A stretch of DNA of 57,507 nt from Aeropyrum sp. Lineage in GTDB: Archaea; Thermoproteota; Thermoprotei_A; Sulfolobales; Acidilobaceae. This document shows positions 1-57,507 of this stretch, in pieces. Within the stretch, counting starts at the first letter, position 1, and every line of letters starts with the position of its first letter. The translations under genes and the position numbers were made by a program. Location: contig WAKF01000041.1 of the NCBI GenBank assembly GCA_015523465.1, positions 1-57,507 of the forward strand, given 5' to 3'. The notes below the pieces were generated by a model. The model was not told the DNA's origin and did no database searches. It saw only the letters and a list, made by a program, of their open reading frames with translations.

Positions 1-24
1 ACTCTAAATTATATAATATTTTGC

Positions 25-1932
25 GTGGCTAATGTCTTGATAGCGGCGGAAGACGGTGTAATAGTGTTGAGCGGGCCTCACTATAGGGTTATGACGAAAG
101 TTGTAAAAGACGTTGTACACCAGTTTATAGAGATGCCCAGCGACTTCATAGATTCTATAGTGGATACAATATTGTTGCAGAGATTAAGAAGGATCCAGCA
201 GCTAAGTCTTGCCCAGGAAGTTTACCCGGGAGCGGTTCACACGAGGTTCGAGCATAGCTTGGGCGTCGCGTTTACTATGAAAAGGGCTATACATCATATT
301 GCCAGGAATCTTAGAGAGATCGTGGTACCGCGAGTTACCGAGGAAGTAAAGGTGCTTAGGGGGGAGGAGGAGGCTAAGAAGATTAGCAGTGCTCTCAGAA
401 TGGCTGGAAAGCTATTATTAGAATTTGAGAAGGAAGCGGTTACTGCGGCCCTACTGCATGACGTGGGTCATATAGCATTAAGCCATATATCCGAGCAGGG
501 TCTTAAGGACCCCATTCTCGAGTATGCACCTAAGAGTAGGCCTTTTGTGGGGGTTGACGTTGACCATGAAAAGCTTACAGTGGAGTTAATTGACGGGCTG
601 GCAAAGACTAAGTACTATAGACCAGTCTACAACGGGGAACCTGTAAATCTTGACGTGGTTTCGGATATACTGAAAATTGCCTATGGTGAAGGTTCTTGCA
701 ACGCAAGTATAGAGCTGGGCGGCAACGATTTGGATGCGCAGGTTAGAAGCGCTGTTAAATGTATTATAGCGAAACTGTTAAACTCTAATATAGATGTTGA
801 TAGGGCTGACTACATTCTGAGGGATAGTATTCACACGGGCAACTTGTCAGGAATATACGATTTGAATAGATACTACTCTGTGCTCACTATAGTACCATTT
901 GTCAAGTACGTTCCTCGGGGAGTTGAAATTGAGCTAGACTTAGGTGTCCTAGAGAAGGGAGTTAGAGTAGTAGAAAACATGTTGTTAGCCAGGATTTACA
1001 TGTATAGCGACGTTTATCTACACGACGTTTCAATGACGTATTCTGCTATGGCTTCAAGGGTTATCGCGTTACTTTATCTGGCCGCGTTAGAGGCTATAGT
1101 TCAATCCTCGTCTACTAGAGGCGGGAATAGTGGAGGCGATATTAGAAGGTTGCTGGAGAAGTATCCTTTCTTGGAGGATTTAGCTGGCATAGACTACCTA
1201 GCTAAGGTGTATAGTAGGGATGACTTTGAAAGGGCGGTCCTGAAACTTAGTAAGCTCGTTGACGACCAGTTTTATAGCCTTATCTACCAGGTAGCTATAG
1301 GTAATGCTAACGACCTGCTGCGCTTCATATCTATGCTAGATGATACAGTAGCAGCCCCCAAAGGGGTTAGGGGATGGTATAAGGAGGCATGCTTTGCCGT
1401 CTCTGCATTATCCTACGGTATCATAGCTAGGAGACACGCATCCTCCCTCATATTATCGGATGATAGGCGGGTCGTCAGGATTCTAAATATTATTGAGGGG
1501 AGGAATCCTGTGGTAATAGAAAACCTCTCAAGGCTAATGACCCCTCTAGTAACATTAACCTGGTCTACCTACGTGCCCTATAAGCGTGGCAAAGGTATGG
1601 ATGTTAAGGTGTTTAGGAAGAAGAACTCGCTAGTGACTTTAGACCTTACCGAGTCTGAGCAGGCTAGGCTTGCCAGGGAGCTAGCTGACAAAGTGTACGC
1701 TAAGATGATAGTAACGTATCTCGGTACTGGTAAGATGGGTGACGGAGAGTCTAAGATCGTGTGGACTAGGAGGAAAGGTAAACTAACTGCTGAAGAGGTT
1801 GTCGAGTGGATGCGTTTAAGGGGGATGCTAGGGGCTTGCGGCCTTACGGAGACTGAGGCGCTAAAGATGGTAGAGGAGGCATCATCTAGGGCTGAGGAGA
1901 TAGCCAGGCTGCTCTACAGCTACTCCTCATAG
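25..1932 (+). CDS. HD-domain phosphohydrolase (SAMHD1/dGTPase-like)
   Basis: ORF with HTRFEHSLG...LLHDVGHIALSH...VDRADYILRDS HD-superfamily motifs; true start may be ATG at 91 (see findings). Confidence 0.85.
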   Translation: MANVLIAAEDGVIVLSGPHYRVMTKVVKDVVHQFIEMPSDFIDSIVDTILLQRLRRIQQLSLAQEVYPGAVHTRFEHSLGVAFTMKRAIHHIARNLREIVVPRVTEEVKVLRGEEEAKKISSALRMAGKLLLEFEKEAVTAALLHDVGHIALSHISEQGLKDPILEYAPKSRPFVGVDVDHEKLTVELIDGLAKTKYYRPVYNGEPVNLDVVSDILKIAYGEGSCNASIELGGNDLDAQVRSAVKCIIAKLLNSNIDVDRADYILRDSIHTGNLSGIYDLNRYYSVLTIVPFVKYVPRGVEIELDLGVLEKGVRVVENMLLARIYMYSDVYLHDVSMTYSAMASRVIALLYLAALEAIVQSSSTRGGNSGGDIRRLLEKYPFLEDLAGIDYLAKVYSRDDFERAVLKLSKLVDDQFYSLIYQVAIGNANDLLRFISMLDDTVAAPKGVRGWYKEACFAVSALSYGIIARRHASSLILSDDRRVVRILNIIEGRNPVVIENLSRLMTPLVTLTWSTYVPYKRGKGMDVKVFRKKNSLVTLDLTESEQARLARELADKVYAKMIVTYLGTGKMGDGESKIVWTRRKGKLTAEEVVEWMRLRGMLGACGLTETEALKMVEEASSRAEEIARLLYSYSS

Positions 1933-1936
1933 AAGC

Positions 1937-3883
1937 CTACATTCTTGGCAGGGGCTCGACTCCAAGGAGATTCATGCCGGCGCCCAGGGTATCTCTTATA
2001 AGGGTTACGAGGGCTGCCTTAGCATGGCGTAGGGGCTCCTCTGGCTCGTGAATGACAGGGTCCTTCTCGTACCACTTGTTGAACATGTCAGCTAGCCTTA
2101 GGAGGTAAGAGGCTAGGTCCTCCGGTGCTAGATCGTCAGCGGCTTTCGCAGACACCACAGGAAACCTGAGCGCCTCCACCATAAGGTCTCTTCTTAAACC
2201 TTCGTCTAAGGCTTGAGGCAGCGCCTTCAAGAAGTCTATGTGCCCATGTTTTTCGAGTATGTTGTTAGCCCTAGCGTAAGTGTACTGGAGGTAGGGACCA
2301 CTATTCTCCCTGAAGTTGAGCATCTTCTCGACGTCGAGGGTCACAGGCTTGAGCCTGCCAGGCTGCTCCAAGGCGAACCTTACTGCTCCTACAGCCACCT
2401 TCCATGCAGTATCCCTAACCCACTCCTCCCTAGCGCTGGGGTTCCTCTCCTTAACCTCCCTATAGCTTCTCTGGAATGCCTCCTCCAGAACTTCGTCTAG
2501 GGCTACATACTCGCCCCGCCTACTGCTCATCCTCCTCCCTGGCAGCCTAACTATCTCATAGTCATAGTGTACTAGGTTAAGAGCCTCCTTCCTATAGCCT
2601 AGAGCTAGGAGGGAGAGCTTTAGCTGGAGCTGAGCTAACCTCTGGTCGGCGCCTATAACGTTAACTACTATATCCGCCCCCGCCTCCCTAAACTTGAGTA
2701 GCGTGTAAGCTATATCTCTAGTAGTGTAGAGCGTTGTACCGTCGCTCCTCATCAATATTAGAGGCGGTATATCAAAGCCTCTAGGAATCTTGATCTTGGT
2801 CTTAACCTCTGTGTCAGCCTCCACGAGTTCCCTAATGACTCTAGGGAGGTCTAAGGCCGGGGCTCCTTTATGAAGTGTGAAATATGGGCTCTTCCTCGCC
2901 TCTTCTAGGAGCCTAGCAACCATGCCGCTCCAGCTCAAGTCGCTCTCCCAATCCCAGCTATCAAAGGATACCCCGAACCTCGAGAGGGTCTCTTTAAAGC
3001 CTTCTAGAGCTGCTTTAGCAACTCTTCTAACAAGACTCTTTTCGGGCTCGAGACCTTCCTCATATCTTTTCATAAGCTCTGATACGGCTCCCTCAGGGTC
3101 TCTAAGAGTCGAGACGCCTGAGAGTATTTTTTCGAAGTAGTCTTGCGGCCCCTTCTCTTTTAGTCTTGCCAGTGCTGAGAGTGCATCGTCTAGCGTCCTG
3201 GTATCGCCCTTCCTTCTAGCCTCTACAGCGTCTATAGAGTTATGAGTCACAGCGTAGACCCAACCTACAGCGTAGTCGGGCTTAACATCCATAACCCGAG
3301 CTAGGTCCTCAGGGCTCACACCCAGGATCTTGAAACCCAGCGTGGCTACAGCGACCTGCCTCCCCATATCGTTTATGTAGAACCTAACGTTCACCTTGTG
3401 ACCCCTAGCCCTAAGCATCCTGGCAAGACTGTCACCCAAACTAGCATTCCTTGCATGGCCCAAGTGAAGAGGGTGAATAGGGTTCGCACTTGTATGCTCT
3501 ACCACGTAAACCTTAGGCTCCTCTACCTGGGCTGGAGAGGGTTTCCACCCGGAAGCCAGCAGTCTGAAAACCTCGTCAGCGACGTCTTCCCCCTTAAAAT
3601 ACACGTTGAGGAAGCCAGATTCAAGCCTTAGATCCGCGAACCTCAGCAAGTTCCTCTCCCACAGCATGCCTCTTACAGATTCTACCACACTCTCAACGTC
3701 AACCCCACTCTTCGAAGCAAAACGCATTACAGGGAATGAAAGGTCACCATACTCACGGCGAGGTGGAGGCTGTAATAGCCTAAATACTTGTACTTGATCG
3801 ATACCTAGAACGTCGCTTAGCCCTTCGACCAATGCTGAGTACACTCGGGTTACAGGGTCCTTACCTCTCCCTACAACACTCAA
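1937..3883 (-). CDS. argS: Arginyl-tRNA synthetase
   Basis: HTSANPIHPLHLGHARNASLGDSLARML class I signature, DALR-type C-terminus (NSGPYLQYTYARANNI). Confidence 0.96.
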   Translation of the reverse strand: MSVVGRGKDPVTRVYSALVEGLSDVLGIDQVQVFRLLQPPPRREYGDLSFPVMRFASKSGVDVESVVESVRGMLWERNLLRFADLRLESGFLNVYFKGEDVADEVFRLLASGWKPSPAQVEEPKVYVVEHTSANPIHPLHLGHARNASLGDSLARMLRARGHKVNVRFYINDMGRQVAVATLGFKILGVSPEDLARVMDVKPDYAVGWVYAVTHNSIDAVEARRKGDTRTLDDALSALARLKEKGPQDYFEKILSGVSTLRDPEGAVSELMKRYEEGLEPEKSLVRRVAKAALEGFKETLSRFGVSFDSWDWESDLSWSGMVARLLEEARKSPYFTLHKGAPALDLPRVIRELVEADTEVKTKIKIPRGFDIPPLILMRSDGTTLYTTRDIAYTLLKFREAGADIVVNVIGADQRLAQLQLKLSLLALGYRKEALNLVHYDYEIVRLPGRRMSSRRGEYVALDEVLEEAFQRSYREVKERNPSAREEWVRDTAWKVAVGAVRFALEQPGRLKPVTLDVEKMLNFRENSGPYLQYTYARANNILEKHGHIDFLKALPQALDEGLRRDLMVEALRFPVVSAKAADDLAPEDLASYLLRLADMFNKWYEKDPVIHEPEEPLRHAKAALVTLIRDTLGAGMNLLGVEPLPRM

Positions 3884-3925
3884 GAACTTACCCCTCCATT
3901 ACCGGAAAGGGCCTCTGCGACCCTC

Positions 3926-4429
3926 CTACTCACTACCCCCTGCCAGTCGCTCTCTTCTTTCGATCTCCATCTTGAGGCCCTCGATCAACCTAATATACTC
4001 GGGTGCATGCCTCACTATATCCCTAAGAGAGATCATGCCTACAGGCTTCAGGTTTTCTGGGTCTAATACGGGAAGATGGCCTACACCATAGGTGCCCATA
4101 AGCTCTGCAGCCCTAGCTAGAGGGTCGTCTGTCAACACGTAATAGGGGTTCCTAGTCATTATGTCACCTAGGGTGAGGACCTCAGGGTCCCCCCCATTGA
4201 CGACTACGGCCCTTATTATATCAGTCCTAGTGACAATGCCTATAAGGCTGCCATTATCGTTAACTACAACAACGCTCCCGATCTTCCTCATCAACATCTC
4301 CCTAGCCGCTTCCTTCACCTTCATTGTCGGCAACGCTTTAAACAAAGGCGTTGACATGACATCGCCTACTGTATACTCACTATACTCCCTCACGTCGTCG
4401 GAGCCCCCTAACGCCATAACCTTCCCCAC
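3926..4429 (-). CDS. CBS-domain pair protein
   Basis: Two CBS repeats (VGDVMSTPLFKALPTMKVKEAAREM...; GDIMTRNPYYVLTDDPLARAAELM...). Confidence 0.9.
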   Translation of the reverse strand: MGKVMALGGSDDVREYSEYTVGDVMSTPLFKALPTMKVKEAAREMLMRKIGSVVVVNDNGSLIGIVTRTDIIRAVVVNGGDPEVLTLGDIMTRNPYYVLTDDPLARAAELMGTYGVGHLPVLDPENLKPVGMISLRDIVRHAPEYIRLIEGLKMEIERRERLAGGSE

Positions 4430-4496
4430 CTAAGCGTTAGGGGACCCCACAAACTAATTAAAGCTCACCGCCGAGGGTATGTTGCATTGATCGCTA

Positions 4497-5189
4497 TTAC
4501 TCCATCCACTCCGGCCCCCTCGAATGAACCTCTTCAAGGAACCTTCTGGCGGCCTCTTTACCCATGCATTGAGCCGAAGTGCATAGCACGTCAGGGTCTA
4601 ACGACAATATCCTATCGAGACTTCTCAACCACTCTTTCTCCGAGCTAAGCCAGCGTCTGCTCAGCCTCCCCAGAGCGTCGCCTACAAAGACTATAGTGCC
4701 CTTAGCGACATCGTGATAAGCTATACTAACGCTTCCTGGAGTATGGCCGGGAGTAGGGATCACCTTTATCATGCTACATCCTGGCAGACCCCCCTCTCGG
4801 AGCCTTAAACCTACAGGGGCTGGGTTAAAAGGCATGTTAAACTCTCTAGCTGAGGTTCGTTCAATATCACCCTTCTCAATCCATGAAGCATCGGGGTCCC
4901 TAGCAGCCACTATAGCCTTTAAAGTAAAGTGGGTGAAGTATGCGCCGCCAGCGTTTGGAAGGTGGGCATGAGTTATTACTGTGTACTTTACATCGCCGGG
5001 CTTAACTCCTAACGCTATGAGCCCTGCGAGGAGGAGTTTGTTGCTTAGAGGAGACCCGCTACCAGCATCTATAAGTACCTTGCACTCTCCCTCTTCCCCT
5101 ATAAAACCTACGATGCTGTCAGGGTACCCTGTAAGGTCCGGGTAAAGTAGAATTGATACCCTTCCTCCAAGTCTTAAGGGCCACTGCAA
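4497..5189 (-). CDS. Metallo-beta-lactamase-fold hydrolase
   Basis: VITHAHLPNAGG, IPTPGHTPGSVS, VFVGDALG motifs. Confidence 0.85.
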   Translation of the reverse strand: MQWPLRLGGRVSILLYPDLTGYPDSIVGFIGEEGECKVLIDAGSGSPLSNKLLLAGLIALGVKPGDVKYTVITHAHLPNAGGAYFTHFTLKAIVAARDPDASWIEKGDIERTSAREFNMPFNPAPVGLRLREGGLPGCSMIKVIPTPGHTPGSVSIAYHDVAKGTIVFVGDALGRLSRRWLSSEKEWLRSLDRILSLDPDVLCTSAQCMGKEAARRFLEEVHSRGPEWME

Positions 5190-5223
5190 CTAGGACCCTA
5201 AGGTATATAGTTTTGCCCGCCAC

Positions 5224-5652
5224 CTATACCTCCTCAAGCCCCGTATCAAACTTTCTTATCTTAGCCTGCAACACTATATCGAGCCTCTCTAGTTCCTCCC
5301 TAAGCCCCTCAGGGGTGATATCGGATTTCGAGAAGTCCGCTACTATGAAGCATACTCCCTCCTCCCCCCTAATCACGGAGGTACACCTATTAGCTACGAT
5401 GTCAACATTATGGTCTGCAAGTATTTGAGTGACCTTAGCGAGAGCTCCCGGCTTGTCTACAAGGGTTATCTCGAGGTAGCGTATACTCTCCCCCTCAGCC
5501 TTTGAGAGGGGCGTAAGGTATATTTCTCGCCTTTCCACGTCGCCGACGATCATCATAACCATGCCCTTCTCTATACCTAGAGCCCCCCTTATCGACTGGG
5601 GTATAGTAACCCTCCCCTTAGAGTCGACCTTCACAATAGCGCTTAGCTTCAC
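5224..5652 (-). CDS. AbrB/SpoVT-type DNA-binding plus ACT-domain regulator
   Basis: N-terminal VDSKGRVTIPQSIRGALGIEKG (AbrB swapped hairpin); C-terminal ACT domain (LEITLVDKPGALAKVTQILADHNVDIV). Confidence 0.85.
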   Translation of the reverse strand: MKLSAIVKVDSKGRVTIPQSIRGALGIEKGMVMMIVGDVERREIYLTPLSKAEGESIRYLEITLVDKPGALAKVTQILADHNVDIVANRCTSVIRGEEGVCFIVADFSKSDITPEGLREELERLDIVLQAKIRKFDTGLEEV

Positions 5653-5804
5653 AGCTTCTCCACCCTATTTCCACAGATAGACGCGTAGTAACACTTAAAT
5701 CTAGTCGTTCTACGATTCGTAAGAGCTTAACCTATATTCGCCGGGGGTAGAGCTTAACCTTTAACCCTCTCTGCCGAGAGGGGGATGCGTAGGGTGCTCC
5801 CTAG

Positions 5805-6065
5805 GTGGGGGCGGCTAAGAAACTATATAGAGTCTATTACAATACATTCGACGACACCCTTCATTTAAAGGTGGTTGAAGCCCTTAAGAAGGAGATAGGA
5901 GCTGAGGTTGTGATCCACGACTCTAAGGTCCTTCCTGAATTTAGGTTCGTAGAGGTCCTTAAGCCCGAGCCGGGCCTTGAGGATAAAATCAAGAAGATCG
6001 TGATTGACGTGTTAGGCGAAAAACAAGGTGATATTAAGGTTGACTGGGTAGATACTAGCTCTTAG
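5805..6065 (+). CDS. Small conserved hypothetical protein
   Basis: 86-aa ORF, GTG start with GGTG motif, good codon bias. Confidence 0.6.
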   Translation: MGAAKKLYRVYYNTFDDTLHLKVVEALKKEIGAEVVIHDSKVLPEFRFVEVLKPEPGLEDKIKKIVIDVLGEKQGDIKVDWVDTSS

Positions 6066-6133
6066 ACGCTCTGCAAACGGTTATCTGAGACCCAGCATAG
6101 TGTATCCTAGGAGGGTGGAGGTGACGGGGGGGC

Positions 6134-9100
6134 TTGGCAAGGGTACCTGGTACGCTTGGCTCGGAAAGGTATGACCAGTTTGCCCTGGAGGATTGGGTAA
6201 AGAGATTCTGGTCTAGTAATAGGGTCTACGAGAAGGTTAAAGAGAAGTCGATGAAGAGCCCTAGGAAGTTCTACTTCCTTGACGGGCCTCCCTATGCCTC
6301 GGCAAAGTCGATACACCCCGGGACAGCTTGGAACAAGGTCATCAAAGACATAGTGCTCCGCTACTATAGGATGCGGGGTTATAGCGTGTGGGATAGGCCT
6401 GGCTATGACACTCACGGCCTCCCCATAGAGGTTAAGATAGAGCAAAAGCTAGGGGTGAGGGTTAAAAAGGAGATAGCGGAGAAGGTTGGGATAGCGCGGT
6501 TCATAGAAGAGTGTAAGAAGTTCGTAGACGAGAACATGGCTGCTATGACAAGCCAGTTTAAGGAGATCGGCGTGTTCATGGACTGGGACAACCCCTACGT
6601 GACCTACACTGACGAGTACATCGAGTCTGGCTGGTGGCTCATTAAGAGGGCGTGGGAGCAGAACCTCCTCTACGAGGGACTCAGGGTACTCCACTGGTGT
6701 CCTCGCTGCGAGACTACTCTAGCAGACTATGAGGTCTCAGAGTATAGGGATATAGAGGATCCCTCCATCTACGTGAAGTTCCCTGTTAAGGGTAGAAGTG
6801 GGGAATACCTTCTAGTATGGACAACTACTCCTTGGACTCTGCCGGCTAACGCATTCATAATGGCGCACCCGGAGTTGACTTATGTTAGGGTTAGGGTGGG
6901 CGGTGAGGTCCTGATCCTCGCTAAGGCTAGGCTCGAAGACGTTATGAGAGAGGCTGGTGTCAAGGATTACGAGGTGCTAGAAGAGTTCCCGGGCTCTAGG
7001 TTGGAGGGGCTAGAGTACATTCATCCTCTGGAGGACGTGGTTGAAGCTCAGAAGGAACTCTCTAAGTATCATAGGGTTGTAATGGCGCCTGAAGCTGTAA
7101 CCCCCTACGAGGGCACAGGCCTCGTCCACTCAGCCCCTGGTCATGGCACCATTGATGCGGTTGTCGCAGAGAGGGTTGGGGCTCCGATGTTGTCACTAGT
7201 AGATGATAGGGGTTACATGACTGAGGGGGCCGGTAAGTATAAGGGGATGTACTTTAGGAGAGAGGCTAATAAGGCTATAGTGGAGGACCTGGAGGAGAAG
7301 GGGGCTCTCTTCCATAAGAGTGTGGTGGTCCACAGGTATCCTGTGTGTTGGCGTTGTAAGACGCCACTCCTTCTCAGAGCAACTAAGCAGTGGTTCATAG
7401 CGGTGACTAAGCTCAAGGATAGGCTTATGGAGGAGGCTGAGAGGATAGAGTGGCAGCCGTCGTGGGCTAAGGAGAGGTTTAGGAACATGCTGAAGGAGCT
7501 CAGGGACTGGGTGGTGAGTAGGCAGAGGTTCTGGGGGATACCATTACCTATATGGGTTTGCAGTAAGTGCGGGTACAAGCATGTAGTGGGTAGTGTGAGG
7601 GAGCTGGAGGAGCTTGGGGGTAGAAGGCCCGAGAACCTGCATAGGCCTTGGATAGACGAGGTAGTGCTTAAGTGCCCTAAGTGTGGCGGCGAGATGAGGA
7701 GGGTGCCTGACGTCCTAGACGTGTGGTTTGACAGCGGCGTGGCCTTCTACGCTAGCCTAGGCTACCCCATGAATAGTGAGTTGTGGGAGAAGCTGAAGCC
7801 TGTCGACTTCATAGTTGAGGGTCACGACCAGATTAGAGGGTGGTTCTTCAGCCTCCTTAGAAGCGGTGTAATCGGTTTTGGGATCTCGCCTTACCGGAGG
7901 GTACTGGTACATGGTTTCATGCTTGACGAGCAAGGCCGGGAGATGCATAAGAGCCTTGGGAACTATGTTGAGTTCGAGGAGCTGATATCGAAGGTCCCTC
8001 GGGACGTGGTGAGGCTGTGGCTCCTCCAGAATACGGTCTGGGAAGACCTGCGGTTTAGCTGGAAGGGCCTCGATCTTATGAGGAGGGACTTTACTGTAAT
8101 GTGGAACGTATTTGCATTTGCTAGCCTCTATATGAGTATTGATAGGTTCGATCCTGAAAGCGTCAAGGTCGAGGACGTGGAGGAGGTTTTAGAGCCCGAG
8201 GATAGGTGGCTGCTCTCGAGGGTTAACAGGATCATTAGGCAGTACCACGAGGTCATGGAGGCTCTTAAACCTCATGAGGCTGCTAGGATGCTCAGGAACT
8301 TTATAGTAGAGGATGTCAGCCACTGGTATATCAGGCTGGTTAGGAGGAGGGTTTGGGAGGAGGAGGACACTCCTTCTAAGAGGGCTGTCTATGCTACCCT
8401 CTATAAGGCTTTGAAGGCGTGGACGTTGATGGCGGCTCCATTCATACCTTTCACTGCAGAGTACTTCTGGCAGAGGTTCTTTAGGCCTAGTGAGAGGGGG
8501 GCTAGGGAGAGCGTGCATATGGAGGACCTACCGGAGGCTGATGAGAGGTGGATTGATGAGAGGCTTGAGGCCGATATGGAGGCTTTGAAGAAGGTTGTCG
8601 AAGCAGTCTTCGCCGCAAGGCAGGAAGCGGGGTTGAAGCTTAGAAGGCCTGTGAGAAGGGTGATCTTGGCGCTTAACAAGAAGGAGTATGTGGATGCTGT
8701 TAAGCGGCTGGAGGACTTGCTTAAGAGGGCTGTAAACGCTAGAGAAGTCGAGCTGGCGGGCCCAGAATTCTTCAGGGAGGTATCTGTGTATAGGGTGGAG
8801 CCCGACTATGGAGTGCTAGGTCCAAGGTATAAGAAGGACCTACCTGTGGTGCTCGAGCTATTGAGGAAGAAGGGCGACGAGGTCGCTAGGAGCATAGTAG
8901 ATAGGGGAGTTTATAAGACTGTCTATAAGGGTATTGAGGTGGAGCTTACGAGGGAGATGGTTAAGATTAGGATGGAGCCCCCGGAGTGGCTTTCAGTCAA
9001 GGAGTTTGAGGGGGGCATTGTAGGTGTCGATAAGAGACTTGGCAAGGAGGAGGTGCTCGAGGGAATAGCTAGGGAAGTTGTTAGGAGAGTCCAGGCTATG

Positions 9101-9331
9101 AGGAAGGAGGCTGGCTATAGCGTGGAGGACTATGTAGTAGTGTGGGTTAAAGGGGATAGCGAGGTTGAGGAGGCCGTTAGAGCTATGAGGGATTACGTTG
9201 CTAGAGAGGTTAGGGCTGTGGATCTCAGAGTGGGTGAAGAACCTCGGGGCGCTGAGGTGGCTAGGGAGTGGGAGGTAGACGGGGAGAGGCTGGTGATCGG
9301 GGTGAAGAGAGTGGAAAAGTCTTCCACGTGA
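6134..9331 (+). CDS. ileS: Isoleucyl-tRNA synthetase
   Basis: [38 protein letters not shown] (KMSKS variant), editing domain, Zn-Cys motifs; TTG start. Confidence 0.97.
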
Positions 9332-9969
9332 AGCCCAGTAGTCTACGAACCTACGTCTACTGCCCCCGCCTATACTTCTTTGAGAGTCATGTTAGGAGGG
9401 AGAGGGGGCTTCTTGAGCGCCTTCGCCTAGCCTTAGGTAGGCTATACCACGTGTTGGCTGGGATCGTGGACATGGCTAGGGGTAGGGTGGTGGAGGAGCC
9501 TTTAGAGGCTCGTCTGGGCGACTACGTGTTCGTAGGCAGGCCTGACGCTTGGAGGGTTGAGGAAGGGCGGCTCGTGGTTACTGAGAGGAAGAGTGGAAGG
9601 GGTCCTAGGAGGGGTGTGTGGCTCTCGGATGCAGCTCAGGCTGCAGCCTATGCTTTCATGCTTTTGAGGTCTAGGGTTAGGGGTGCTAATGAGGCTACCC
9701 TAGAGGTTGGATACGCTTTTGGGGGCGTTAGGAGGCTTAGGCTAACCGAGGACCTAGTGGATATTGTCCTGAGGGCTGCAGGCGAGATGAGGATGGTGAG
9801 GGAGGGCGTGGTCCCTTATGCTTATAGGGTTGAGGCTAAATGCTCGATATGCCCCTATAGAGTTCCATGCGAGGAGCTGGATAGGAGTCTTGCACCGCCG
9901 GAGGATGGAGAGATCTATGAGCCTGGGAGTTGGCTTGCCTCTCGTGAGCCCGCTCTGGATTCACGATAG
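9328..9969 (+). CDS. Cas4-like PD-(D/E)XK Fe-S exonuclease, stand-alone
   Basis: YCPRLYFF N-terminal Cys, GRPDAW...LVVTERKSG nuclease motif, [11 protein letters not shown]-terminal Cys triad; in-frame GTG at 9328 overlaps the ileS stop (GTGA), preferred over the track start at 9268. Confidence 0.8.
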
Positions 9970-10893
9970 TATTGACTTCGCTACCTCTTCCGGCTTGAAA
10001 GGTTTTAGGTCTTCGTAGCCTTGCCCTACGCCAAGGTAGAGTATCGGCTTCCCTATAGCGGCGGCAACGCTAACCACAGCGCCCCCCTTGGGGTCCGCGT
10101 CAACCTTGGCTACTATAACGCCGTCAACCCCTACAGCCTCGTTAAACCTTCTAGCCTGCTCTACGGCATCGTTGCCAGTGAGCGAGTCGACAACGAGAAT
10201 CTTATAGTGGGGCTTGACGACCCTAACGACCTTTCTAAGCTCCTCCACTAGGTTCTTATCAACATGCATTCGCCCAGCAGTATCTATGAGAGCCGCACAC
10301 AACCTCTTCGAGGCTGCATGCCTGACAGCGTCGAAAGCCACGCTTGCAGGATCCGCCCCGTACCTACCCTTCACTATGGGCACTCCTATTCTCCTAGCAT
10401 GAGTTTCTAGTTGTTCCTGAGCCCCTGCCCTGAAGGTATCAGCGGCGGCTATAACTGGGGTGGCGCCTCTCTTCTTAAGCATATATGCTACCTTAGCTAT
10501 CGTGGTAGTTTTGCCCACCCCGTTGACTCCAAGAAACACTACTACTAGGGGGGAGCCCTTGCCGCACCTTTCTAAAGCCTCACTTACAAGGTCGAAGCTG
10601 GGCTCTGAGCGGGATAACAGTTCTAGTAGAGCTTTGTATAGGGCCTCCTCCACGACTCTCCTAACATCCGAGGTCCTAGGGATCCTAGTGCCCGATAGCG
10701 ACTTCAAAACCATGCCAGCTAGCTGTTCTGCGGCCTCGAAGCTCACATCAGCCTCGACTAGCCTTAACACAAGGTCATCCATTAGGGGCTTTAAGTCATC
10801 CTCCCTCAGCTCACGGTAAAAAGCCTTTCCTGCTATCCCGGAGGCTAGGTCCTCCGCAGCCCTCCTAAGAGCCTCCCTTAGCCTCCCGAACAC
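9961..10893 (-). CDS. ftsY: Signal recognition particle receptor FtsY
   Basis: GVNGVGKTTTIAKVAY, DTFRAGAQEQL, DTAGRM, DADPKGG SRP-GTPase motifs. Confidence 0.96.
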   Translation of the reverse strand: MFGRLREALRRAAEDLASGIAGKAFYRELREDDLKPLMDDLVLRLVEADVSFEAAEQLAGMVLKSLSGTRIPRTSDVRRVVEEALYKALLELLSRSEPSFDLVSEALERCGKGSPLVVVFLGVNGVGKTTTIAKVAYMLKKRGATPVIAAADTFRAGAQEQLETHARRIGVPIVKGRYGADPASVAFDAVRHAASKRLCAALIDTAGRMHVDKNLVEELRKVVRVVKPHYKILVVDSLTGNDAVEQARRFNEAVGVDGVIVAKVDADPKGGAVVSVAAAIGKPILYLGVGQGYEDLKPFKPEEVAKSILS

Positions 10894-10901
10894 TATACTC
10901 G

Positions 10902-11363
10902 CTACCTCTTACCCTCCCTAGCTTGTAGAGTCTGCTGCTGTAAGGCGGCAAGGACCCTCTCGAACTCCCGATACTGGGCTACAAGCTTCTGTAGCTCGCT
11001 CTTAAGTTTTTCAGCCATATTCCTATACTTCTCTCTCCTTTCCTCTACTATCTTAACTGCCTCGTCTAAAGGTATGTAGGCATAGATGTTTAGGCCCAGG
11101 TGGAGTAGGACCGAGTCCCTCCTCGTAGGTGATACCTGGAGGTACACGGTCCCGCCAGGGTCACCGGGAACTAGTAGGTCCTCCCGCCCTGACTTGAGAG
11201 CCTTGATACTCTCCCTCGCAGCCTCGAGGTTGGCTACTGTAGCCTCTATCTGAGCTATATATGACTGTAACTCCTCTATCTGACTCCTAATAACGCCCAT
11301 TTGGGCTAGATAGGCTTGCACTACTTGTTCCTGGCTAGGCTGTCTTCCCGCCAAACCCGGCAC
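10902..11363 (-). CDS. pfdA: Prefoldin subunit alpha
   Basis: Two coiled coils flanking VPGDPGGTVYLQVSPTRRDSVLLHLGLNIYAYIPLDEA. Confidence 0.9.
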   Translation of the reverse strand: MPGLAGRQPSQEQVVQAYLAQMGVIRSQIEELQSYIAQIEATVANLEAARESIKALKSGREDLLVPGDPGGTVYLQVSPTRRDSVLLHLGLNIYAYIPLDEAVKIVEERREKYRNMAEKLKSELQKLVAQYREFERVLAALQQQTLQAREGKR

Positions 11364-11364
11364 C

Positions 11365-11655
11365 TCACATCTTCACCATCCTCTCTAGCCCGCTCAGCCT
11401 TATTATGTAAAGGTCGTCTACCTCCTCTAGCGGCACTTCTACTACCTTCAGAATCCTTACATGTCTCCTCCTAACTTTATGCCTGCTACCTAGCTCCGAG
11501 TAGACTCTCTCCACAGCATGCTCAGGCTTGAGAGCTCTCACGTACTTAGTAAACTTTCTCCACTCGGGATACCTATCGTGGGCTATGAGCATCTCCCCCT
11601 CCACGCGGAACACTTTAACCTCTCCCCTCGCCATACTCCTCCAACCCCCCTCCAC
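11365..11655 (-). CDS. rpl18a: Ribosomal protein L18Ae (LX/L20a)
   Basis: EVKVFRVEGEM...KFTKYVRALKPEHAVERVYSELGSRHKVRRRHVRI. Confidence 0.9.
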   Translation of the reverse strand: MEGGWRSMARGEVKVFRVEGEMLIAHDRYPEWRKFTKYVRALKPEHAVERVYSELGSRHKVRRRHVRILKVVEVPLEEVDDLYIIRLSGLERMVKM

Positions 11656-12334
11656 TCAGAGCCAACTGGATCCTCGCTATCTCCGGGCCTGTTGTATCCT
11701 CGCCTACTAGGGCCCCATAACTGTTAGCTACAAGCCCAGTCCTGACAAGCTCAACCCCAAAGTTTATCGTCGCAGGCTCTATAGGCACCTTAAACAGTTC
11801 CTCCAAGAACCGGATTTCATCTTCGCTTGCTTCAGGATGAACTATACCCCCTCTGTTTGTTACGACGAGAGCAGCACCTACTGTTTGAACCCCAGCTATA
11901 CTACCTTTTTCAACCTCCACCCCCAGGCACTCCCTTAGAGCCTTTACAGCCTCATTCTCCATACCCGGGAATACAAGTGCGGCTCTATCGTTAGCAACCA
12001 TCACATTGCCTATAGCGTTGTTTCTACTAGGCAGCAGGACCACGTTTACATCTAGCCTCTTCTTAACAACCTCGGCTTCAAGCGTCGCATCGCGAGGGAG
12101 AGCAACACAGTTACTATTACCTCCAGCCATAACCCCCACAAGCCTCATACCATGAATCCTAAGGCGGACGATGGAGTTAACTCCTAGGACCTCCCTGATA
12201 ACCTCCTCCTCGCTACCTCCGATATCGTCAGGGACTAATACGTAGGAGTCTGTAGCAGTCAGGTAGACACCTATGTTAGGGTTACCGTATAGGTTTAGTT
12301 TTGCTACCTGAAACCTTCCCCGCTCCCTCTGCAA
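11615..12334 (-). CDS. eif6: Translation initiation factor aIF-6
   Basis: LNLYGNPNIGVYLTATDSYVLVPD... five-fold repeat family hallmark. Confidence 0.95.
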   Translation of the reverse strand: MQRERGRFQVAKLNLYGNPNIGVYLTATDSYVLVPDDIGGSEEEVIREVLGVNSIVRLRIHGMRLVGVMAGGNSNCVALPRDATLEAEVVKKRLDVNVVLLPSRNNAIGNVMVANDRAALVFPGMENEAVKALRECLGVEVEKGSIAGVQTVGAALVVTNRGGIVHPEASEDEIRFLEELFKVPIEPATINFGVELVRTGLVANSYGALVGEDTTGPEIARIQLALSGGGLEEYGEGRG

Positions 12335-12410
12335 GCTAGCTACAGCACCCCGTCACCAGTACTATGGCGTGACGGTAGACCTAAAAGTTTGGTGTGGGGA
12401 GGATTAGAGT

Positions 12411-12728
12411 CTACCCGCCTCCGCCCTTGTAGGGGCCGGGTTTGAGCTTGGGACCTGCAAGCCTTACACGTGCAATTTTGATCTTAGATCCTTCAACCTC
12501 CTCCTCTTTAATAGTAACTAGCACCTTAATCCTCCTAGGGGGCTTCTCCCTACTTCTCCTCCACACCTCCATGTTGACCTCATTATCTATAATGACTCTA
12601 TCTGCCTTGGTATGTCTCTCAACGAAGCGGCGTATTAGCTTGACAGCCCTATCAGCCCTGTTAGTCCTCCTACCCCAATAAACTCTAGACAGGTTGATAA
12701 TGTAAACCCAGCTACCGCTCGTGGGCAT
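12411..12728 (-). CDS. rpl31e: Ribosomal protein L31e
   Basis: YIINLSRVYWGRRTNRADRAVKLIRRFVERHTKADRVIIDNEVN. Confidence 0.93.
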   Translation of the reverse strand: MPTSGSWVYIINLSRVYWGRRTNRADRAVKLIRRFVERHTKADRVIIDNEVNMEVWRRSREKPPRRIKVLVTIKEEEVEGSKIKIARVRLAGPKLKPGPYKGGGG

Positions 12729-12755
12729 ACCTCAGCCCCCCGCCTTTTATAGCAC

Positions 12756-12911
12756 CTACACCTTAAGTTTGCTTCTCCTCCAATGCCTTCTCAGAGGGTT
12801 AACCCTAATCCTCCTCTTAGTTCTAACTACTACCCAGACCGGGACGGGCCTATTAGCTTTTAAGGCCCTAGCTAACCTGAGCTTCCTAGCCAATGGCTTA
12901 AAGTGAGCCAT
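12756..12911 (-). CDS. rpl39e: Ribosomal protein L39e (51 aa, missing from ORF track)
   Basis: Hand translation of minus strand: [51 protein letters not shown]. Confidence 0.96.
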
Positions 12912-12927
12912 AAGCCCTCGCCCCCAT

Positions 12928-13278
12928 CTATTTCCTCTTAAATTTTATCTTGAACTCCTTCCTATTAGCCCTATCCAGCTCGAGAAGTATTTCTACTAGC
13001 ACGTCATCATCGACGGGAGGCTGTAGCCTCCCGGCTTGCACAAGCTGTATTATGGCGTCCTCAGCAGCCCTCGCGAGTTCCGGCCTTGCTAGCTTGAGGT
13101 TAGCCAGCCTCTCTCTAGCCTTACTAGTCAGCACCCTGCGAAGGAAGGCCTGTCTCTCGGCTTCTATCCTAGCCTCGAGCTCCCTCCTCTTCTGCTCTTC
13201 CTCTAGCTGCCTCTGAAGTTCGAGGAGCTTGCGCCGCCGAATCTCTTCTAACTCCCTATCATCTAGCTCCATACCCAC
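12928..13278 (-). CDS. PDCD5/TFAR19-family DNA-binding protein
   Basis: [25 protein letters not shown]...[32 protein letters not shown]. Confidence 0.92.
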
Positions 13279-13356
13279 TCAGCGCCACCCCTAAGGTTAC
13301 ACCCTCGGATAGAGTATTAACATTAACTGGGGCCCAGCCCTCCGCAGGCTTAAGCC

Positions 13357-13818
13357 TTAAAGGTATCTTGCCAGCTCCGGTCTCTGCTTGACGAGTTCCT
13401 GCATGATCTCCCTAGCCGTCGTGTCGAGGAGGCTCCTTCCAGCGGGTGTTAAGGTCCTACCCTTGCCAGGGACCTTCCTTACAAGACCAGCCTTCTCCAA
13501 CTGTTGCAGTATCTTCCTCGGGATACTTCCAGAGCCCTTACGGAACTTCTCCGGAGCTACACCCCTATTCTGCCTACCCCCATAGATCACCCTGAAGGCC
13601 TCGATGCCTATGGGCTCCCCGCTCTTATAGAGCTTCCTTAGGATGCTAGCAGCCCTGATATACCACCAGTCCTTGTCCTCGGGGGGCTTCTCCTTGTGAA
13701 CCCCCGTCTTCGCAAAGTAGGCCCAGACTGGAGGCTTAACCTGGGGGTAATCCTTCTTCAGCTTCTCAGCGACCCTCTTTATGAGCATGTCCGCTGGGAC
13801 CTCGAGAGCATTGACCAT
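13357..13818 (-). CDS. rps19e: Ribosomal protein S19e
   Basis: WWYIRAASILRKLYKSGEPIGIEAFRVIYGGRQNRGVAPEKFRKGSGSIPRKILQQLEKAGLV. Confidence 0.95.
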   Translation of the reverse strand: MVNALEVPADMLIKRVAEKLKKDYPQVKPPVWAYFAKTGVHKEKPPEDKDWWYIRAASILRKLYKSGEPIGIEAFRVIYGGRQNRGVAPEKFRKGSGSIPRKILQQLEKAGLVRKVPGKGRTLTPAGRSLLDTTAREIMQELVKQRPELARYL

Positions 13819-13860
13819 CCTACAGTCTCCCCAGCGGCTACCGATAAGCTACTAAAGCCT

Positions 13861-14142
13861 TTAACTCTGCCTCTCCCGGGGCTTGTAGAGCACGAAGGTC
13901 CTACCCCTCACACCCATAAGCTTAGCCCCGAGGGCCTCTGCTACCCTCTTAGCCACCTCCCTCCTATCACCCTCCCTCGCCACAGCAGTCTTCAGAAGCT
14001 TAACCTTCACAACTTCCTTCCTCTCAAGCCTAGCCTCGATCTCCCGTAAGACCTCGGGCGTTACGCCCTTCTTTCCAATGATCACGTCGGCGGGGCTCTG
14101 ATGAGCTTTCTTAACCCTCTCCTTTAACGGCTCGCGAGCCAC
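13861..14142 (-). CDS. YhbY/CRM-domain RNA-binding protein
   Basis: IIGKKGVTPEVLREIEARLERKEVVKVKLLKTA. Confidence 0.8.
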   Translation of the reverse strand: MAREPLKERVKKAHQSPADVIIGKKGVTPEVLREIEARLERKEVVKVKLLKTAVAREGDRREVAKRVAEALGAKLMGVRGRTFVLYKPRERQS

Positions 14143-14158
14143 TACCCATTAACACCCC

Positions 14159-14509
14159 TTAAGGCCTTTGAGTGCCCCGCCTCTTATAGGGCCTTCTGTG
14201 GATCCACCCGCAGAGTCTGCATCTAACTACTAAGTATGACATACCTCCAGCACTTCTGAGCCTAACAGTAGCTGTCAGCCCTGGTAGAAGGGGTGCTTTA
14301 CACCTCTTACACAACATTCTTTTAAGTCTTCTAGGCATTCTAACTCTAGTAGACTTTGAGATTTCTAGGGCTTGCTTCACTGCGAGCCTCGACTCTTCTA
14401 TCCTACCATCCCTTGTGAGGGTGAAGGCTAGCTCTAGTATCCTTGTGATTTCTTTCCTAACGAAGGACCTCCAGCATCCTTCATGCCTCGGCTGGTACCG
14501 CCTCTTCAA
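14159..14509 (-). CDS. rnp4: Ribonuclease P protein component 4 (Rpp21)
   Basis: [28 protein letters not shown]...[13 protein letters not shown] zinc ribbon. Confidence 0.85.
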
Positions 14510-16334
14510 CCCTCCTCAACTGCCTCCTATACATTTCGAGGAGTTCATGTGTAGTGGTGGCGTCTTCGGGTCTCTTATCGTCTCTCCACCTAATAAACCG
14601 GGGGAATCTTATACTAATTCCTACTCCGGGCCTTACCGCTCCCAGGCAGCACGTGTGCATCGGAGAGAGTGTTAACTCGGCCCCTAGGATCTCGGCTACG
14701 AGGGCTGGCTCCACCCAGACGTCCGGTTCTAGCCTAGACTCTACTCTCGGGTGCCTCCTCGGTATTATATATTTTTTGAGCATCTCGTTCATCTTGTCTA
14801 GCTCTTCGTCGGTGAACCCGGTAGCCACTTTACATACTGTGACGAACATGTCCCTGTCTGGATCGTAGGCTGCCATAAGAAGGCTACTCAGCTTCCCGCC
14901 CCTCTTACCCTTACCGTAGAAGGCGCCAACTACTACAAGGTCCACTGTGTCCGTCATCTCGCTCTTATAGTCCCTCTTCAGCTTAACCCAGAGCCAGCCC
15001 CTAACACCAGCCGTGTAATAGCTCTCTCTGTGTACTGCCTTTATCATGATACCCTCGGCTCCCTCCTCTATAGCCTGTAGGAAGAACTTCCATAGCTCTT
15101 CAGGGCTGCTAGTCTCTATGGCCTTGGCTAGCCTCCAGTACTCGCTCTCTACTATTATTGACTCTAGGGCCTTCCTCCGCTCCGGGAGGGGCTTGCGTGT
15201 TAGGTCCTCCCCGTCAACGTATATCGCGTCGAATAGGTATACTGCTACGGGGACCTCCTTCATGACCTTGTATATGTCGTGTTTCCTCTTCCTGTGCATT
15301 AGGACCTGGAAGGGCCTTAGCTCCCCAGTCTCGGGGTCTATAGCTACTATCTCGCCCTCGACTATAGCCTCTTCCGCTTTGATCCCAGCCCTTGCCATCT
15401 CGACGACGTCGGGGTACATCCTAGTTATATCTTCTAGTCTCCTCGAATATATGATTATCCTGTCGCCCTTCTTGTGGATCTGAGCCCTCTCCCCGTCATA
15501 CTTATACTCCGCTATAGCCCTCCCACCAACCTTCCTCAGTATCTCCCCAGGGTCCTTACCCCTCTCAGCCAGCATGGGCCTAAGAGGTATACCCACCTCA
15601 GGCTTAATGTCCCTAAGATAGTCCACTCCCCTCTCCGCTACAAGCCTAGCTATGTAACCCAGGTCGGCCCTCAAGTTATAAGCCCTCTCTATTATAGGCC
15701 TGCTATGAGCACCACCCCCAAAGGCAAGGGCTAGAGCGTCTAGTACTGTAGCATCGCCCACGCCAAGCCTGAGCCTACCCTCAATGAACCTCACAATATA
15801 CTTGGCCTCAAGGGGTGTAGCGTCGACAAGCAAGCCCGCTACAAGCTTAAGCTTTATATCCCTACTCCCCTCCCCCTGAGCATAAGCCACCCTAAGCAAG
15901 TCGTTGTAAACCCTCGAGACGGTAAGCCCTCCGCCACCTCCACCCGCCATGAAAGCTAGCAGGCCTGGGCTCCTAGCAGCCTTAGACCTAGCCTCGTCGG
16001 CAAGCTTCTCCGCAACGAGACCCAGGTCCCCGAGGCTTTTGAACATCCTCTCAACGCGGGACTCGCTAACCTTGTAGGCCTGAGCTATAGCCTTGATAAG
16101 GAGCTTCTCACCAACGCCAAGCTCAGGTGCACCCTTCCAGTCAGGCAGTAAACGCCCCTGTATTAGATAGACTACCTTGTCCATGACTGCAGGGGGAGTC
16201 CTCTTAAAGAGCTTCGCTAGGAGCACTGCAAGCTGAGTCCTAGACGTTATCCTCTCCAGGGCTGCAAAGGTCTCCGCGACATATTTGAACTCGAGGTCGT
16301 TCGAGCCACTCGAACCCACACTAACCCACCCCAC
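14481..16334 (-). CDS. lig: ATP-dependent DNA ligase
   Basis: [19 protein letters not shown] (motif I), [38 protein letters not shown]. Confidence 0.97.
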
Positions 16335-16389
16335 CTAAAACTATATGAGGGGCGAAAGGTTATTCAGGTAGCACCCTTCCACATATCAT

Positions 16390-16463
16390 GGCGATGACGC
16401 GAACCCGGCAAGAAGGAGCCCCCCATTTGGGGGCTGTGAAGCGAAGTCGGGGTTTACTGAGCC
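16390..16463 (+). ncRNA. Candidate structured RNA with C/D-like boxes (unknown class)
   Basis: GGC-GATGA ... CTGA-GCC closing element; inner CCCGG/TCGGG helix, purine-rich asymmetric loop, AGCCCCC-CATTT-GGGGGCT hairpin; intergenic. Confidence 0.35.
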
Positions 16464-16506
16464 ACCTCTCAGAGGAGCACTTATCCAACTTTTCTATGTG
16501 AGACTA

Positions 16507-16516
16507 TTTATTATAT
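16507..16516 (+). promoter_or_regulatory. TATA box for the 16618 gene
   Basis: TTTATTATAT in an otherwise GC-rich intergenic region. Confidence 0.5.
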
Positions 16517-16617
16517 CCCCCTCAGGCTTCATCCTCCTTAAGGGATGAACGGGCCGACATAGGCTGAGGCCCTAGAGAGGGCTGAGGATGTAGGGTCAAT
16601 GGGGTGACCTCTAGGGC

Positions 16618-17778
16618 TTGGGTGTTTGCGGCTCTCCGCTAGAATATGACGTGGGTCTTTCGGAGGACCTAGAAGCGTCGTCAGGCCCTCTCTGTAGCCT
16701 AGTAAAGTCTCTATTGAGGCCCCCTCCTAGGCTTTACGTGAGGGTTAATACTCTCAAGGTGAGCGTTGACTCTTACTTGAAGATGCTTAGGGATAGGGGG
16801 TTGGAGTTTCGGGTTGACGAGGATATACCAGAGGCCATCTGGCACCCTGTGGAGGGGCCTTTAAGCTGGGAGTTTCGAGGGAAGAAGGTTATCGTGGACA
16901 AGGTGGCTGCAGAGTCCGTGCTTATGGGTAGCGACCTCTACGCTCCGGGCATAATCGAGGCGAGAGGTGTTGAGAGAGGAGATGAAGTTGTGATACTTGC
17001 TCCTAACGGGGCGATCGTGGGCGGCGGAGTCGCTGTAATGTCGTGGAGGGAAGTCAAAGAGAGGGGGAGAGGGCTGGCAGTTAAGGTGACAAAGCCCATT
17101 TACAGGGCACCGAGGGTTAGAGACCTCCCCGGCTGGAGTGAGGGGCTCATCTACGGCCAAAGCGTGACTTCAATGTACGTAGCTAGAGCCCTAGACCCCA
17201 AGCCCGGATGGACCATAGTGGACTTGACAGCCGCTCCGGGGGGTAAGGTGAGCCATGTAGCCCAGCTAGCCGGAAGAGAGTCTAGGATCATAGCTGTAGA
17301 TAGGCCTAGCAAGGTAGAGAGGATTAAGGAGACTCTTACCAGGCTGGGTATCGACTGGGTTAAGGTCGTCGGCGGCGACAGTAGAAGGCTCACTAGGACC
17401 TACCCATCGCTAGAGGGGAAGGCAGATGCAGTCCTAGTAGACCCTCCATGCACGAACATTGGAGTCATACCTAAGGTCTGGGATAGGAAGACTCTCAGGG
17501 ATTCCGTAGCGGCGAGTAAGTATCAGTGGTCTTTCATCGTGGAGGCCTGGAGGCTATTGAAGCCGAGGGGCCTTTTAGCCTATTCTACATGCACTATAAC
17601 CTCGTTAGAGAACGAGGCTATAGTGCTGAGGGCTATTGAAGAGCTGGGTTTCAGTCTGGAGTGGTCTTGGGGTGTGAAGCCCAGTAGAGGGTGGAGTACG
17701 GGGCTCGGGTGGAGGTGGGCTCCCCATAGAACTCCCACTCCAGGCTTCTTCCTTGCACTACTCTCTAAACCCCCTTAA
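16618..17778 (+). CDS. NOL1/NOP2/Sun-family RNA m5C methyltransferase with PUA-like insertion
   Basis: DLTAAPGGKVSHVAQL, VDPPCTNIGV, YSTCTITSLENE motifs. Confidence 0.92.
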   Translation: MGVCGSPLEYDVGLSEDLEASSGPLCSLVKSLLRPPPRLYVRVNTLKVSVDSYLKMLRDRGLEFRVDEDIPEAIWHPVEGPLSWEFRGKKVIVDKVAAESVLMGSDLYAPGIIEARGVERGDEVVILAPNGAIVGGGVAVMSWREVKERGRGLAVKVTKPIYRAPRVRDLPGWSEGLIYGQSVTSMYVARALDPKPGWTIVDLTAAPGGKVSHVAQLAGRESRIIAVDRPSKVERIKETLTRLGIDWVKVVGGDSRRLTRTYPSLEGKADAVLVDPPCTNIGVIPKVWDRKTLRDSVAASKYQWSFIVEAWRLLKPRGLLAYSTCTITSLENEAIVLRAIEELGFSLEWSWGVKPSRGWSTGLGWRWAPHRTPTPGFFLALLSKPP

Positions 17779-18196
17779 CCCCAGGGTAGCGGAGCCTCAC
17801 GACTCTGAAGCCAGCAGCTATGACAGCTCTCTGGAGCGCATAGTCGTCTGTGGCCACTAGAACCTCGCAGCTCTCATTCTTGAGCATGAGGGCTAGTGCT
17901 AGGACCTCCAGGTCGGTTTCGCTGAGCCTTCTCAGGACTCCAGCTCTCATAGCAGCCTTCCTAGCTTCCTCCAACGCCTCCCTACGAGGCTCTAGGACCT
18001 CCAGCCTACCAGTGCTCAGGGCCATCTCAACGACCCTCCTACTCTCGGCATCCCTAACCTCTTCTACCACGCTTGGAGTAGTGTAGGACCTCTGAGGGAT
18101 TGATAGGACCTTGCCTGTAAGAAGTGCTGCGGTATCGGCAACCAAAACCCTGCAAGCCTCACCAGTACGTGATGAGCCTTGTATAGAGCCTCTCAT
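17765..18196 (-). CDS. PIN-domain endonuclease, NOB1-like
   Basis: VADTAALLTG, TPSVVEEVRD, LSETDLEVLALAL, VATDDYALQ PIN motifs. Confidence 0.75.
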   Translation of the reverse strand: MRGSIQGSSRTGEACRVLVADTAALLTGKVLSIPQRSYTTPSVVEEVRDAESRRVVEMALSTGRLEVLEPRREALEEARKAAMRAGVLRRLSETDLEVLALALMLKNESCEVLVATDDYALQRAVIAAGFRVVRLRYPGVKGV

Positions 18197-19013
18197 AATA
18201 CATCTCCCACCACTTAAACCTAGCTATCCTTATAGGGCTCCTACACCTCTCAACGCTAACGCTACTCCCCGGCGAGACCTCGTAGACCACTTGACCGTCG
18301 AGGCTCAGTATCATATCGTTGCTCTGAGGGCTAACGTCAACCCTAACCCTGCTCTGGGACGGAGCTACAATGGGTCTCAGGTAGAGTTGGACGGGGTTGA
18401 GGGGGGTTACTACTACAACGTCGAGCCTAGGATCTATTATGGGCCCTCCAGCACTTAGACTATAGGCGGTGCTCCCAGCGGTAGTGGCGAGGATCACCCC
18501 GTCACCGTCTATGTTCATCGCTATCTCCCCGTTGATCTGCACTTGGAGCCTAGCCATCTTAGCGTTCTTAGCTACGACTACAGCGTCGTTGAAGATGCAC
18601 CCTTTCTTCTCACCGTTTAGGAAGACGCTGAGCCTCGTATAAGTATACACCTTATACCTACCCTCAACGAAGTCCCTAAGCCTCTCCTCGACCTCATAGC
18701 GCTCCACGTCGAGAAGGAAGCCCCGTTTACCTGCCTTAACGGCCATAAATATAGGGCTTTCCCTCTCTCCCAGCCTTAGAAAGGTCCTAAGCAGGGTACC
18801 ATCGCCACCAACTACGATCACTTTCTCGGGGGTCCACCTAGACACGTCGAACCTCGGATAGCCGTTAAGCCGGGGCGAGTCTACTGTAACGTCAACCATT
18901 ATATCATAGCCCTTATCCTCGAGGAACTTTACTATCCTAAGAGCAGTCTCCTCAGCCAGGCTACTCTCCCTCTTCACCACAAGCCCTACAGCCTCCTTAG
19001 CCAAAACTTGCAC
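18159..19013 (-). CDS. nadK: NAD kinase
   Basis: VVGGDGTLLRTFLR, NDAVVVAKNAKMARLQV, GDGVILATTAGSTAYSLSAGGPII. Confidence 0.95.
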   Translation of the reverse strand: MQVLAKEAVGLVVKRESSLAEETALRIVKFLEDKGYDIMVDVTVDSPRLNGYPRFDVSRWTPEKVIVVGGDGTLLRTFLRLGERESPIFMAVKAGKRGFLLDVERYEVEERLRDFVEGRYKVYTYTRLSVFLNGEKKGCIFNDAVVVAKNAKMARLQVQINGEIAMNIDGDGVILATTAGSTAYSLSAGGPIIDPRLDVVVVTPLNPVQLYLRPIVAPSQSRVRVDVSPQSNDMILSLDGQVVYEVSPGSSVSVERCRSPIRIARFKWWEMYYERLYTRLITYW

Positions 19014-20141
19014 ACCCGCCCAGCGCAGCAGCGCATTATAAACCTGTATCGCCGGGAGGTTTCAAGGGCTTTCCCACTAGGACGTTGCCATCTAACAGCC
19101 TACAGGGGTGCTGGAGGATTGGTCGAGTGCGTGTTAGTGAAGCCTTCAGACGCTGGAAGAGCTATAAGGGAGTTAAGGAAGAGGGGGCTTCTCGAGGAAG
19201 GCTTTAAGACTTTGAAGACTAACTACGGGGTATTAGTTCCTGTGAGAAGCGGCACAGAGGCTGCGAAGGTGTTAAGTGAAGTTGGAATCGAGGCTTCCGA
19301 GTGTAGAGCAGAGTTCCCTTCCAGACATAGGCGGCCTAGGAGTCTCAAGGAGGCTGGGATCGAGGGGGTATCGGGCTATCACATAGTAGGGGATATAGCA
19401 GTATTTAGTAGGCGGCTTGGAGGACCTCCGCTTGAAGAGTATGAAAGGGCTGCGCGAGTGCTCGTCGAGGAACACTCGAGGCTCAGGTCTGTATGGCTAA
19501 AAGAGGTTACTGAGGGCGAGTTTAGGGTTCAACGGCTCATTCACCTCGCCGGAGAAAAGAGAACTTGGACGATCCACAAGGAGTTCGGCCTCGAGTTTGA
19601 AGTGGACATCGCTAGGGTATACTTTAATCCTCGGCTGGGAGGGGAGCATAGGAGGATTGCAGAGGAGACTGGTAATGAAGAGTTGGTACTAGACATGTTT
19701 AGTGGCGTCGGCGGCTTCTCGATACACATCTCGCACCTGAAGAGGGCTAGAGTAGTAGCCTCCGATATAAACCCGGCGGCCGTCTACTACGCTGCGCGCA
19801 ATGTAGCTAGGAATAGGCGTAGGCTTAAGGGGGAGGTAGCAGTCGTCTGGGCTGACGCATCCACACTACCCAGCGTGATGAGAGAGGGTGTATTCGACAG
19901 GATCGTAATGAACCACCCCACAGCGTCAAAATGGTTCGCCTGGGCGGCCTGCAGGCTTGCTCGTAAGGGAGCCATAATCCACTATTACACCCTTACGCTA
20001 AGCTGCCTAGAGGCGGTCGACGAGGCTATATCAGCCTTCTCAAGGTGCTGCGAACCGGAGCCTTTAGAATGCCGTGAGGTCCTAGACTACGCCCCCGGCG
20101 TAGGCATATATCGAGTTAACCTCAAGGTTTCAAGGCGCTAG
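19008..20141 (+). CDS. Trm5/Taw2-family class I SAM-dependent tRNA methyltransferase
   Basis: VYFNPRLGGEHRRIAEETGNEELVLDMFSGVGGFSIHIS...ASDINPAAVYYAARNV...MNHPTASKWF. Confidence 0.85.
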   Translation: MHTRPAQQRIINLYRREVSRAFPLGRCHLTAYRGAGGLVECVLVKPSDAGRAIRELRKRGLLEEGFKTLKTNYGVLVPVRSGTEAAKVLSEVGIEASECRAEFPSRHRRPRSLKEAGIEGVSGYHIVGDIAVFSRRLGGPPLEEYERAARVLVEEHSRLRSVWLKEVTEGEFRVQRLIHLAGEKRTWTIHKEFGLEFEVDIARVYFNPRLGGEHRRIAEETGNEELVLDMFSGVGGFSIHISHLKRARVVASDINPAAVYYAARNVARNRRRLKGEVAVVWADASTLPSVMREGVFDRIVMNHPTASKWFAWAACRLARKGAIIHYYTLTLSCLEAVDEAISAFSRCCEPEPLECREVLDYAPGVGIYRVNLKVSRR

Positions 20142-20178
20142 CCTTCCTTTAAATGGCTACTCTACAGCCTTTTAACGT

Positions 20179-20195
20179 CTTTGAAATATTCAAAG
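20179..20195. promoter_or_regulatory. 17-bp palindrome CTTTGAA-ATA-TTCAAAG upstream of membrane operon
   Basis: Exact inverted repeat between 20141 stop and 20260/20281 start. Confidence 0.45.
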
Positions 20196-20259
20196 AAACG
20201 TGTTGATATTTTAAGGGAGGCTGGAAACCTCATATACAAATTATACTAATTATGAAAAT

Positions 20260-20874
20260 ATGGGTGAGAATGTGGCATTAATGGAGATTATACTTGTCAT
20301 CTCAGGGTTAGCACTTGCAGCTAGCGGGGCTCTAATAGCTTCTAAGAGGTTAGACGCCACCACACTACTATGGAGCCTCGGTGGTGTAGTATTCGCTATA
20401 GTTTCGATACTCTTAGCTGTGGGAGGCACAAAAGTGCTTGAACTAAAATACTCTAGCTTTGTAGGCAGCATTTACCCTGCCTCCCTGGCGCTGGCAGTAG
20501 CCTCCGCCCGCATGAGGTGGTGGAAGTACGTTGCGGCTGCTTACATTATACTACTTGCAGGGATCCTGGTTGGAATAACCTTCAACCTAGAAGCGCTAAA
20601 AGGCGCTTCTCACGGTCTACTGCATGGTACTGCAGGTTTAATCTTAGTCGCACTACCCGCCTATTACTACTACAAGTATAAGACGTCGCCTTGGGTTCTG
20701 GCAGCCTCTCTAGGAGGCCTAACGATATCTGTTGGTGGAGTGGCTCTAGCGCTTGCAGCGGGAGGGGTGGAATGGGCTACTCAACTAGTCTCCGTAGCCC
20801 TCTACCCAGTACTCATATTATCGGCGCTACTATTGGCAGCAGGCTTCTACGCTAGTGAGGGCTTCCGAAGGTGA
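20260..20874 (+). CDS. Polytopic membrane protein, about 6 TM, His-containing
   Basis: Alternating hydrophobic segments; ASHGLLHGTAGLILVALP; start may be ATG 20281. Confidence 0.7.
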   Translation: MGENVALMEIILVISGLALAASGALIASKRLDATTLLWSLGGVVFAIVSILLAVGGTKVLELKYSSFVGSIYPASLALAVASARMRWWKYVAAAYIILLAGILVGITFNLEALKGASHGLLHGTAGLILVALPAYYYYKYKTSPWVLAASLGGLTISVGGVALALAAGGVEWATQLVSVALYPVLILSALLLAAGFYASEGFRR

Positions 20875-22259
20875 CGGCCATGAAGAGGGGTAACAGGACC
20901 TCGTTGATACATGGATTAGCAGCTCTAACCATAGCGGCCATACTGCTAGGATGGGGCTCCCTACTGTCACCGCCACTGAAGCCTCTAAGAGACGCTATAG
21001 GGCTAGGAGAGCTTGAAGGCTCTAGGCTCGTGGACGGGAAGTTCGAAATCATTAATCCGAGCGTGGAGGCAGGCTTCGAATACCTGGGTAGGGTAGCCCA
21101 CTACTATCACGCCCTCTTCGTAACACTATTGTATGGGACTCTAGCGCTACTTTCAGCCGCCTATCCCAGAGCATTAAGAAACTGGGATATAGTGCTCAAG
21201 CTTGCTGGAGTAGGTACTGTTATGACCGTTGCAGGGGCAATCCTCTACGCCTACGTGAGCCACGAACCCCAGTGGCACGGCCTATTCATAGGTGGGCTTG
21301 CTGTTATGTTTGCTGCAGGGGTATTAGCTGTCATTGAGGCTAGGCCTTCAAAGCCCCTGGAATGGGCGGCCCTTACATGCGGTGTTCTACTATTGATAGG
21401 TGGTATAATTGGGGGCTATGTGGGAGCCCACTACATGTCAGACAACGACTCCTACGAGTTTAGGAAGGCTGTAGTCGACTCGAGATTTGACCCAGACCTA
21501 GCGGAGGAGAACGAGCTTTGGAGGGCTTGGACGGGTCATCAGCACGCTATGATAGCTACTTCGCTCGCCCTAGCCTTTGTAGCCCTTGCAGGCTTCATGG
21601 AGTTTAGGGAGGGTAGGCTAAGCAGGATCCTGCAGTGGCTTATAGCTCCTTCCACAGCGATCATGTCGTTGGCAAGCTACTCGGTGTGGCTTGTAGGAGG
21701 TAGGGCTCACCTGATAATAACTCCGGCGGCTCTTACACTAATAACTTCGACCACCGCTCTCTCCCTTATAGCTAGGGGCGGAAACCCCTTCACAATACAG
21801 GGAGCTATCACTTGGGCTGCAAGGCTAGGCAACACCTTCATTTGGCTCTTCGTGGCGGCGCCCGGCGCAATCACAGCTATGAGCCTTAGGAAGCCCACAG
21901 TATTCTTTGACCCTGCATTCAGGGACCCGGCATGGGACTGGGCCGAGCTAGCGTTCAACATAGGTCACTGGCACTACCTACTGCTTGCTTGGGGTGTGGC
22001 TATGATAGTAGCCGCCTCCCAACTAGTAGGAGGAAAGATGGGGTTAGCATCTATATGGCTATCAGTGGTAGGCACGCTAGCAGCAGGGCTGGGCTATGTG
22101 CTCTATTTCGCTACAGCCGAGCCCGAGCCTTATTCGCTAAATCCCTACTCTAACCTGTGGATAAAGGTTATGGTGGAGCCAGGCCTAGTAGCTGTGGGGC
22201 TAGCTCTCATACTAGTATATTATGGCGTGGCGAGGAAAGTGTTTAAAAAGGAGACTTAA
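20871..22259 (+). CDS. Polytopic membrane protein, divergent heme-copper-oxidase-like candidate
   Basis: Many TM helices with His clusters: HYYHALFVTLLYG, HEPQWHGLFIGG, GHQHAMIATS, FNIGHWHYLLLAWGVAM. Confidence 0.55.
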   Translation: MTAMKRGNRTSLIHGLAALTIAAILLGWGSLLSPPLKPLRDAIGLGELEGSRLVDGKFEIINPSVEAGFEYLGRVAHYYHALFVTLLYGTLALLSAAYPRALRNWDIVLKLAGVGTVMTVAGAILYAYVSHEPQWHGLFIGGLAVMFAAGVLAVIEARPSKPLEWAALTCGVLLLIGGIIGGYVGAHYMSDNDSYEFRKAVVDSRFDPDLAEENELWRAWTGHQHAMIATSLALAFVALAGFMEFREGRLSRILQWLIAPSTAIMSLASYSVWLVGGRAHLIITPAALTLITSTTALSLIARGGNPFTIQGAITWAARLGNTFIWLFVAAPGAITAMSLRKPTVFFDPAFRDPAWDWAELAFNIGHWHYLLLAWGVAMIVAASQLVGGKMGLASIWLSVVGTLAAGLGYVLYFATAEPEPYSLNPYSNLWIKVMVEPGLVAVGLALILVYYGVARKVFKKET

Positions 22260-22275
22260 GGCTTTTAGGGAAGGG

Positions 22276-23439
22276 TTAGTCAACCTCTTTTTCCTCACCC
22301 TTAACTATGGGCTTGTAGCCCATCTCCACCTCCTTAAACCTGTCTTTCAGCTTCTTAAGGACCTCGGGTAGCGTCGTGTACTCCATCTCCTCAGGACCTA
22401 GCCTGTGGGGCATGAAAGGCCCATGCCTCCTAATGTAGTCTGTTATGAGCTGGGCAAGCCTCCTAGTCTCGTCGAAGGCAGGGTCGTCGAATAAGTCTGC
22501 AGGGCCTACTAGCCTCCCTTTCCTTATCTGGAAGCCCAGAGCTATTACCCTTGGCGGCCCGTCGAACCTTGTGACCTTGGAGTCTCTGAGCCCTACAGGC
22601 ATTAAGGGGCCGTGATGGCTTCCCCTCATCCAGCCCGCAACTAGATGGGGGAAGCTAAAGGCTTCGAGGACTTCGCCCACAGCAGGGAACCCGCTCTGAG
22701 CCCTTACTACCATTACCGGGTCATCCTTGCCCACATACCTCCCGGCTATGAGGCTCAGTCTCTCACTACTAACAACAGCAGCTATCTCCCTATCCTTCTT
22801 CCTATAAACACGCTTGATCACATATCTACCCGGAGTCCCTATGAGAGCTAGTATGTCGTACATCTCCTCTGGAGCTTTTAGCTCGACAGCCTTACCCTCG
22901 AACACGTCGAGGACTTCGAATATGAAGCCGTCGTGGAGCCGAGGATCAATAACAAGGCCAGCAGTGTTGAAGGGGTCTGCGAAGATCCTGAAGAGGGGCA
23001 GGTTGAAGGCTCCAGGCTCTGTCTTGTCAGCCATAAACACTATCACGGGCTCAGAAGGCCTCTCAACAAACTCCATCTCAGCGACTCCAGGCCCGAGACC
23101 TCGCACGTTACCGCTGAAGGCATCGCTGAGTAGGTCCTGCCCAGCAGCATATAGCCCTAGCTCCTTCGCAACCTTAGTTGCTTCTTGGAAGGCATTCCAC
23201 GCGAGCTCGTGTATCTCGGGATTGTCAACTCCTTTGAAGTGAGTCATTATAAGCTGTAAGTCGTCACCCGCGTTGGTTACATAGAAGTCTGCTATCAGAC
23301 CCTTCTTCTTAGCCTCAGCCAGGACCCTGCTAGCCGCTAATATGGTGTCAGGGTGCACCCTATGATGGCCTGCAAGGCTCCCTATATCAGCCTTTATCAC
23401 GCTGATGGTAGTCTTCTCAGCAGCCTCCTCGGCTGACAA
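22276..23439 (-). CDS. fbp: Fructose-1,6-bisphosphate aldolase/phosphatase
   Basis: ISVIKADIGSLAGHHRVHPDTI...VTNAGDDLQLIMTHFKG...FDGPPRVIALGFQI. Confidence 0.97.
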   Translation of the reverse strand: MSAEEAAEKTTISVIKADIGSLAGHHRVHPDTILAASRVLAEAKKKGLIADFYVTNAGDDLQLIMTHFKGVDNPEIHELAWNAFQEATKVAKELGLYAAGQDLLSDAFSGNVRGLGPGVAEMEFVERPSEPVIVFMADKTEPGAFNLPLFRIFADPFNTAGLVIDPRLHDGFIFEVLDVFEGKAVELKAPEEMYDILALIGTPGRYVIKRVYRKKDREIAAVVSSERLSLIAGRYVGKDDPVMVVRAQSGFPAVGEVLEAFSFPHLVAGWMRGSHHGPLMPVGLRDSKVTRFDGPPRVIALGFQIRKGRLVGPADLFDDPAFDETRRLAQLITDYIRRHGPFMPHRLGPEEMEYTTLPEVLKKLKDRFKEVEMGYKPIVKGEEKEVD

Positions 23440-23611
23440 GGCTCTCAGCCCGCTTCACTAATCCATACTTGAGGGCGGGAGGAATTCAAATCTTCTGGTC
23501 CGGACTTATGGCAGTAGCCCAGTATTACTCAGCCTTTAACCCGGTATAACCCTCCCATAAAGAACCACTATTAACCCCCTCTACACTTAGTGCTTAAGTG
23601 ATAAAAGTGTT

Positions 23612-24166
23612 ATGGGCGAGTTGAAAACAAGGGCTGCCCTGGTGTGGAGAGTCTCCGACAAAACCCGCTTCAGGAAGTCCTCACGCCTCCACAGGTTAGT
23701 CCAAGTTAGAGTGGCAGAGTGGCTAGATTCTCTCGGGTTTGACGTGTACCTCGAGGAGCCCCTGGAAGGTGACTTAGTGGCTGACGTCTACGCGGAGAGC
23801 CCCTGGGCAACTTTAATAGTGGAAGTCGAGACGGGCTTCGTAGCCCCTGGCAGCTTGGAGAGGGCTGAGGAGTACCTGGCTGGAAAAGCCTTAGCTAAGG
23901 CTTCGAGGTACTCGCCATATGCTGACTTATTTGCTGTGGCTACTCCATCCTACATAAAGATCCCGATACCACCGGAACTCTATAAGTCGGGGGGTGAAGC
24001 CGCGCTCATGGGGTATTTGAGGCGCTTCGCCTCCCTAGCCGGGAGTAGCTTAGGAGTGACTGTGAGGATAGACGCTTTACTCGAGGTCTCCCTTGCTCGG
24101 AGGGAGGTGGTTGTTAACCCCATCTCGAGCAGGGGGAAGATGCTCCTAGACTCGGTCTTCCTATGA
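23612..24166 (+). CDS. PD-(D/E)XK nuclease-like hypothetical protein
   Basis: LHRLVQVRVAEWLDSLGFDVYLEEPLEGDLVADVYAESPWATLIVEVETG (E, D, ExE arrangement). Confidence 0.55.
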   Translation: MGELKTRAALVWRVSDKTRFRKSSRLHRLVQVRVAEWLDSLGFDVYLEEPLEGDLVADVYAESPWATLIVEVETGFVAPGSLERAEEYLAGKALAKASRYSPYADLFAVATPSYIKIPIPPELYKSGGEAALMGYLRRFASLAGSSLGVTVRIDALLEVSLARREVVVNPISSRGKMLLDSVFL

Positions 24167-24188
24167 CCCATTAACTGTGTGGAAGGTC

Positions 24189-26033
24189 CTAGGCTGCGTA
24201 GTAGAGCTTCCTAGTCCTCTGTAGTCTATCCAGGTAACTTCCCTCCTTGTTGATCCTAGGCCTCCCAGTCTCCTCGTCCTTCCTAACGGTAACACCCAGC
24301 TCCATTAGCAGCCTGTTCATACCCCTCTTAGACGGCTGGGGAGTGTGTACGTGACCTCTCACCCCAGGCTCTCCCAGGACTAGCATTACCTTGTCGCTCA
24401 CATAGTCTAGTATCATGAGGTCATGCTCTACTACGAAAGCTGTGGCGCCGCGAGTTTCAACGATCCTTCTAATTATCTTGGCTACGTTAACTCTCTCCTC
24501 CACATCTAGGTACGCGCTAGGCTCGTCTATGAGGTAGAGGTCGGCTTCCCTGCTCAAGGCTGCTGCGATAGCCACTTTCTGAAGCTCTCCGCCGCTAAGC
24601 GTGTTAACCCTCCTATCAACAAGCTTGTCCAACCCAAGCTTCTTCACAAGTTCTAGGTAAAGCCACGAGCCAGGAACTAGGCTTTCGGGGTTTGCTTTCT
24701 TAAGGGCCTCGGCCACGGTAACCTTGGGTAGGCTCTCGGGGCTTATGTACTGGGGTTTATAGCTAACCCGCACTTCGCCATAGCTAAACACGCTACCTTC
24801 TCTAGGCTTCACTAACCCTGCTAGCACCTTGATGAATGTCGTCTTGCCAATGCCATTAGGACCGGCAACCCCAATAACCTCGCCAGCATAAACCTCGCCC
24901 TCTTCAGCCTCTAGCGTGAAGCCGTCTAGGGCCACACGAAGTCTAGTCCACCCTGCAAGCTTCCTCGGGGCCTGGGCCCTAGACTCAGGCGCCTCGCCCT
25001 CCCCCTTCCTAAACCGGATAGGCTCCTTCCTGAGCCTCACGTTCTCCGCTGGTAAGTAGCCTTCGAGGAATATGTTTATGGCCTCCCTACTGCTATAGGG
25101 TTTGGAGACGATGCCATAGGCTCCGGGCTCCCCGTAGAGGATGTGGATGACGTCGCTAAGGTAGTCTAATACTGCTAAGTCGTGCTCGACGACGATAATA
25201 TATTTGCCCGGCTTGGAGGCCCGCGATATAAGCCTTGCAACCCTGATCCTCTCCCTCACATCCAGATAGCTGCTAGGCTCGTCGAACACGTACACATTGG
25301 CGTCCTTACTTAGCACAGCTACTACTAGGAGCTTCTGGAGCTCGCCCCCACTCAAATGCCTAACATCACGCTCCATTACCTTATCAAGACCGACCTCCCT
25401 AGCTAATTCTAGAGCCTCCCCAGTCTCATCGGCTCTCTTAAGAAGCTCCCTAACAGTACCCTTGACCCTCCGGGGTACAACCTCAACATACTGGATTTTG
25501 TGGGCAACCCTGAGCTTACCGTCAACGAGCTTCTTGAAATAGGATTGTAGCTCGCTACCCCTAAACCTCCTTAATATCTCATCCCAGCCTGGAGGCTCGC
25601 CTTCAACCCTACCCAGGTTAGGCTTAACCTCGCCCGCCAATATCCTTATGGCCGTAGTCTTTCCCGTACCGTTCTTCCCAAGAAGCCCCACGATCATCCC
25701 ATCCTTAGGCACAGGAAGCCTGTAGAGCTTGAACCCGTTAACCCCATACCTGTGCACAGCCTCCTCTTCAAGCTCTGAGGGAAGGTTTACTATAAAAATC
25801 GCGTCGAAGGGGCATGCCTTAACGCAGAGCCCGCAGCCTATGCAAGTGTCCTCGTATATTACTGGTTTCGAGCGTAGCTGGATGTTCGCTTCTATAGCAA
25901 TTCCACTGCCACTCTTATTGATGGGGCATACCGATATACACTCATAGTTACACTTTTTAGGCTTACATGTTTCATAGTCGATTACCGCTAACCTCACTCT
26001 AGCCTCTGGCAATATGATACACCCCATCAACAC
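24189..26033 (-). CDS. abce1: Ribosome recycling ATPase ABCE1 (Rli1)
   Basis: Two Fe-S clusters (CKPKKCNYECISVCPINKSG; CIGCGLCVKACPFDAI) and twin ABC domains. Confidence 0.98.
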   Translation of the reverse strand: MLMGCIILPEARVRLAVIDYETCKPKKCNYECISVCPINKSGSGIAIEANIQLRSKPVIYEDTCIGCGLCVKACPFDAIFIVNLPSELEEEAVHRYGVNGFKLYRLPVPKDGMIVGLLGKNGTGKTTAIRILAGEVKPNLGRVEGEPPGWDEILRRFRGSELQSYFKKLVDGKLRVAHKIQYVEVVPRRVKGTVRELLKRADETGEALELAREVGLDKVMERDVRHLSGGELQKLLVVAVLSKDANVYVFDEPSSYLDVRERIRVARLISRASKPGKYIIVVEHDLAVLDYLSDVIHILYGEPGAYGIVSKPYSSREAINIFLEGYLPAENVRLRKEPIRFRKGEGEAPESRAQAPRKLAGWTRLRVALDGFTLEAEEGEVYAGEVIGVAGPNGIGKTTFIKVLAGLVKPREGSVFSYGEVRVSYKPQYISPESLPKVTVAEALKKANPESLVPGSWLYLELVKKLGLDKLVDRRVNTLSGGELQKVAIAAALSREADLYLIDEPSAYLDVEERVNVAKIIRRIVETRGATAFVVEHDLMILDYVSDKVMLVLGEPGVRGHVHTPQPSKRGMNRLLMELGVTVRKDEETGRPRINKEGSYLDRLQRTRKLYYAA

Positions 26034-26098
26034 GCAAATTAGGTCATTGAAAGGTAAAAGGGGTTTATAGGAAAATAGCGAGGCTTCTTACGTATGTC

Positions 26099-26821
26099 CT
26101 AGCTATAATCGAACTCATAGGATTCTCCAGGATTTAAGATTACCACCTTTGTGGGGAGACACTTATCCTCTACCCGCTTCTTGAAGTCTTCAGGCTTCCC
26201 ATAGAGCACGGGGAAGGTTCCGTAGTGCATTGGTATCGCTACTAGCGGTCTGACAAGCTCCACAGCCTTGGCAGCCTCAACGGGATCCATGGTGAAGTGG
26301 CCTCCAATAGGTAGGAGGGCTATGTGGGGCTTGTAGATCTCGCCGACAAGCCTCATGTCCATCGTTACGCCAGTATCGCCTGCATGGTACACTCTTCCTT
26401 CCTTACCGATTACTACGACGCCTGCTGCAACGCCCACGCCACTATGAGTTGCGGGGGTGAATGCTACCTTCAAGCCTAAGTCCTGGAGGTTAACAGGTCC
26501 CCCGATATTAGCCCCTATCACCCTTCCAGCGTTGAACAGCTCGTCCTTAGAGGTCCCTAGCTTTTTAGCAAGCTCTCCAGCGATCATATCTGCAACTTCA
26601 TAGACTGCGACGAGCCTAGCGTTGGGGTTGCCAGCTAGTATCTCGACAGAGTCTCCTACATGGTCAAAGTGGCTGTGAGTAACTAGGACTAGGTCAACGT
26701 CCTTCACGTCGGAAGGCTTCACAGGGCTCTTAGGGTTTGTAAGCCAAGGGTCTATAAGGACCTTTCTATCGTCTATAACTAGCTCGAAAGCTGCATGTCC
26801 GTAATAGGTTAGCTTCGCCAC
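26099..26821 (-). CDS. UPF0173-type metal-dependent hydrolase (MBL fold)
   Basis: YYGHAAFELVIDDRKVLIDPWLTNPKSP...THSHFDHVGD...YHAGDTGV. Confidence 0.92.
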   Translation of the reverse strand: MAKLTYYGHAAFELVIDDRKVLIDPWLTNPKSPVKPSDVKDVDLVLVTHSHFDHVGDSVEILAGNPNARLVAVYEVADMIAGELAKKLGTSKDELFNAGRVIGANIGGPVNLQDLGLKVAFTPATHSGVGVAAGVVVIGKEGRVYHAGDTGVTMDMRLVGEIYKPHIALLPIGGHFTMDPVEAAKAVELVRPLVAIPMHYGTFPVLYGKPEDFKKRVEDKCLPTKVVILNPGESYEFDYS

Positions 26822-26944
26822 GGGAAACTCACCTCCGCATCCATCTAGTCCTCCATACTGTAGCGGCCTCAGGGGCTTTATCTAACCGTCCCTCGGTAGG
26901 TCTAAGTCGGGAAGTACCTTGAAAGGACTCTTAGCCGCCTGAAG

Positions 26945-27865
26945 TTACGACTCAGTTATAACGTAGACCCTATCCCTGCCTATGTAGAATGTGTGCTCTG
27001 CCTGAGATACAAGGCCCCTTCCAGCCTCAACTAGCACGGGGTAAGCGTGGAAGGCTCCCTTAGCTACAAGGTTTAAAGTAGCCTTTTCTAGGTCCTCAGG
27101 GGGAGCCACGTCTATTAGCCATCTCAGGGTGAAGGGCATTGTCTTAAACCTTTCCTCCACAGTAGATATCAGCTTATCTTCAATGCTTGTCAAGGGCATT
27201 CTAGGCTTCCTACCCTTATAAGAAAATATGTTGACTACTCTATGCTCCACGACCATACCTCTCCCATCAGTCATGAAGGGCTCTATAGCTACTATAAGGC
27301 CCGGCGTCAGCTTCCTGATCCACGAGGTCCTATCTGCGTAGTTAGGTATAGTCAACCCTGCGTGTATGACATAGCGGCCTATAGAGTGTCCTGAAAGGTT
27401 CTTTATGGGTCTGAATCCTCTCCTTCTCGCCACCTGCTCTATAGTCCTACCTATATCGTAAAGCCTTACGCCGGGCTTTAGAAGCCTCATTACGGCTTCT
27501 AGCGCCTCTAACGCAGCATCTACGAGCCTTTGGGACCTCTCGTCTAACGCGACGCTCACTGCAGTATCAGCTATATATCCATCAACCGCAGCTCCAACGT
27601 CTAGCTTCACTATACCCTCTTCTGGTATGAAACAGTCGTCTCGAAGCCCTGGAGTGTAGTGCGCTGCAACCTCATTTATAGATATGTTGCAAGGGAAAGC
27701 TGGTTGCGCTCCGAGGCTTCTAATATATTCTTCTACGGCTTCGCACACCCTCCTACAACTCTCCCCGGGCTTTACCAGGCTAGCACCGTATCCTCTAGCC
27801 TTTGCAGCAACCCTACCAGCCTCAACTAGTTGACGTGGAGGCTCATCGAGAGCCAACGGAAACAC
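26945..27865 (-). CDS. map: Methionine aminopeptidase (type II)
   Basis: FPCNISINEVAAHYTPG...VKLDVGAAVDGYIADTAVSV...LSGHSIGRYVIHAGLTIPN. Confidence 0.95.
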   Translation of the reverse strand: MFPLALDEPPRQLVEAGRVAAKARGYGASLVKPGESCRRVCEAVEEYIRSLGAQPAFPCNISINEVAAHYTPGLRDDCFIPEEGIVKLDVGAAVDGYIADTAVSVALDERSQRLVDAALEALEAVMRLLKPGVRLYDIGRTIEQVARRRGFRPIKNLSGHSIGRYVIHAGLTIPNYADRTSWIRKLTPGLIVAIEPFMTDGRGMVVEHRVVNIFSYKGRKPRMPLTSIEDKLISTVEERFKTMPFTLRWLIDVAPPEDLEKATLNLVAKGAFHAYPVLVEAGRGLVSQAEHTFYIGRDRVYVITES

Positions 27866-27981
27866 CCACCCAGCCCTCTAACCCCCCTAATAAGCCTTGA
27901 GAAGCTTTATCTAAGCCTATAACCTTCTAAGAGGCTTTTTTAGCCCGAACACCCCTACCTCATAATCTGGCGGGCGTTGTC

Positions 27982-29100
27982 ATGCCTCAAGACACTAGTA
28001 CCCTCCCCCAGTGGATATCGGCTATAAGCCAACTACTCCTACTGCTCTTCTTCATAGCTATATTCGCGGGGGCCAACCAGAGATTACAAATCTACCTGTG
28101 GAGCCGCGATATAAAGTCTAAGCTGGGAATACTTGAGGGCATGGTGGGAGAGGCTAGGAGGAAGACGCTGCAGAGGATGGTGTCCCAGGGGGCTCGTGAC
28201 CCCGAGAAACTGCTCGACCGCGTCATGGAGTTCTTCGTTATAATGCCTGTCGATATAGAGCCAGTAGACATAATAAGGAGGCTTGAGCACCTTATAAACG
28301 TGAGGGAGAGGAGGCTTAAGAGCGAGTTTGAGAGGGCCCTCCCCGACGCCAATCCTGTGGAGAGGAGTAAGATAGAAACTGCGGCCGAGATAACCTCTGC
28401 TCTCAACTTTATATATAAGCTTGTGAGGCACCTCCTAATCCAGGGTGAAAAGGGGAGAAACTGGATCCTCATAATGCAGCTTCAGCTCATAATGCCGCAG
28501 CTAATGAAGATAGCCGATGCCTATAGGAGGGCTCTCAACGACTTCCTCAAGGGCGTCCCCATCGGGGATTCTGCAGGCCCGATGGTGGCTCTCAGGCTAG
28601 CAGGTCCTACGGCAGAATGGAGGAGGATAGAAGAAGAGACTGTCTATACCGAGGTTGAATTCGAGGGCCGCAGACTATTCCTGATCAAGGCTGAAGGGCC
28701 TGGGAGCAGTGTGGGGAAGCCCGGCAAGGCTACAGAGACTCTAGTGGAAAGGCTAGTCAAGGAGGGTAGAAAGCCCAAGCTAATAGTTACTGTCGACGCC
28801 GCCCTGAAGCTTGAGGGCGAAGAGACAGGCGCTGTAGCTGAGGGTGTCGGAGCGGCTATAGGCGATATCGGGCCGGAGAAGATAAGGTTTGAAAGGATAG
28901 CTGCGAAGTACGGTATACCGCTTAGGGCTGTAATAGTGAAGATGGGGCTTGAAGAGGCTATACTGGCTATGTCCGAAAAGCTTGTAAAGGGGGTTGAGAA
29001 GGCTGTTGAGATGGTGAAGGACGTTATAAGGAGGGAAACAAAGCCTGGCGATACTGTGGTTGTGGTGGGGATAGGTAATACTGTGGGGGTGGGGCAATAG
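27982..29100 (+). CDS. DUF1512-family membrane-anchored protein
   Basis: N-terminal TM then PQLMKIADAYRRALNDFLKGVPIGDSAGPMVA...; match to this archaeal family is from memory. Confidence 0.7.
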   Translation: MPQDTSTLPQWISAISQLLLLLFFIAIFAGANQRLQIYLWSRDIKSKLGILEGMVGEARRKTLQRMVSQGARDPEKLLDRVMEFFVIMPVDIEPVDIIRRLEHLINVRERRLKSEFERALPDANPVERSKIETAAEITSALNFIYKLVRHLLIQGEKGRNWILIMQLQLIMPQLMKIADAYRRALNDFLKGVPIGDSAGPMVALRLAGPTAEWRRIEEETVYTEVEFEGRRLFLIKAEGPGSSVGKPGKATETLVERLVKEGRKPKLIVTVDAALKLEGEETGAVAEGVGAAIGDIGPEKIRFERIAAKYGIPLRAVIVKMGLEEAILAMSEKLVKGVEKAVEMVKDVIRRETKPGDTVVVVGIGNTVGVGQ

Positions 29101-29438
29101 TGCCTATGGACCCCCTATCAGCACTAGAGAACCTACAGATAATATTGTTAGCAGCTCTAGTGGCAGTTACCTTAGCGCTAGCCCTAAAGCAGGCTCGAGA
29201 CCTTAGAGCTATGGAGCAGCGATTAGCCCTGAAGCGGAGGTATGTAACTCTAATTGATTGCGGGGGTAAGGTTAAGAAGAGGGAGTTTAGGGAGGGGGAT
29301 TATGTGGGTGCGAAGCTCGGCGAGTGCGAGGGCTCTGAAGGGCTTGTAGTAGCCATCTACGTCGAGGAGCCTCAGGCGGGAGAGCGTAGAGAAGTTAAAT
29401 CTCCCCGCTCTACCGGAAGCATATCAAGGGGCGCTTAA
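29100..29438 (+). CDS. Small membrane-anchored hypothetical protein
   Basis: Overlapping downstream ORF, N-terminal TM ([19 protein letters not shown]). Confidence 0.6.
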
Positions 29439-31159
29439 TGGGTAGATACCTGGTAACCGCAGCTTGGCCCTACGTAAACCACGTACCACACCTAGGCACT
29501 CTTATAGGGTCTATACTCAGCGCTGACATCTATGCCCGCTACCTTAGGCTTAGGGGTCACGAGGTAGTCTTTGTCAGCGGGAGCGACGAGCACGGGACGC
29601 CTATAGAGCTTGAAGCTAGGAAGAAGGGGGTGCATCCGAAGGATCTCACAGACCAAGTACACGAGTACAACCTAAAGCTTTGGAGGGCATATAGGATATC
29701 GTTCTCTAACTACACCAGGACCGAGAGTAAGGTGCACAAGGAGTTCGTCATAGAGTTTATGAAGAAGCTTGAGGAGAACGGCTACATATTCTCGCAGGAA
29801 GAGGTCCTACCCTACTGTGAGAGGGATAAGACCTTCCTGCCGGATAGGTTCGTGGAGGGTACATGCCCCTACTGCGGGTTCGAGAGGGCTAGGGGGGACC
29901 AGTGTGACAATTGTGGTAGGCTCCTACACCCGACTGAGCTGAAGAACCCTAGATGCGCCCTCTGCGGCTCAAAGCCCGTCTACAAGACTACTAGGCACTG
30001 GTTTATAGACCTGAGGAGGATCCAAGATAGACTTTTAAAGTGGCTTAGGGACCACAGGGAGCTGCCTGAGAACGTTAAGAAGTTTAGCCTCAACTGGGTT
30101 AGCCAGGGCCTTAGGCCTAGGAGTATAACGAGGGATACTAGCTGGGGGGTTCCAGCGCCGTTTAAGGGTGCTGAGGGCAAGACGATCTATGTGTGGTTCG
30201 ACGCCCTTCTAGGCTATATTAGCGCTACTAAGGAGTACTTCATGAAGTCTGAAGGTGACTCGGAGAAGTGGAGGGAGTGGTGGTGGAATCGCGAGGTTAA
30301 GACCCTATACTTTATAGGCAAGGATAACATTCCATTCCACGCCATAATATTCCCAGCAATGCTCATGGCATCGGGAGACCCCTACGTGCTCCCCTGGAGG
30401 ATAAGTGCCACCGAGTATCTGATGTACGAGGGGCAGCAATTCAGTAAGAGTAGGAGGATAGGCGTCTGGATAGACGAGGCGCTCGAGATAGCCCCGGCGG
30501 ACTACTGGCGCTGGGCTTTAGCCAGGATGAGGCCTGAGGCGAGGGACACTAACTTCACGTGGAAGGAATTCTATAGGATCGTTAATAGCGAGCTAAACGA
30601 CGATATAGGCAACTTCGTCCATAGAGTGCTTACACTGATAAAGAATAGGCTTGACGGAGAGGTGCCCGAGGTGAGGTCTCTGGCGGACGAGGATAAGAAG
30701 TTCGTGGAGATGGTTCTCTCAGAGGCCCGCAAGGCTATGGAGGAGCTAGACGTCATTAAGATCAAGGCGGCGACGGACCACATACTAGAGGTTGCTAGGG
30801 CTGGGAACAGGTTCCTTAACGAGAGGCAACCCTGGAAGCTACTAGCGGAGGACGAGGAGGCGGGCCGCTCAGCTCTATATGCCGCTCTCTGGGCTGTTAA
30901 GACTCTAGCCCACCTGCTAGCCCCCTTCACCCCCGACGCTGCAGAAAGGCTTTGGAGCATGCTGGGCATGGAGGGTAGCGTCCACGAGGCCATATGGGAT
31001 GAGTGGCTTGATAAGCCTCCCAAGCCGGGCTCGAAGATAGGTAGGGTCGAACCACTCTTTACCAAGCTACCCGCAAACTTCCTCGAGAGGATAGACGCTG
31101 TCATCGATGAAGCTAGGGTAAAGGCGGCTACTAAGAGGCCGCCCCTCATCAGGGAATAG
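29438..31159 (+). CDS. metG: Methionyl-tRNA synthetase
   Basis: [31 protein letters not shown] zinc knuckles, [12 protein letters not shown]. Confidence 0.97.
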
Positions 31160-31228
31160 TCTTAGCCCGGCTGGCTGGTTAACAGTTATTTTAGCCTCCA
31201 CATGAATCCTACCTGGGGGCGATGCGTA

Positions 31229-31582
31229 ATGCCCGCTGTGGGGGGTCAAACTGTAAGGAAGCTAGACCTAGGGGAGATGGGGTGGGCCGAGGTAGTTAGG
31301 GACTGGTATAACCCTCTGGTTAAGAGGCGTGAGATAATAATGACTCTTCACCACGAGCTAAAGCCTACACCCATGAGGATACTATTGCGTCAGGCCCTGG
31401 CTGAGAAGCTTGGAGTTGATGTGAAGAGGGTTTACGTGAGGGAGATCAAGACGGAGTATGGTGTTGGTAGGAGTAGGGTTAGGGTTCACGTGTACGATAC
31501 TGTGGATAGGGCCCTCCAGTTCGAGCCTAAGCATATTATAGAGAGGAACGGCGGCGTAGACCCCCTGGCTGGCGAGGGGTGA
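31229..31582 (+). CDS. rps24e: Ribosomal protein S24e
   Basis: [40 protein letters not shown]...[23 protein letters not shown] opens at 31202 but ATG 31229 is the likelier start. Confidence 0.9.
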
Positions 31583-31588
31583 TGGCTA

Positions 31589-31780
31589 GTGGCTGAAAAG
31601 AAGAAGCTCAAGCTCTATGTCCACAAACTGTATGAGTACGACTACGAAAAAGGGCATATAAAGTTAAAAAATAAAAGGTGCCCTAGGTGTGGCAGTATAA
31701 TGGCTCACCACAGAGTTCCCGTCGAGAGATGGCATTGTGGTAAGTGCGGATACACGGAGTTCATTCAGCCTAAGGGGTAG
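31589..31780 (+). CDS. rps27ae: Ribosomal protein S27ae
   Basis: [30 protein letters not shown]. Confidence 0.93.
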
Positions 31781-31788
31781 GCTCCCCT

Positions 31789-32808
31789 TTGACTGTCGTC
31801 CTGGGCATTGAGTCTACGGCGCATACTTTTGGCGTGGGCATTGTAAGCGACGAGCCTCCTTACGTTCTGGCTGACTCTAGGAGGCAGTATGTGCCCGAGA
31901 AGGGTGGGATACTGCCTAGGGAGGTGGCGCACTTCTTCTCTAGGGTCGCGGGGGAAGTGGTATCCGAGGCTCTTAGAGAGGCTGGGCTTAAGATAGGCGA
32001 TGTTGATGCTATAGCTGTAGCTCTGGGCCCCGGTATGGGGCCCGCCTTAAGGGTTGGAGCTACAGTTGCTAGGGCCTTAGCTCTCCACTTTAAAAAGCCC
32101 CTGGTGCCTGTGAACCATGCAGTAGCCCACATCGAGGTTGCCAGGTTCACTACTGGCCTAGAAGACCCTGTGGCCCTCTACGTGGCAGGTGGCAATACTA
32201 CTGTGGTCTCGTATGAGGCTGGCAGGTATAGGGTGTTCGGGGAGACGGAGGATATAGCTCTAGGGAACCTGCTAGACACTTTCGCCCGTGAGGTGGGGAT
32301 CGCACCCCCCTATGTCGTCGGAGGGATGCATGCTGTGGATAAGTGCGCTGAGGAAGGCGAGTTCCTGGAGGAGGCGCTACCCTACATAGTGAAGGGGCAG
32401 GACGTCTCTTTCTCGGGGCTCCTAACAGCGGCTTTGAGGCTCCACAGGAAGGGTTACAGGCTTAGCGATATCTGCTATACTCTCAGGGAGATAGCTTTCT
32501 CTATGGTGGTAGAGGTTACTGAGAGGTGTCTAGCCCACACGGGTAAGAGGCAGGTCACTCTCACGGGCGGCGTGGCTGCCAATAGGGTTCTCAACAGGAA
32601 GATGGAGATCATGGCTAGGCTTCACGGGGCCGTCTATAAGCCTGTAGACGTAAGGTACTCTGGGGATAACGGGGTTATGATAGCAGTTACAGGGCTCGCA
32701 GCGTTCAAGCGGGGTGTCACAATAGACCCCAGAAGGGCCTTCATAAGGCAGAGGTGGAGGATCGACGAGGTGGACCTCCCGTGGTACCCTTGGATCCCGG
32801 GGAGATAG
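31789..32808 (+). CDS. kae1: KEOPS subunit Kae1 (t6A synthesis)
   Basis: LGIESTAHTFGVGIV, PVNHAVAHIE, YVAGGNTTV, TGGVAANRVLNRKM. Confidence 0.97.
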   Translation: MTVVLGIESTAHTFGVGIVSDEPPYVLADSRRQYVPEKGGILPREVAHFFSRVAGEVVSEALREAGLKIGDVDAIAVALGPGMGPALRVGATVARALALHFKKPLVPVNHAVAHIEVARFTTGLEDPVALYVAGGNTTVVSYEAGRYRVFGETEDIALGNLLDTFAREVGIAPPYVVGGMHAVDKCAEEGEFLEEALPYIVKGQDVSFSGLLTAALRLHRKGYRLSDICYTLREIAFSMVVEVTERCLAHTGKRQVTLTGGVAANRVLNRKMEIMARLHGAVYKPVDVRYSGDNGVMIAVTGLAAFKRGVTIDPRRAFIRQRWRIDEVDLPWYPWIPGR

Positions 32809-33515
32809 TAAGTTGGGCTGGTAGGCAGACCCTGCTTAAGAGGGGGGCTGAGTCCGAGATCAGGCTAGGCACCTTCATGGGGTTGAAGGCTATACTCAAG
32901 CTTAGGGTCAAGAAGCCCTACATGCACCCAACTCTAGCCGAGAGGATCGTGAGTGCTAGGACTAGGCGTGAAGCTAAGGTCATGGTGGAGGCTAGGAGTG
33001 CGGGTGTCAACGCCCCCCTGCTCTACGCAGTCTTCCCCAGCGCCGGGCTGATTATTATGGAGTATGTGGAGGGCCCTCTACTGAAAGACTATGTTGGCAG
33101 GGAGGGGTGGCGCAGCTTCTTTAGGGAGGCTGGGGCCCAGCTTGGGAGGCTACACGCTGCAGGCATCGTTCACGGGGACCCAACTACGTCGAACTATATA
33201 GTATCAAAGGGTGGCCTCTACCTCATAGACTACGGGCTTTCAGCCTTTACCAGGGACGTGGAGGAAAGGGCTGTAGACTTACACCTCTTTAGGAGGGCTG
33301 TGGAGGCTACCCACGCTGGCGTGGCTAGCGATGCTTTCAAAGCTTTCATCGAGGGATACAGGTCGGTTATGGGGGGTGAGGCGGACGCCGTCGAGGAGAG
33401 GGCCCGGGAGATAGCCCTTAGGGGTAGGTATGTGGAGGCTAGGAGGAGCGTGTGGGGTGGTGTGGGCGAGGATGAAGGTGAGCAGGCTATACATGGTAAC
33501 GGGGAACAGGCATAA
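32754..33515 (+). CDS. bud32: KEOPS-associated kinase Bud32
   Basis: GAESEIRL, RRKKPYxHPxLxxRI-type motif, IVHGDPTTSNYIV...LIDYGLS; overlaps kae1, exact start uncertain. Confidence 0.93.
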   Translation: MEDRRGGPPVVPLDPGEIVSWAGRQTLLKRGAESEIRLGTFMGLKAILKLRVKKPYMHPTLAERIVSARTRREAKVMVEARSAGVNAPLLYAVFPSAGLIIMEYVEGPLLKDYVGREGWRSFFREAGAQLGRLHAAGIVHGDPTTSNYIVSKGGLYLIDYGLSAFTRDVEERAVDLHLFRRAVEATHAGVASDAFKAFIEGYRSVMGGEADAVEERAREIALRGRYVEARRSVWGGVGEDEGEQAIHGNGEQA

Positions 33516-34062
33516 GGTGGAGGAGGCTAAGGAGATCCTGGAACGCTATGGAGTAGAGCTGGTACAAGCTGAGGCTAGGAAGCTCGAGATCCAGTCTGAA
33601 AGCCTAGAAGAAATAGCTTTGACGGCTGCTAGGTACGCTTACCTGCAGTTGAGGAAGCCCTTGATAGTTGAGGATGCCGGGCTATTCATAGAGGCTCTCA
33701 ACGGCTTCCCGGGGCCCTACAGTAGCTATGTCTACAAGAAGATAGGCGTTGAGGGCGTGCTCAAGCTTATGGAGGGCGTGGGTGATAGGAGGGCTTGCTT
33801 CAAGGCTGCAGTAGCCTACGTGGCGCCCGGGGTTGAGAGGGTCTTCACCGGCGAAGTCTGCGGCCGGATAGCCAGGGAGGCTAGGGGTAGCAGAGGCTTC
33901 GGCTTCGACCCCATATTCGTGCCTGAGGGGGAGAGTAGGACCTTCGCCGAGATGAGCGTTGAGGAGAAGAATAGGTATAGCCATAGGGCTAGGGCCTTTA
34001 AGAGGCTGGGGGAATGGATCGTGAGGGAGTGGTGGAGCATGCGATCTAACTCTGAAGGATAA
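33472..34062 (+). CDS. XTP/ITP pyrophosphatase (RdgB/HAM1 family)
   Basis: MVTGNRHKVEEAKEIL...EDAGLFIEALNGFPGPYSSYV...GFDPIFVPEG; ATG 33472 preferred over 33430. Confidence 0.93.
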   Translation: MKVSRLYMVTGNRHKVEEAKEILERYGVELVQAEARKLEIQSESLEEIALTAARYAYLQLRKPLIVEDAGLFIEALNGFPGPYSSYVYKKIGVEGVLKLMEGVGDRRACFKAAVAYVAPGVERVFTGEVCGRIAREARGSRGFGFDPIFVPEGESRTFAEMSVEEKNRYSHRARAFKRLGEWIVREWWSMRSNSEG

Positions 34063-34164
34063 ACCTAAGGCTTAATACGCCCTGTAGGGGGCTTTGGATA
34101 GTGAGGAGAAGGTTTTGAGGAACCCAGCTATAACATCACTCTTTAAACTGTCTGGGGGCGTGTT

Positions 34165-34626
34165 ATGTTGCGAAGGCTAGGTTATATAAGTGGTATGGTA
34201 GAAATCTTATTGGCTTCCAGTATACTAATGGTTATGGTCTCTTTTACAGTTCTAGGTGTAGATATGTATCTAATTCCAACTTCTAGCATGGAGCCCATTA
34301 TACCCCGAGGAAGCATAGTAATTGTTGAGCCAGTATCTGGCAATGTAGTCTCAGTGGGAGATGTGGTAGCTGCCTGGGACGAGAAGAAGGGGGTGGTAGT
34401 GGTTCATAGGGTTGTTGAGAAGGACGTTGACAGGAACACTGTAGTGCTTAAAGGTGATGCAGGGCCTGTTGTAGAAGAATATAAGTTAAGCAATGTTAGA
34501 GGTAGGGTTCTCTTCATTATACCGTATATAGGCTTGGTTGTCCTAAATCCTTTGGTAGCCGTTATAGCAGGCTTACTTATTCTCCCTATAATACTACGTG
34601 TAGTGTACGGTTTAATCAGTAGATAG
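34165..34626 (+). CDS. Type I signal peptidase, archaeal ER-type
   Basis: PTSSMEPIIPRGSIVIVEPV, GDVVAAW, VVVHRVVEKD, LKGDAGPVVE (Ser/His/Asp type). Confidence 0.85.
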   Translation: MLRRLGYISGMVEILLASSILMVMVSFTVLGVDMYLIPTSSMEPIIPRGSIVIVEPVSGNVVSVGDVVAAWDEKKGVVVVHRVVEKDVDRNTVVLKGDAGPVVEEYKLSNVRGRVLFIIPYIGLVVLNPLVAVIAGLLILPIILRVVYGLISR

Positions 34627-34642
34627 TAGCGGGTAGGGAGGT

Positions 34643-35995
34643 TTGCCTAAGGCGTTAAACCTGTTTAGTGTCAGGCTATTAATGTTGTTACTAATAATAA
34701 TTGTATTTATAATGCAACTTGACAATGCCTATATAGCCGGGGCTCTGGAGCCTGAGGGAGAGATAGGCTCGATTCATAATTCTAACGATTTTCCAGTGAT
34801 ATTTAAGGTTGGTGGTAGTAGAATTGTTATACCTCCTAATGAAAGCTTTACTGTAGACCGTGAGGTTAAGGCGTGTATCGTGGAGCCCCTAGTATACTAT
34901 ATCTCGGAGGATATAAGACTCGTTTTTGAAGGTTTGATCGTTGATGGTAGACTGATAAACTCTCCGTGCTATATATTCTATACGCCCGTAACTCAGCTTC
35001 AACCCTATTATAGAGTTGAAGTTAGGGTTCTTGTCGTCTCTACCCCGCCTGGTGTGTACTCAGCCGAGTACTGGGGTAGGCAGGGAACGGTTATTGAAGT
35101 CAGGGTCCCTAAGACAATTATATCTGATAACGGCTATGTAAGGCATAATCTCACGCTAATTAAGGTTGGTGAAGTCTCGTTTAACTCTTCTACAGTAAGC
35201 TTGAGTCTAGACTCTCCTAAGGTAGTGACGGCTATATATAATACTGAGTACCTACTAGTAGTGGATGATAAGAAGTACTGGCACAGCGGTTTTCTACTGA
35301 TACCGCTCGAAGATCTTAGAAAGAATGGTAGCGAAGCGGCTATGCTAGTGCCCAGGGCAATCTTACTTCCTTCAGGAACCATAATAGAGCCTAACGAGCA
35401 GGGGTTTTTCATTATAAGTAGCCCTGAAAAGGGGAAAGCGAGGGTTTTCTATACTACGCTTTACAGGGTAGTAGTTGAGAGGCCTAGCGGGGTTGAGGTG
35501 TTTTGGGTTGAAGAGGGTGGTATACTGGAGTTGGACTTTGATAGGGAGATTCAGGTTTCGGATAGGGAGAAGCTGGTTTTGGAGGGTGTTTTAGTTAATG
35601 GGAAGCCTTATGAGGGTATCCCGATCAAGGTTAAGGTCTATTCGCCGCTAACAGTGGAGCCTCAGTATAAGAAGTATTATCTTGTCGAGGTGGAGAGCAT
35701 ATTGGGGAGGAGTACAAGTTGGGTTGAAGAGGGATCCACGTTTCCATTATATTTCCCTCCCGAGATGCCTGCGGGGATATTCACCAAGTTAAAGCTTCGT
35801 AACATACAGGCCGAGGGAGAGCTAGTTAGTTATAGTGGCGGCCTAGGCAGGGTAGTAGTGTCTAGGCCTATGAAAATAACTGCTATATATAGTGTGGAGC
35901 CTGTAGCTTGGAGGATAATACTGGCTACTATACCAATAACGCTCTTATCACTAGCGTCAACCTTCTACATTTATAGGGTGATAAAGAACTTGTAA
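34643..35995 (+). CDS. Secreted, C-terminally membrane-anchored surface protein with degenerate beta repeats
   Basis: N-terminal signal segment, repeated Y-x-V...W-x-E-E-G units, C-terminal TM WRIILATIPITLLSLASTFYIYRVIKNL. Confidence 0.65.
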   Translation: MPKALNLFSVRLLMLLLIIIVFIMQLDNAYIAGALEPEGEIGSIHNSNDFPVIFKVGGSRIVIPPNESFTVDREVKACIVEPLVYYISEDIRLVFEGLIVDGRLINSPCYIFYTPVTQLQPYYRVEVRVLVVSTPPGVYSAEYWGRQGTVIEVRVPKTIISDNGYVRHNLTLIKVGEVSFNSSTVSLSLDSPKVVTAIYNTEYLLVVDDKKYWHSGFLLIPLEDLRKNGSEAAMLVPRAILLPSGTIIEPNEQGFFIISSPEKGKARVFYTTLYRVVVERPSGVEVFWVEEGGILELDFDREIQVSDREKLVLEGVLVNGKPYEGIPIKVKVYSPLTVEPQYKKYYLVEVESILGRSTSWVEEGSTFPLYFPPEMPAGIFTKLKLRNIQAEGELVSYSGGLGRVVVSRPMKITAIYSVEPVAWRIILATIPITLLSLASTFYIYRVIKNL

Positions 35996-36064
35996 TGTAT
36001 AAGAGCTATTCACGATCACCGTAATATAGATATATATTTGGTATTATGCCCTGTAGACTAGCAT

Positions 36065-36080
36065 TAAAGCTTATATGCAA
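36065..36080 (+). promoter_or_regulatory. TATA box region of the small secreted protein gene
   Basis: AGCTTATATGCAATATT about 36-50 nt upstream of ATG 36116; SD GGGAGGGTGT. Confidence 0.45.
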
Positions 36081-36115
36081 TATTTAACACCCAGACTGAT
36101 GTAGAGGGAGGGTGT

Positions 36116-36628
36116 ATGTCAAAAGCTACGGAGCAAAAGGGTAAGAAGAGGAGCAGGAAGCTCGCGTTGCTAGCAATACTAGCAGTATACTTTGTGATAA
36201 TGAATATATCTATAGCATACGCACTCACGGCCGGGTCCATAAATACGGTGAACGTGAACGTTAACGGCGGCACCTCCGCACTGGGAGCTTCGGCCCAGTA
36301 TTATACAGGCTCTGTTTCAACCTCTTTCACGGCTCCGCCAGCCCCAAGCAGCGCTACAGTAGACTTGAACACTCTGGGGTTCTGGCTGGTCACGAGTGTC
36401 GACGTCTCGGTATCCTTTGGAACGGCACCTCCCAACGGCCAAAAATACAATATATACGTCTTCCTAAAGAACTCGGCTAACACCGTAATTGCTAGCACGG
36501 CGGACTATGCTACTATTACTGGAGACGGCACTACAACCACCTTCAACGTGACCAACGTAGCCATACTACCCCCCGTATTCATATGGGATGTAGCATCGGC
36601 GGAAGTATGGATAGTGCCTACACCATAA
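36116..36628 (+). CDS. Small secreted beta-rich protein, candidate filament subunit (TasA/AbpA/cannula-like, unproven)
   Basis: Signal/TM segment LALLAILAVYFVIMNISIAYA followed by about 135 aa Ser/Thr/Val/Asn-rich Cys-free sequence. Confidence 0.55.
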   Translation: MSKATEQKGKKRSRKLALLAILAVYFVIMNISIAYALTAGSINTVNVNVNGGTSALGASAQYYTGSVSTSFTAPPAPSSATVDLNTLGFWLVTSVDVSVSFGTAPPNGQKYNIYVFLKNSANTVIASTADYATITGDGTTTTFNVTNVAILPPVFIWDVASAEVWIVPTP

Positions 36629-36838
36629 CCGTGATATGAAGGGCCCTGGCGCTGCAAAGAAGCACTTAAACTTGAATGCGGGCTTCCTGCTCCCGATACC
36701 ACCCTTTTCTCCACCCTCTACTCTCTCCGGAGGGTTCGTGAGTTTCAGGAATGGTTTGCTGCATTCATAGCACAATAATGGCGGGTATCGCTATATTGGT
36801 ATACTTAGTGATGGGAAAAAGTGTTTAGATGTAAGTTG

Positions 36839-36849
36839 AATATATATTT
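36839..36849 (+). promoter_or_regulatory. Strong TATA box upstream of smORF 36868 / rps15 leader
   Basis: AATATATATTT about 22-26 nt upstream of GTG 36868. Confidence 0.5.
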
Positions 36850-36867
36850 AGTCTTCGATGCCACAGC

Positions 36868-36957
36868 GTGATACTGACTGAGGGTGTCGGCTTCGCTAAC
36901 TTAATAGAACTGGTCTGGAAGAGCTTAAGCAGGATAGTATACGTTTGGAAATCGTAG
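36868..36957 (+). CDS. Putative leaderless 29-aa small ORF
   Basis: GTG start near the expected TSS of the TATA at 36839-36849; MILTEGVGFANLIELVWKSLSRIVYVWKS*. Confidence 0.3.
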   Translation: MILTEGVGFANLIELVWKSLSRIVYVWKS

Positions 36958-37018
36958 CAGGGTAGCCTTTATGGGCTTTGGGCGCGTGCATCTCTAGCAG
37001 GCTATGGGGGGTTGAGGC

Positions 37019-37477
37019 GTGAATAAGCGTAGAGAGAAGGGTCAATCCCACTCTACTAGGCCTGCGAGGCCGCAGCCTCCGCCCTGGCTCACATTTAGCC
37101 CTGAGGAGGTGGAGCAGATAATCGTTGAGCTTGCTAAGAAGGGTTATGGGCCGAGCATGATAGGCGTCATACTTAGGGATCAGTTCGGCATACCCCTCGT
37201 CAAGCCGATCCTAGGGAAGAAGCTTAGCAGGGTGCTCGAGGAGCATGGGCTAGCGCCTGAGATACCGGAGGACCTTATGAACCTTATCAGGAAGGCCGTA
37301 AACCTTAGAAGGCATCTTGAGGAGCACCCGAAGGATCTACATGCAAAGAAGGGGCTTCTAGACCTTGAGTCTAAGATTAGGAGGCTCGTCAAGTATTATA
37401 AGAGGGTGGGTAAGCTGCCGCCGGACTGGGAGTACGATCCTGAGAGGGCTAAGCTGCTAGTGGCTGGGGGCAGGTAG
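37019..37477 (+). CDS. rps15: Ribosomal protein S15
   Basis: [75 protein letters not shown]. Confidence 0.96.
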
Positions 37478-37493
37478 CCCCTTTAGGGGGTGC

Positions 37494-38798
37494 GTGGTTC
37501 TTGTGCTAAAGCTTACACTAACCTCCCCGCCCGACCATAAGGCTTTAGAGGCTCTGGCTTCGGCCTTCAACAAGCTTGTTGAGGATGGCGGTAAGGTTGG
37601 GTTCGTGAAGGTGTATAGCTACCCCGCAGGCGACTCTCTCGCCGCCCAGCTCTTCGCCTCTAGGAGGCTTATGGCTGCGGGTGTCAGGCCCGTACTAGGA
37701 GTCTCACTACGCCCTCCCAAGCCTGAAGGTCCTACCCTCCTCCTAGGCTATGATAGTGTTAATGTGAGGGCTGGAGAGGCGGAGTATACCGTGTTGGCTA
37801 TTAACTCTGGGGAGCTGAGGGGGAAGCCCTCTATAAACGTGTACCTGGTCGAGGGCGACGGGAGCGTCTCTGCTATAACACTGGCTGCTGTAGCAGGCTC
37901 CATAGGCTATAAGGGTGGCTGGGACGCGATGCTAGCCCTCGCGGGCTCCTACCTGGGCCGGTACTCTGGGAGGGAGGGGAGGCTTCACGGGCTCGACAAG
38001 TTCATGGCTGAGGAGCTGATGAGGGTTGACAGCTACTCTCTCGAAACCTACACTGGGCTCAGGGTATACAAGCCCCATCACGGAGACGCCTGCAAGGCCC
38101 TTTCTAGGACCTCCAACCCCTATTATCCCTCAATCACCGGCGACGAGGAGTATTGTAGGGAGGCCTTGGAGGCCCAGGGCGTGGGGCGGCTGGCTTCGCA
38201 GAACCTTGCTAGCCTCTCTGCGAGGGGGGAGGAGGAGGTGGCACGGCTTGTTGAGGCTGTGATCGAGGTTGTAAGGGAGAGGGGTGCCTGGGCTCGGTTT
38301 GACGAGCAGGTTATAGACGAGTACCTGGGAGGCTTCATAATATCAAGGCAGCCCCTAAACCCCCTGCAGGACCTTAGGATGGCGGCGGACACTATTGTGT
38401 ATTCTGCTGAGGTAGGCGGGCTTCATGCTCTAGCGTCCATAGCAGCAGACCTCGAGGTGGAATATCAGGTTGCCGAGAGGAGCTTGGAGGATTATTCTGA
38501 GAGGTTGCCGGATGCCGTAGAGGCTGCTAAGCCTCGTAGGCTTAAGCTCCAGACCAAGCATAGGGTGTACCTGGTCGACGGGGGTAGAGGGGATTCTCCA
38601 TACCTGCTCTGGAAGGCCCTCTCGCTGTTAGGTCAAGTAGAGAGGGACTCTATAATAGTCTTGAATGTTGAGGGAGAGAGGATCGCTTCCCCAGTACAAG
38701 CAGAGGCTGCCGGAGGCTCTGGCACTGTTAGGAGGCTAGTAGAGACTCGCTTGTTTGAGGGAGAGGGGCTCAGGCTTTGGCTGAGAGCCTCTGCCTAG
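37494..38798 (+). CDS. Cdc45/RecJ-like (degenerate DHH) protein
   Basis: SYPAGDSLAAQLFASRRLMAAGVRP resembles DHH motif I with losses; conserved position between rps15 and pcc1/rps3ae. Confidence 0.65.
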   Translation: MVLVLKLTLTSPPDHKALEALASAFNKLVEDGGKVGFVKVYSYPAGDSLAAQLFASRRLMAAGVRPVLGVSLRPPKPEGPTLLLGYDSVNVRAGEAEYTVLAINSGELRGKPSINVYLVEGDGSVSAITLAAVAGSIGYKGGWDAMLALAGSYLGRYSGREGRLHGLDKFMAEELMRVDSYSLETYTGLRVYKPHHGDACKALSRTSNPYYPSITGDEEYCREALEAQGVGRLASQNLASLSARGEEEVARLVEAVIEVVRERGAWARFDEQVIDEYLGGFIISRQPLNPLQDLRMAADTIVYSAEVGGLHALASIAADLEVEYQVAERSLEDYSERLPDAVEAAKPRRLKLQTKHRVYLVDGGRGDSPYLLWKALSLLGQVERDSIIVLNVEGERIASPVQAEAAGGSGTVRRLVETRLFEGEGLRLWLRASA

Positions 38799-39037
38799 GC
38801 GAGCTGCGACTTCAAGGCCCTCCCTCGGTTGCCGATGCGCTGGAGGTTGATAACAAGATTGCTCCTCCCTGGCTGAGCGTCTCGTGTAGGTGGGAGAGTG
38901 GGGAGGTTAAGTGTAGAGTCGTAGTGAGGGAATGTAGCAGCCCCCGGAGGATCCTATCGCTACGAAATACGCTTGTTGACATACTGTTATGTTATAGGGC
39001 GGCGATGGACTCCCTCAGGGCTGCGGAGCCTAGATAA
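38777..39037 (+). CDS. Pcc1-like KEOPS subunit (copy 1)
   Basis: DALEVDNKIAPPWLSVSCRWESGEVKCRVVVREC...SLRNTLVDILLCYRAAMDSL. Confidence 0.65.
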   Translation: MAESLCLGELRLQGPPSVADALEVDNKIAPPWLSVSCRWESGEVKCRVVVRECSSPRRILSLRNTLVDILLCYRAAMDSLRAAEPR

Positions 39038-39051
39038 GCCTTGGAGCTTGT

Positions 39052-39717
39052 GTGAGGCTGTGGGTGCTAGTAGTGGTTAGGGGTGGAGTCAGGGATACCT
39101 GGAAGCTCAAGAAGTGGTATAGGGTGGTAGCGCCGCCAGTCTTCGGAGAGGCGTTCCTGGGCACGACTCCCGCCGATGACCCAAAGAAGCTTATAGGGCG
39201 TGTCATGGAGGTCACTCTCTTCGATATAACCGGTGACTATAGCTACGTCCACGTAAAGCTATACTTCCAGATAATAAGGGTTGAGGGTGACACAGCCTAC
39301 ACCCGTTTCAAGGGTCATGAGCTTCTAAGGGACTATATTAGGAGTCTAACTAGGAGGAAGAGCAGCAAGATAACGGGGATATTCGATGTTTGGACTAAGG
39401 ACGGCTACGGCCTTAGGGTGACTGCTATGGCGTTTACAAGGTATAGGTGTAAGACTAGCCAGAAGAGGGCTATACGCAAGATAATGCAGGATATAATAGA
39501 GTCTAAGGCTAAGGAGTCAACGCTTGACGAGTTCATACAGTTAATGGTCTTTGGAGATCAGGAAGGAAGTCTTCCTCACTTGATCGACGAGAGTGCTAGA
39601 AAGATATACCCGCTGAGGAGGGTTGAGATAGCTAAGAGCAAGCTCCTCTGGATACCAGGTCCTAGGGGGCCCGAGAAAGCTGTCGTGGTATCGCCACTTC
39701 AGCTCAAGGCCCGGTGA
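39052..39717 (+). CDS. rps3ae: Ribosomal protein S3Ae
   Basis: DTWKLKKWYRVVAPPVFGEAFLGTTPADDPKKLIGRVMEVTLFDITGDYS. Confidence 0.96.
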   Translation: MRLWVLVVVRGGVRDTWKLKKWYRVVAPPVFGEAFLGTTPADDPKKLIGRVMEVTLFDITGDYSYVHVKLYFQIIRVEGDTAYTRFKGHELLRDYIRSLTRRKSSKITGIFDVWTKDGYGLRVTAMAFTRYRCKTSQKRAIRKIMQDIIESKAKESTLDEFIQLMVFGDQEGSLPHLIDESARKIYPLRRVEIAKSKLLWIPGPRGPEKAVVVSPLQLKAR

Positions 39718-40793
39718 AGAAGCTTTTGTCGAGGGAACCCTGTCTCCTCGTTAAGTGTTCACTAGGCTTTGAGAGGCTAGTGGCTTCTAGGATCGAAGAG
39801 GTTGCTCCCTGGCTAAGGGCTGAGCCCTCTCCTAAGGGCTTTAAGGGCCTAGTCCTAGTCTACGGGTGTAGGGATGGCCGGGAGGACGCCAGGCTCGTTG
39901 AGAAGACTGTGTTGGAGGCGGATAAGGTGCTAGTCATCGAGGCTCATGCTAAGGCTGAGCCCTGGGAGATAGCCAATGTCGCGGCCTCCTTAGCCAGGGG
40001 AAGGATATCGCCGGGGGAGTGTTTCGCCGTGAGGACGACTAGGAGGGGACGTCACAGCTTCACAAGCATAGACGTTAACGTTGTCGTGGGGGATGCTGTT
40101 AGAAGGGCTACAGGGGCATGTGTGAACCTCAACTTCCCAGACAAGGTAGTAGCTGTGGAGATAATAGGAGAGGACGCCTACATAGCCATATACCCCGGCA
40201 GCATGGAATGGAGGAAGATGAAGCCCGGGAAACACCCACTACTACCCCTCTTTAGGAGGATAAGCGTGGTGCAAATGCCATACCTCGGCCCCCTAGACGC
40301 CTGCAGGAACATTGGTGTGAGGGTGGGAAGAGAAGTCCAAAACTTCGAAGTAAGGGAGCTGGTTGTAGCGCCGGCGGGTGCCGTAGACGCTAGGCAACTG
40401 ATGGAGTTCATAGCGGGGGTTCTGGAGGGGATTGAAAGCAGGTTTGAAATCCAGGTTAAGAGCTACCATAGGAGGCCTTGGAAGGTGCCCGTGCTTGTGC
40501 AAGATATTCACCAGCTTGTGAGGGAGAGGAGGAGTGAGGCTATCATAGTGATGGAGCCTGAGGGGGAGTATGTTACGAGGGTGGCGGAGGACCTGTGGAG
40601 GCTCATACGCTCCTCTAAGAGGGTTAATGTGCTGGTTGGTGCTAGGGAGGGGATACCCCTGGGAGTATATAGACATGCAGACCTCGTAATAGACATAGCT
40701 CCGGGGATAACGCTCTCCACAGACTATGCAGCGGCGAGTGCCTTGATGGCGATAGCCACTGTGGTTCACGACAGAATGGGTGAACTGTTATGA
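39714..40793 (+). CDS. THUMP plus SPOUT-like RNA methyltransferase-family protein
   Basis: N-terminal THUMP-like region (SFTSIDVNVVVGDAVRRATGACVNLNFPDKVVAVEIIGEDAYIAIYPG), C-terminal SPOUT-like (VLVGAREGIPLGVYRHADLVIDIAPGITLSTDYAAASAL). Confidence 0.75.
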   Translation: MKKLLSREPCLLVKCSLGFERLVASRIEEVAPWLRAEPSPKGFKGLVLVYGCRDGREDARLVEKTVLEADKVLVIEAHAKAEPWEIANVAASLARGRISPGECFAVRTTRRGRHSFTSIDVNVVVGDAVRRATGACVNLNFPDKVVAVEIIGEDAYIAIYPGSMEWRKMKPGKHPLLPLFRRISVVQMPYLGPLDACRNIGVRVGREVQNFEVRELVVAPAGAVDARQLMEFIAGVLEGIESRFEIQVKSYHRRPWKVPVLVQDIHQLVRERRSEAIIVMEPEGEYVTRVAEDLWRLIRSSKRVNVLVGAREGIPLGVYRHADLVIDIAPGITLSTDYAAASALMAIATVVHDRMGELL

Positions 40794-42352
40794 CTTACAG
40801 GTACTCGGTAGCCATACTCTACCCCTCTCCAAGGAGTGTTGCCTACAGTAGCCTGGCGTTTCACCTACTCAAGGGCTACCTTTCCGAGGCTGGCGTTGGC
40901 GTCAAGGCCGTCTTCCTGGAAGATGGCGAGCTTGTAGTTCACGGTAAGGGAGGGCTTGAAGAGGTTAGAGCGGTCTTCGTTAGCCTCCCCTTCGAGCTAA
41001 TGTATGTCGACCTTGTTAAAGCCCTAGACCTTATGGGTCTAGAGCCTTTCAGGAAGAATAGGGGCGAAGGAGACCCCATAATAGTAGCCGGGGGACCTGC
41101 AGTCACCGCAAACCCCCTCCCAGTGCTGGATATCGTGGATGCAGTACTTGTGGGGGAAGCCGAGCCAGTACTAGAATATATAGTAGAGGCGCTCTCCGAG
41201 CCTAGTAAGAGGTTAAGGCTGAAGACGCTTTCCAAGCTTCCGGGCGTGCTCGTAGACGAGTACTCAGAGTTGCCTGTGAGGAGGGTCTACGCTAACAACC
41301 TAGACTCGACGTGGTACCCCCTCGACCAGAAGCCCTTAGACAGCGTTGAGCCCGTGTGGGGTAGGACCTTCATACTCGAGACAACTAGGGGGTGCGGTAG
41401 GTCCTGCAGGTTCTGCATGGAAGGCACTATATTTAGGCCTAAGAGGGATAGAAGCCTCCGCAAGCTGAGGGAGCTGCTCTGGGATGGCGTGAGAATTAAT
41501 AGAGTCGGGAAGGTTACCTTCTACAGCCTGGTATTCTTTGATAACAGGGCCTCGGACGAGATATTAAGGGAGGCTGTGGAGTCGGGCCTCGAGGTTAGTG
41601 TCCCTAGCCTTAGGGCTGAGAGTCTCACGTTCGAGAGGGCTAGAATGATAGCCTCTGGAGGCCAGAGGACTGTGACGATAGCCCCCGAGACCGGAAGCTG
41701 CGTTGTGGCTAAGGCCATACTCAAGCCGATAGGCAAAAACCTCACCCTATGGGCGGTTGAGAACGCTGTGGAGGCTGGGATAAAGTCTGTGAAGCTCTAC
41801 CTGATAACAGGGTTCCCCGGGGAGACTATGGATGATGTGAAGGCTACTCTAGATATGGCGTTGGAGGTTGGCGAGGTCCTGAGGTCTAGCGGCGCTAGGC
41901 TCAAGGTGAGTATTAACCCCTTCATGCCGAAGCCTGTGACCGGGATGCAGTGGGCTGGGATGGAGAACCTCAAGACTCTTAGAAGGAAGATTGAGGCCCT
42001 CTCAACCCCCTTAAGGAGGGCTGGAGCCCAGGTTTCCGGTTATGACGTGAAGTGGGCTAGGGCTGAGGTCTTGCTAGCCCGGGGAGGCAGGGAGGTTTCT
42101 AGGCTTGTAGTAGCGTGGGCTAGGAGGGGCGGGAGCTTAGGCGCATTGAGGGCGGCTCTCAGGGATACCGGGTTGCGGGAGGAAGACTACCTATCCGAGA
42201 TCCCTGAGGACGTTGACCCGCCTTGGCACGCCTACGTAGAGCACCCCTACGCAGAGCTCTGGAGGCTTAGGAGGGACTGGAGGATATATAGGTCTGTGGT
42301 GGAGTCTAGGGGTAGGACCTCCAGGCTGCGGATCAAGGGCTGTGACTTCTAG
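40790..42352 (+). CDS. B12-binding-type radical SAM protein
   Basis: TTRGCGRSCRFCMEG (CxxxCxxC), N-terminal IVAGGPAVTANPLPVLDIVDAVLVGEAEP. Confidence 0.9.
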   Translation: MTYRYSVAILYPSPRSVAYSSLAFHLLKGYLSEAGVGVKAVFLEDGELVVHGKGGLEEVRAVFVSLPFELMYVDLVKALDLMGLEPFRKNRGEGDPIIVAGGPAVTANPLPVLDIVDAVLVGEAEPVLEYIVEALSEPSKRLRLKTLSKLPGVLVDEYSELPVRRVYANNLDSTWYPLDQKPLDSVEPVWGRTFILETTRGCGRSCRFCMEGTIFRPKRDRSLRKLRELLWDGVRINRVGKVTFYSLVFFDNRASDEILREAVESGLEVSVPSLRAESLTFERARMIASGGQRTVTIAPETGSCVVAKAILKPIGKNLTLWAVENAVEAGIKSVKLYLITGFPGETMDDVKATLDMALEVGEVLRSSGARLKVSINPFMPKPVTGMQWAGMENLKTLRRKIEALSTPLRRAGAQVSGYDVKWARAEVLLARGGREVSRLVVAWARRGGSLGALRAALRDTGLREEDYLSEIPEDVDPPWHAYVEHPYAELWRLRRDWRIYRSVVESRGRTSRLRIKGCDF

Positions 42353-42861
42353 GGCTTCTCCATCCTCCTCCTAGCCCTCTTAAGTGTGCCTGAGACGGCT
42401 ATCGGAACTATCATGACCCTAACATTCCCTACAGACCTGAGAGCCCCCATTGCTGCTAGGGCGTGAACCTTAAACTCCCTCCTAACCCTCACCACACCCC
42501 TCATAGTCTTAGGGTTGAAGTCTACTAGGGAGAGGCCCGAAGCTGCTAAAGCCGTCTTGCCGAAAAGCATAGCGAACTCCCTCCTAAGAGCATCCTCCAT
42601 TACCCTAGACTCTAAGGGCCCTTCTGATAGGACCTCGAAAACAATATACCGCCTCTTAGGCCTCGAAGCAGTTTTTCTATAGAGCCTAGCTAGCCTCCTC
42701 TCAGCATAAGCGGTAAGCCCGAGCACGCTAAGAACCCTTTCAACCCTCCTAGCCCTCATATCACCGGCAACATAGCCCGCGATAGCCCCCGCGAGGGTTG
42801 AAGTTGCTAGGAGGGCTACGGCTAGATACAACTCCAATACAGAGCACCCTTTAAAGAGCAA
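42349..42861 (-). CDS. rnp2: Ribonuclease P protein component 2 (Pop5) with N-terminal hydrophobic extension
   Basis: KRRYIVFEVLSEGPLESRVMEDALRREFAMLFGKTALAASGLSLVDFNPKTMRGVVRVRREFKVHALAAMGAL. Confidence 0.75.
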   Translation of the reverse strand: MLFKGCSVLELYLAVALLATSTLAGAIAGYVAGDMRARRVERVLSVLGLTAYAERRLARLYRKTASRPKRRYIVFEVLSEGPLESRVMEDALRREFAMLFGKTALAASGLSLVDFNPKTMRGVVRVRREFKVHALAAMGALRSVGNVRVMIVPIAVSGTLKRARRRMEKP

Positions 42862-43235
42862 GATGGAACTACTAGACGCTTAAACTTATTATTTGCGACG
42901 CCGCATCTACATGATCTAACGGTCTACGGTTCAACTAAGGTTTTAAAGGTCAACGAATCTTATTATAGCTTAAGAGTGGGGCCTCTACGAATCAATAAAT
43001 AATAATATATGATATTACTAATATGAAAATTGCTGTAAGCCTGCTTCTAATCGCGCGATTTTGGTACTAGCCTTAAGCTACCTATAGCCTTAATATCATT
43101 GCTAGAGGCTATCAATGTATAGTTAGAGTAAAGAGGTACTACAGACTCCCCTCACGTTTAAATTATATAATCAACGAGTAGAGCAAAGTATATATAACGT
43201 GATACCTAGACACCATATTTAATCGGGGGCGGCTT

Positions 43236-43568
43236 TTGGATAGAGAGTTAGTACGCTTGCGGATAAAGTATCTGGAAGATATGGCTAAAACCTACGAACT
43301 ATTAATTATGGGCGTGCTTGTGATAATTGCTATTAGTTGGGTGTTACTCGATGGTGCCGATAGGGTTGTATATATTACAATGTTTCTACCGATTCCTCTA
43401 AGCCTTGGAGGTTTTCAAGCCTACAGGCTAAGAAGATACTCGAACAGCCTAAGGGTTAAGTACTTGAAGGAAAAGCCAAGCCCTTCAGCATACCTCCCAC
43501 TCGTGCTCACCTTAATATTATGGATTATAGCTATCCTAGCGGCCCTCTACAAGCTTCTAGGCGGTTAA
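43236..43568 (+). CDS. Small membrane protein, two TM pairs
   Basis: TYELLIMGVLVIIAISWVLL...YLPLVLTLILWIIAILAALY; TTG start, TATA AAGTATATATAACG upstream. Confidence 0.65.
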   Translation: MDRELVRLRIKYLEDMAKTYELLIMGVLVIIAISWVLLDGADRVVYITMFLPIPLSLGGFQAYRLRRYSNSLRVKYLKEKPSPSAYLPLVLTLILWIIAILAALYKLLGG

Positions 43569-43592
43569 ACGCTCAAGGAGTTGGGGTCTAGG

Positions 43593-43647
43593 TCAGGTCG
43601 TCGTGAGCCTGTCACAGCCTTGGCTCCTTCTGGGACGGCTTCATCAT
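43593..43647 (-). ncRNA. Candidate C/D box sRNA
   Basis: Minus strand ATGATGA (box C, 43641-43647) and CTGA (box D, 43593-43596) 44 nt apart, C'-like TGTGACA, guide CTCACGACG adjacent to D; intergenic. Confidence 0.5.
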
Positions 43648-43676
43648 CCCCCCTCTAGGGTTAATGCTGGGGGCTC

Positions 43677-44909
43677 TTATCTGCGTGCCGCCGTTGCTAC
43701 TATCTTGATTACGTCTCCTTCTCTTAACACATAGGATTCTCCTAGCCTTTGGCGCGTCCTAGCGTCTATGGCGTAGAGGAACGTTTTCCCTAGGTCTGTA
43801 TGGATCCTGTATGCTAAGTCTCTCGCCGTGCTACCCCTCTTTACAAGTAGAGCGTCTGGCAGTACCCTGCCATTCCTATCGGAATACCTGTTAACGTCTT
43901 CTACAGGGTATACTACTATCATGTCTAGCACGTCGAAGACCGCAGTGTTTATGGCTTGTTGTACTCCAGTGCCGCCCCACTTCCTCAGGATTTCTTCCCT
44001 AACCTTCTCCAGGACCCTGCGAGCCTTTGCGTCTAACTTGGAGGCGTCTAGTTCCTCGAAGTCACTATCACCCGGGAGGTACTTTATAGCGCCGGCCTTT
44101 GCAGCCCTCCTAAGTAGGACCTCGGCTAGGGCGCTGGCTGGCACCACAGGCAGGTCCTTCAACTCTCTTTTAAGCCTCTCAACGTTCTCACCAGCCCCGG
44201 GCATGTCAACCTTGTTTGCTACTACCACTATGGGTTTAGCCCTCCTTCTAACCTCTGATATGAAAGTGCGTAGCTCCTCCTCACTCCACGTGCTCAACTT
44301 CCTATCAGCGAGCCCCGTAGCCTCTAAGGCCTCGGCCACGTGTAGCCTTGAAACCTCGAAGCCCGAAAGCCTCTGAGCAAGGGCTCCGACAACATCTAGG
44401 GTCCCACCTGTGTCAACCCTTCTAGCAAACCGCTCCCAATCCCTCCTAACGTTCTGAAACATCCACTCATCGATCTCCCTAACCATAGCCTTAACCTCCT
44501 CCACAGGATCGTAGCTCCCGGGCTTCACGGGAATCCCCTCGGGGTCTGTGGAACCGCTTGCATCCACTACTAAGAGCAGCACGTCAGCCCGCCTCAGATC
44601 GTCTAGGAACTTGTTACCCAGCCCCCTACCCTTATGGGCCCCCGGGACTAAGCCAGCTACGTCCATAACCTTAACGGGTATGAACCTCCACCCCTCGATG
44701 CACAGGCTATTGACAGGATTACACTGTGGAAGCCCCAGCTCTACGTGTGCACACCTCTTCCTAGCGTAAGCTACACCCACGTTAGGCTCTATGGTCACGA
44801 AGGGCCTATTCTCAACCTTTACTGGTACCTCGGTCGCCGCAGCGAAGAAAGTTGACTTACCCACGTTAGTCTTACCAACGATCCCAACTAGTATGTTACC
44901 CGCCTCCAC
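43677..44909 (-). CDS. Obg/YchF-family GTPase with TGS domain
   Basis: VGKTNVGKSTFFAAATEV, DVAGLVPGAHKGRGLGNKFLDDLRRADVLLLVVD, TGS C-terminus. Confidence 0.93.
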   Translation of the reverse strand: MEAGNILVGIVGKTNVGKSTFFAAATEVPVKVENRPFVTIEPNVGVAYARKRCAHVELGLPQCNPVNSLCIEGWRFIPVKVMDVAGLVPGAHKGRGLGNKFLDDLRRADVLLLVVDASGSTDPEGIPVKPGSYDPVEEVKAMVREIDEWMFQNVRRDWERFARRVDTGGTLDVVGALAQRLSGFEVSRLHVAEALEATGLADRKLSTWSEEELRTFISEVRRRAKPIVVVANKVDMPGAGENVERLKRELKDLPVVPASALAEVLLRRAAKAGAIKYLPGDSDFEELDASKLDAKARRVLEKVREEILRKWGGTGVQQAINTAVFDVLDMIVVYPVEDVNRYSDRNGRVLPDALLVKRGSTARDLAYRIHTDLGKTFLYAIDARTRQRLGESYVLREGDVIKIVATAARR

Positions 44910-45057
44910 TCTCCAGCTCCCGCTAGAGGTTATCGTGGGGGAGCCTGTAATCCTTTAGCGCCTATTCTAGCTGCTCTCTACCGGCGACTCTCAACTTTTA
45001 TAGCCCCTCTAAGCCCCTCTAACGCCTCTAGGACTAGGGAGGCTAGGGTGCTGAGTA

Positions 45058-45735
45058 ATGGCTAAGTCAATGTACCATTACATAGCTATGGCTTGGAAGA
45101 GGCCCTACGACGGGGAGCACGGAGAGCTTATGAGACAGAGGCTTATGGAGTGGAGGAGGCAGCCAGCTATAGTGAGGGTCGAGAAGCCTACTAGGCTCGA
45201 CAGGGCTAGGGCTCTAGGCTACAAGGCTAAGCAGGGAGTGGTCGTAGTTAGGGTTAGGGTTAGGAAGGGGGGTAGGAGGAAGCCCAGGCCGAATAAGGGT
45301 AGGAGGCCTAAGAGGATGGGAGTCTACGGGTTCGCCCCCGCTAAGAGCCTCAGGCTTATAGCGGAGGAGAGGGCTCAGAGAAAGTATCCCAACCTGGTAG
45401 TCCTGAATAGCTACTATGTGGGGGAGGATGGCAAGTACAAGTGGTTCGAGGTTATACTGGTAGACCCACATCACCCGGCGATAAAGAGTGACCCCGAGCT
45501 TAAGTGGGTGGCGTCGGGCAAGCATAAGGGTAGGCCCTTCAGGGGCCTAACGAGCGCGGGCAAGAAGATGAGGGGTCTCAGGAAGAGCAGGGGCTTGAAG
45601 GACACCCACAAGTACAAGTGGAAGAAGAAGGCTAAGGAGAGGAAGCTCAGGAAGCGCCATGAGGCTAGTAGGGGTGCAAGGCTGATAGCCCCCGACGAGG
45701 TAAGAGAGAAGTACCACAAGGGAGACCTACAGTAG
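45058..45735 (+). CDS. rpl15e: Ribosomal protein L15e
   Basis: [50 protein letters not shown]. Confidence 0.97.
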
Positions 45736-45803
45736 CCACGCCCTCTACAAGCTTTCACCTCCTAGCTCGACCCTACAATATTAAGGATTTAGGGTGGAGT
45801 GTA

Positions 45804-46241
45804 ATGCCTATTATAAAGGTTACTGCTAGAGTCTATGTCCATGCGACGGAGGAAAAGGATAGAGTTATGAAGGCGCTTATGAACGTATTCCCTCGAGAGC
45901 TTTGGGGGGATGTTGAGGTTAGGGAGGAGAGGTATGAGGGTCACTATGGGAACCCTATAATAGTCCTTGAAGCCGGGATAAGCGATCCTGGAAAGGCTTT
46001 TCAAGCGTTTAAGAGTATGGTTGAAAGGCTAGACGAGGCTGATCGGAGGTACCTGCTTGCTAGTCTCGAGGAGAGGGTTGACAAGAATGGGACTCTTTAT
46101 ATCAGGCTTAGTAAGCAGCAGGCTTACCTAGGGAGCCTTAGAGTCTTTGAATCCGACGACGTGATAAAGGTTACTGTGGGCTTTCAGGGTAGCAGGCGTA
46201 GAGCTCTAAAGGAGTACCACGAGGTAATTGGAGGGGTCTAG
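45804..46241 (+). CDS. COG1325-type exosome-cluster RNA-binding protein
   Basis: ARVYVHATEEKDRVMKALMNVFP...YEGHYGNPIIVLEA; gene neighbourhood. Confidence 0.75.
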   Translation: MPIIKVTARVYVHATEEKDRVMKALMNVFPRELWGDVEVREERYEGHYGNPIIVLEAGISDPGKAFQAFKSMVERLDEADRRYLLASLEERVDKNGTLYIRLSKQQAYLGSLRVFESDDVIKVTVGFQGSRRRALKEYHEVIGGV

Positions 46242-46247
46242 ACTTCA

Positions 46248-46898
46248 TTGTACGTTGACTTCGGGATTAAACCTAGGAGTGTCGAAGAGCTATCTATCAT
46301 GCTAGACAGGCTTAGGTTCATGGGCTACAAGGTCGTCGTCTTAGACATTGGCTCGGGCGTGGATGTAGGGGAGGCTCGGAGGGAGGCTGAGAAGAGGGGG
46401 GTTAGGCTGCTCACCAAGGTTGTCATAAAGGCGTCAACTAGGAGAGATGCTCGGAGGGGGCTAGATTCTGCGCCTAAAGCCGACGTAGTTGTACTCCAGC
46501 CCACAGGGCTCGATGCTGCGAGGTATGCAGCGGCTAATAAGAGGGTTCATGCAGTGAAGGTGGAGCCTGGGTATGAGAAGATTGTTGATAGGGGCGAATT
46601 GAGGATTCTGAGGGCTAAGGGGTTCGGGGGCTTCGAGGTAAGCCTGGCACACGCTGTCAGGGGCCTCGACGTCGGTGTGATACGCTTCTACTATAGGGTT
46701 TTCCGCAGGTCCTACGCCCTCAAAGCCCCCCTCGCAGTTTCAAGCGATGCAGAGTCCCTCTTAGACCTCTGGGAGCCACACTCGGCTGCAGCCTTCATAG
46801 CGGGGGTGGCAGGCATACCTTACAGGGTAGCGTTGAGGTGGCTAGGCTCGAGTATAGGCGTTATAGCACCAGGCACATGGGGGAACAGTAGGTCCTAG
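46248..46898 (+). CDS. rnp3: Ribonuclease P protein component 3 (Rpp30)
   Basis: PHP-like fold sequence; FEVSLAHAVRGL...PLAVSSDAESLLDLWEPHSAAAFIAG. Confidence 0.85.
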   Translation: MYVDFGIKPRSVEELSIMLDRLRFMGYKVVVLDIGSGVDVGEARREAEKRGVRLLTKVVIKASTRRDARRGLDSAPKADVVVLQPTGLDAARYAAANKRVHAVKVEPGYEKIVDRGELRILRAKGFGGFEVSLAHAVRGLDVGVIRFYYRVFRRSYALKAPLAVSSDAESLLDLWEPHSAAAFIAGVAGIPYRVALRWLGSSIGVIAPGTWGNSRS

Positions 46899-47038
46899 TT
46901 GGCGTCGGTAGAGAGAAGAGTCTTCATCCCCGCCTGCGGGTCGGTGGTCGGTCTCGTCCCCACAATCCCTGCAGAGACTTTACAGTGGAATAGGTTAATA
47001 TCCTCCACGCCTAGCAGAGAGTCTTGGGAGAGCTGGTT

Positions 47039-47836
47039 ATGGCGTTTGGTGGCGTCCCGCCTCACCAAGCTGCGTATGATAGGGCTACTACAATCTTCTC
47101 CCCCGAGGGGGATTTGTACCAGGTTAGGTACGCCTTCGAGGCTGTTAAGAAGGGGTGGACTAGCCTAGGTCTTAAGACGGACGAGTTTGTGATACTGGCT
47201 GCGGAGAAGAAGATGGTCACTCCTCTGATGGAGCTTGCCGACGTTGAGAAGATTTATAAGGTTGACGATCATGTAGGAGTGGCTTTCGCTGGCATGGGGG
47301 GCGACGGCCGGGTCCTTATAGATTACGCAAGGATAGTGGCTGTAAGGCACAGGCTACTCTACGGCGAGCCGGCTAGCATCGAGATCCTGGCTAAAGCCAT
47401 AGCGGATCTTAAACAGGCTTACACGCAGCACGGCGGAGTTAGGCCCTTCGGCGTAGGCCTCATATTTGGGGGAATAAACCCTGATGGCAGGCCGAAGATA
47501 TATAGAACCGACCCTGGAGGTCAATACTTCAGCTTCAAGGCGGTCGCCATCGGCTCTGGCGACCAGGAAGCTAACGAGTACTTCGAGAAGCACTATAGGG
47601 ATAACATAACATTCGACGAGGCCGTGATGATGGTGCTCAAGGTCCTATACTTCTCCCTGGTAAAGGGCATGGAGACTAGGGAGGATAGAGTTAAGATCGC
47701 CACTAATCTACACAATTACGTTGAGATAGGCTATGCTGACGTGAAGACCAAAAGCTTCAGGAAAATGAGCCTAGAGGAGCTTAAAGTTTACGTTGACAAG
47801 GTTAAGGACGATCTAGTAAGGAGCGGGAGGACCTAG
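47039..47836 (+). CDS. psmA: Proteasome subunit alpha
   Basis: YDRATTIFSPEGDLYQVRYAFEAVKKGWTSLGLKTDEFVILAAEKK; ATG 47039 preferred over TTG 47024. Confidence 0.97.
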   Translation: MAFGGVPPHQAAYDRATTIFSPEGDLYQVRYAFEAVKKGWTSLGLKTDEFVILAAEKKMVTPLMELADVEKIYKVDDHVGVAFAGMGGDGRVLIDYARIVAVRHRLLYGEPASIEILAKAIADLKQAYTQHGGVRPFGVGLIFGGINPDGRPKIYRTDPGGQYFSFKAVAIGSGDQEANEYFEKHYRDNITFDEAVMMVLKVLYFSLVKGMETREDRVKIATNLHNYVEIGYADVKTKSFRKMSLEELKVYVDKVKDDLVRSGRT

Positions 47837-47927
47837 GGGTGTATAGGGCGTAGGTTAGCCTTCACTCATAAACCCCCCGTCCCGCCACATTGACTTGTTG
47901 GTAGGGGGCTTGTGAGGGGTTAGGCTT

Positions 47928-48629
47928 ATGACTCGTAAGCAGGACTACGTTATAGCGTGGATAGAGGTTAAGGGGCAGCGCTTCGAGATCCTCGTTAAGC
48001 CCGACGAGGCTTTCAGGTATCGTGAGAAGGGCGATATCGGTTTAGACGAGGTACTGTGGACTGACACTGTATATAAGGATGTACGTCGAGGGCTTAAGGC
48101 TAGCCCTGAAAGTTTGAGAAAGGCCTTCGGAACAGACGATATCAGGGTTATAGCAGATAAGATACTAAAGGAGGGGGAGATACAGCTTACGGCCGAGCAG
48201 AGAAGGAGGATGTTGGAGGCTAAGAGGAGGGCGGTTATAAGGTATATAGCTAAGAACGCTATAGACCCGACTACCGGGAGGCCAATACCAGAGAGCGTTA
48301 TAGAGTCTGCTATGGATGAGCTGAGGATTGGAGTGGACCTCTACAAAGACCCTGAGAGCCAGGCTGTGGAGATAGTCAGGAAGCTAGCCAGAGTAATGCC
48401 TATAAGGCTCGCAAAGGCCCTTCTAGAAGTAGTCATACCACCCCCATACTCTGCGAGGGCTTATGGAGCCCTTCAGAGGATCGGGGAGCTTAAGAAGACC
48501 GAGTGGCTCTCTGACGGCAGCTTGAAGGCTGAGATCGAGATACCTGCGGGGGCTCAGGTGGAGGTGATTAACAGGATACAGGCTCTAGCCGGGGGTAATG
48601 CTACGGTTAACGTTAAGGGTGTCTCGTGA
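47928..48629 (+). CDS. sdo1: SBDS/Sdo1 ribosome maturation protein
   Basis: KGQRFEILVKPDEAFRYREKGDIGLDEVLWTDTVYKDVRRG. Confidence 0.95.
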   Translation: MTRKQDYVIAWIEVKGQRFEILVKPDEAFRYREKGDIGLDEVLWTDTVYKDVRRGLKASPESLRKAFGTDDIRVIADKILKEGEIQLTAEQRRRMLEAKRRAVIRYIAKNAIDPTTGRPIPESVIESAMDELRIGVDLYKDPESQAVEIVRKLARVMPIRLAKALLEVVIPPPYSARAYGALQRIGELKKTEWLSDGSLKAEIEIPAGAQVEVINRIQALAGGNATVNVKGVS

Positions 48630-48635
48630 GCTGGG

Positions 48636-49352
48636 GTGGCTGTAGTGTCTGGAGAGAGAAAGCTTGCAGGGAAGCTAGTGCTCCCAGGCGAGCCCGTAGA
48701 CGATGAAGTGCAAGCTGAGAAGCCCTTCGTCGTAGAGGAGGGCGGCGTGAAGAGGGCTACCGTTATAGGTCTTGTTAGGGAGGGTGAGGGTGGCAAGAAG
48801 AGTTTTGTGAGGCTTAAGGGTGTCTACGTACCTAAGCCTGGGGATATCGTTATAGGCCTCATAAGCGGGGTTGGGGTTATGAACTGGTTCGTGGATATAA
48901 ATAGTCCTTACACTGCAGTCCTCAACGTGCAAGACTTCCTTGGGAGGCCGTATAACCCGGCCTACGACGATATGAGCCTCCTACTCAGGATAGGGGATTA
49001 CGTGAAGGCTAAGGTAGTAGCATTCGAGAGGACCAGGAACCCCCTGCTCACAGTCCAAGATAAGGGTCTTGGCAGGATTACTGGGGGTGTAGTGGTTGAG
49101 ATCTCGCCTACTAAGGTGCCAAGGGTTATAGGGAGGAAGAGGAGCATGATATCTATGATCGAGGAGAAAACTGGGTGTAAGTTGTTCGTGGCTGTCAACG
49201 GGAGGGTACATGTTGAGTGTCCTAATAGGGATTTGGAGGTGGTGGCGGTCATGGCCATTAAGTATATTGAGAGGGAGGCGCATACGAGCGGGCTTACGGA
49301 GAGAGTTATGAGGCTCATAGAGGAAGAGAAGAGTATCAGGGAGGTTAGGTAG
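48636..49352 (+). CDS. rrp4: Exosome subunit Rrp4
   Basis: S1/KH protein: [33 protein letters not shown]. Confidence 0.96.
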
Positions 49353-49354
49353 GG

Positions 49355-50095
49355 TTGGTGGTTAAACGCCCAGAGGGCCTAGTGCTAGTAAGTCCTGAGG
49401 GCTTAAGACACGACGGAAGAAGGCCCGAGGACCTACGGCCCGTGAAGATGGAGGTAGGCGTTTTCAAGAATGCTGACGGCTCTGCGCTAGTAGAGTATGG
49501 TAAGACCAGAGTAGTTGCAGCGGTCTACGGCCCCCGCGAACCACTGCAGAGGTTCCCCCTGCTACCCGACAAGGCGACCCTAAGGGTTAGGTACCACATG
49601 GCTCCCTTCTCCACCGAAGAGAGGAAGAGCCCCGCGCCGTCTAGGAGGGAGGTTGAGCTTTCCAAGGTTATAAGGGAGGCACTAGAACCTATAGTCTTGA
49701 GCGAGGAGTACCCTAGAACCGTGATAGACATTTTCCTGGAGGTGTTGCAGGCTGATGGGGGTACTAGGACTGCGGCTGTGACTGCAGCTAGCCTAGCATT
49801 GGCTGACGCAGGGGTCCCCATAAGGGCTTTGGTGGGTGGCGTTGCTGTGGGTAAGGTTGATGGAGTGCTCGTGGTCGATATAGACGAGACTGAGGATATG
49901 TATGGGGAGGCTGATATGCCAGTAGCTGCGGCACCCGACATAGGCCTCATAACACTGCTGCAGCTTAACGGGGTCCTGAGCAGGGAGGAGTTTAACAGGG
50001 CTCTGGATATGGCGTTGACCGCTATCACCAGGATAGTGGAGCTTGAGAAGAGGACTTTAAGGTCTGGATACGTGGAGGCTGGAGGTGAAGAGTGA
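49355..50095 (+). CDS. rrp41: Exosome subunit Rrp41
   Basis: [43 protein letters not shown]. Confidence 0.97.
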
Positions 50096-50936
50096 GTTGA
50101 GCATCTCGCCGTACAAGCCCCCTATAACGCCTCTTATAGTAAAGGAGAGTTACTTAAACATGCTAAGGAAGGGGGTTAGGCCTGATAACAGGGACTTGAA
50201 GACTCCGAGGCTCATAGAGATTAAGACTGGCGTTGTAGAGAAGGCTGAGGGTTCCGCGCTGGTAAAGCTTGGTGACACCCAGGTCATGGCTGGGGTTAAG
50301 ATAGACGTTGGCAGCCCCTTCAAGGACACGCCGGACCAGGGGGTATTGATGGTTCACGCGGAGTTCGTGCCTCTAGCAAGCCCGCTCTTCGAGCCGGGGC
50401 CTCCGGACGAGAATGCCATAGAGCTTGCCAGGGTTGTCGATAGGAGCCTGAGGGAGGTTAATGCTGTAGACCTACAATCCCTCGTCATTAGGAGGGGGGA
50501 GAAGGTGTGGACCGTCTGGGTAGATCTATACGTACTAGACCATAACGGGAACCTTTATGATGCTAGCATGCTAGCGGCTATGGCGGCTCTCCTAGACTCC
50601 AGGCTTCCCGACTACGAGGAGCTGGAGACGGGTGAGATCGTGGTTAAGAAGGGTGTTAAGGGCGACCCACTCAAGATTAACACTAGGGTTGTCACGGTTA
50701 CCGTGGCTAAGATAGGCGACTACCTTGTAGTGGATCCAAGCCTCGAGGAGGAGGCTATCTCCGACGTGAGGCTCGTCATAGCCTTTGACGAGAAGGGGAG
50801 GATCGTTGGGATGCAGAAGACGGGGGCGGGGGGCCTGAGCTTTGACGAGGTTGATAGGGCTGTGGAGGTTGCTAGGGAGGCCTCGGTAGTCTACTTTAAG
50901 GCCCTTGAAGAGTCCCTAGGCAGGGCTGGGGGTTGA
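50085..50936 (+). CDS. rrp42: Exosome subunit Rrp42
   Basis: [45 protein letters not shown]. Confidence 0.97.
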
Positions 50937-50942
50937 AGGGGT

Positions 50943-51203
50943 ATGGGTAGGACTAGGGTTGTAGGACCTGCGGGTAGGTACGGGCCTAGGTATGGTGTCA
51001 GCGTTAGGAAGAGGGTTCGTGACGTTCTTTTGAAGCGCTATGCACCACACGAGTGCCCCTTCTGTGGCAGTAGGGGTAGTGTGTATAGGGTCTCGGTGGG
51101 GATATGGTCTTGCAGGAAGTGCGGGAATAAGTGGGCTGGCGCAGCCTACACGCCTAGGAGCGGCTTAGCGCCGTACTTTAAGAAGTACGTGGTGAAGGGT
51201 TAG
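50943..51203 (+). CDS. rpl37ae: Ribosomal protein L37Ae
   Basis: CPFCGSRGSVYRVSVGIWSCRKCGNKWAGAAYTP. Confidence 0.95.
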   Translation: MGRTRVVGPAGRYGPRYGVSVRKRVRDVLLKRYAPHECPFCGSRGSVYRVSVGIWSCRKCGNKWAGAAYTPRSGLAPYFKKYVVKG

Positions 51204-51204
51204 G

Positions 51205-51786
51205 GTGGCTAGGGAGGACGGCGGGGGCTACAGGGTCCTGGTGACTACTAGTAGGCGCCCCAGCCCCCGCATTAGGAGTTTCGTAAAGGACCTGGTTGCA
51301 GTTGTGCCCGGAGCCTTCAGGTTCACTAGAGGCCACTATAGCATGGAGGAGCTTGCTAGAGAGGCTTACTTGAAGGGTGCTGATAGGATAGTGGTGGTTG
51401 GGGAGAGAAGGGGTAACCCGGGGATCATAAGAGCATATGCATTTAAACCCGAGGACCTACGCCCCCACAACATTGTAACCTTCATAGTTAAGGGGGTCAC
51501 GCTATCGAGGGAAGCCCACACACCCCCGCCACCTAGAGGGGCTGTGAGGGAGCTAGTAGCAAACCCCCTGACGGGTGGCGTGGCGGAGGAGTTCGCAGAC
51601 GCTATGGTAACAGCTTTCCACGCCAGGCTGAAACCCAAGGTTACCAAGGGTTTTGTGGAAGCTAGGATCAAGGGGCTAGACCCGAGAACAGTGCTGGTAG
51701 AGTTCTACCTCGATGGGGAGAAGAGGGTAGGACCTAGGATCAAGCTCGGAAAACCTAGGAAAATGTTAAAGAGTCCATCACAGTGA
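51205..51786 (+). CDS. Brix-domain (Imp4-like) rRNA biogenesis protein
   Basis: VLVTTSRRPSPRIRSFVKDLVAVVPGAFRFTRGHYSMEELAREAYLKGADRIVVVGERRGNPGI. Confidence 0.9.
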   Translation: MAREDGGGYRVLVTTSRRPSPRIRSFVKDLVAVVPGAFRFTRGHYSMEELAREAYLKGADRIVVVGERRGNPGIIRAYAFKPEDLRPHNIVTFIVKGVTLSREAHTPPPPRGAVRELVANPLTGGVAEEFADAMVTAFHARLKPKVTKGFVEARIKGLDPRTVLVEFYLDGEKRVGPRIKLGKPRKMLKSPSQ

Positions 51787-51916
51787 GGCTAACTGTAGTA
51801 AATTAACTGTTTTTATGAAGAGTTCATGGCGTATTCTTAATACACGATATTGGTAGTAAGTGAAATAGCATTACATCTAATTAATTAAGAGTTAAGAGAG
51901 TAGGGGGTGGCGCGTC

Positions 51917-54900
51917 ATGCGCCATCCTCTAAGGCTCTACGTGGTTGTTGCTGTGATGCTATTAGTCATATCAGCCTCCTCATTACCATACCTTACATCC
52001 AGCCTCCAAACTGTTAGAGGTCTTAAGAATAGCACAGACGAGAGAGATGCTAATAACGTTTTAGTAACTACGGTTAGCGGGTTTAGTTATGCTGATGGCT
52101 ATTTCGTGAAGGTTGAAAGGAACCCCCCAGGGACTATTTGTAGTTTACAGCCGGTACACTTGTATATTGTAGGTGCGAACTCGGCTAATATACAAGTAGA
52201 TTACAGGATTACAGTGGAAACTAATCCTCCAATACCAGGCTTTGAGTCCCCTAGGGTATTAGAAGGTAGTACTTCCTATAGTGCGGCTAAACTAGCAATG
52301 AGTGGAGACATACTAGTTTCTTCTATGCCGGGGCTACCGTCTCTAGATGTAACCTTCACTTGGACATCCCCTATAGGAGAGAAGGTTAATGTTACTCTCA
52401 TAATAAGGTCGCAAGCTACTATTAATGTGTCTGTCGGAGCTGAGATTGTCTATAACGAAACCATAGCATTTGATACTTGTAACGTAGACTTAACAGGCAT
52501 CCCCTTCGCTCTAGCCTTCTCCTTAGACTCTATCACATCGGGAGCGATTACAGAGAACTTAGGCTTATCAACGCCAGGATGGGTGGCTTACGAAGGAGAT
52601 AGTGTTGCCATCTGGGTTTTAGCCCTCGACGATAATGGTCTTGAAGACGTGGTGGTAGAGTATAGTGTGAACGGTGGCGACGCTTCAACTGTTAAGGTGG
52701 AACCAGACCCTATAACCAAGGCTATAAGAGAGATAGTGGATGGTGTTAACGTCTTCTTAGAGAATCTTGAAGGTGAGTTAAGGCAGATAGACCCCTCAGT
52801 AAACTTGCCTAGGGTCTTCCTACCTATCTTTACAGGAGTCGTAGAGATACCACCCGTATCCTCAGGGAGCTACGTTCTCTTTAAGGCAAGAGCTAGAGAC
52901 GTAGACGGCAATACGAGCCTCTCTCCCGAAGGAATTTATTATACTACAATTAAAGGAGGTGTCAAGGTGCTCATAGTAGATCCAAGTCTTAGGCTGTGGC
53001 TCCTCAGGCATAATCTAGAGCTATTCTCTAACTCTTTAAAGGCTTCAGAAGCTATAGGTATGCCTAGCGAAGTTAGAGCTATTCTCGTTGACTTGAAAGG
53101 CCTTGCAAACAGGCTGAGCGAGCTAGCTTTACCCCCGTTCCGTAACTGGCAAGCGATCTCTGGGAGATACGAGATAATGATAGCTATGCCAGAGTCTGAC
53201 TTCAGCTCACTACTAGCCTCAGGGAGCTTCGAGCCAGAGGCTATCATATTGAGCAACCTCTTCCTCGGGGTAGAGGATGTTAACTATCTAGACTGGGATT
53301 TGAGGTATAGTGAAAACCTCGATGATATAATAGGGTATGTGAAGGAGAGGCATGCAGGAATCATAGTCACCCACGGAAGCCTCTCAGACTGGGTTATATG
53401 GACTTCCTGCGACGAGGACAATAGATATCGTGTAGCGCCTAGAGGGCATACTGCTACTAGCGTCTGGGACCTAGACATGATAAACGAAAGGACCCTGGCA
53501 GCGGTGCTGGGGTTACCTGAAATAACGCTGTGGGAGATTATGAGAGATTATGTAGCGGAGGGTCTTTGCTCTGCAAGCTATCCAGAGGCTCAGGCTGCGG
53601 GTCGAGTGATTGGTTCAATACCGTTAGTACTCCCTTACATCCCCTTCAGCGGCAGGTTACAGGCTACTGAGGCTGCGGAGGAGCTGGGCTTCCAGATCCC
53701 TCAGACCATCGAGGTTAAGGTGCCGGGGGCCTTCGAAGATGTTGGTTTTGACGCGTACACTTCAATAGGGTGGCAGCTAGCGCTTCCAAGACTCATAGCT
53801 GGAGAGGCTTTCAAGAAGCTTCCAGAGGCTTGGGATACAGCCTCTCAATTTTACTCTCGGCTAGCCACATTTCTAGCTCAGAACCTAAGTGAGGCTGGCG
53901 TCAGCCAGCAGCTACTAGAAGACACTTTAAGATCAGCTTTTGAAGGAGATATAGCGTTCATGAGAAACCTGCTAACCTCATCCACCATAGAGGGCTCAAG
54001 CTTCTACATGAGCTTCACGCTGGAGGGCTTGGGAGTGGTGGACTTAGAATTTACAGTCCCTAAAGTAGTGTTCAAAAAGTTCCTTCCAAGGCTCCCTGTG
54101 GAGCTTGTAGCAATCAGCGACGACTACCTTGCCGCCATAATAGTCCATGACAAGTATTGGGATCCCTGGGGGTATAGGGCTGTGTACTTCACCTTCGAAC
54201 CTGAAGCTACCGACCCGTCTACCGCCGAGGCATTGCTATCATCAGCCATAGAGTGGGCCCTACAGTGGAAATTTGAAGATATAGTTGAAATGTTAGGCGA
54301 TATCATAGCTCCTAAAGGGGTTGCAGAGGAGTTCAAGAATAAGCTAGTCAGTGTGGAGGGCTATCTAGACGTTGAAGAGTCTACGGTCCTTAACGAAGAA
54401 GGCTTCAACAGGATAGAGCTTAGGGCTCCTAAGGATGCTAAGTTGAACTTGATAATAGCGCATCCTACCACAGAGAGCTTGGACATAGAACTAATTGACG
54501 GTCCTGGGGAAATAGTTAACGTTGAGACTTCCAATAACGTCACCCTGGTTGAGGTGAGGGTTGTTGATGGAAGCGGTAGTATTGTTATAGGGCTGCAAGC
54601 CTCCTCAGATTCAAGCATAAATCCCGTTTATGTAGAGGGCTATACCCGCATTCCGCCTGAGACGGTTACGGTCACGGAGACCACAACAACTACAACGACT
54701 ACAACTGTAACTGAGACTACCACTGAGACTGTAACAACAGTCTCGACTACAACTACTACAGAAACCTTGGTTACTACGACTACCACCACTACAACATATA
54801 CTGTGACAAGTGTAGAGACGACTACTGAAACGGTCACGGAGAGTATCACGATTACAGAGACTATCCCGGGTACCACGACAACAGTCACGGTATCTACTAC

Positions 54901-55213
54901 TGTGACAAAACCCGTAGTAGAGACTAGGACTACAACTGCAACTGTGACTGTTACCGAGAGAGCCGTTGAGACTATAGCTTTCACCGAGACGGCCTTCGTG
55001 ACAGTAACGGAGACTCAGCCCTACACGAGGACAATATTCATAACAGTAACGCCCGATGAAAGGGTGGAGGCTACCATCGTCACCTCTGTAGAGACTCTTA
55101 CGGAGACCGTGACTGTTAGTGAAGGCGTGAGCCTCAGCGGACTTGGGGTGGCGGTGGTTCTAGCTTTAATTATAGGCCTGGTGGGAGGCTACATTTTGAG
55201 GAGACCTGGATAG
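51917..55213 (+). CDS. Large secreted surface protein with Thr-rich stalk and C-terminal TM anchor
   Basis: N-terminal LYVVVAVMLLVISASSLPYL signal segment; TVTETTTTT... stalk; C-terminal VAVVLALIIGLVGGYILRRPG. Confidence 0.8.
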   Translation: MRHPLRLYVVVAVMLLVISASSLPYLTSSLQTVRGLKNSTDERDANNVLVTTVSGFSYADGYFVKVERNPPGTICSLQPVHLYIVGANSANIQVDYRITVETNPPIPGFESPRVLEGSTSYSAAKLAMSGDILVSSMPGLPSLDVTFTWTSPIGEKVNVTLIIRSQATINVSVGAEIVYNETIAFDTCNVDLTGIPFALAFSLDSITSGAITENLGLSTPGWVAYEGDSVAIWVLALDDNGLEDVVVEYSVNGGDASTVKVEPDPITKAIREIVDGVNVFLENLEGELRQIDPSVNLPRVFLPIFTGVVEIPPVSSGSYVLFKARARDVDGNTSLSPEGIYYTTIKGGVKVLIVDPSLRLWLLRHNLELFSNSLKASEAIGMPSEVRAILVDLKGLANRLSELALPPFRNWQAISGRYEIMIAMPESDFSSLLASGSFEPEAIILSNLFLGVEDVNYLDWDLRYSENLDDIIGYVKERHAGIIVTHGSLSDWVIWTSCDEDNRYRVAPRGHTATSVWDLDMINERTLAAVLGLPEITLWEIMRDYVAEGLCSASYPEAQAAGRVIGSIPLVLPYIPFSGRLQATEAAEELGFQIPQTIEVKVPGAFEDVGFDAYTSIGWQLALPRLIAGEAFKKLPEAWDTASQFYSRLATFLAQNLSEAGVSQQLLEDTLRSAFEGDIAFMRNLLTSSTIEGSSFYMSFTLEGLGVVDLEFTVPKVVFKKFLPRLPVELVAISDDYLAAIIVHDKYWDPWGYRAVYFTFEPEATDPSTAEALLSSAIEWALQWKFEDIVEMLGDIIAPKGVAEEFKNKLVSVEGYLDVEESTVLNEEGFNRIELRAPKDAKLNLIIAHPTTESLDIELIDGPGEIVNVETSNNVTLVEVRVVDGSGSIVIGLQASSDSSINPVYVEGYTRIPPETVTVTETTTTTTTTTVTETTTETVTTVSTTTTTETLVTTTTTTTTYTVTSVETTTETVTESITITETIPGTTTTVTVSTTVTKPVVETRTTTATVTVTERAVETIAFTETAFVTVTETQPYTRTIFITVTPDERVEATIVTSVETLTETVTVSEGVSLSGLGVAVVLALIIGLVGGYILRRPG
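54660..55110 (+). repeat. Low-complexity ACN/GTN/GAG repeats coding the Thr/Val/Glu stalk
   Basis: Repeated TVTET/TTTTT units in the 51917 CDS. Confidence 0.85.
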
Positions 55214-55246
55214 AACCTAGCCTGGGAGGCCTGGGGGGTCTGGCTA

Positions 55247-55504
55247 ATGTATGCTTCTATTGTGGATCTGTGCTTGGGAGCTTACTCTGAAGCTGTAGGA
55301 TCGGCCCTCCAGGTTGAGGCTAAGCAGAAGGGGCCTTCGCGTGGGCGTGTAAAGGTTGAGCTTAGGGAGGAGTGTGTGGATATCACCCTAGAGTCTGATA
55401 GCCCTACGGGGCTGATTGCCCTTCTAAACTCTTACTTGCTGCTAGCTCATGCAGCCTACTCGGCTCTCAGGTCTGTTGAGCCTTTTCAGAGCGGTTCCGG
55501 GTAG
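55247..55504 (+). CDS. Pcc1-like KEOPS subunit (copy 2; Pcc1/Pcc2 pair)
   Basis: GRVKVELREECVDITLESDSPTGLIALLNSYLLLAHAAYSAL; upstream of pfdB. Confidence 0.65.
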   Translation: MYASIVDLCLGAYSEAVGSALQVEAKQKGPSRGRVKVELREECVDITLESDSPTGLIALLNSYLLLAHAAYSALRSVEPFQSGSG

Positions 55505-55579
55505 CTGTGGGGCTTGGGTTTAAATCCCTCCACTAGGCACTCTCCCTTGATTGGTGCGGTTGGGATTAGGTGTTAGGGG

Positions 55580-55957
55580 ATGGTTGAGAGGCTTCCACCT
55601 GAGGTTGAGGCTAAGTACACGAAGTACCTTAAGATCCGTGAGACCCTGGAGACTGTGGTTAGGGAGAGGAGCGTCGTGGAGGCTAGCCTCGCAGAGGTCG
55701 AGAGCGTTTTGAAAGCGCTAGAGGCACTGCCGGACGACGTCGAGATCTACAAGGCTATGGGTTTCGTCATGGTTAAGTCTGATAAGGAGTCGATCAAAAA
55801 GGAGCTTGAGAATAGGAAGGAGGACCTGGAGATCAAGCTGAAGGTCCTTAGGGAGCAGGAAAAAGCGTTAAGAAGCGAGCTAGAGAGGCTTGAGGGCGAG
55901 ATTAGGAGGCTGCTTGGAGGGGCTGGAGCTGGTGGAGGGGCGAGAGGAGGAGCTTGA
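55580..55957 (+). CDS. pfdB: Prefoldin subunit beta
   Basis: [56 protein letters not shown]. Confidence 0.93.
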
Positions 55958-56249
55958 GGAGGCTGTGCTAGAGCTTGAGGAGAGGGTTAGGGGTATACTA
56001 GTAAAGGCCCTAGGGCATACGGCCTCCCAGATAGACGTGGTAGTGAGCCTCTCCCACGAGGCCGGGAGGCCTGTGAGGCTTGAGGTGGAGGTTAGGGCGT
56101 ATCGCAGGGGGGTCGAGGGTCTCGACGCCTTGGTGGAGGCTGCTATACATGAGGCGGTGAGGGAGTTTGAGCGTAGACTTGGCCTCAACAGCGTCAAGGC
56201 TCGCAGACATGCTAAGGAGAGCCGGAGAGACGGCCATAATAACGCATAG
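55890..56249 (+). CDS. DUF3194-family protein
   Basis: Position after pfd[40 protein letters not shown]; start codon uncertain. Confidence 0.65.
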
Positions 56250-57225
56250 GAACGCGGACCTAGACGCCATAGCCTCGGCTATGATAGTGGCTAGGATAGC
56301 CGAGAGTCTGGGGGTAGAAACGTGCCTTGAGGTGCCTGAAGGCCCGGGGAAGCAGGCTAAAGACGCATTATCCGAGCTATCCCTAACCCCCCCGGGGCCA
56401 TGCGAGAGTAGGACCTACAGGCTCGCCATAGCGGTAGACGCCACAAACTCGCCCCAGCTAGGCGGCGCCCTGAAACTCTATCTCACCGCCGGGGCTCGGG
56501 TTGTCGTAGATCACCACGAGCCCGGGAGCCTGGCTGAGGCGTCAGACTTGGCTATAGTAGACCCCGATGCAGCGTCTACAACCGAGGTCGCGGTACTCCT
56601 ATCTCATGCCCTGGGGGTGAGGTTGACTGGGGGGCTAGCTAGCCTAGCACTTTTAGGCATAGTATCTGATAGTAGGAAGTTCTCGATAGTAGGGCCCTAC
56701 ACCTTCAAGGCCGCGCAGATGCTCGTGGAGATGGGAGGAGATTACGGGAGGGTAATGGAGTTCTTTAGGAGGAGCGGGCAGCAGGCGCAGGAAGATCTCT
56801 CACTAAGGATAGCCAAGCTCAAAGCCTTCTCGAGGCTGAAGCTAGGTAGGGCGTGCCACGACATACTCGTTGTGGCAACCCATATAGGAAGCCACGAGTC
56901 AGCCGTAGCACGGAGCCTAATATCAGAGGGGGCCGACGTGGCTGTAGTGGTTGTCGAGAGAAGGGAGGGGTTTAGAGTCTCAATTAGGGTGTCCCAGAGA
57001 GCTCTAGCTTCAGGGATCCAAGCAAGCAAGCTAGCAGCATTCATAGCGGAGAAGTTCGGAGGCGAGGGTGGAGGCCATGAAATGGCAGGGATGGCACATC
57101 TACCCCACAGCGCGGCACAGGGGCCGGAGGACCTAGTAGACGAACTCGCAGAAAGACTCCCAGGGAAGGTGGGGAGAATATGCGTTGAATACAGAGCCTC
57201 CCTCCAAGAAAAGGAAAGGAGCTGA
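56209..57225 (+). CDS. DHH/DHHA1 phosphoesterase (RecJ/NrnA-like)
   Basis: [50 protein letters not shown] 56209 preferred over 56167. Confidence 0.92.
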   Translation: MLRRAGETAIITHRNADLDAIASAMIVARIAESLGVETCLEVPEGPGKQAKDALSELSLTPPGPCESRTYRLAIAVDATNSPQLGGALKLYLTAGARVVVDHHEPGSLAEASDLAIVDPDAASTTEVAVLLSHALGVRLTGGLASLALLGIVSDSRKFSIVGPYTFKAAQMLVEMGGDYGRVMEFFRRSGQQAQEDLSLRIAKLKAFSRLKLGRACHDILVVATHIGSHESAVARSLISEGADVAVVVVERREGFRVSIRVSQRALASGIQASKLAAFIAEKFGGEGGGHEMAGMAHLPHSAAQGPEDLVDELAERLPGKVGRICVEYRASLQEKERS

Positions 57226-57481
57226 GAGGACGCTCAAAAGACCTAAATCACACGGCTTACATGCTATGCAAGGCTAGAGTCACTCAAGGACTCCCAGGGT
57301 ACCCTTCGCTCACTGACTACCACTTCTTCAGCTCTACTGGTGCTCATCCTTGTTAACCGGGGGGTTAAGGAGGGTGGAGGGTAGGACCTTCCTCGGGGTC
57401 CACTTCTTTGAGGGTTTCATGCGGCTTGCACCGTTAGAAACCTAGCGTACTACCATACCGCTTTAGGGTTGGGTGGGCGGT

Positions 57482-57507
57482 TTGGAGGCTAAGGGTAAGC
57501 CTAGGAT
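57482..57507 (+). CDS. Possible N-terminus of next CDS, truncated by window end
   Basis: TTG start after GGGTGGGCGG; MEAKGKPR... Confidence 0.25.

Follow-up and report, generated by a model that had tools for sequence, protein, structure and literature searches.

A putative export-and-assembly module for a surface fibre, with its own signal peptidase, in Aeropyrum

Three neighbouring genes on a 57,507-nucleotide contig of Aeropyrum sp. (WAKF01000041.1; this whole stretch of DNA is referred to here as the window) raise the question of whether an archaeal surface fibre can be encoded together with a signal peptidase of its own. The initial annotation had proposed, from the sequence, that a type I signal peptidase, a 450-aa anchored repeat protein and a 170-aa beta-rich exported protein form such a module, by analogy with TasA fibres, bundling pili, threads and cannulae. 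All three co-directional genes were found in place and are designated SP, G2 and SM. The features of the locus are as follows (coordinates in the window, strand, description).

34063..37018, no strand: insertion interval between the ITPase and S15 genes
34165..34626, +: SP, a dedicated 153-aa signal peptidase of type I (TIGR02228, E = 2.7e-16; cassette clade in the peptidase trees)
34643..35995, +: G2, surface protein of 450 aa with a tail anchor and five all-beta modules of ~72 aa (AlphaFold2 model, pLDDT 87)
36066..36078, +: BRE/TATA-like AAAG-CTTATATGC, ~40 nt upstream of the SM start (inspection only)
36116..36628, +: SM, a small exported protein of 170 aa and candidate fibre subunit (its homologues are linked to SP and G2; AlphaFold2 model of mature SM, pLDDT 81)
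36116..36223, +: signal peptide of SM (residues 1-36), with the cut between AYA and LT placed by eye (sequence and alignment)
36224..36343, +: N-terminal extension of mature SM (residues 1-40), a candidate donor strand that contains an alternating TVNVNVN (low pLDDT; N-terminal likeness of paralogues at other loci)
36344..36625, +: seven-strand beta-sandwich core of SM, residues 41-134 of the mature protein (pLDDT 84-96 per block)

The cassette and its genomic site

The assignment of SP as an archaeal type I signal peptidase of the S/H/D type was borne out. SP passed the cut-off of the TIGR02228 model for archaeal signal peptidase I (59.8 bits against 51.85), has transmembrane segments at its N- and C-terminus, and carries by inspection the catalytic motifs Ser41 in PTSSMEP, His81 in VVHRV and Asp98 in KGDA. 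It also matched the SipW model NF046067 (E = 9.6e-9), under that model's cut-off. G2 begins with a TTG start codon 17 nt past the SP stop. SM is devoid of Cys, as had been noted, and the BRE/TATA-like AAAG-CTTATATGC upstream of it, with a ribosome-site-like GAGGGAGGGTG run on its 3' side (also by inspection), suggests that it may be transcribed from a promoter of its own.

The cassette had been described as more AT-rich than its surroundings and richer in TTA and ATA codons. This holds for SP and G2, with third-position GC contents of 0.366 and 0.456 against 0.592 +/- 0.063 in the remaining window genes, but not for SM, which is near ordinary at 0.553; TTA codons are elevated in SP and G2, whereas ATA codons show no rise. 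Elsewhere in the window, a further AT-rich patch lies at 42750-43500 (GC about 0.39-0.41; 110-aa ORF at 43236-43568), and a 1098-aa ORF of low GC content (0.477) at 51917-55213 is without a significant Pfam family.

The genes for Bud32, ITPase and S15 are contiguous in eight relatives, including four of the same genus; here the cassette splits ITPase from S15. The cassette of relative G002 adjoins a phosphoesterase gene and has its G2 split into two frames (L061:8025-9363), and at the phosphoesterase place in relative G004 a split SM fragment alone is left (L062:9033-9538); these two loci represent decay of the cassette within the genus. No cassette was found at the matching phosphoesterase site of the window's own genome. 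Given that the site differs among relatives and that G002 and G004 hold split or reduced copies, the cassette is movable or often lost. A search for flanking direct repeats as marks of insertion returned short, weak ones only. A plasmid-borne or a viral cassette was also considered; both were rejected, as G2 had no match in plasmids and SM none in viral contigs.

Recurrence of the trio and the peptidase lineages

Searches with SM, G2 and SP covered 60 relatives, and profile searches took in 214 genomes of the order and about 398 of the phylum. SP and G2 occur together with one or more SM genes at 16 loci in 14 genomes, namely the window and 15 loci in 13 other genomes (L061, L063, L064, L065, L066, L067, L068, L071; L147; L182, L183, L184, L185, L187, L189), some of them from families outside the order. 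The linkage of SM homologues to signal peptidases thus extends well beyond the window, and the proposed pairing of a dedicated peptidase with a fibre subunit is well supported to the extent that peptidase, anchored repeat protein and beta subunit travel together. The other loci carry one to three SM proteins, in a fuller arrangement SM1-SM2-SM3-SP-G2 with genes often overlapping; variants include a divergent SM in L063 and an opposite-strand G2 in L185. The distribution is patchy: in an even sample of the phylum, SM was matched in 18 of 315 good genomes, weakly so in some. In the distant G2 at L184:6061-7584, the C-terminal end, which is presumably cytoplasmic, weakly matches a zinc ribbon.

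At L064 and L065, from two genomes of one genus, SP and G2 form one open frame of 590-591 aa. The fused frame retains the hydrophobic signal segment of G2, so that self-cleavage into two proteins would be possible, and its existence suggests that G2 may function next to the peptidase.

These observations bear on another reading of the locus, a chance neighbourhood in which two unrelated surface genes were acquired along with a second general signal peptidase. The composition of the cassette, with SP and G2 AT-rich and SM not, would agree with it, as would the differing sites in relatives, but recurrence of homologous trios in 13 other genomes argues that the cassette is not a product of chance. 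The 16 loci, the one-frame SP-G2 proteins and the monophyletic clade formed by the peptidases largely refute this reading, and we give it hardly any credence.

An order-level tree built from 41 SP domains recovered the peptidase clade. The ten cassette peptidases formed one group (support 98/94) and housekeeping peptidases a second (97/95), which included the second copy of the window's genome (G000:C48), while long signal peptidases made up the third, with the exception of one truncated fragment. After addition of seven distant cassette peptidases the three groups stayed (cassette 92/91, housekeeping 100/98, long 79/49), although a few cassette rows lie on long branches and their exact position within the group is unsure. 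Judged by these trees, SP is a dedicated enzyme of a lineage distinct from the housekeeping signal peptidases; it is not the sole general peptidase of its genome, since a separate housekeeping copy is present elsewhere.

The long peptidases have partners of their own. A second cluster type, seen at L070, L076, L077, L078, L080, L153, L154, L155 and L156, combines a ~400-aa signal peptidase bearing a polytopic N-terminal domain with two TasA/camelysin-like exported proteins and, in several cases, a protein with InlB repeats as well as a winged-helix-like regulator. Likewise, the AbpX gene is directly followed by a 380-aa signal peptidase of the long kind, with polytopic N-terminal domain (L148:7565-9591); a G167 gene with such a peptidase directly downstream encodes a product that contains the AbpX stretch letter for letter. 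As TasA/ABP-like pairs adjoin long peptidases and SM adjoins cassette peptidases, two dedicated peptidase lineages accompany two kinds of beta subunit. If SM does build a fibre, then at least two separate lineages of fibres within a single archaeal order would be marked by dedicated signal peptidases.

Predicted structures and N-termini of the exported proteins

Mature SM was modelled with AlphaFold2 from four sequences. It is predicted to be all-beta rather than of a non-beta fold, in keeping with the beta-rich subunit proposed at the outset: residues 41-134 form a seven-strand beta-sandwich with pLDDT values of 84-96 per block of ten residues, whilst the first ~40 mature residues scored 43-67 per block and are, from the model, probably mobile.

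Kinship of SM with AbpA, TasA and CanA, which had been implied by the initial analogy, failed to materialise. SM had no match in Pfam or NCBIfam. A full-length SM profile searched against the PDB touched AbpX at E = 0.031; upon removal of the signal peptides this match fell to E = 0.2, and HHalign gave a probability of 0.4% to TasA/ABP-like proteins. The AbpX match was thereby traced to the signal peptide, and SM was rejected as a TasA/ABP relative on this ground. The profile of mature SM retrieved nothing significant from the PDB, CanA included. In Foldseek searches no match to SM was below 0.001, the best being beta-sandwiches of DUF1425, IrmA and Cj0090 with TM of about 0.4, and TasA, AbpA/AbpX, CanA and thread entries were absent among the 50 best fold matches. 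A search of a viral fold library likewise gave nothing below E = 0.001. Membership of SM in the TasA/ABP, AbpA/AbpX or CanA families is therefore not supported by sequence or fold.

One could nevertheless read SM as a divergent member of the TasA/camelysin/ABP family served by a SipW-like peptidase, in line with the SipW match of SP, the AbpX match of the full-length profile and the signal peptidases that adjoin TasA/ABP-like pairs of the order. Against this stand the loss of the AbpX match, the absence of TasA, AbpA and CanA from those best fold matches and the other peptidase lineage employed by TasA-like clusters, and we deem this reading very improbable.

The N-terminal extension was compared at loci with several SM proteins. 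Over the first 22 mature residues, paralogue pairs were identical at 11/20, 13/21 and 15/22 positions, with 15-26% identity over the rest. In a permutation test over seven loci, N-termini from one locus resembled each other more than they did those of other loci (108 of 5040 permutations were as good), and SM bodies displayed no within-locus matching (3457 of 5040 as good); the N-terminal signal is modest and comes from these seven loci only. The window encodes a single SM, so that the data on N-terminal likeness come from relatives, and its N-terminus is without the GGTG motif found in many of them. Such likeness is as expected if the N-termini served as interchangeable donor strands. Recognition by the peptidase could be another cause, though a stretch of more than 20 residues seems longer than such recognition should require.

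The same data bear on the principal alternative, in which the cassette serves the dedicated secretion of non-polymeric surface or released proteins such as small Ig-like coat proteins, adhesins or bacteriocin-like proteins, processed by SP and displayed or retained at the membrane by G2. The operon evidence applies equally to such a module, which would also accommodate the presence of as many as three divergent SM proteins at a locus, the weak fn3 similarity of SM (beneath the Pfam cut-off) and the InlB-like repeats of G2, as these are common display modules. Plain display, on the other hand, needs no selective, locus-matched likeness of paralogue N-termini. We consider this alternative possible but rather unlikely, and retain polymerisation of SM as the preferred reading.

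G2 was likewise modelled from four sequences (mean pLDDT 87). In agreement with the exported protein with C-terminal transmembrane segment first described, the model comprises a signal helix, five beta modules spaced about 72 residues apart and joined by long connecting strands, and a C-terminal transmembrane helix (422-449), as in a tail-anchored type I membrane protein. Foldseek matched it to linear polyubiquitin and to the InlB B-repeat, the latter with probabilities of 0.8-0.94 and low TM. The window G2 had no match in Pfam, falling under the PF18998 threshold; G2-like proteins of the second cluster type matched PF18998 (InlB B-repeat) with E = 3.7e-17 and 1.5e-12.

Proposed assembly and known fibre systems

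A dedicated export module is strongly supported by the evidence above; that it also assembles what it exports into a surface fibre we hold to be somewhat the more probable case. SM would be secreted by Sec and cleaved by its cognate SP, and cleavage would free a flexible N-terminal strand ahead of the Ig-like beta-sandwich. G2 is envisaged as a membrane-anchored stalk of beta-grasp-like repeats beside the peptidase, a position consistent with the one-frame SP-G2 proteins, where it may nucleate the chain at the cell surface or hold it as it grows. The SM subunits would then join, most likely by each donating its N-terminal strand to the next subunit; from the sequences, we infer that SM polymerises, probably by donor-strand assembly.

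The closest precedents are found in Bacillus. The tapA-sipW-tasA operon of B. subtilis and sipW-calY of B. cereus likewise combine a dedicated archaeal-type signal peptidase, a small exported beta subunit and an accessory surface protein, and TapA and TasA have similar N-termini (PMC9674648), a parallel to the SM paralogues; operon and N-terminal likeness are both documented (PMC9674648, PMC10151520). In contrast to that system, SM has no detectable TasA homology, G2 is a tail-anchored beta-repeat stalk and not TapA, and SP and G2 can share a frame. By analogy, the cassette would work like tapA-sipW-tasA with unrelated families of subunit and anchor.

Among archaeal systems, AbpA of Pyrobaculum and AbpX of Pyrodictium abyssi are also exported beta subunits, and AbpX fibres have been described as donor-strand exchanged (PMC11952670). 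The AbpX gene too adjoins a signal peptidase, but one of the other lineage, and SM does not match AbpX once its signal peptide is removed. Sulfolobus threads (Saci_0406) resemble the proposed SM polymer in their export by Sec and signal peptidase I and in assembling by donor strands into a filament for which no chaperone or usher is known (PMC9715654); unlike for the cassette, no dedicated peptidase is described by the authors in the parts of that paper drawn on here. CanA of the Pyrodictium cannulae is a small exported beta protein from the same archaeal order, has a non-canonical jelly roll and forms tubules (PMC12326000); SM had no match to it. Published cryo-EM of A. pernix has described flagella and CedA1 pili (PMC9905601), which would be compatible with a broken cassette in that species.

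We tentatively suggest, as a possibility just short of evenly balanced, that the cassette represents an undescribed archaeal fibre family, patchy in Thermoproteota, in which Ig-like subunits linked through N-terminal donor strands are served by a private signal peptidase, at times physically joined to an assembly platform of membrane-anchored beta repeats, and which evolved apart from TasA/ABP fibres. If so, the one-frame SP-G2 proteins would point to a coupling of cleavage and assembly at the membrane. The compactness of the three-gene module makes it testable with recombinant proteins, even though the host archaea are hard to manipulate.

G2 invites a comparison of its own, with divergent InlB B-repeat proteins (PF18998), whose fold its model matches; G2 itself differs in being tail-anchored, peptidase-linked and below the Pfam threshold. 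A narrower G2 alignment search returned four loci, one of them a protease-like protein with similar repeats. Repeats of the G2 type are also carried by a thermopsin-domain protein (L072:7919-10534) and a zinc-protease-like protein (L096:5128-7779), and their occurrence on secreted protease-type proteins indicates that such repeats are used generally in building surface proteins and are not specific to fibres.
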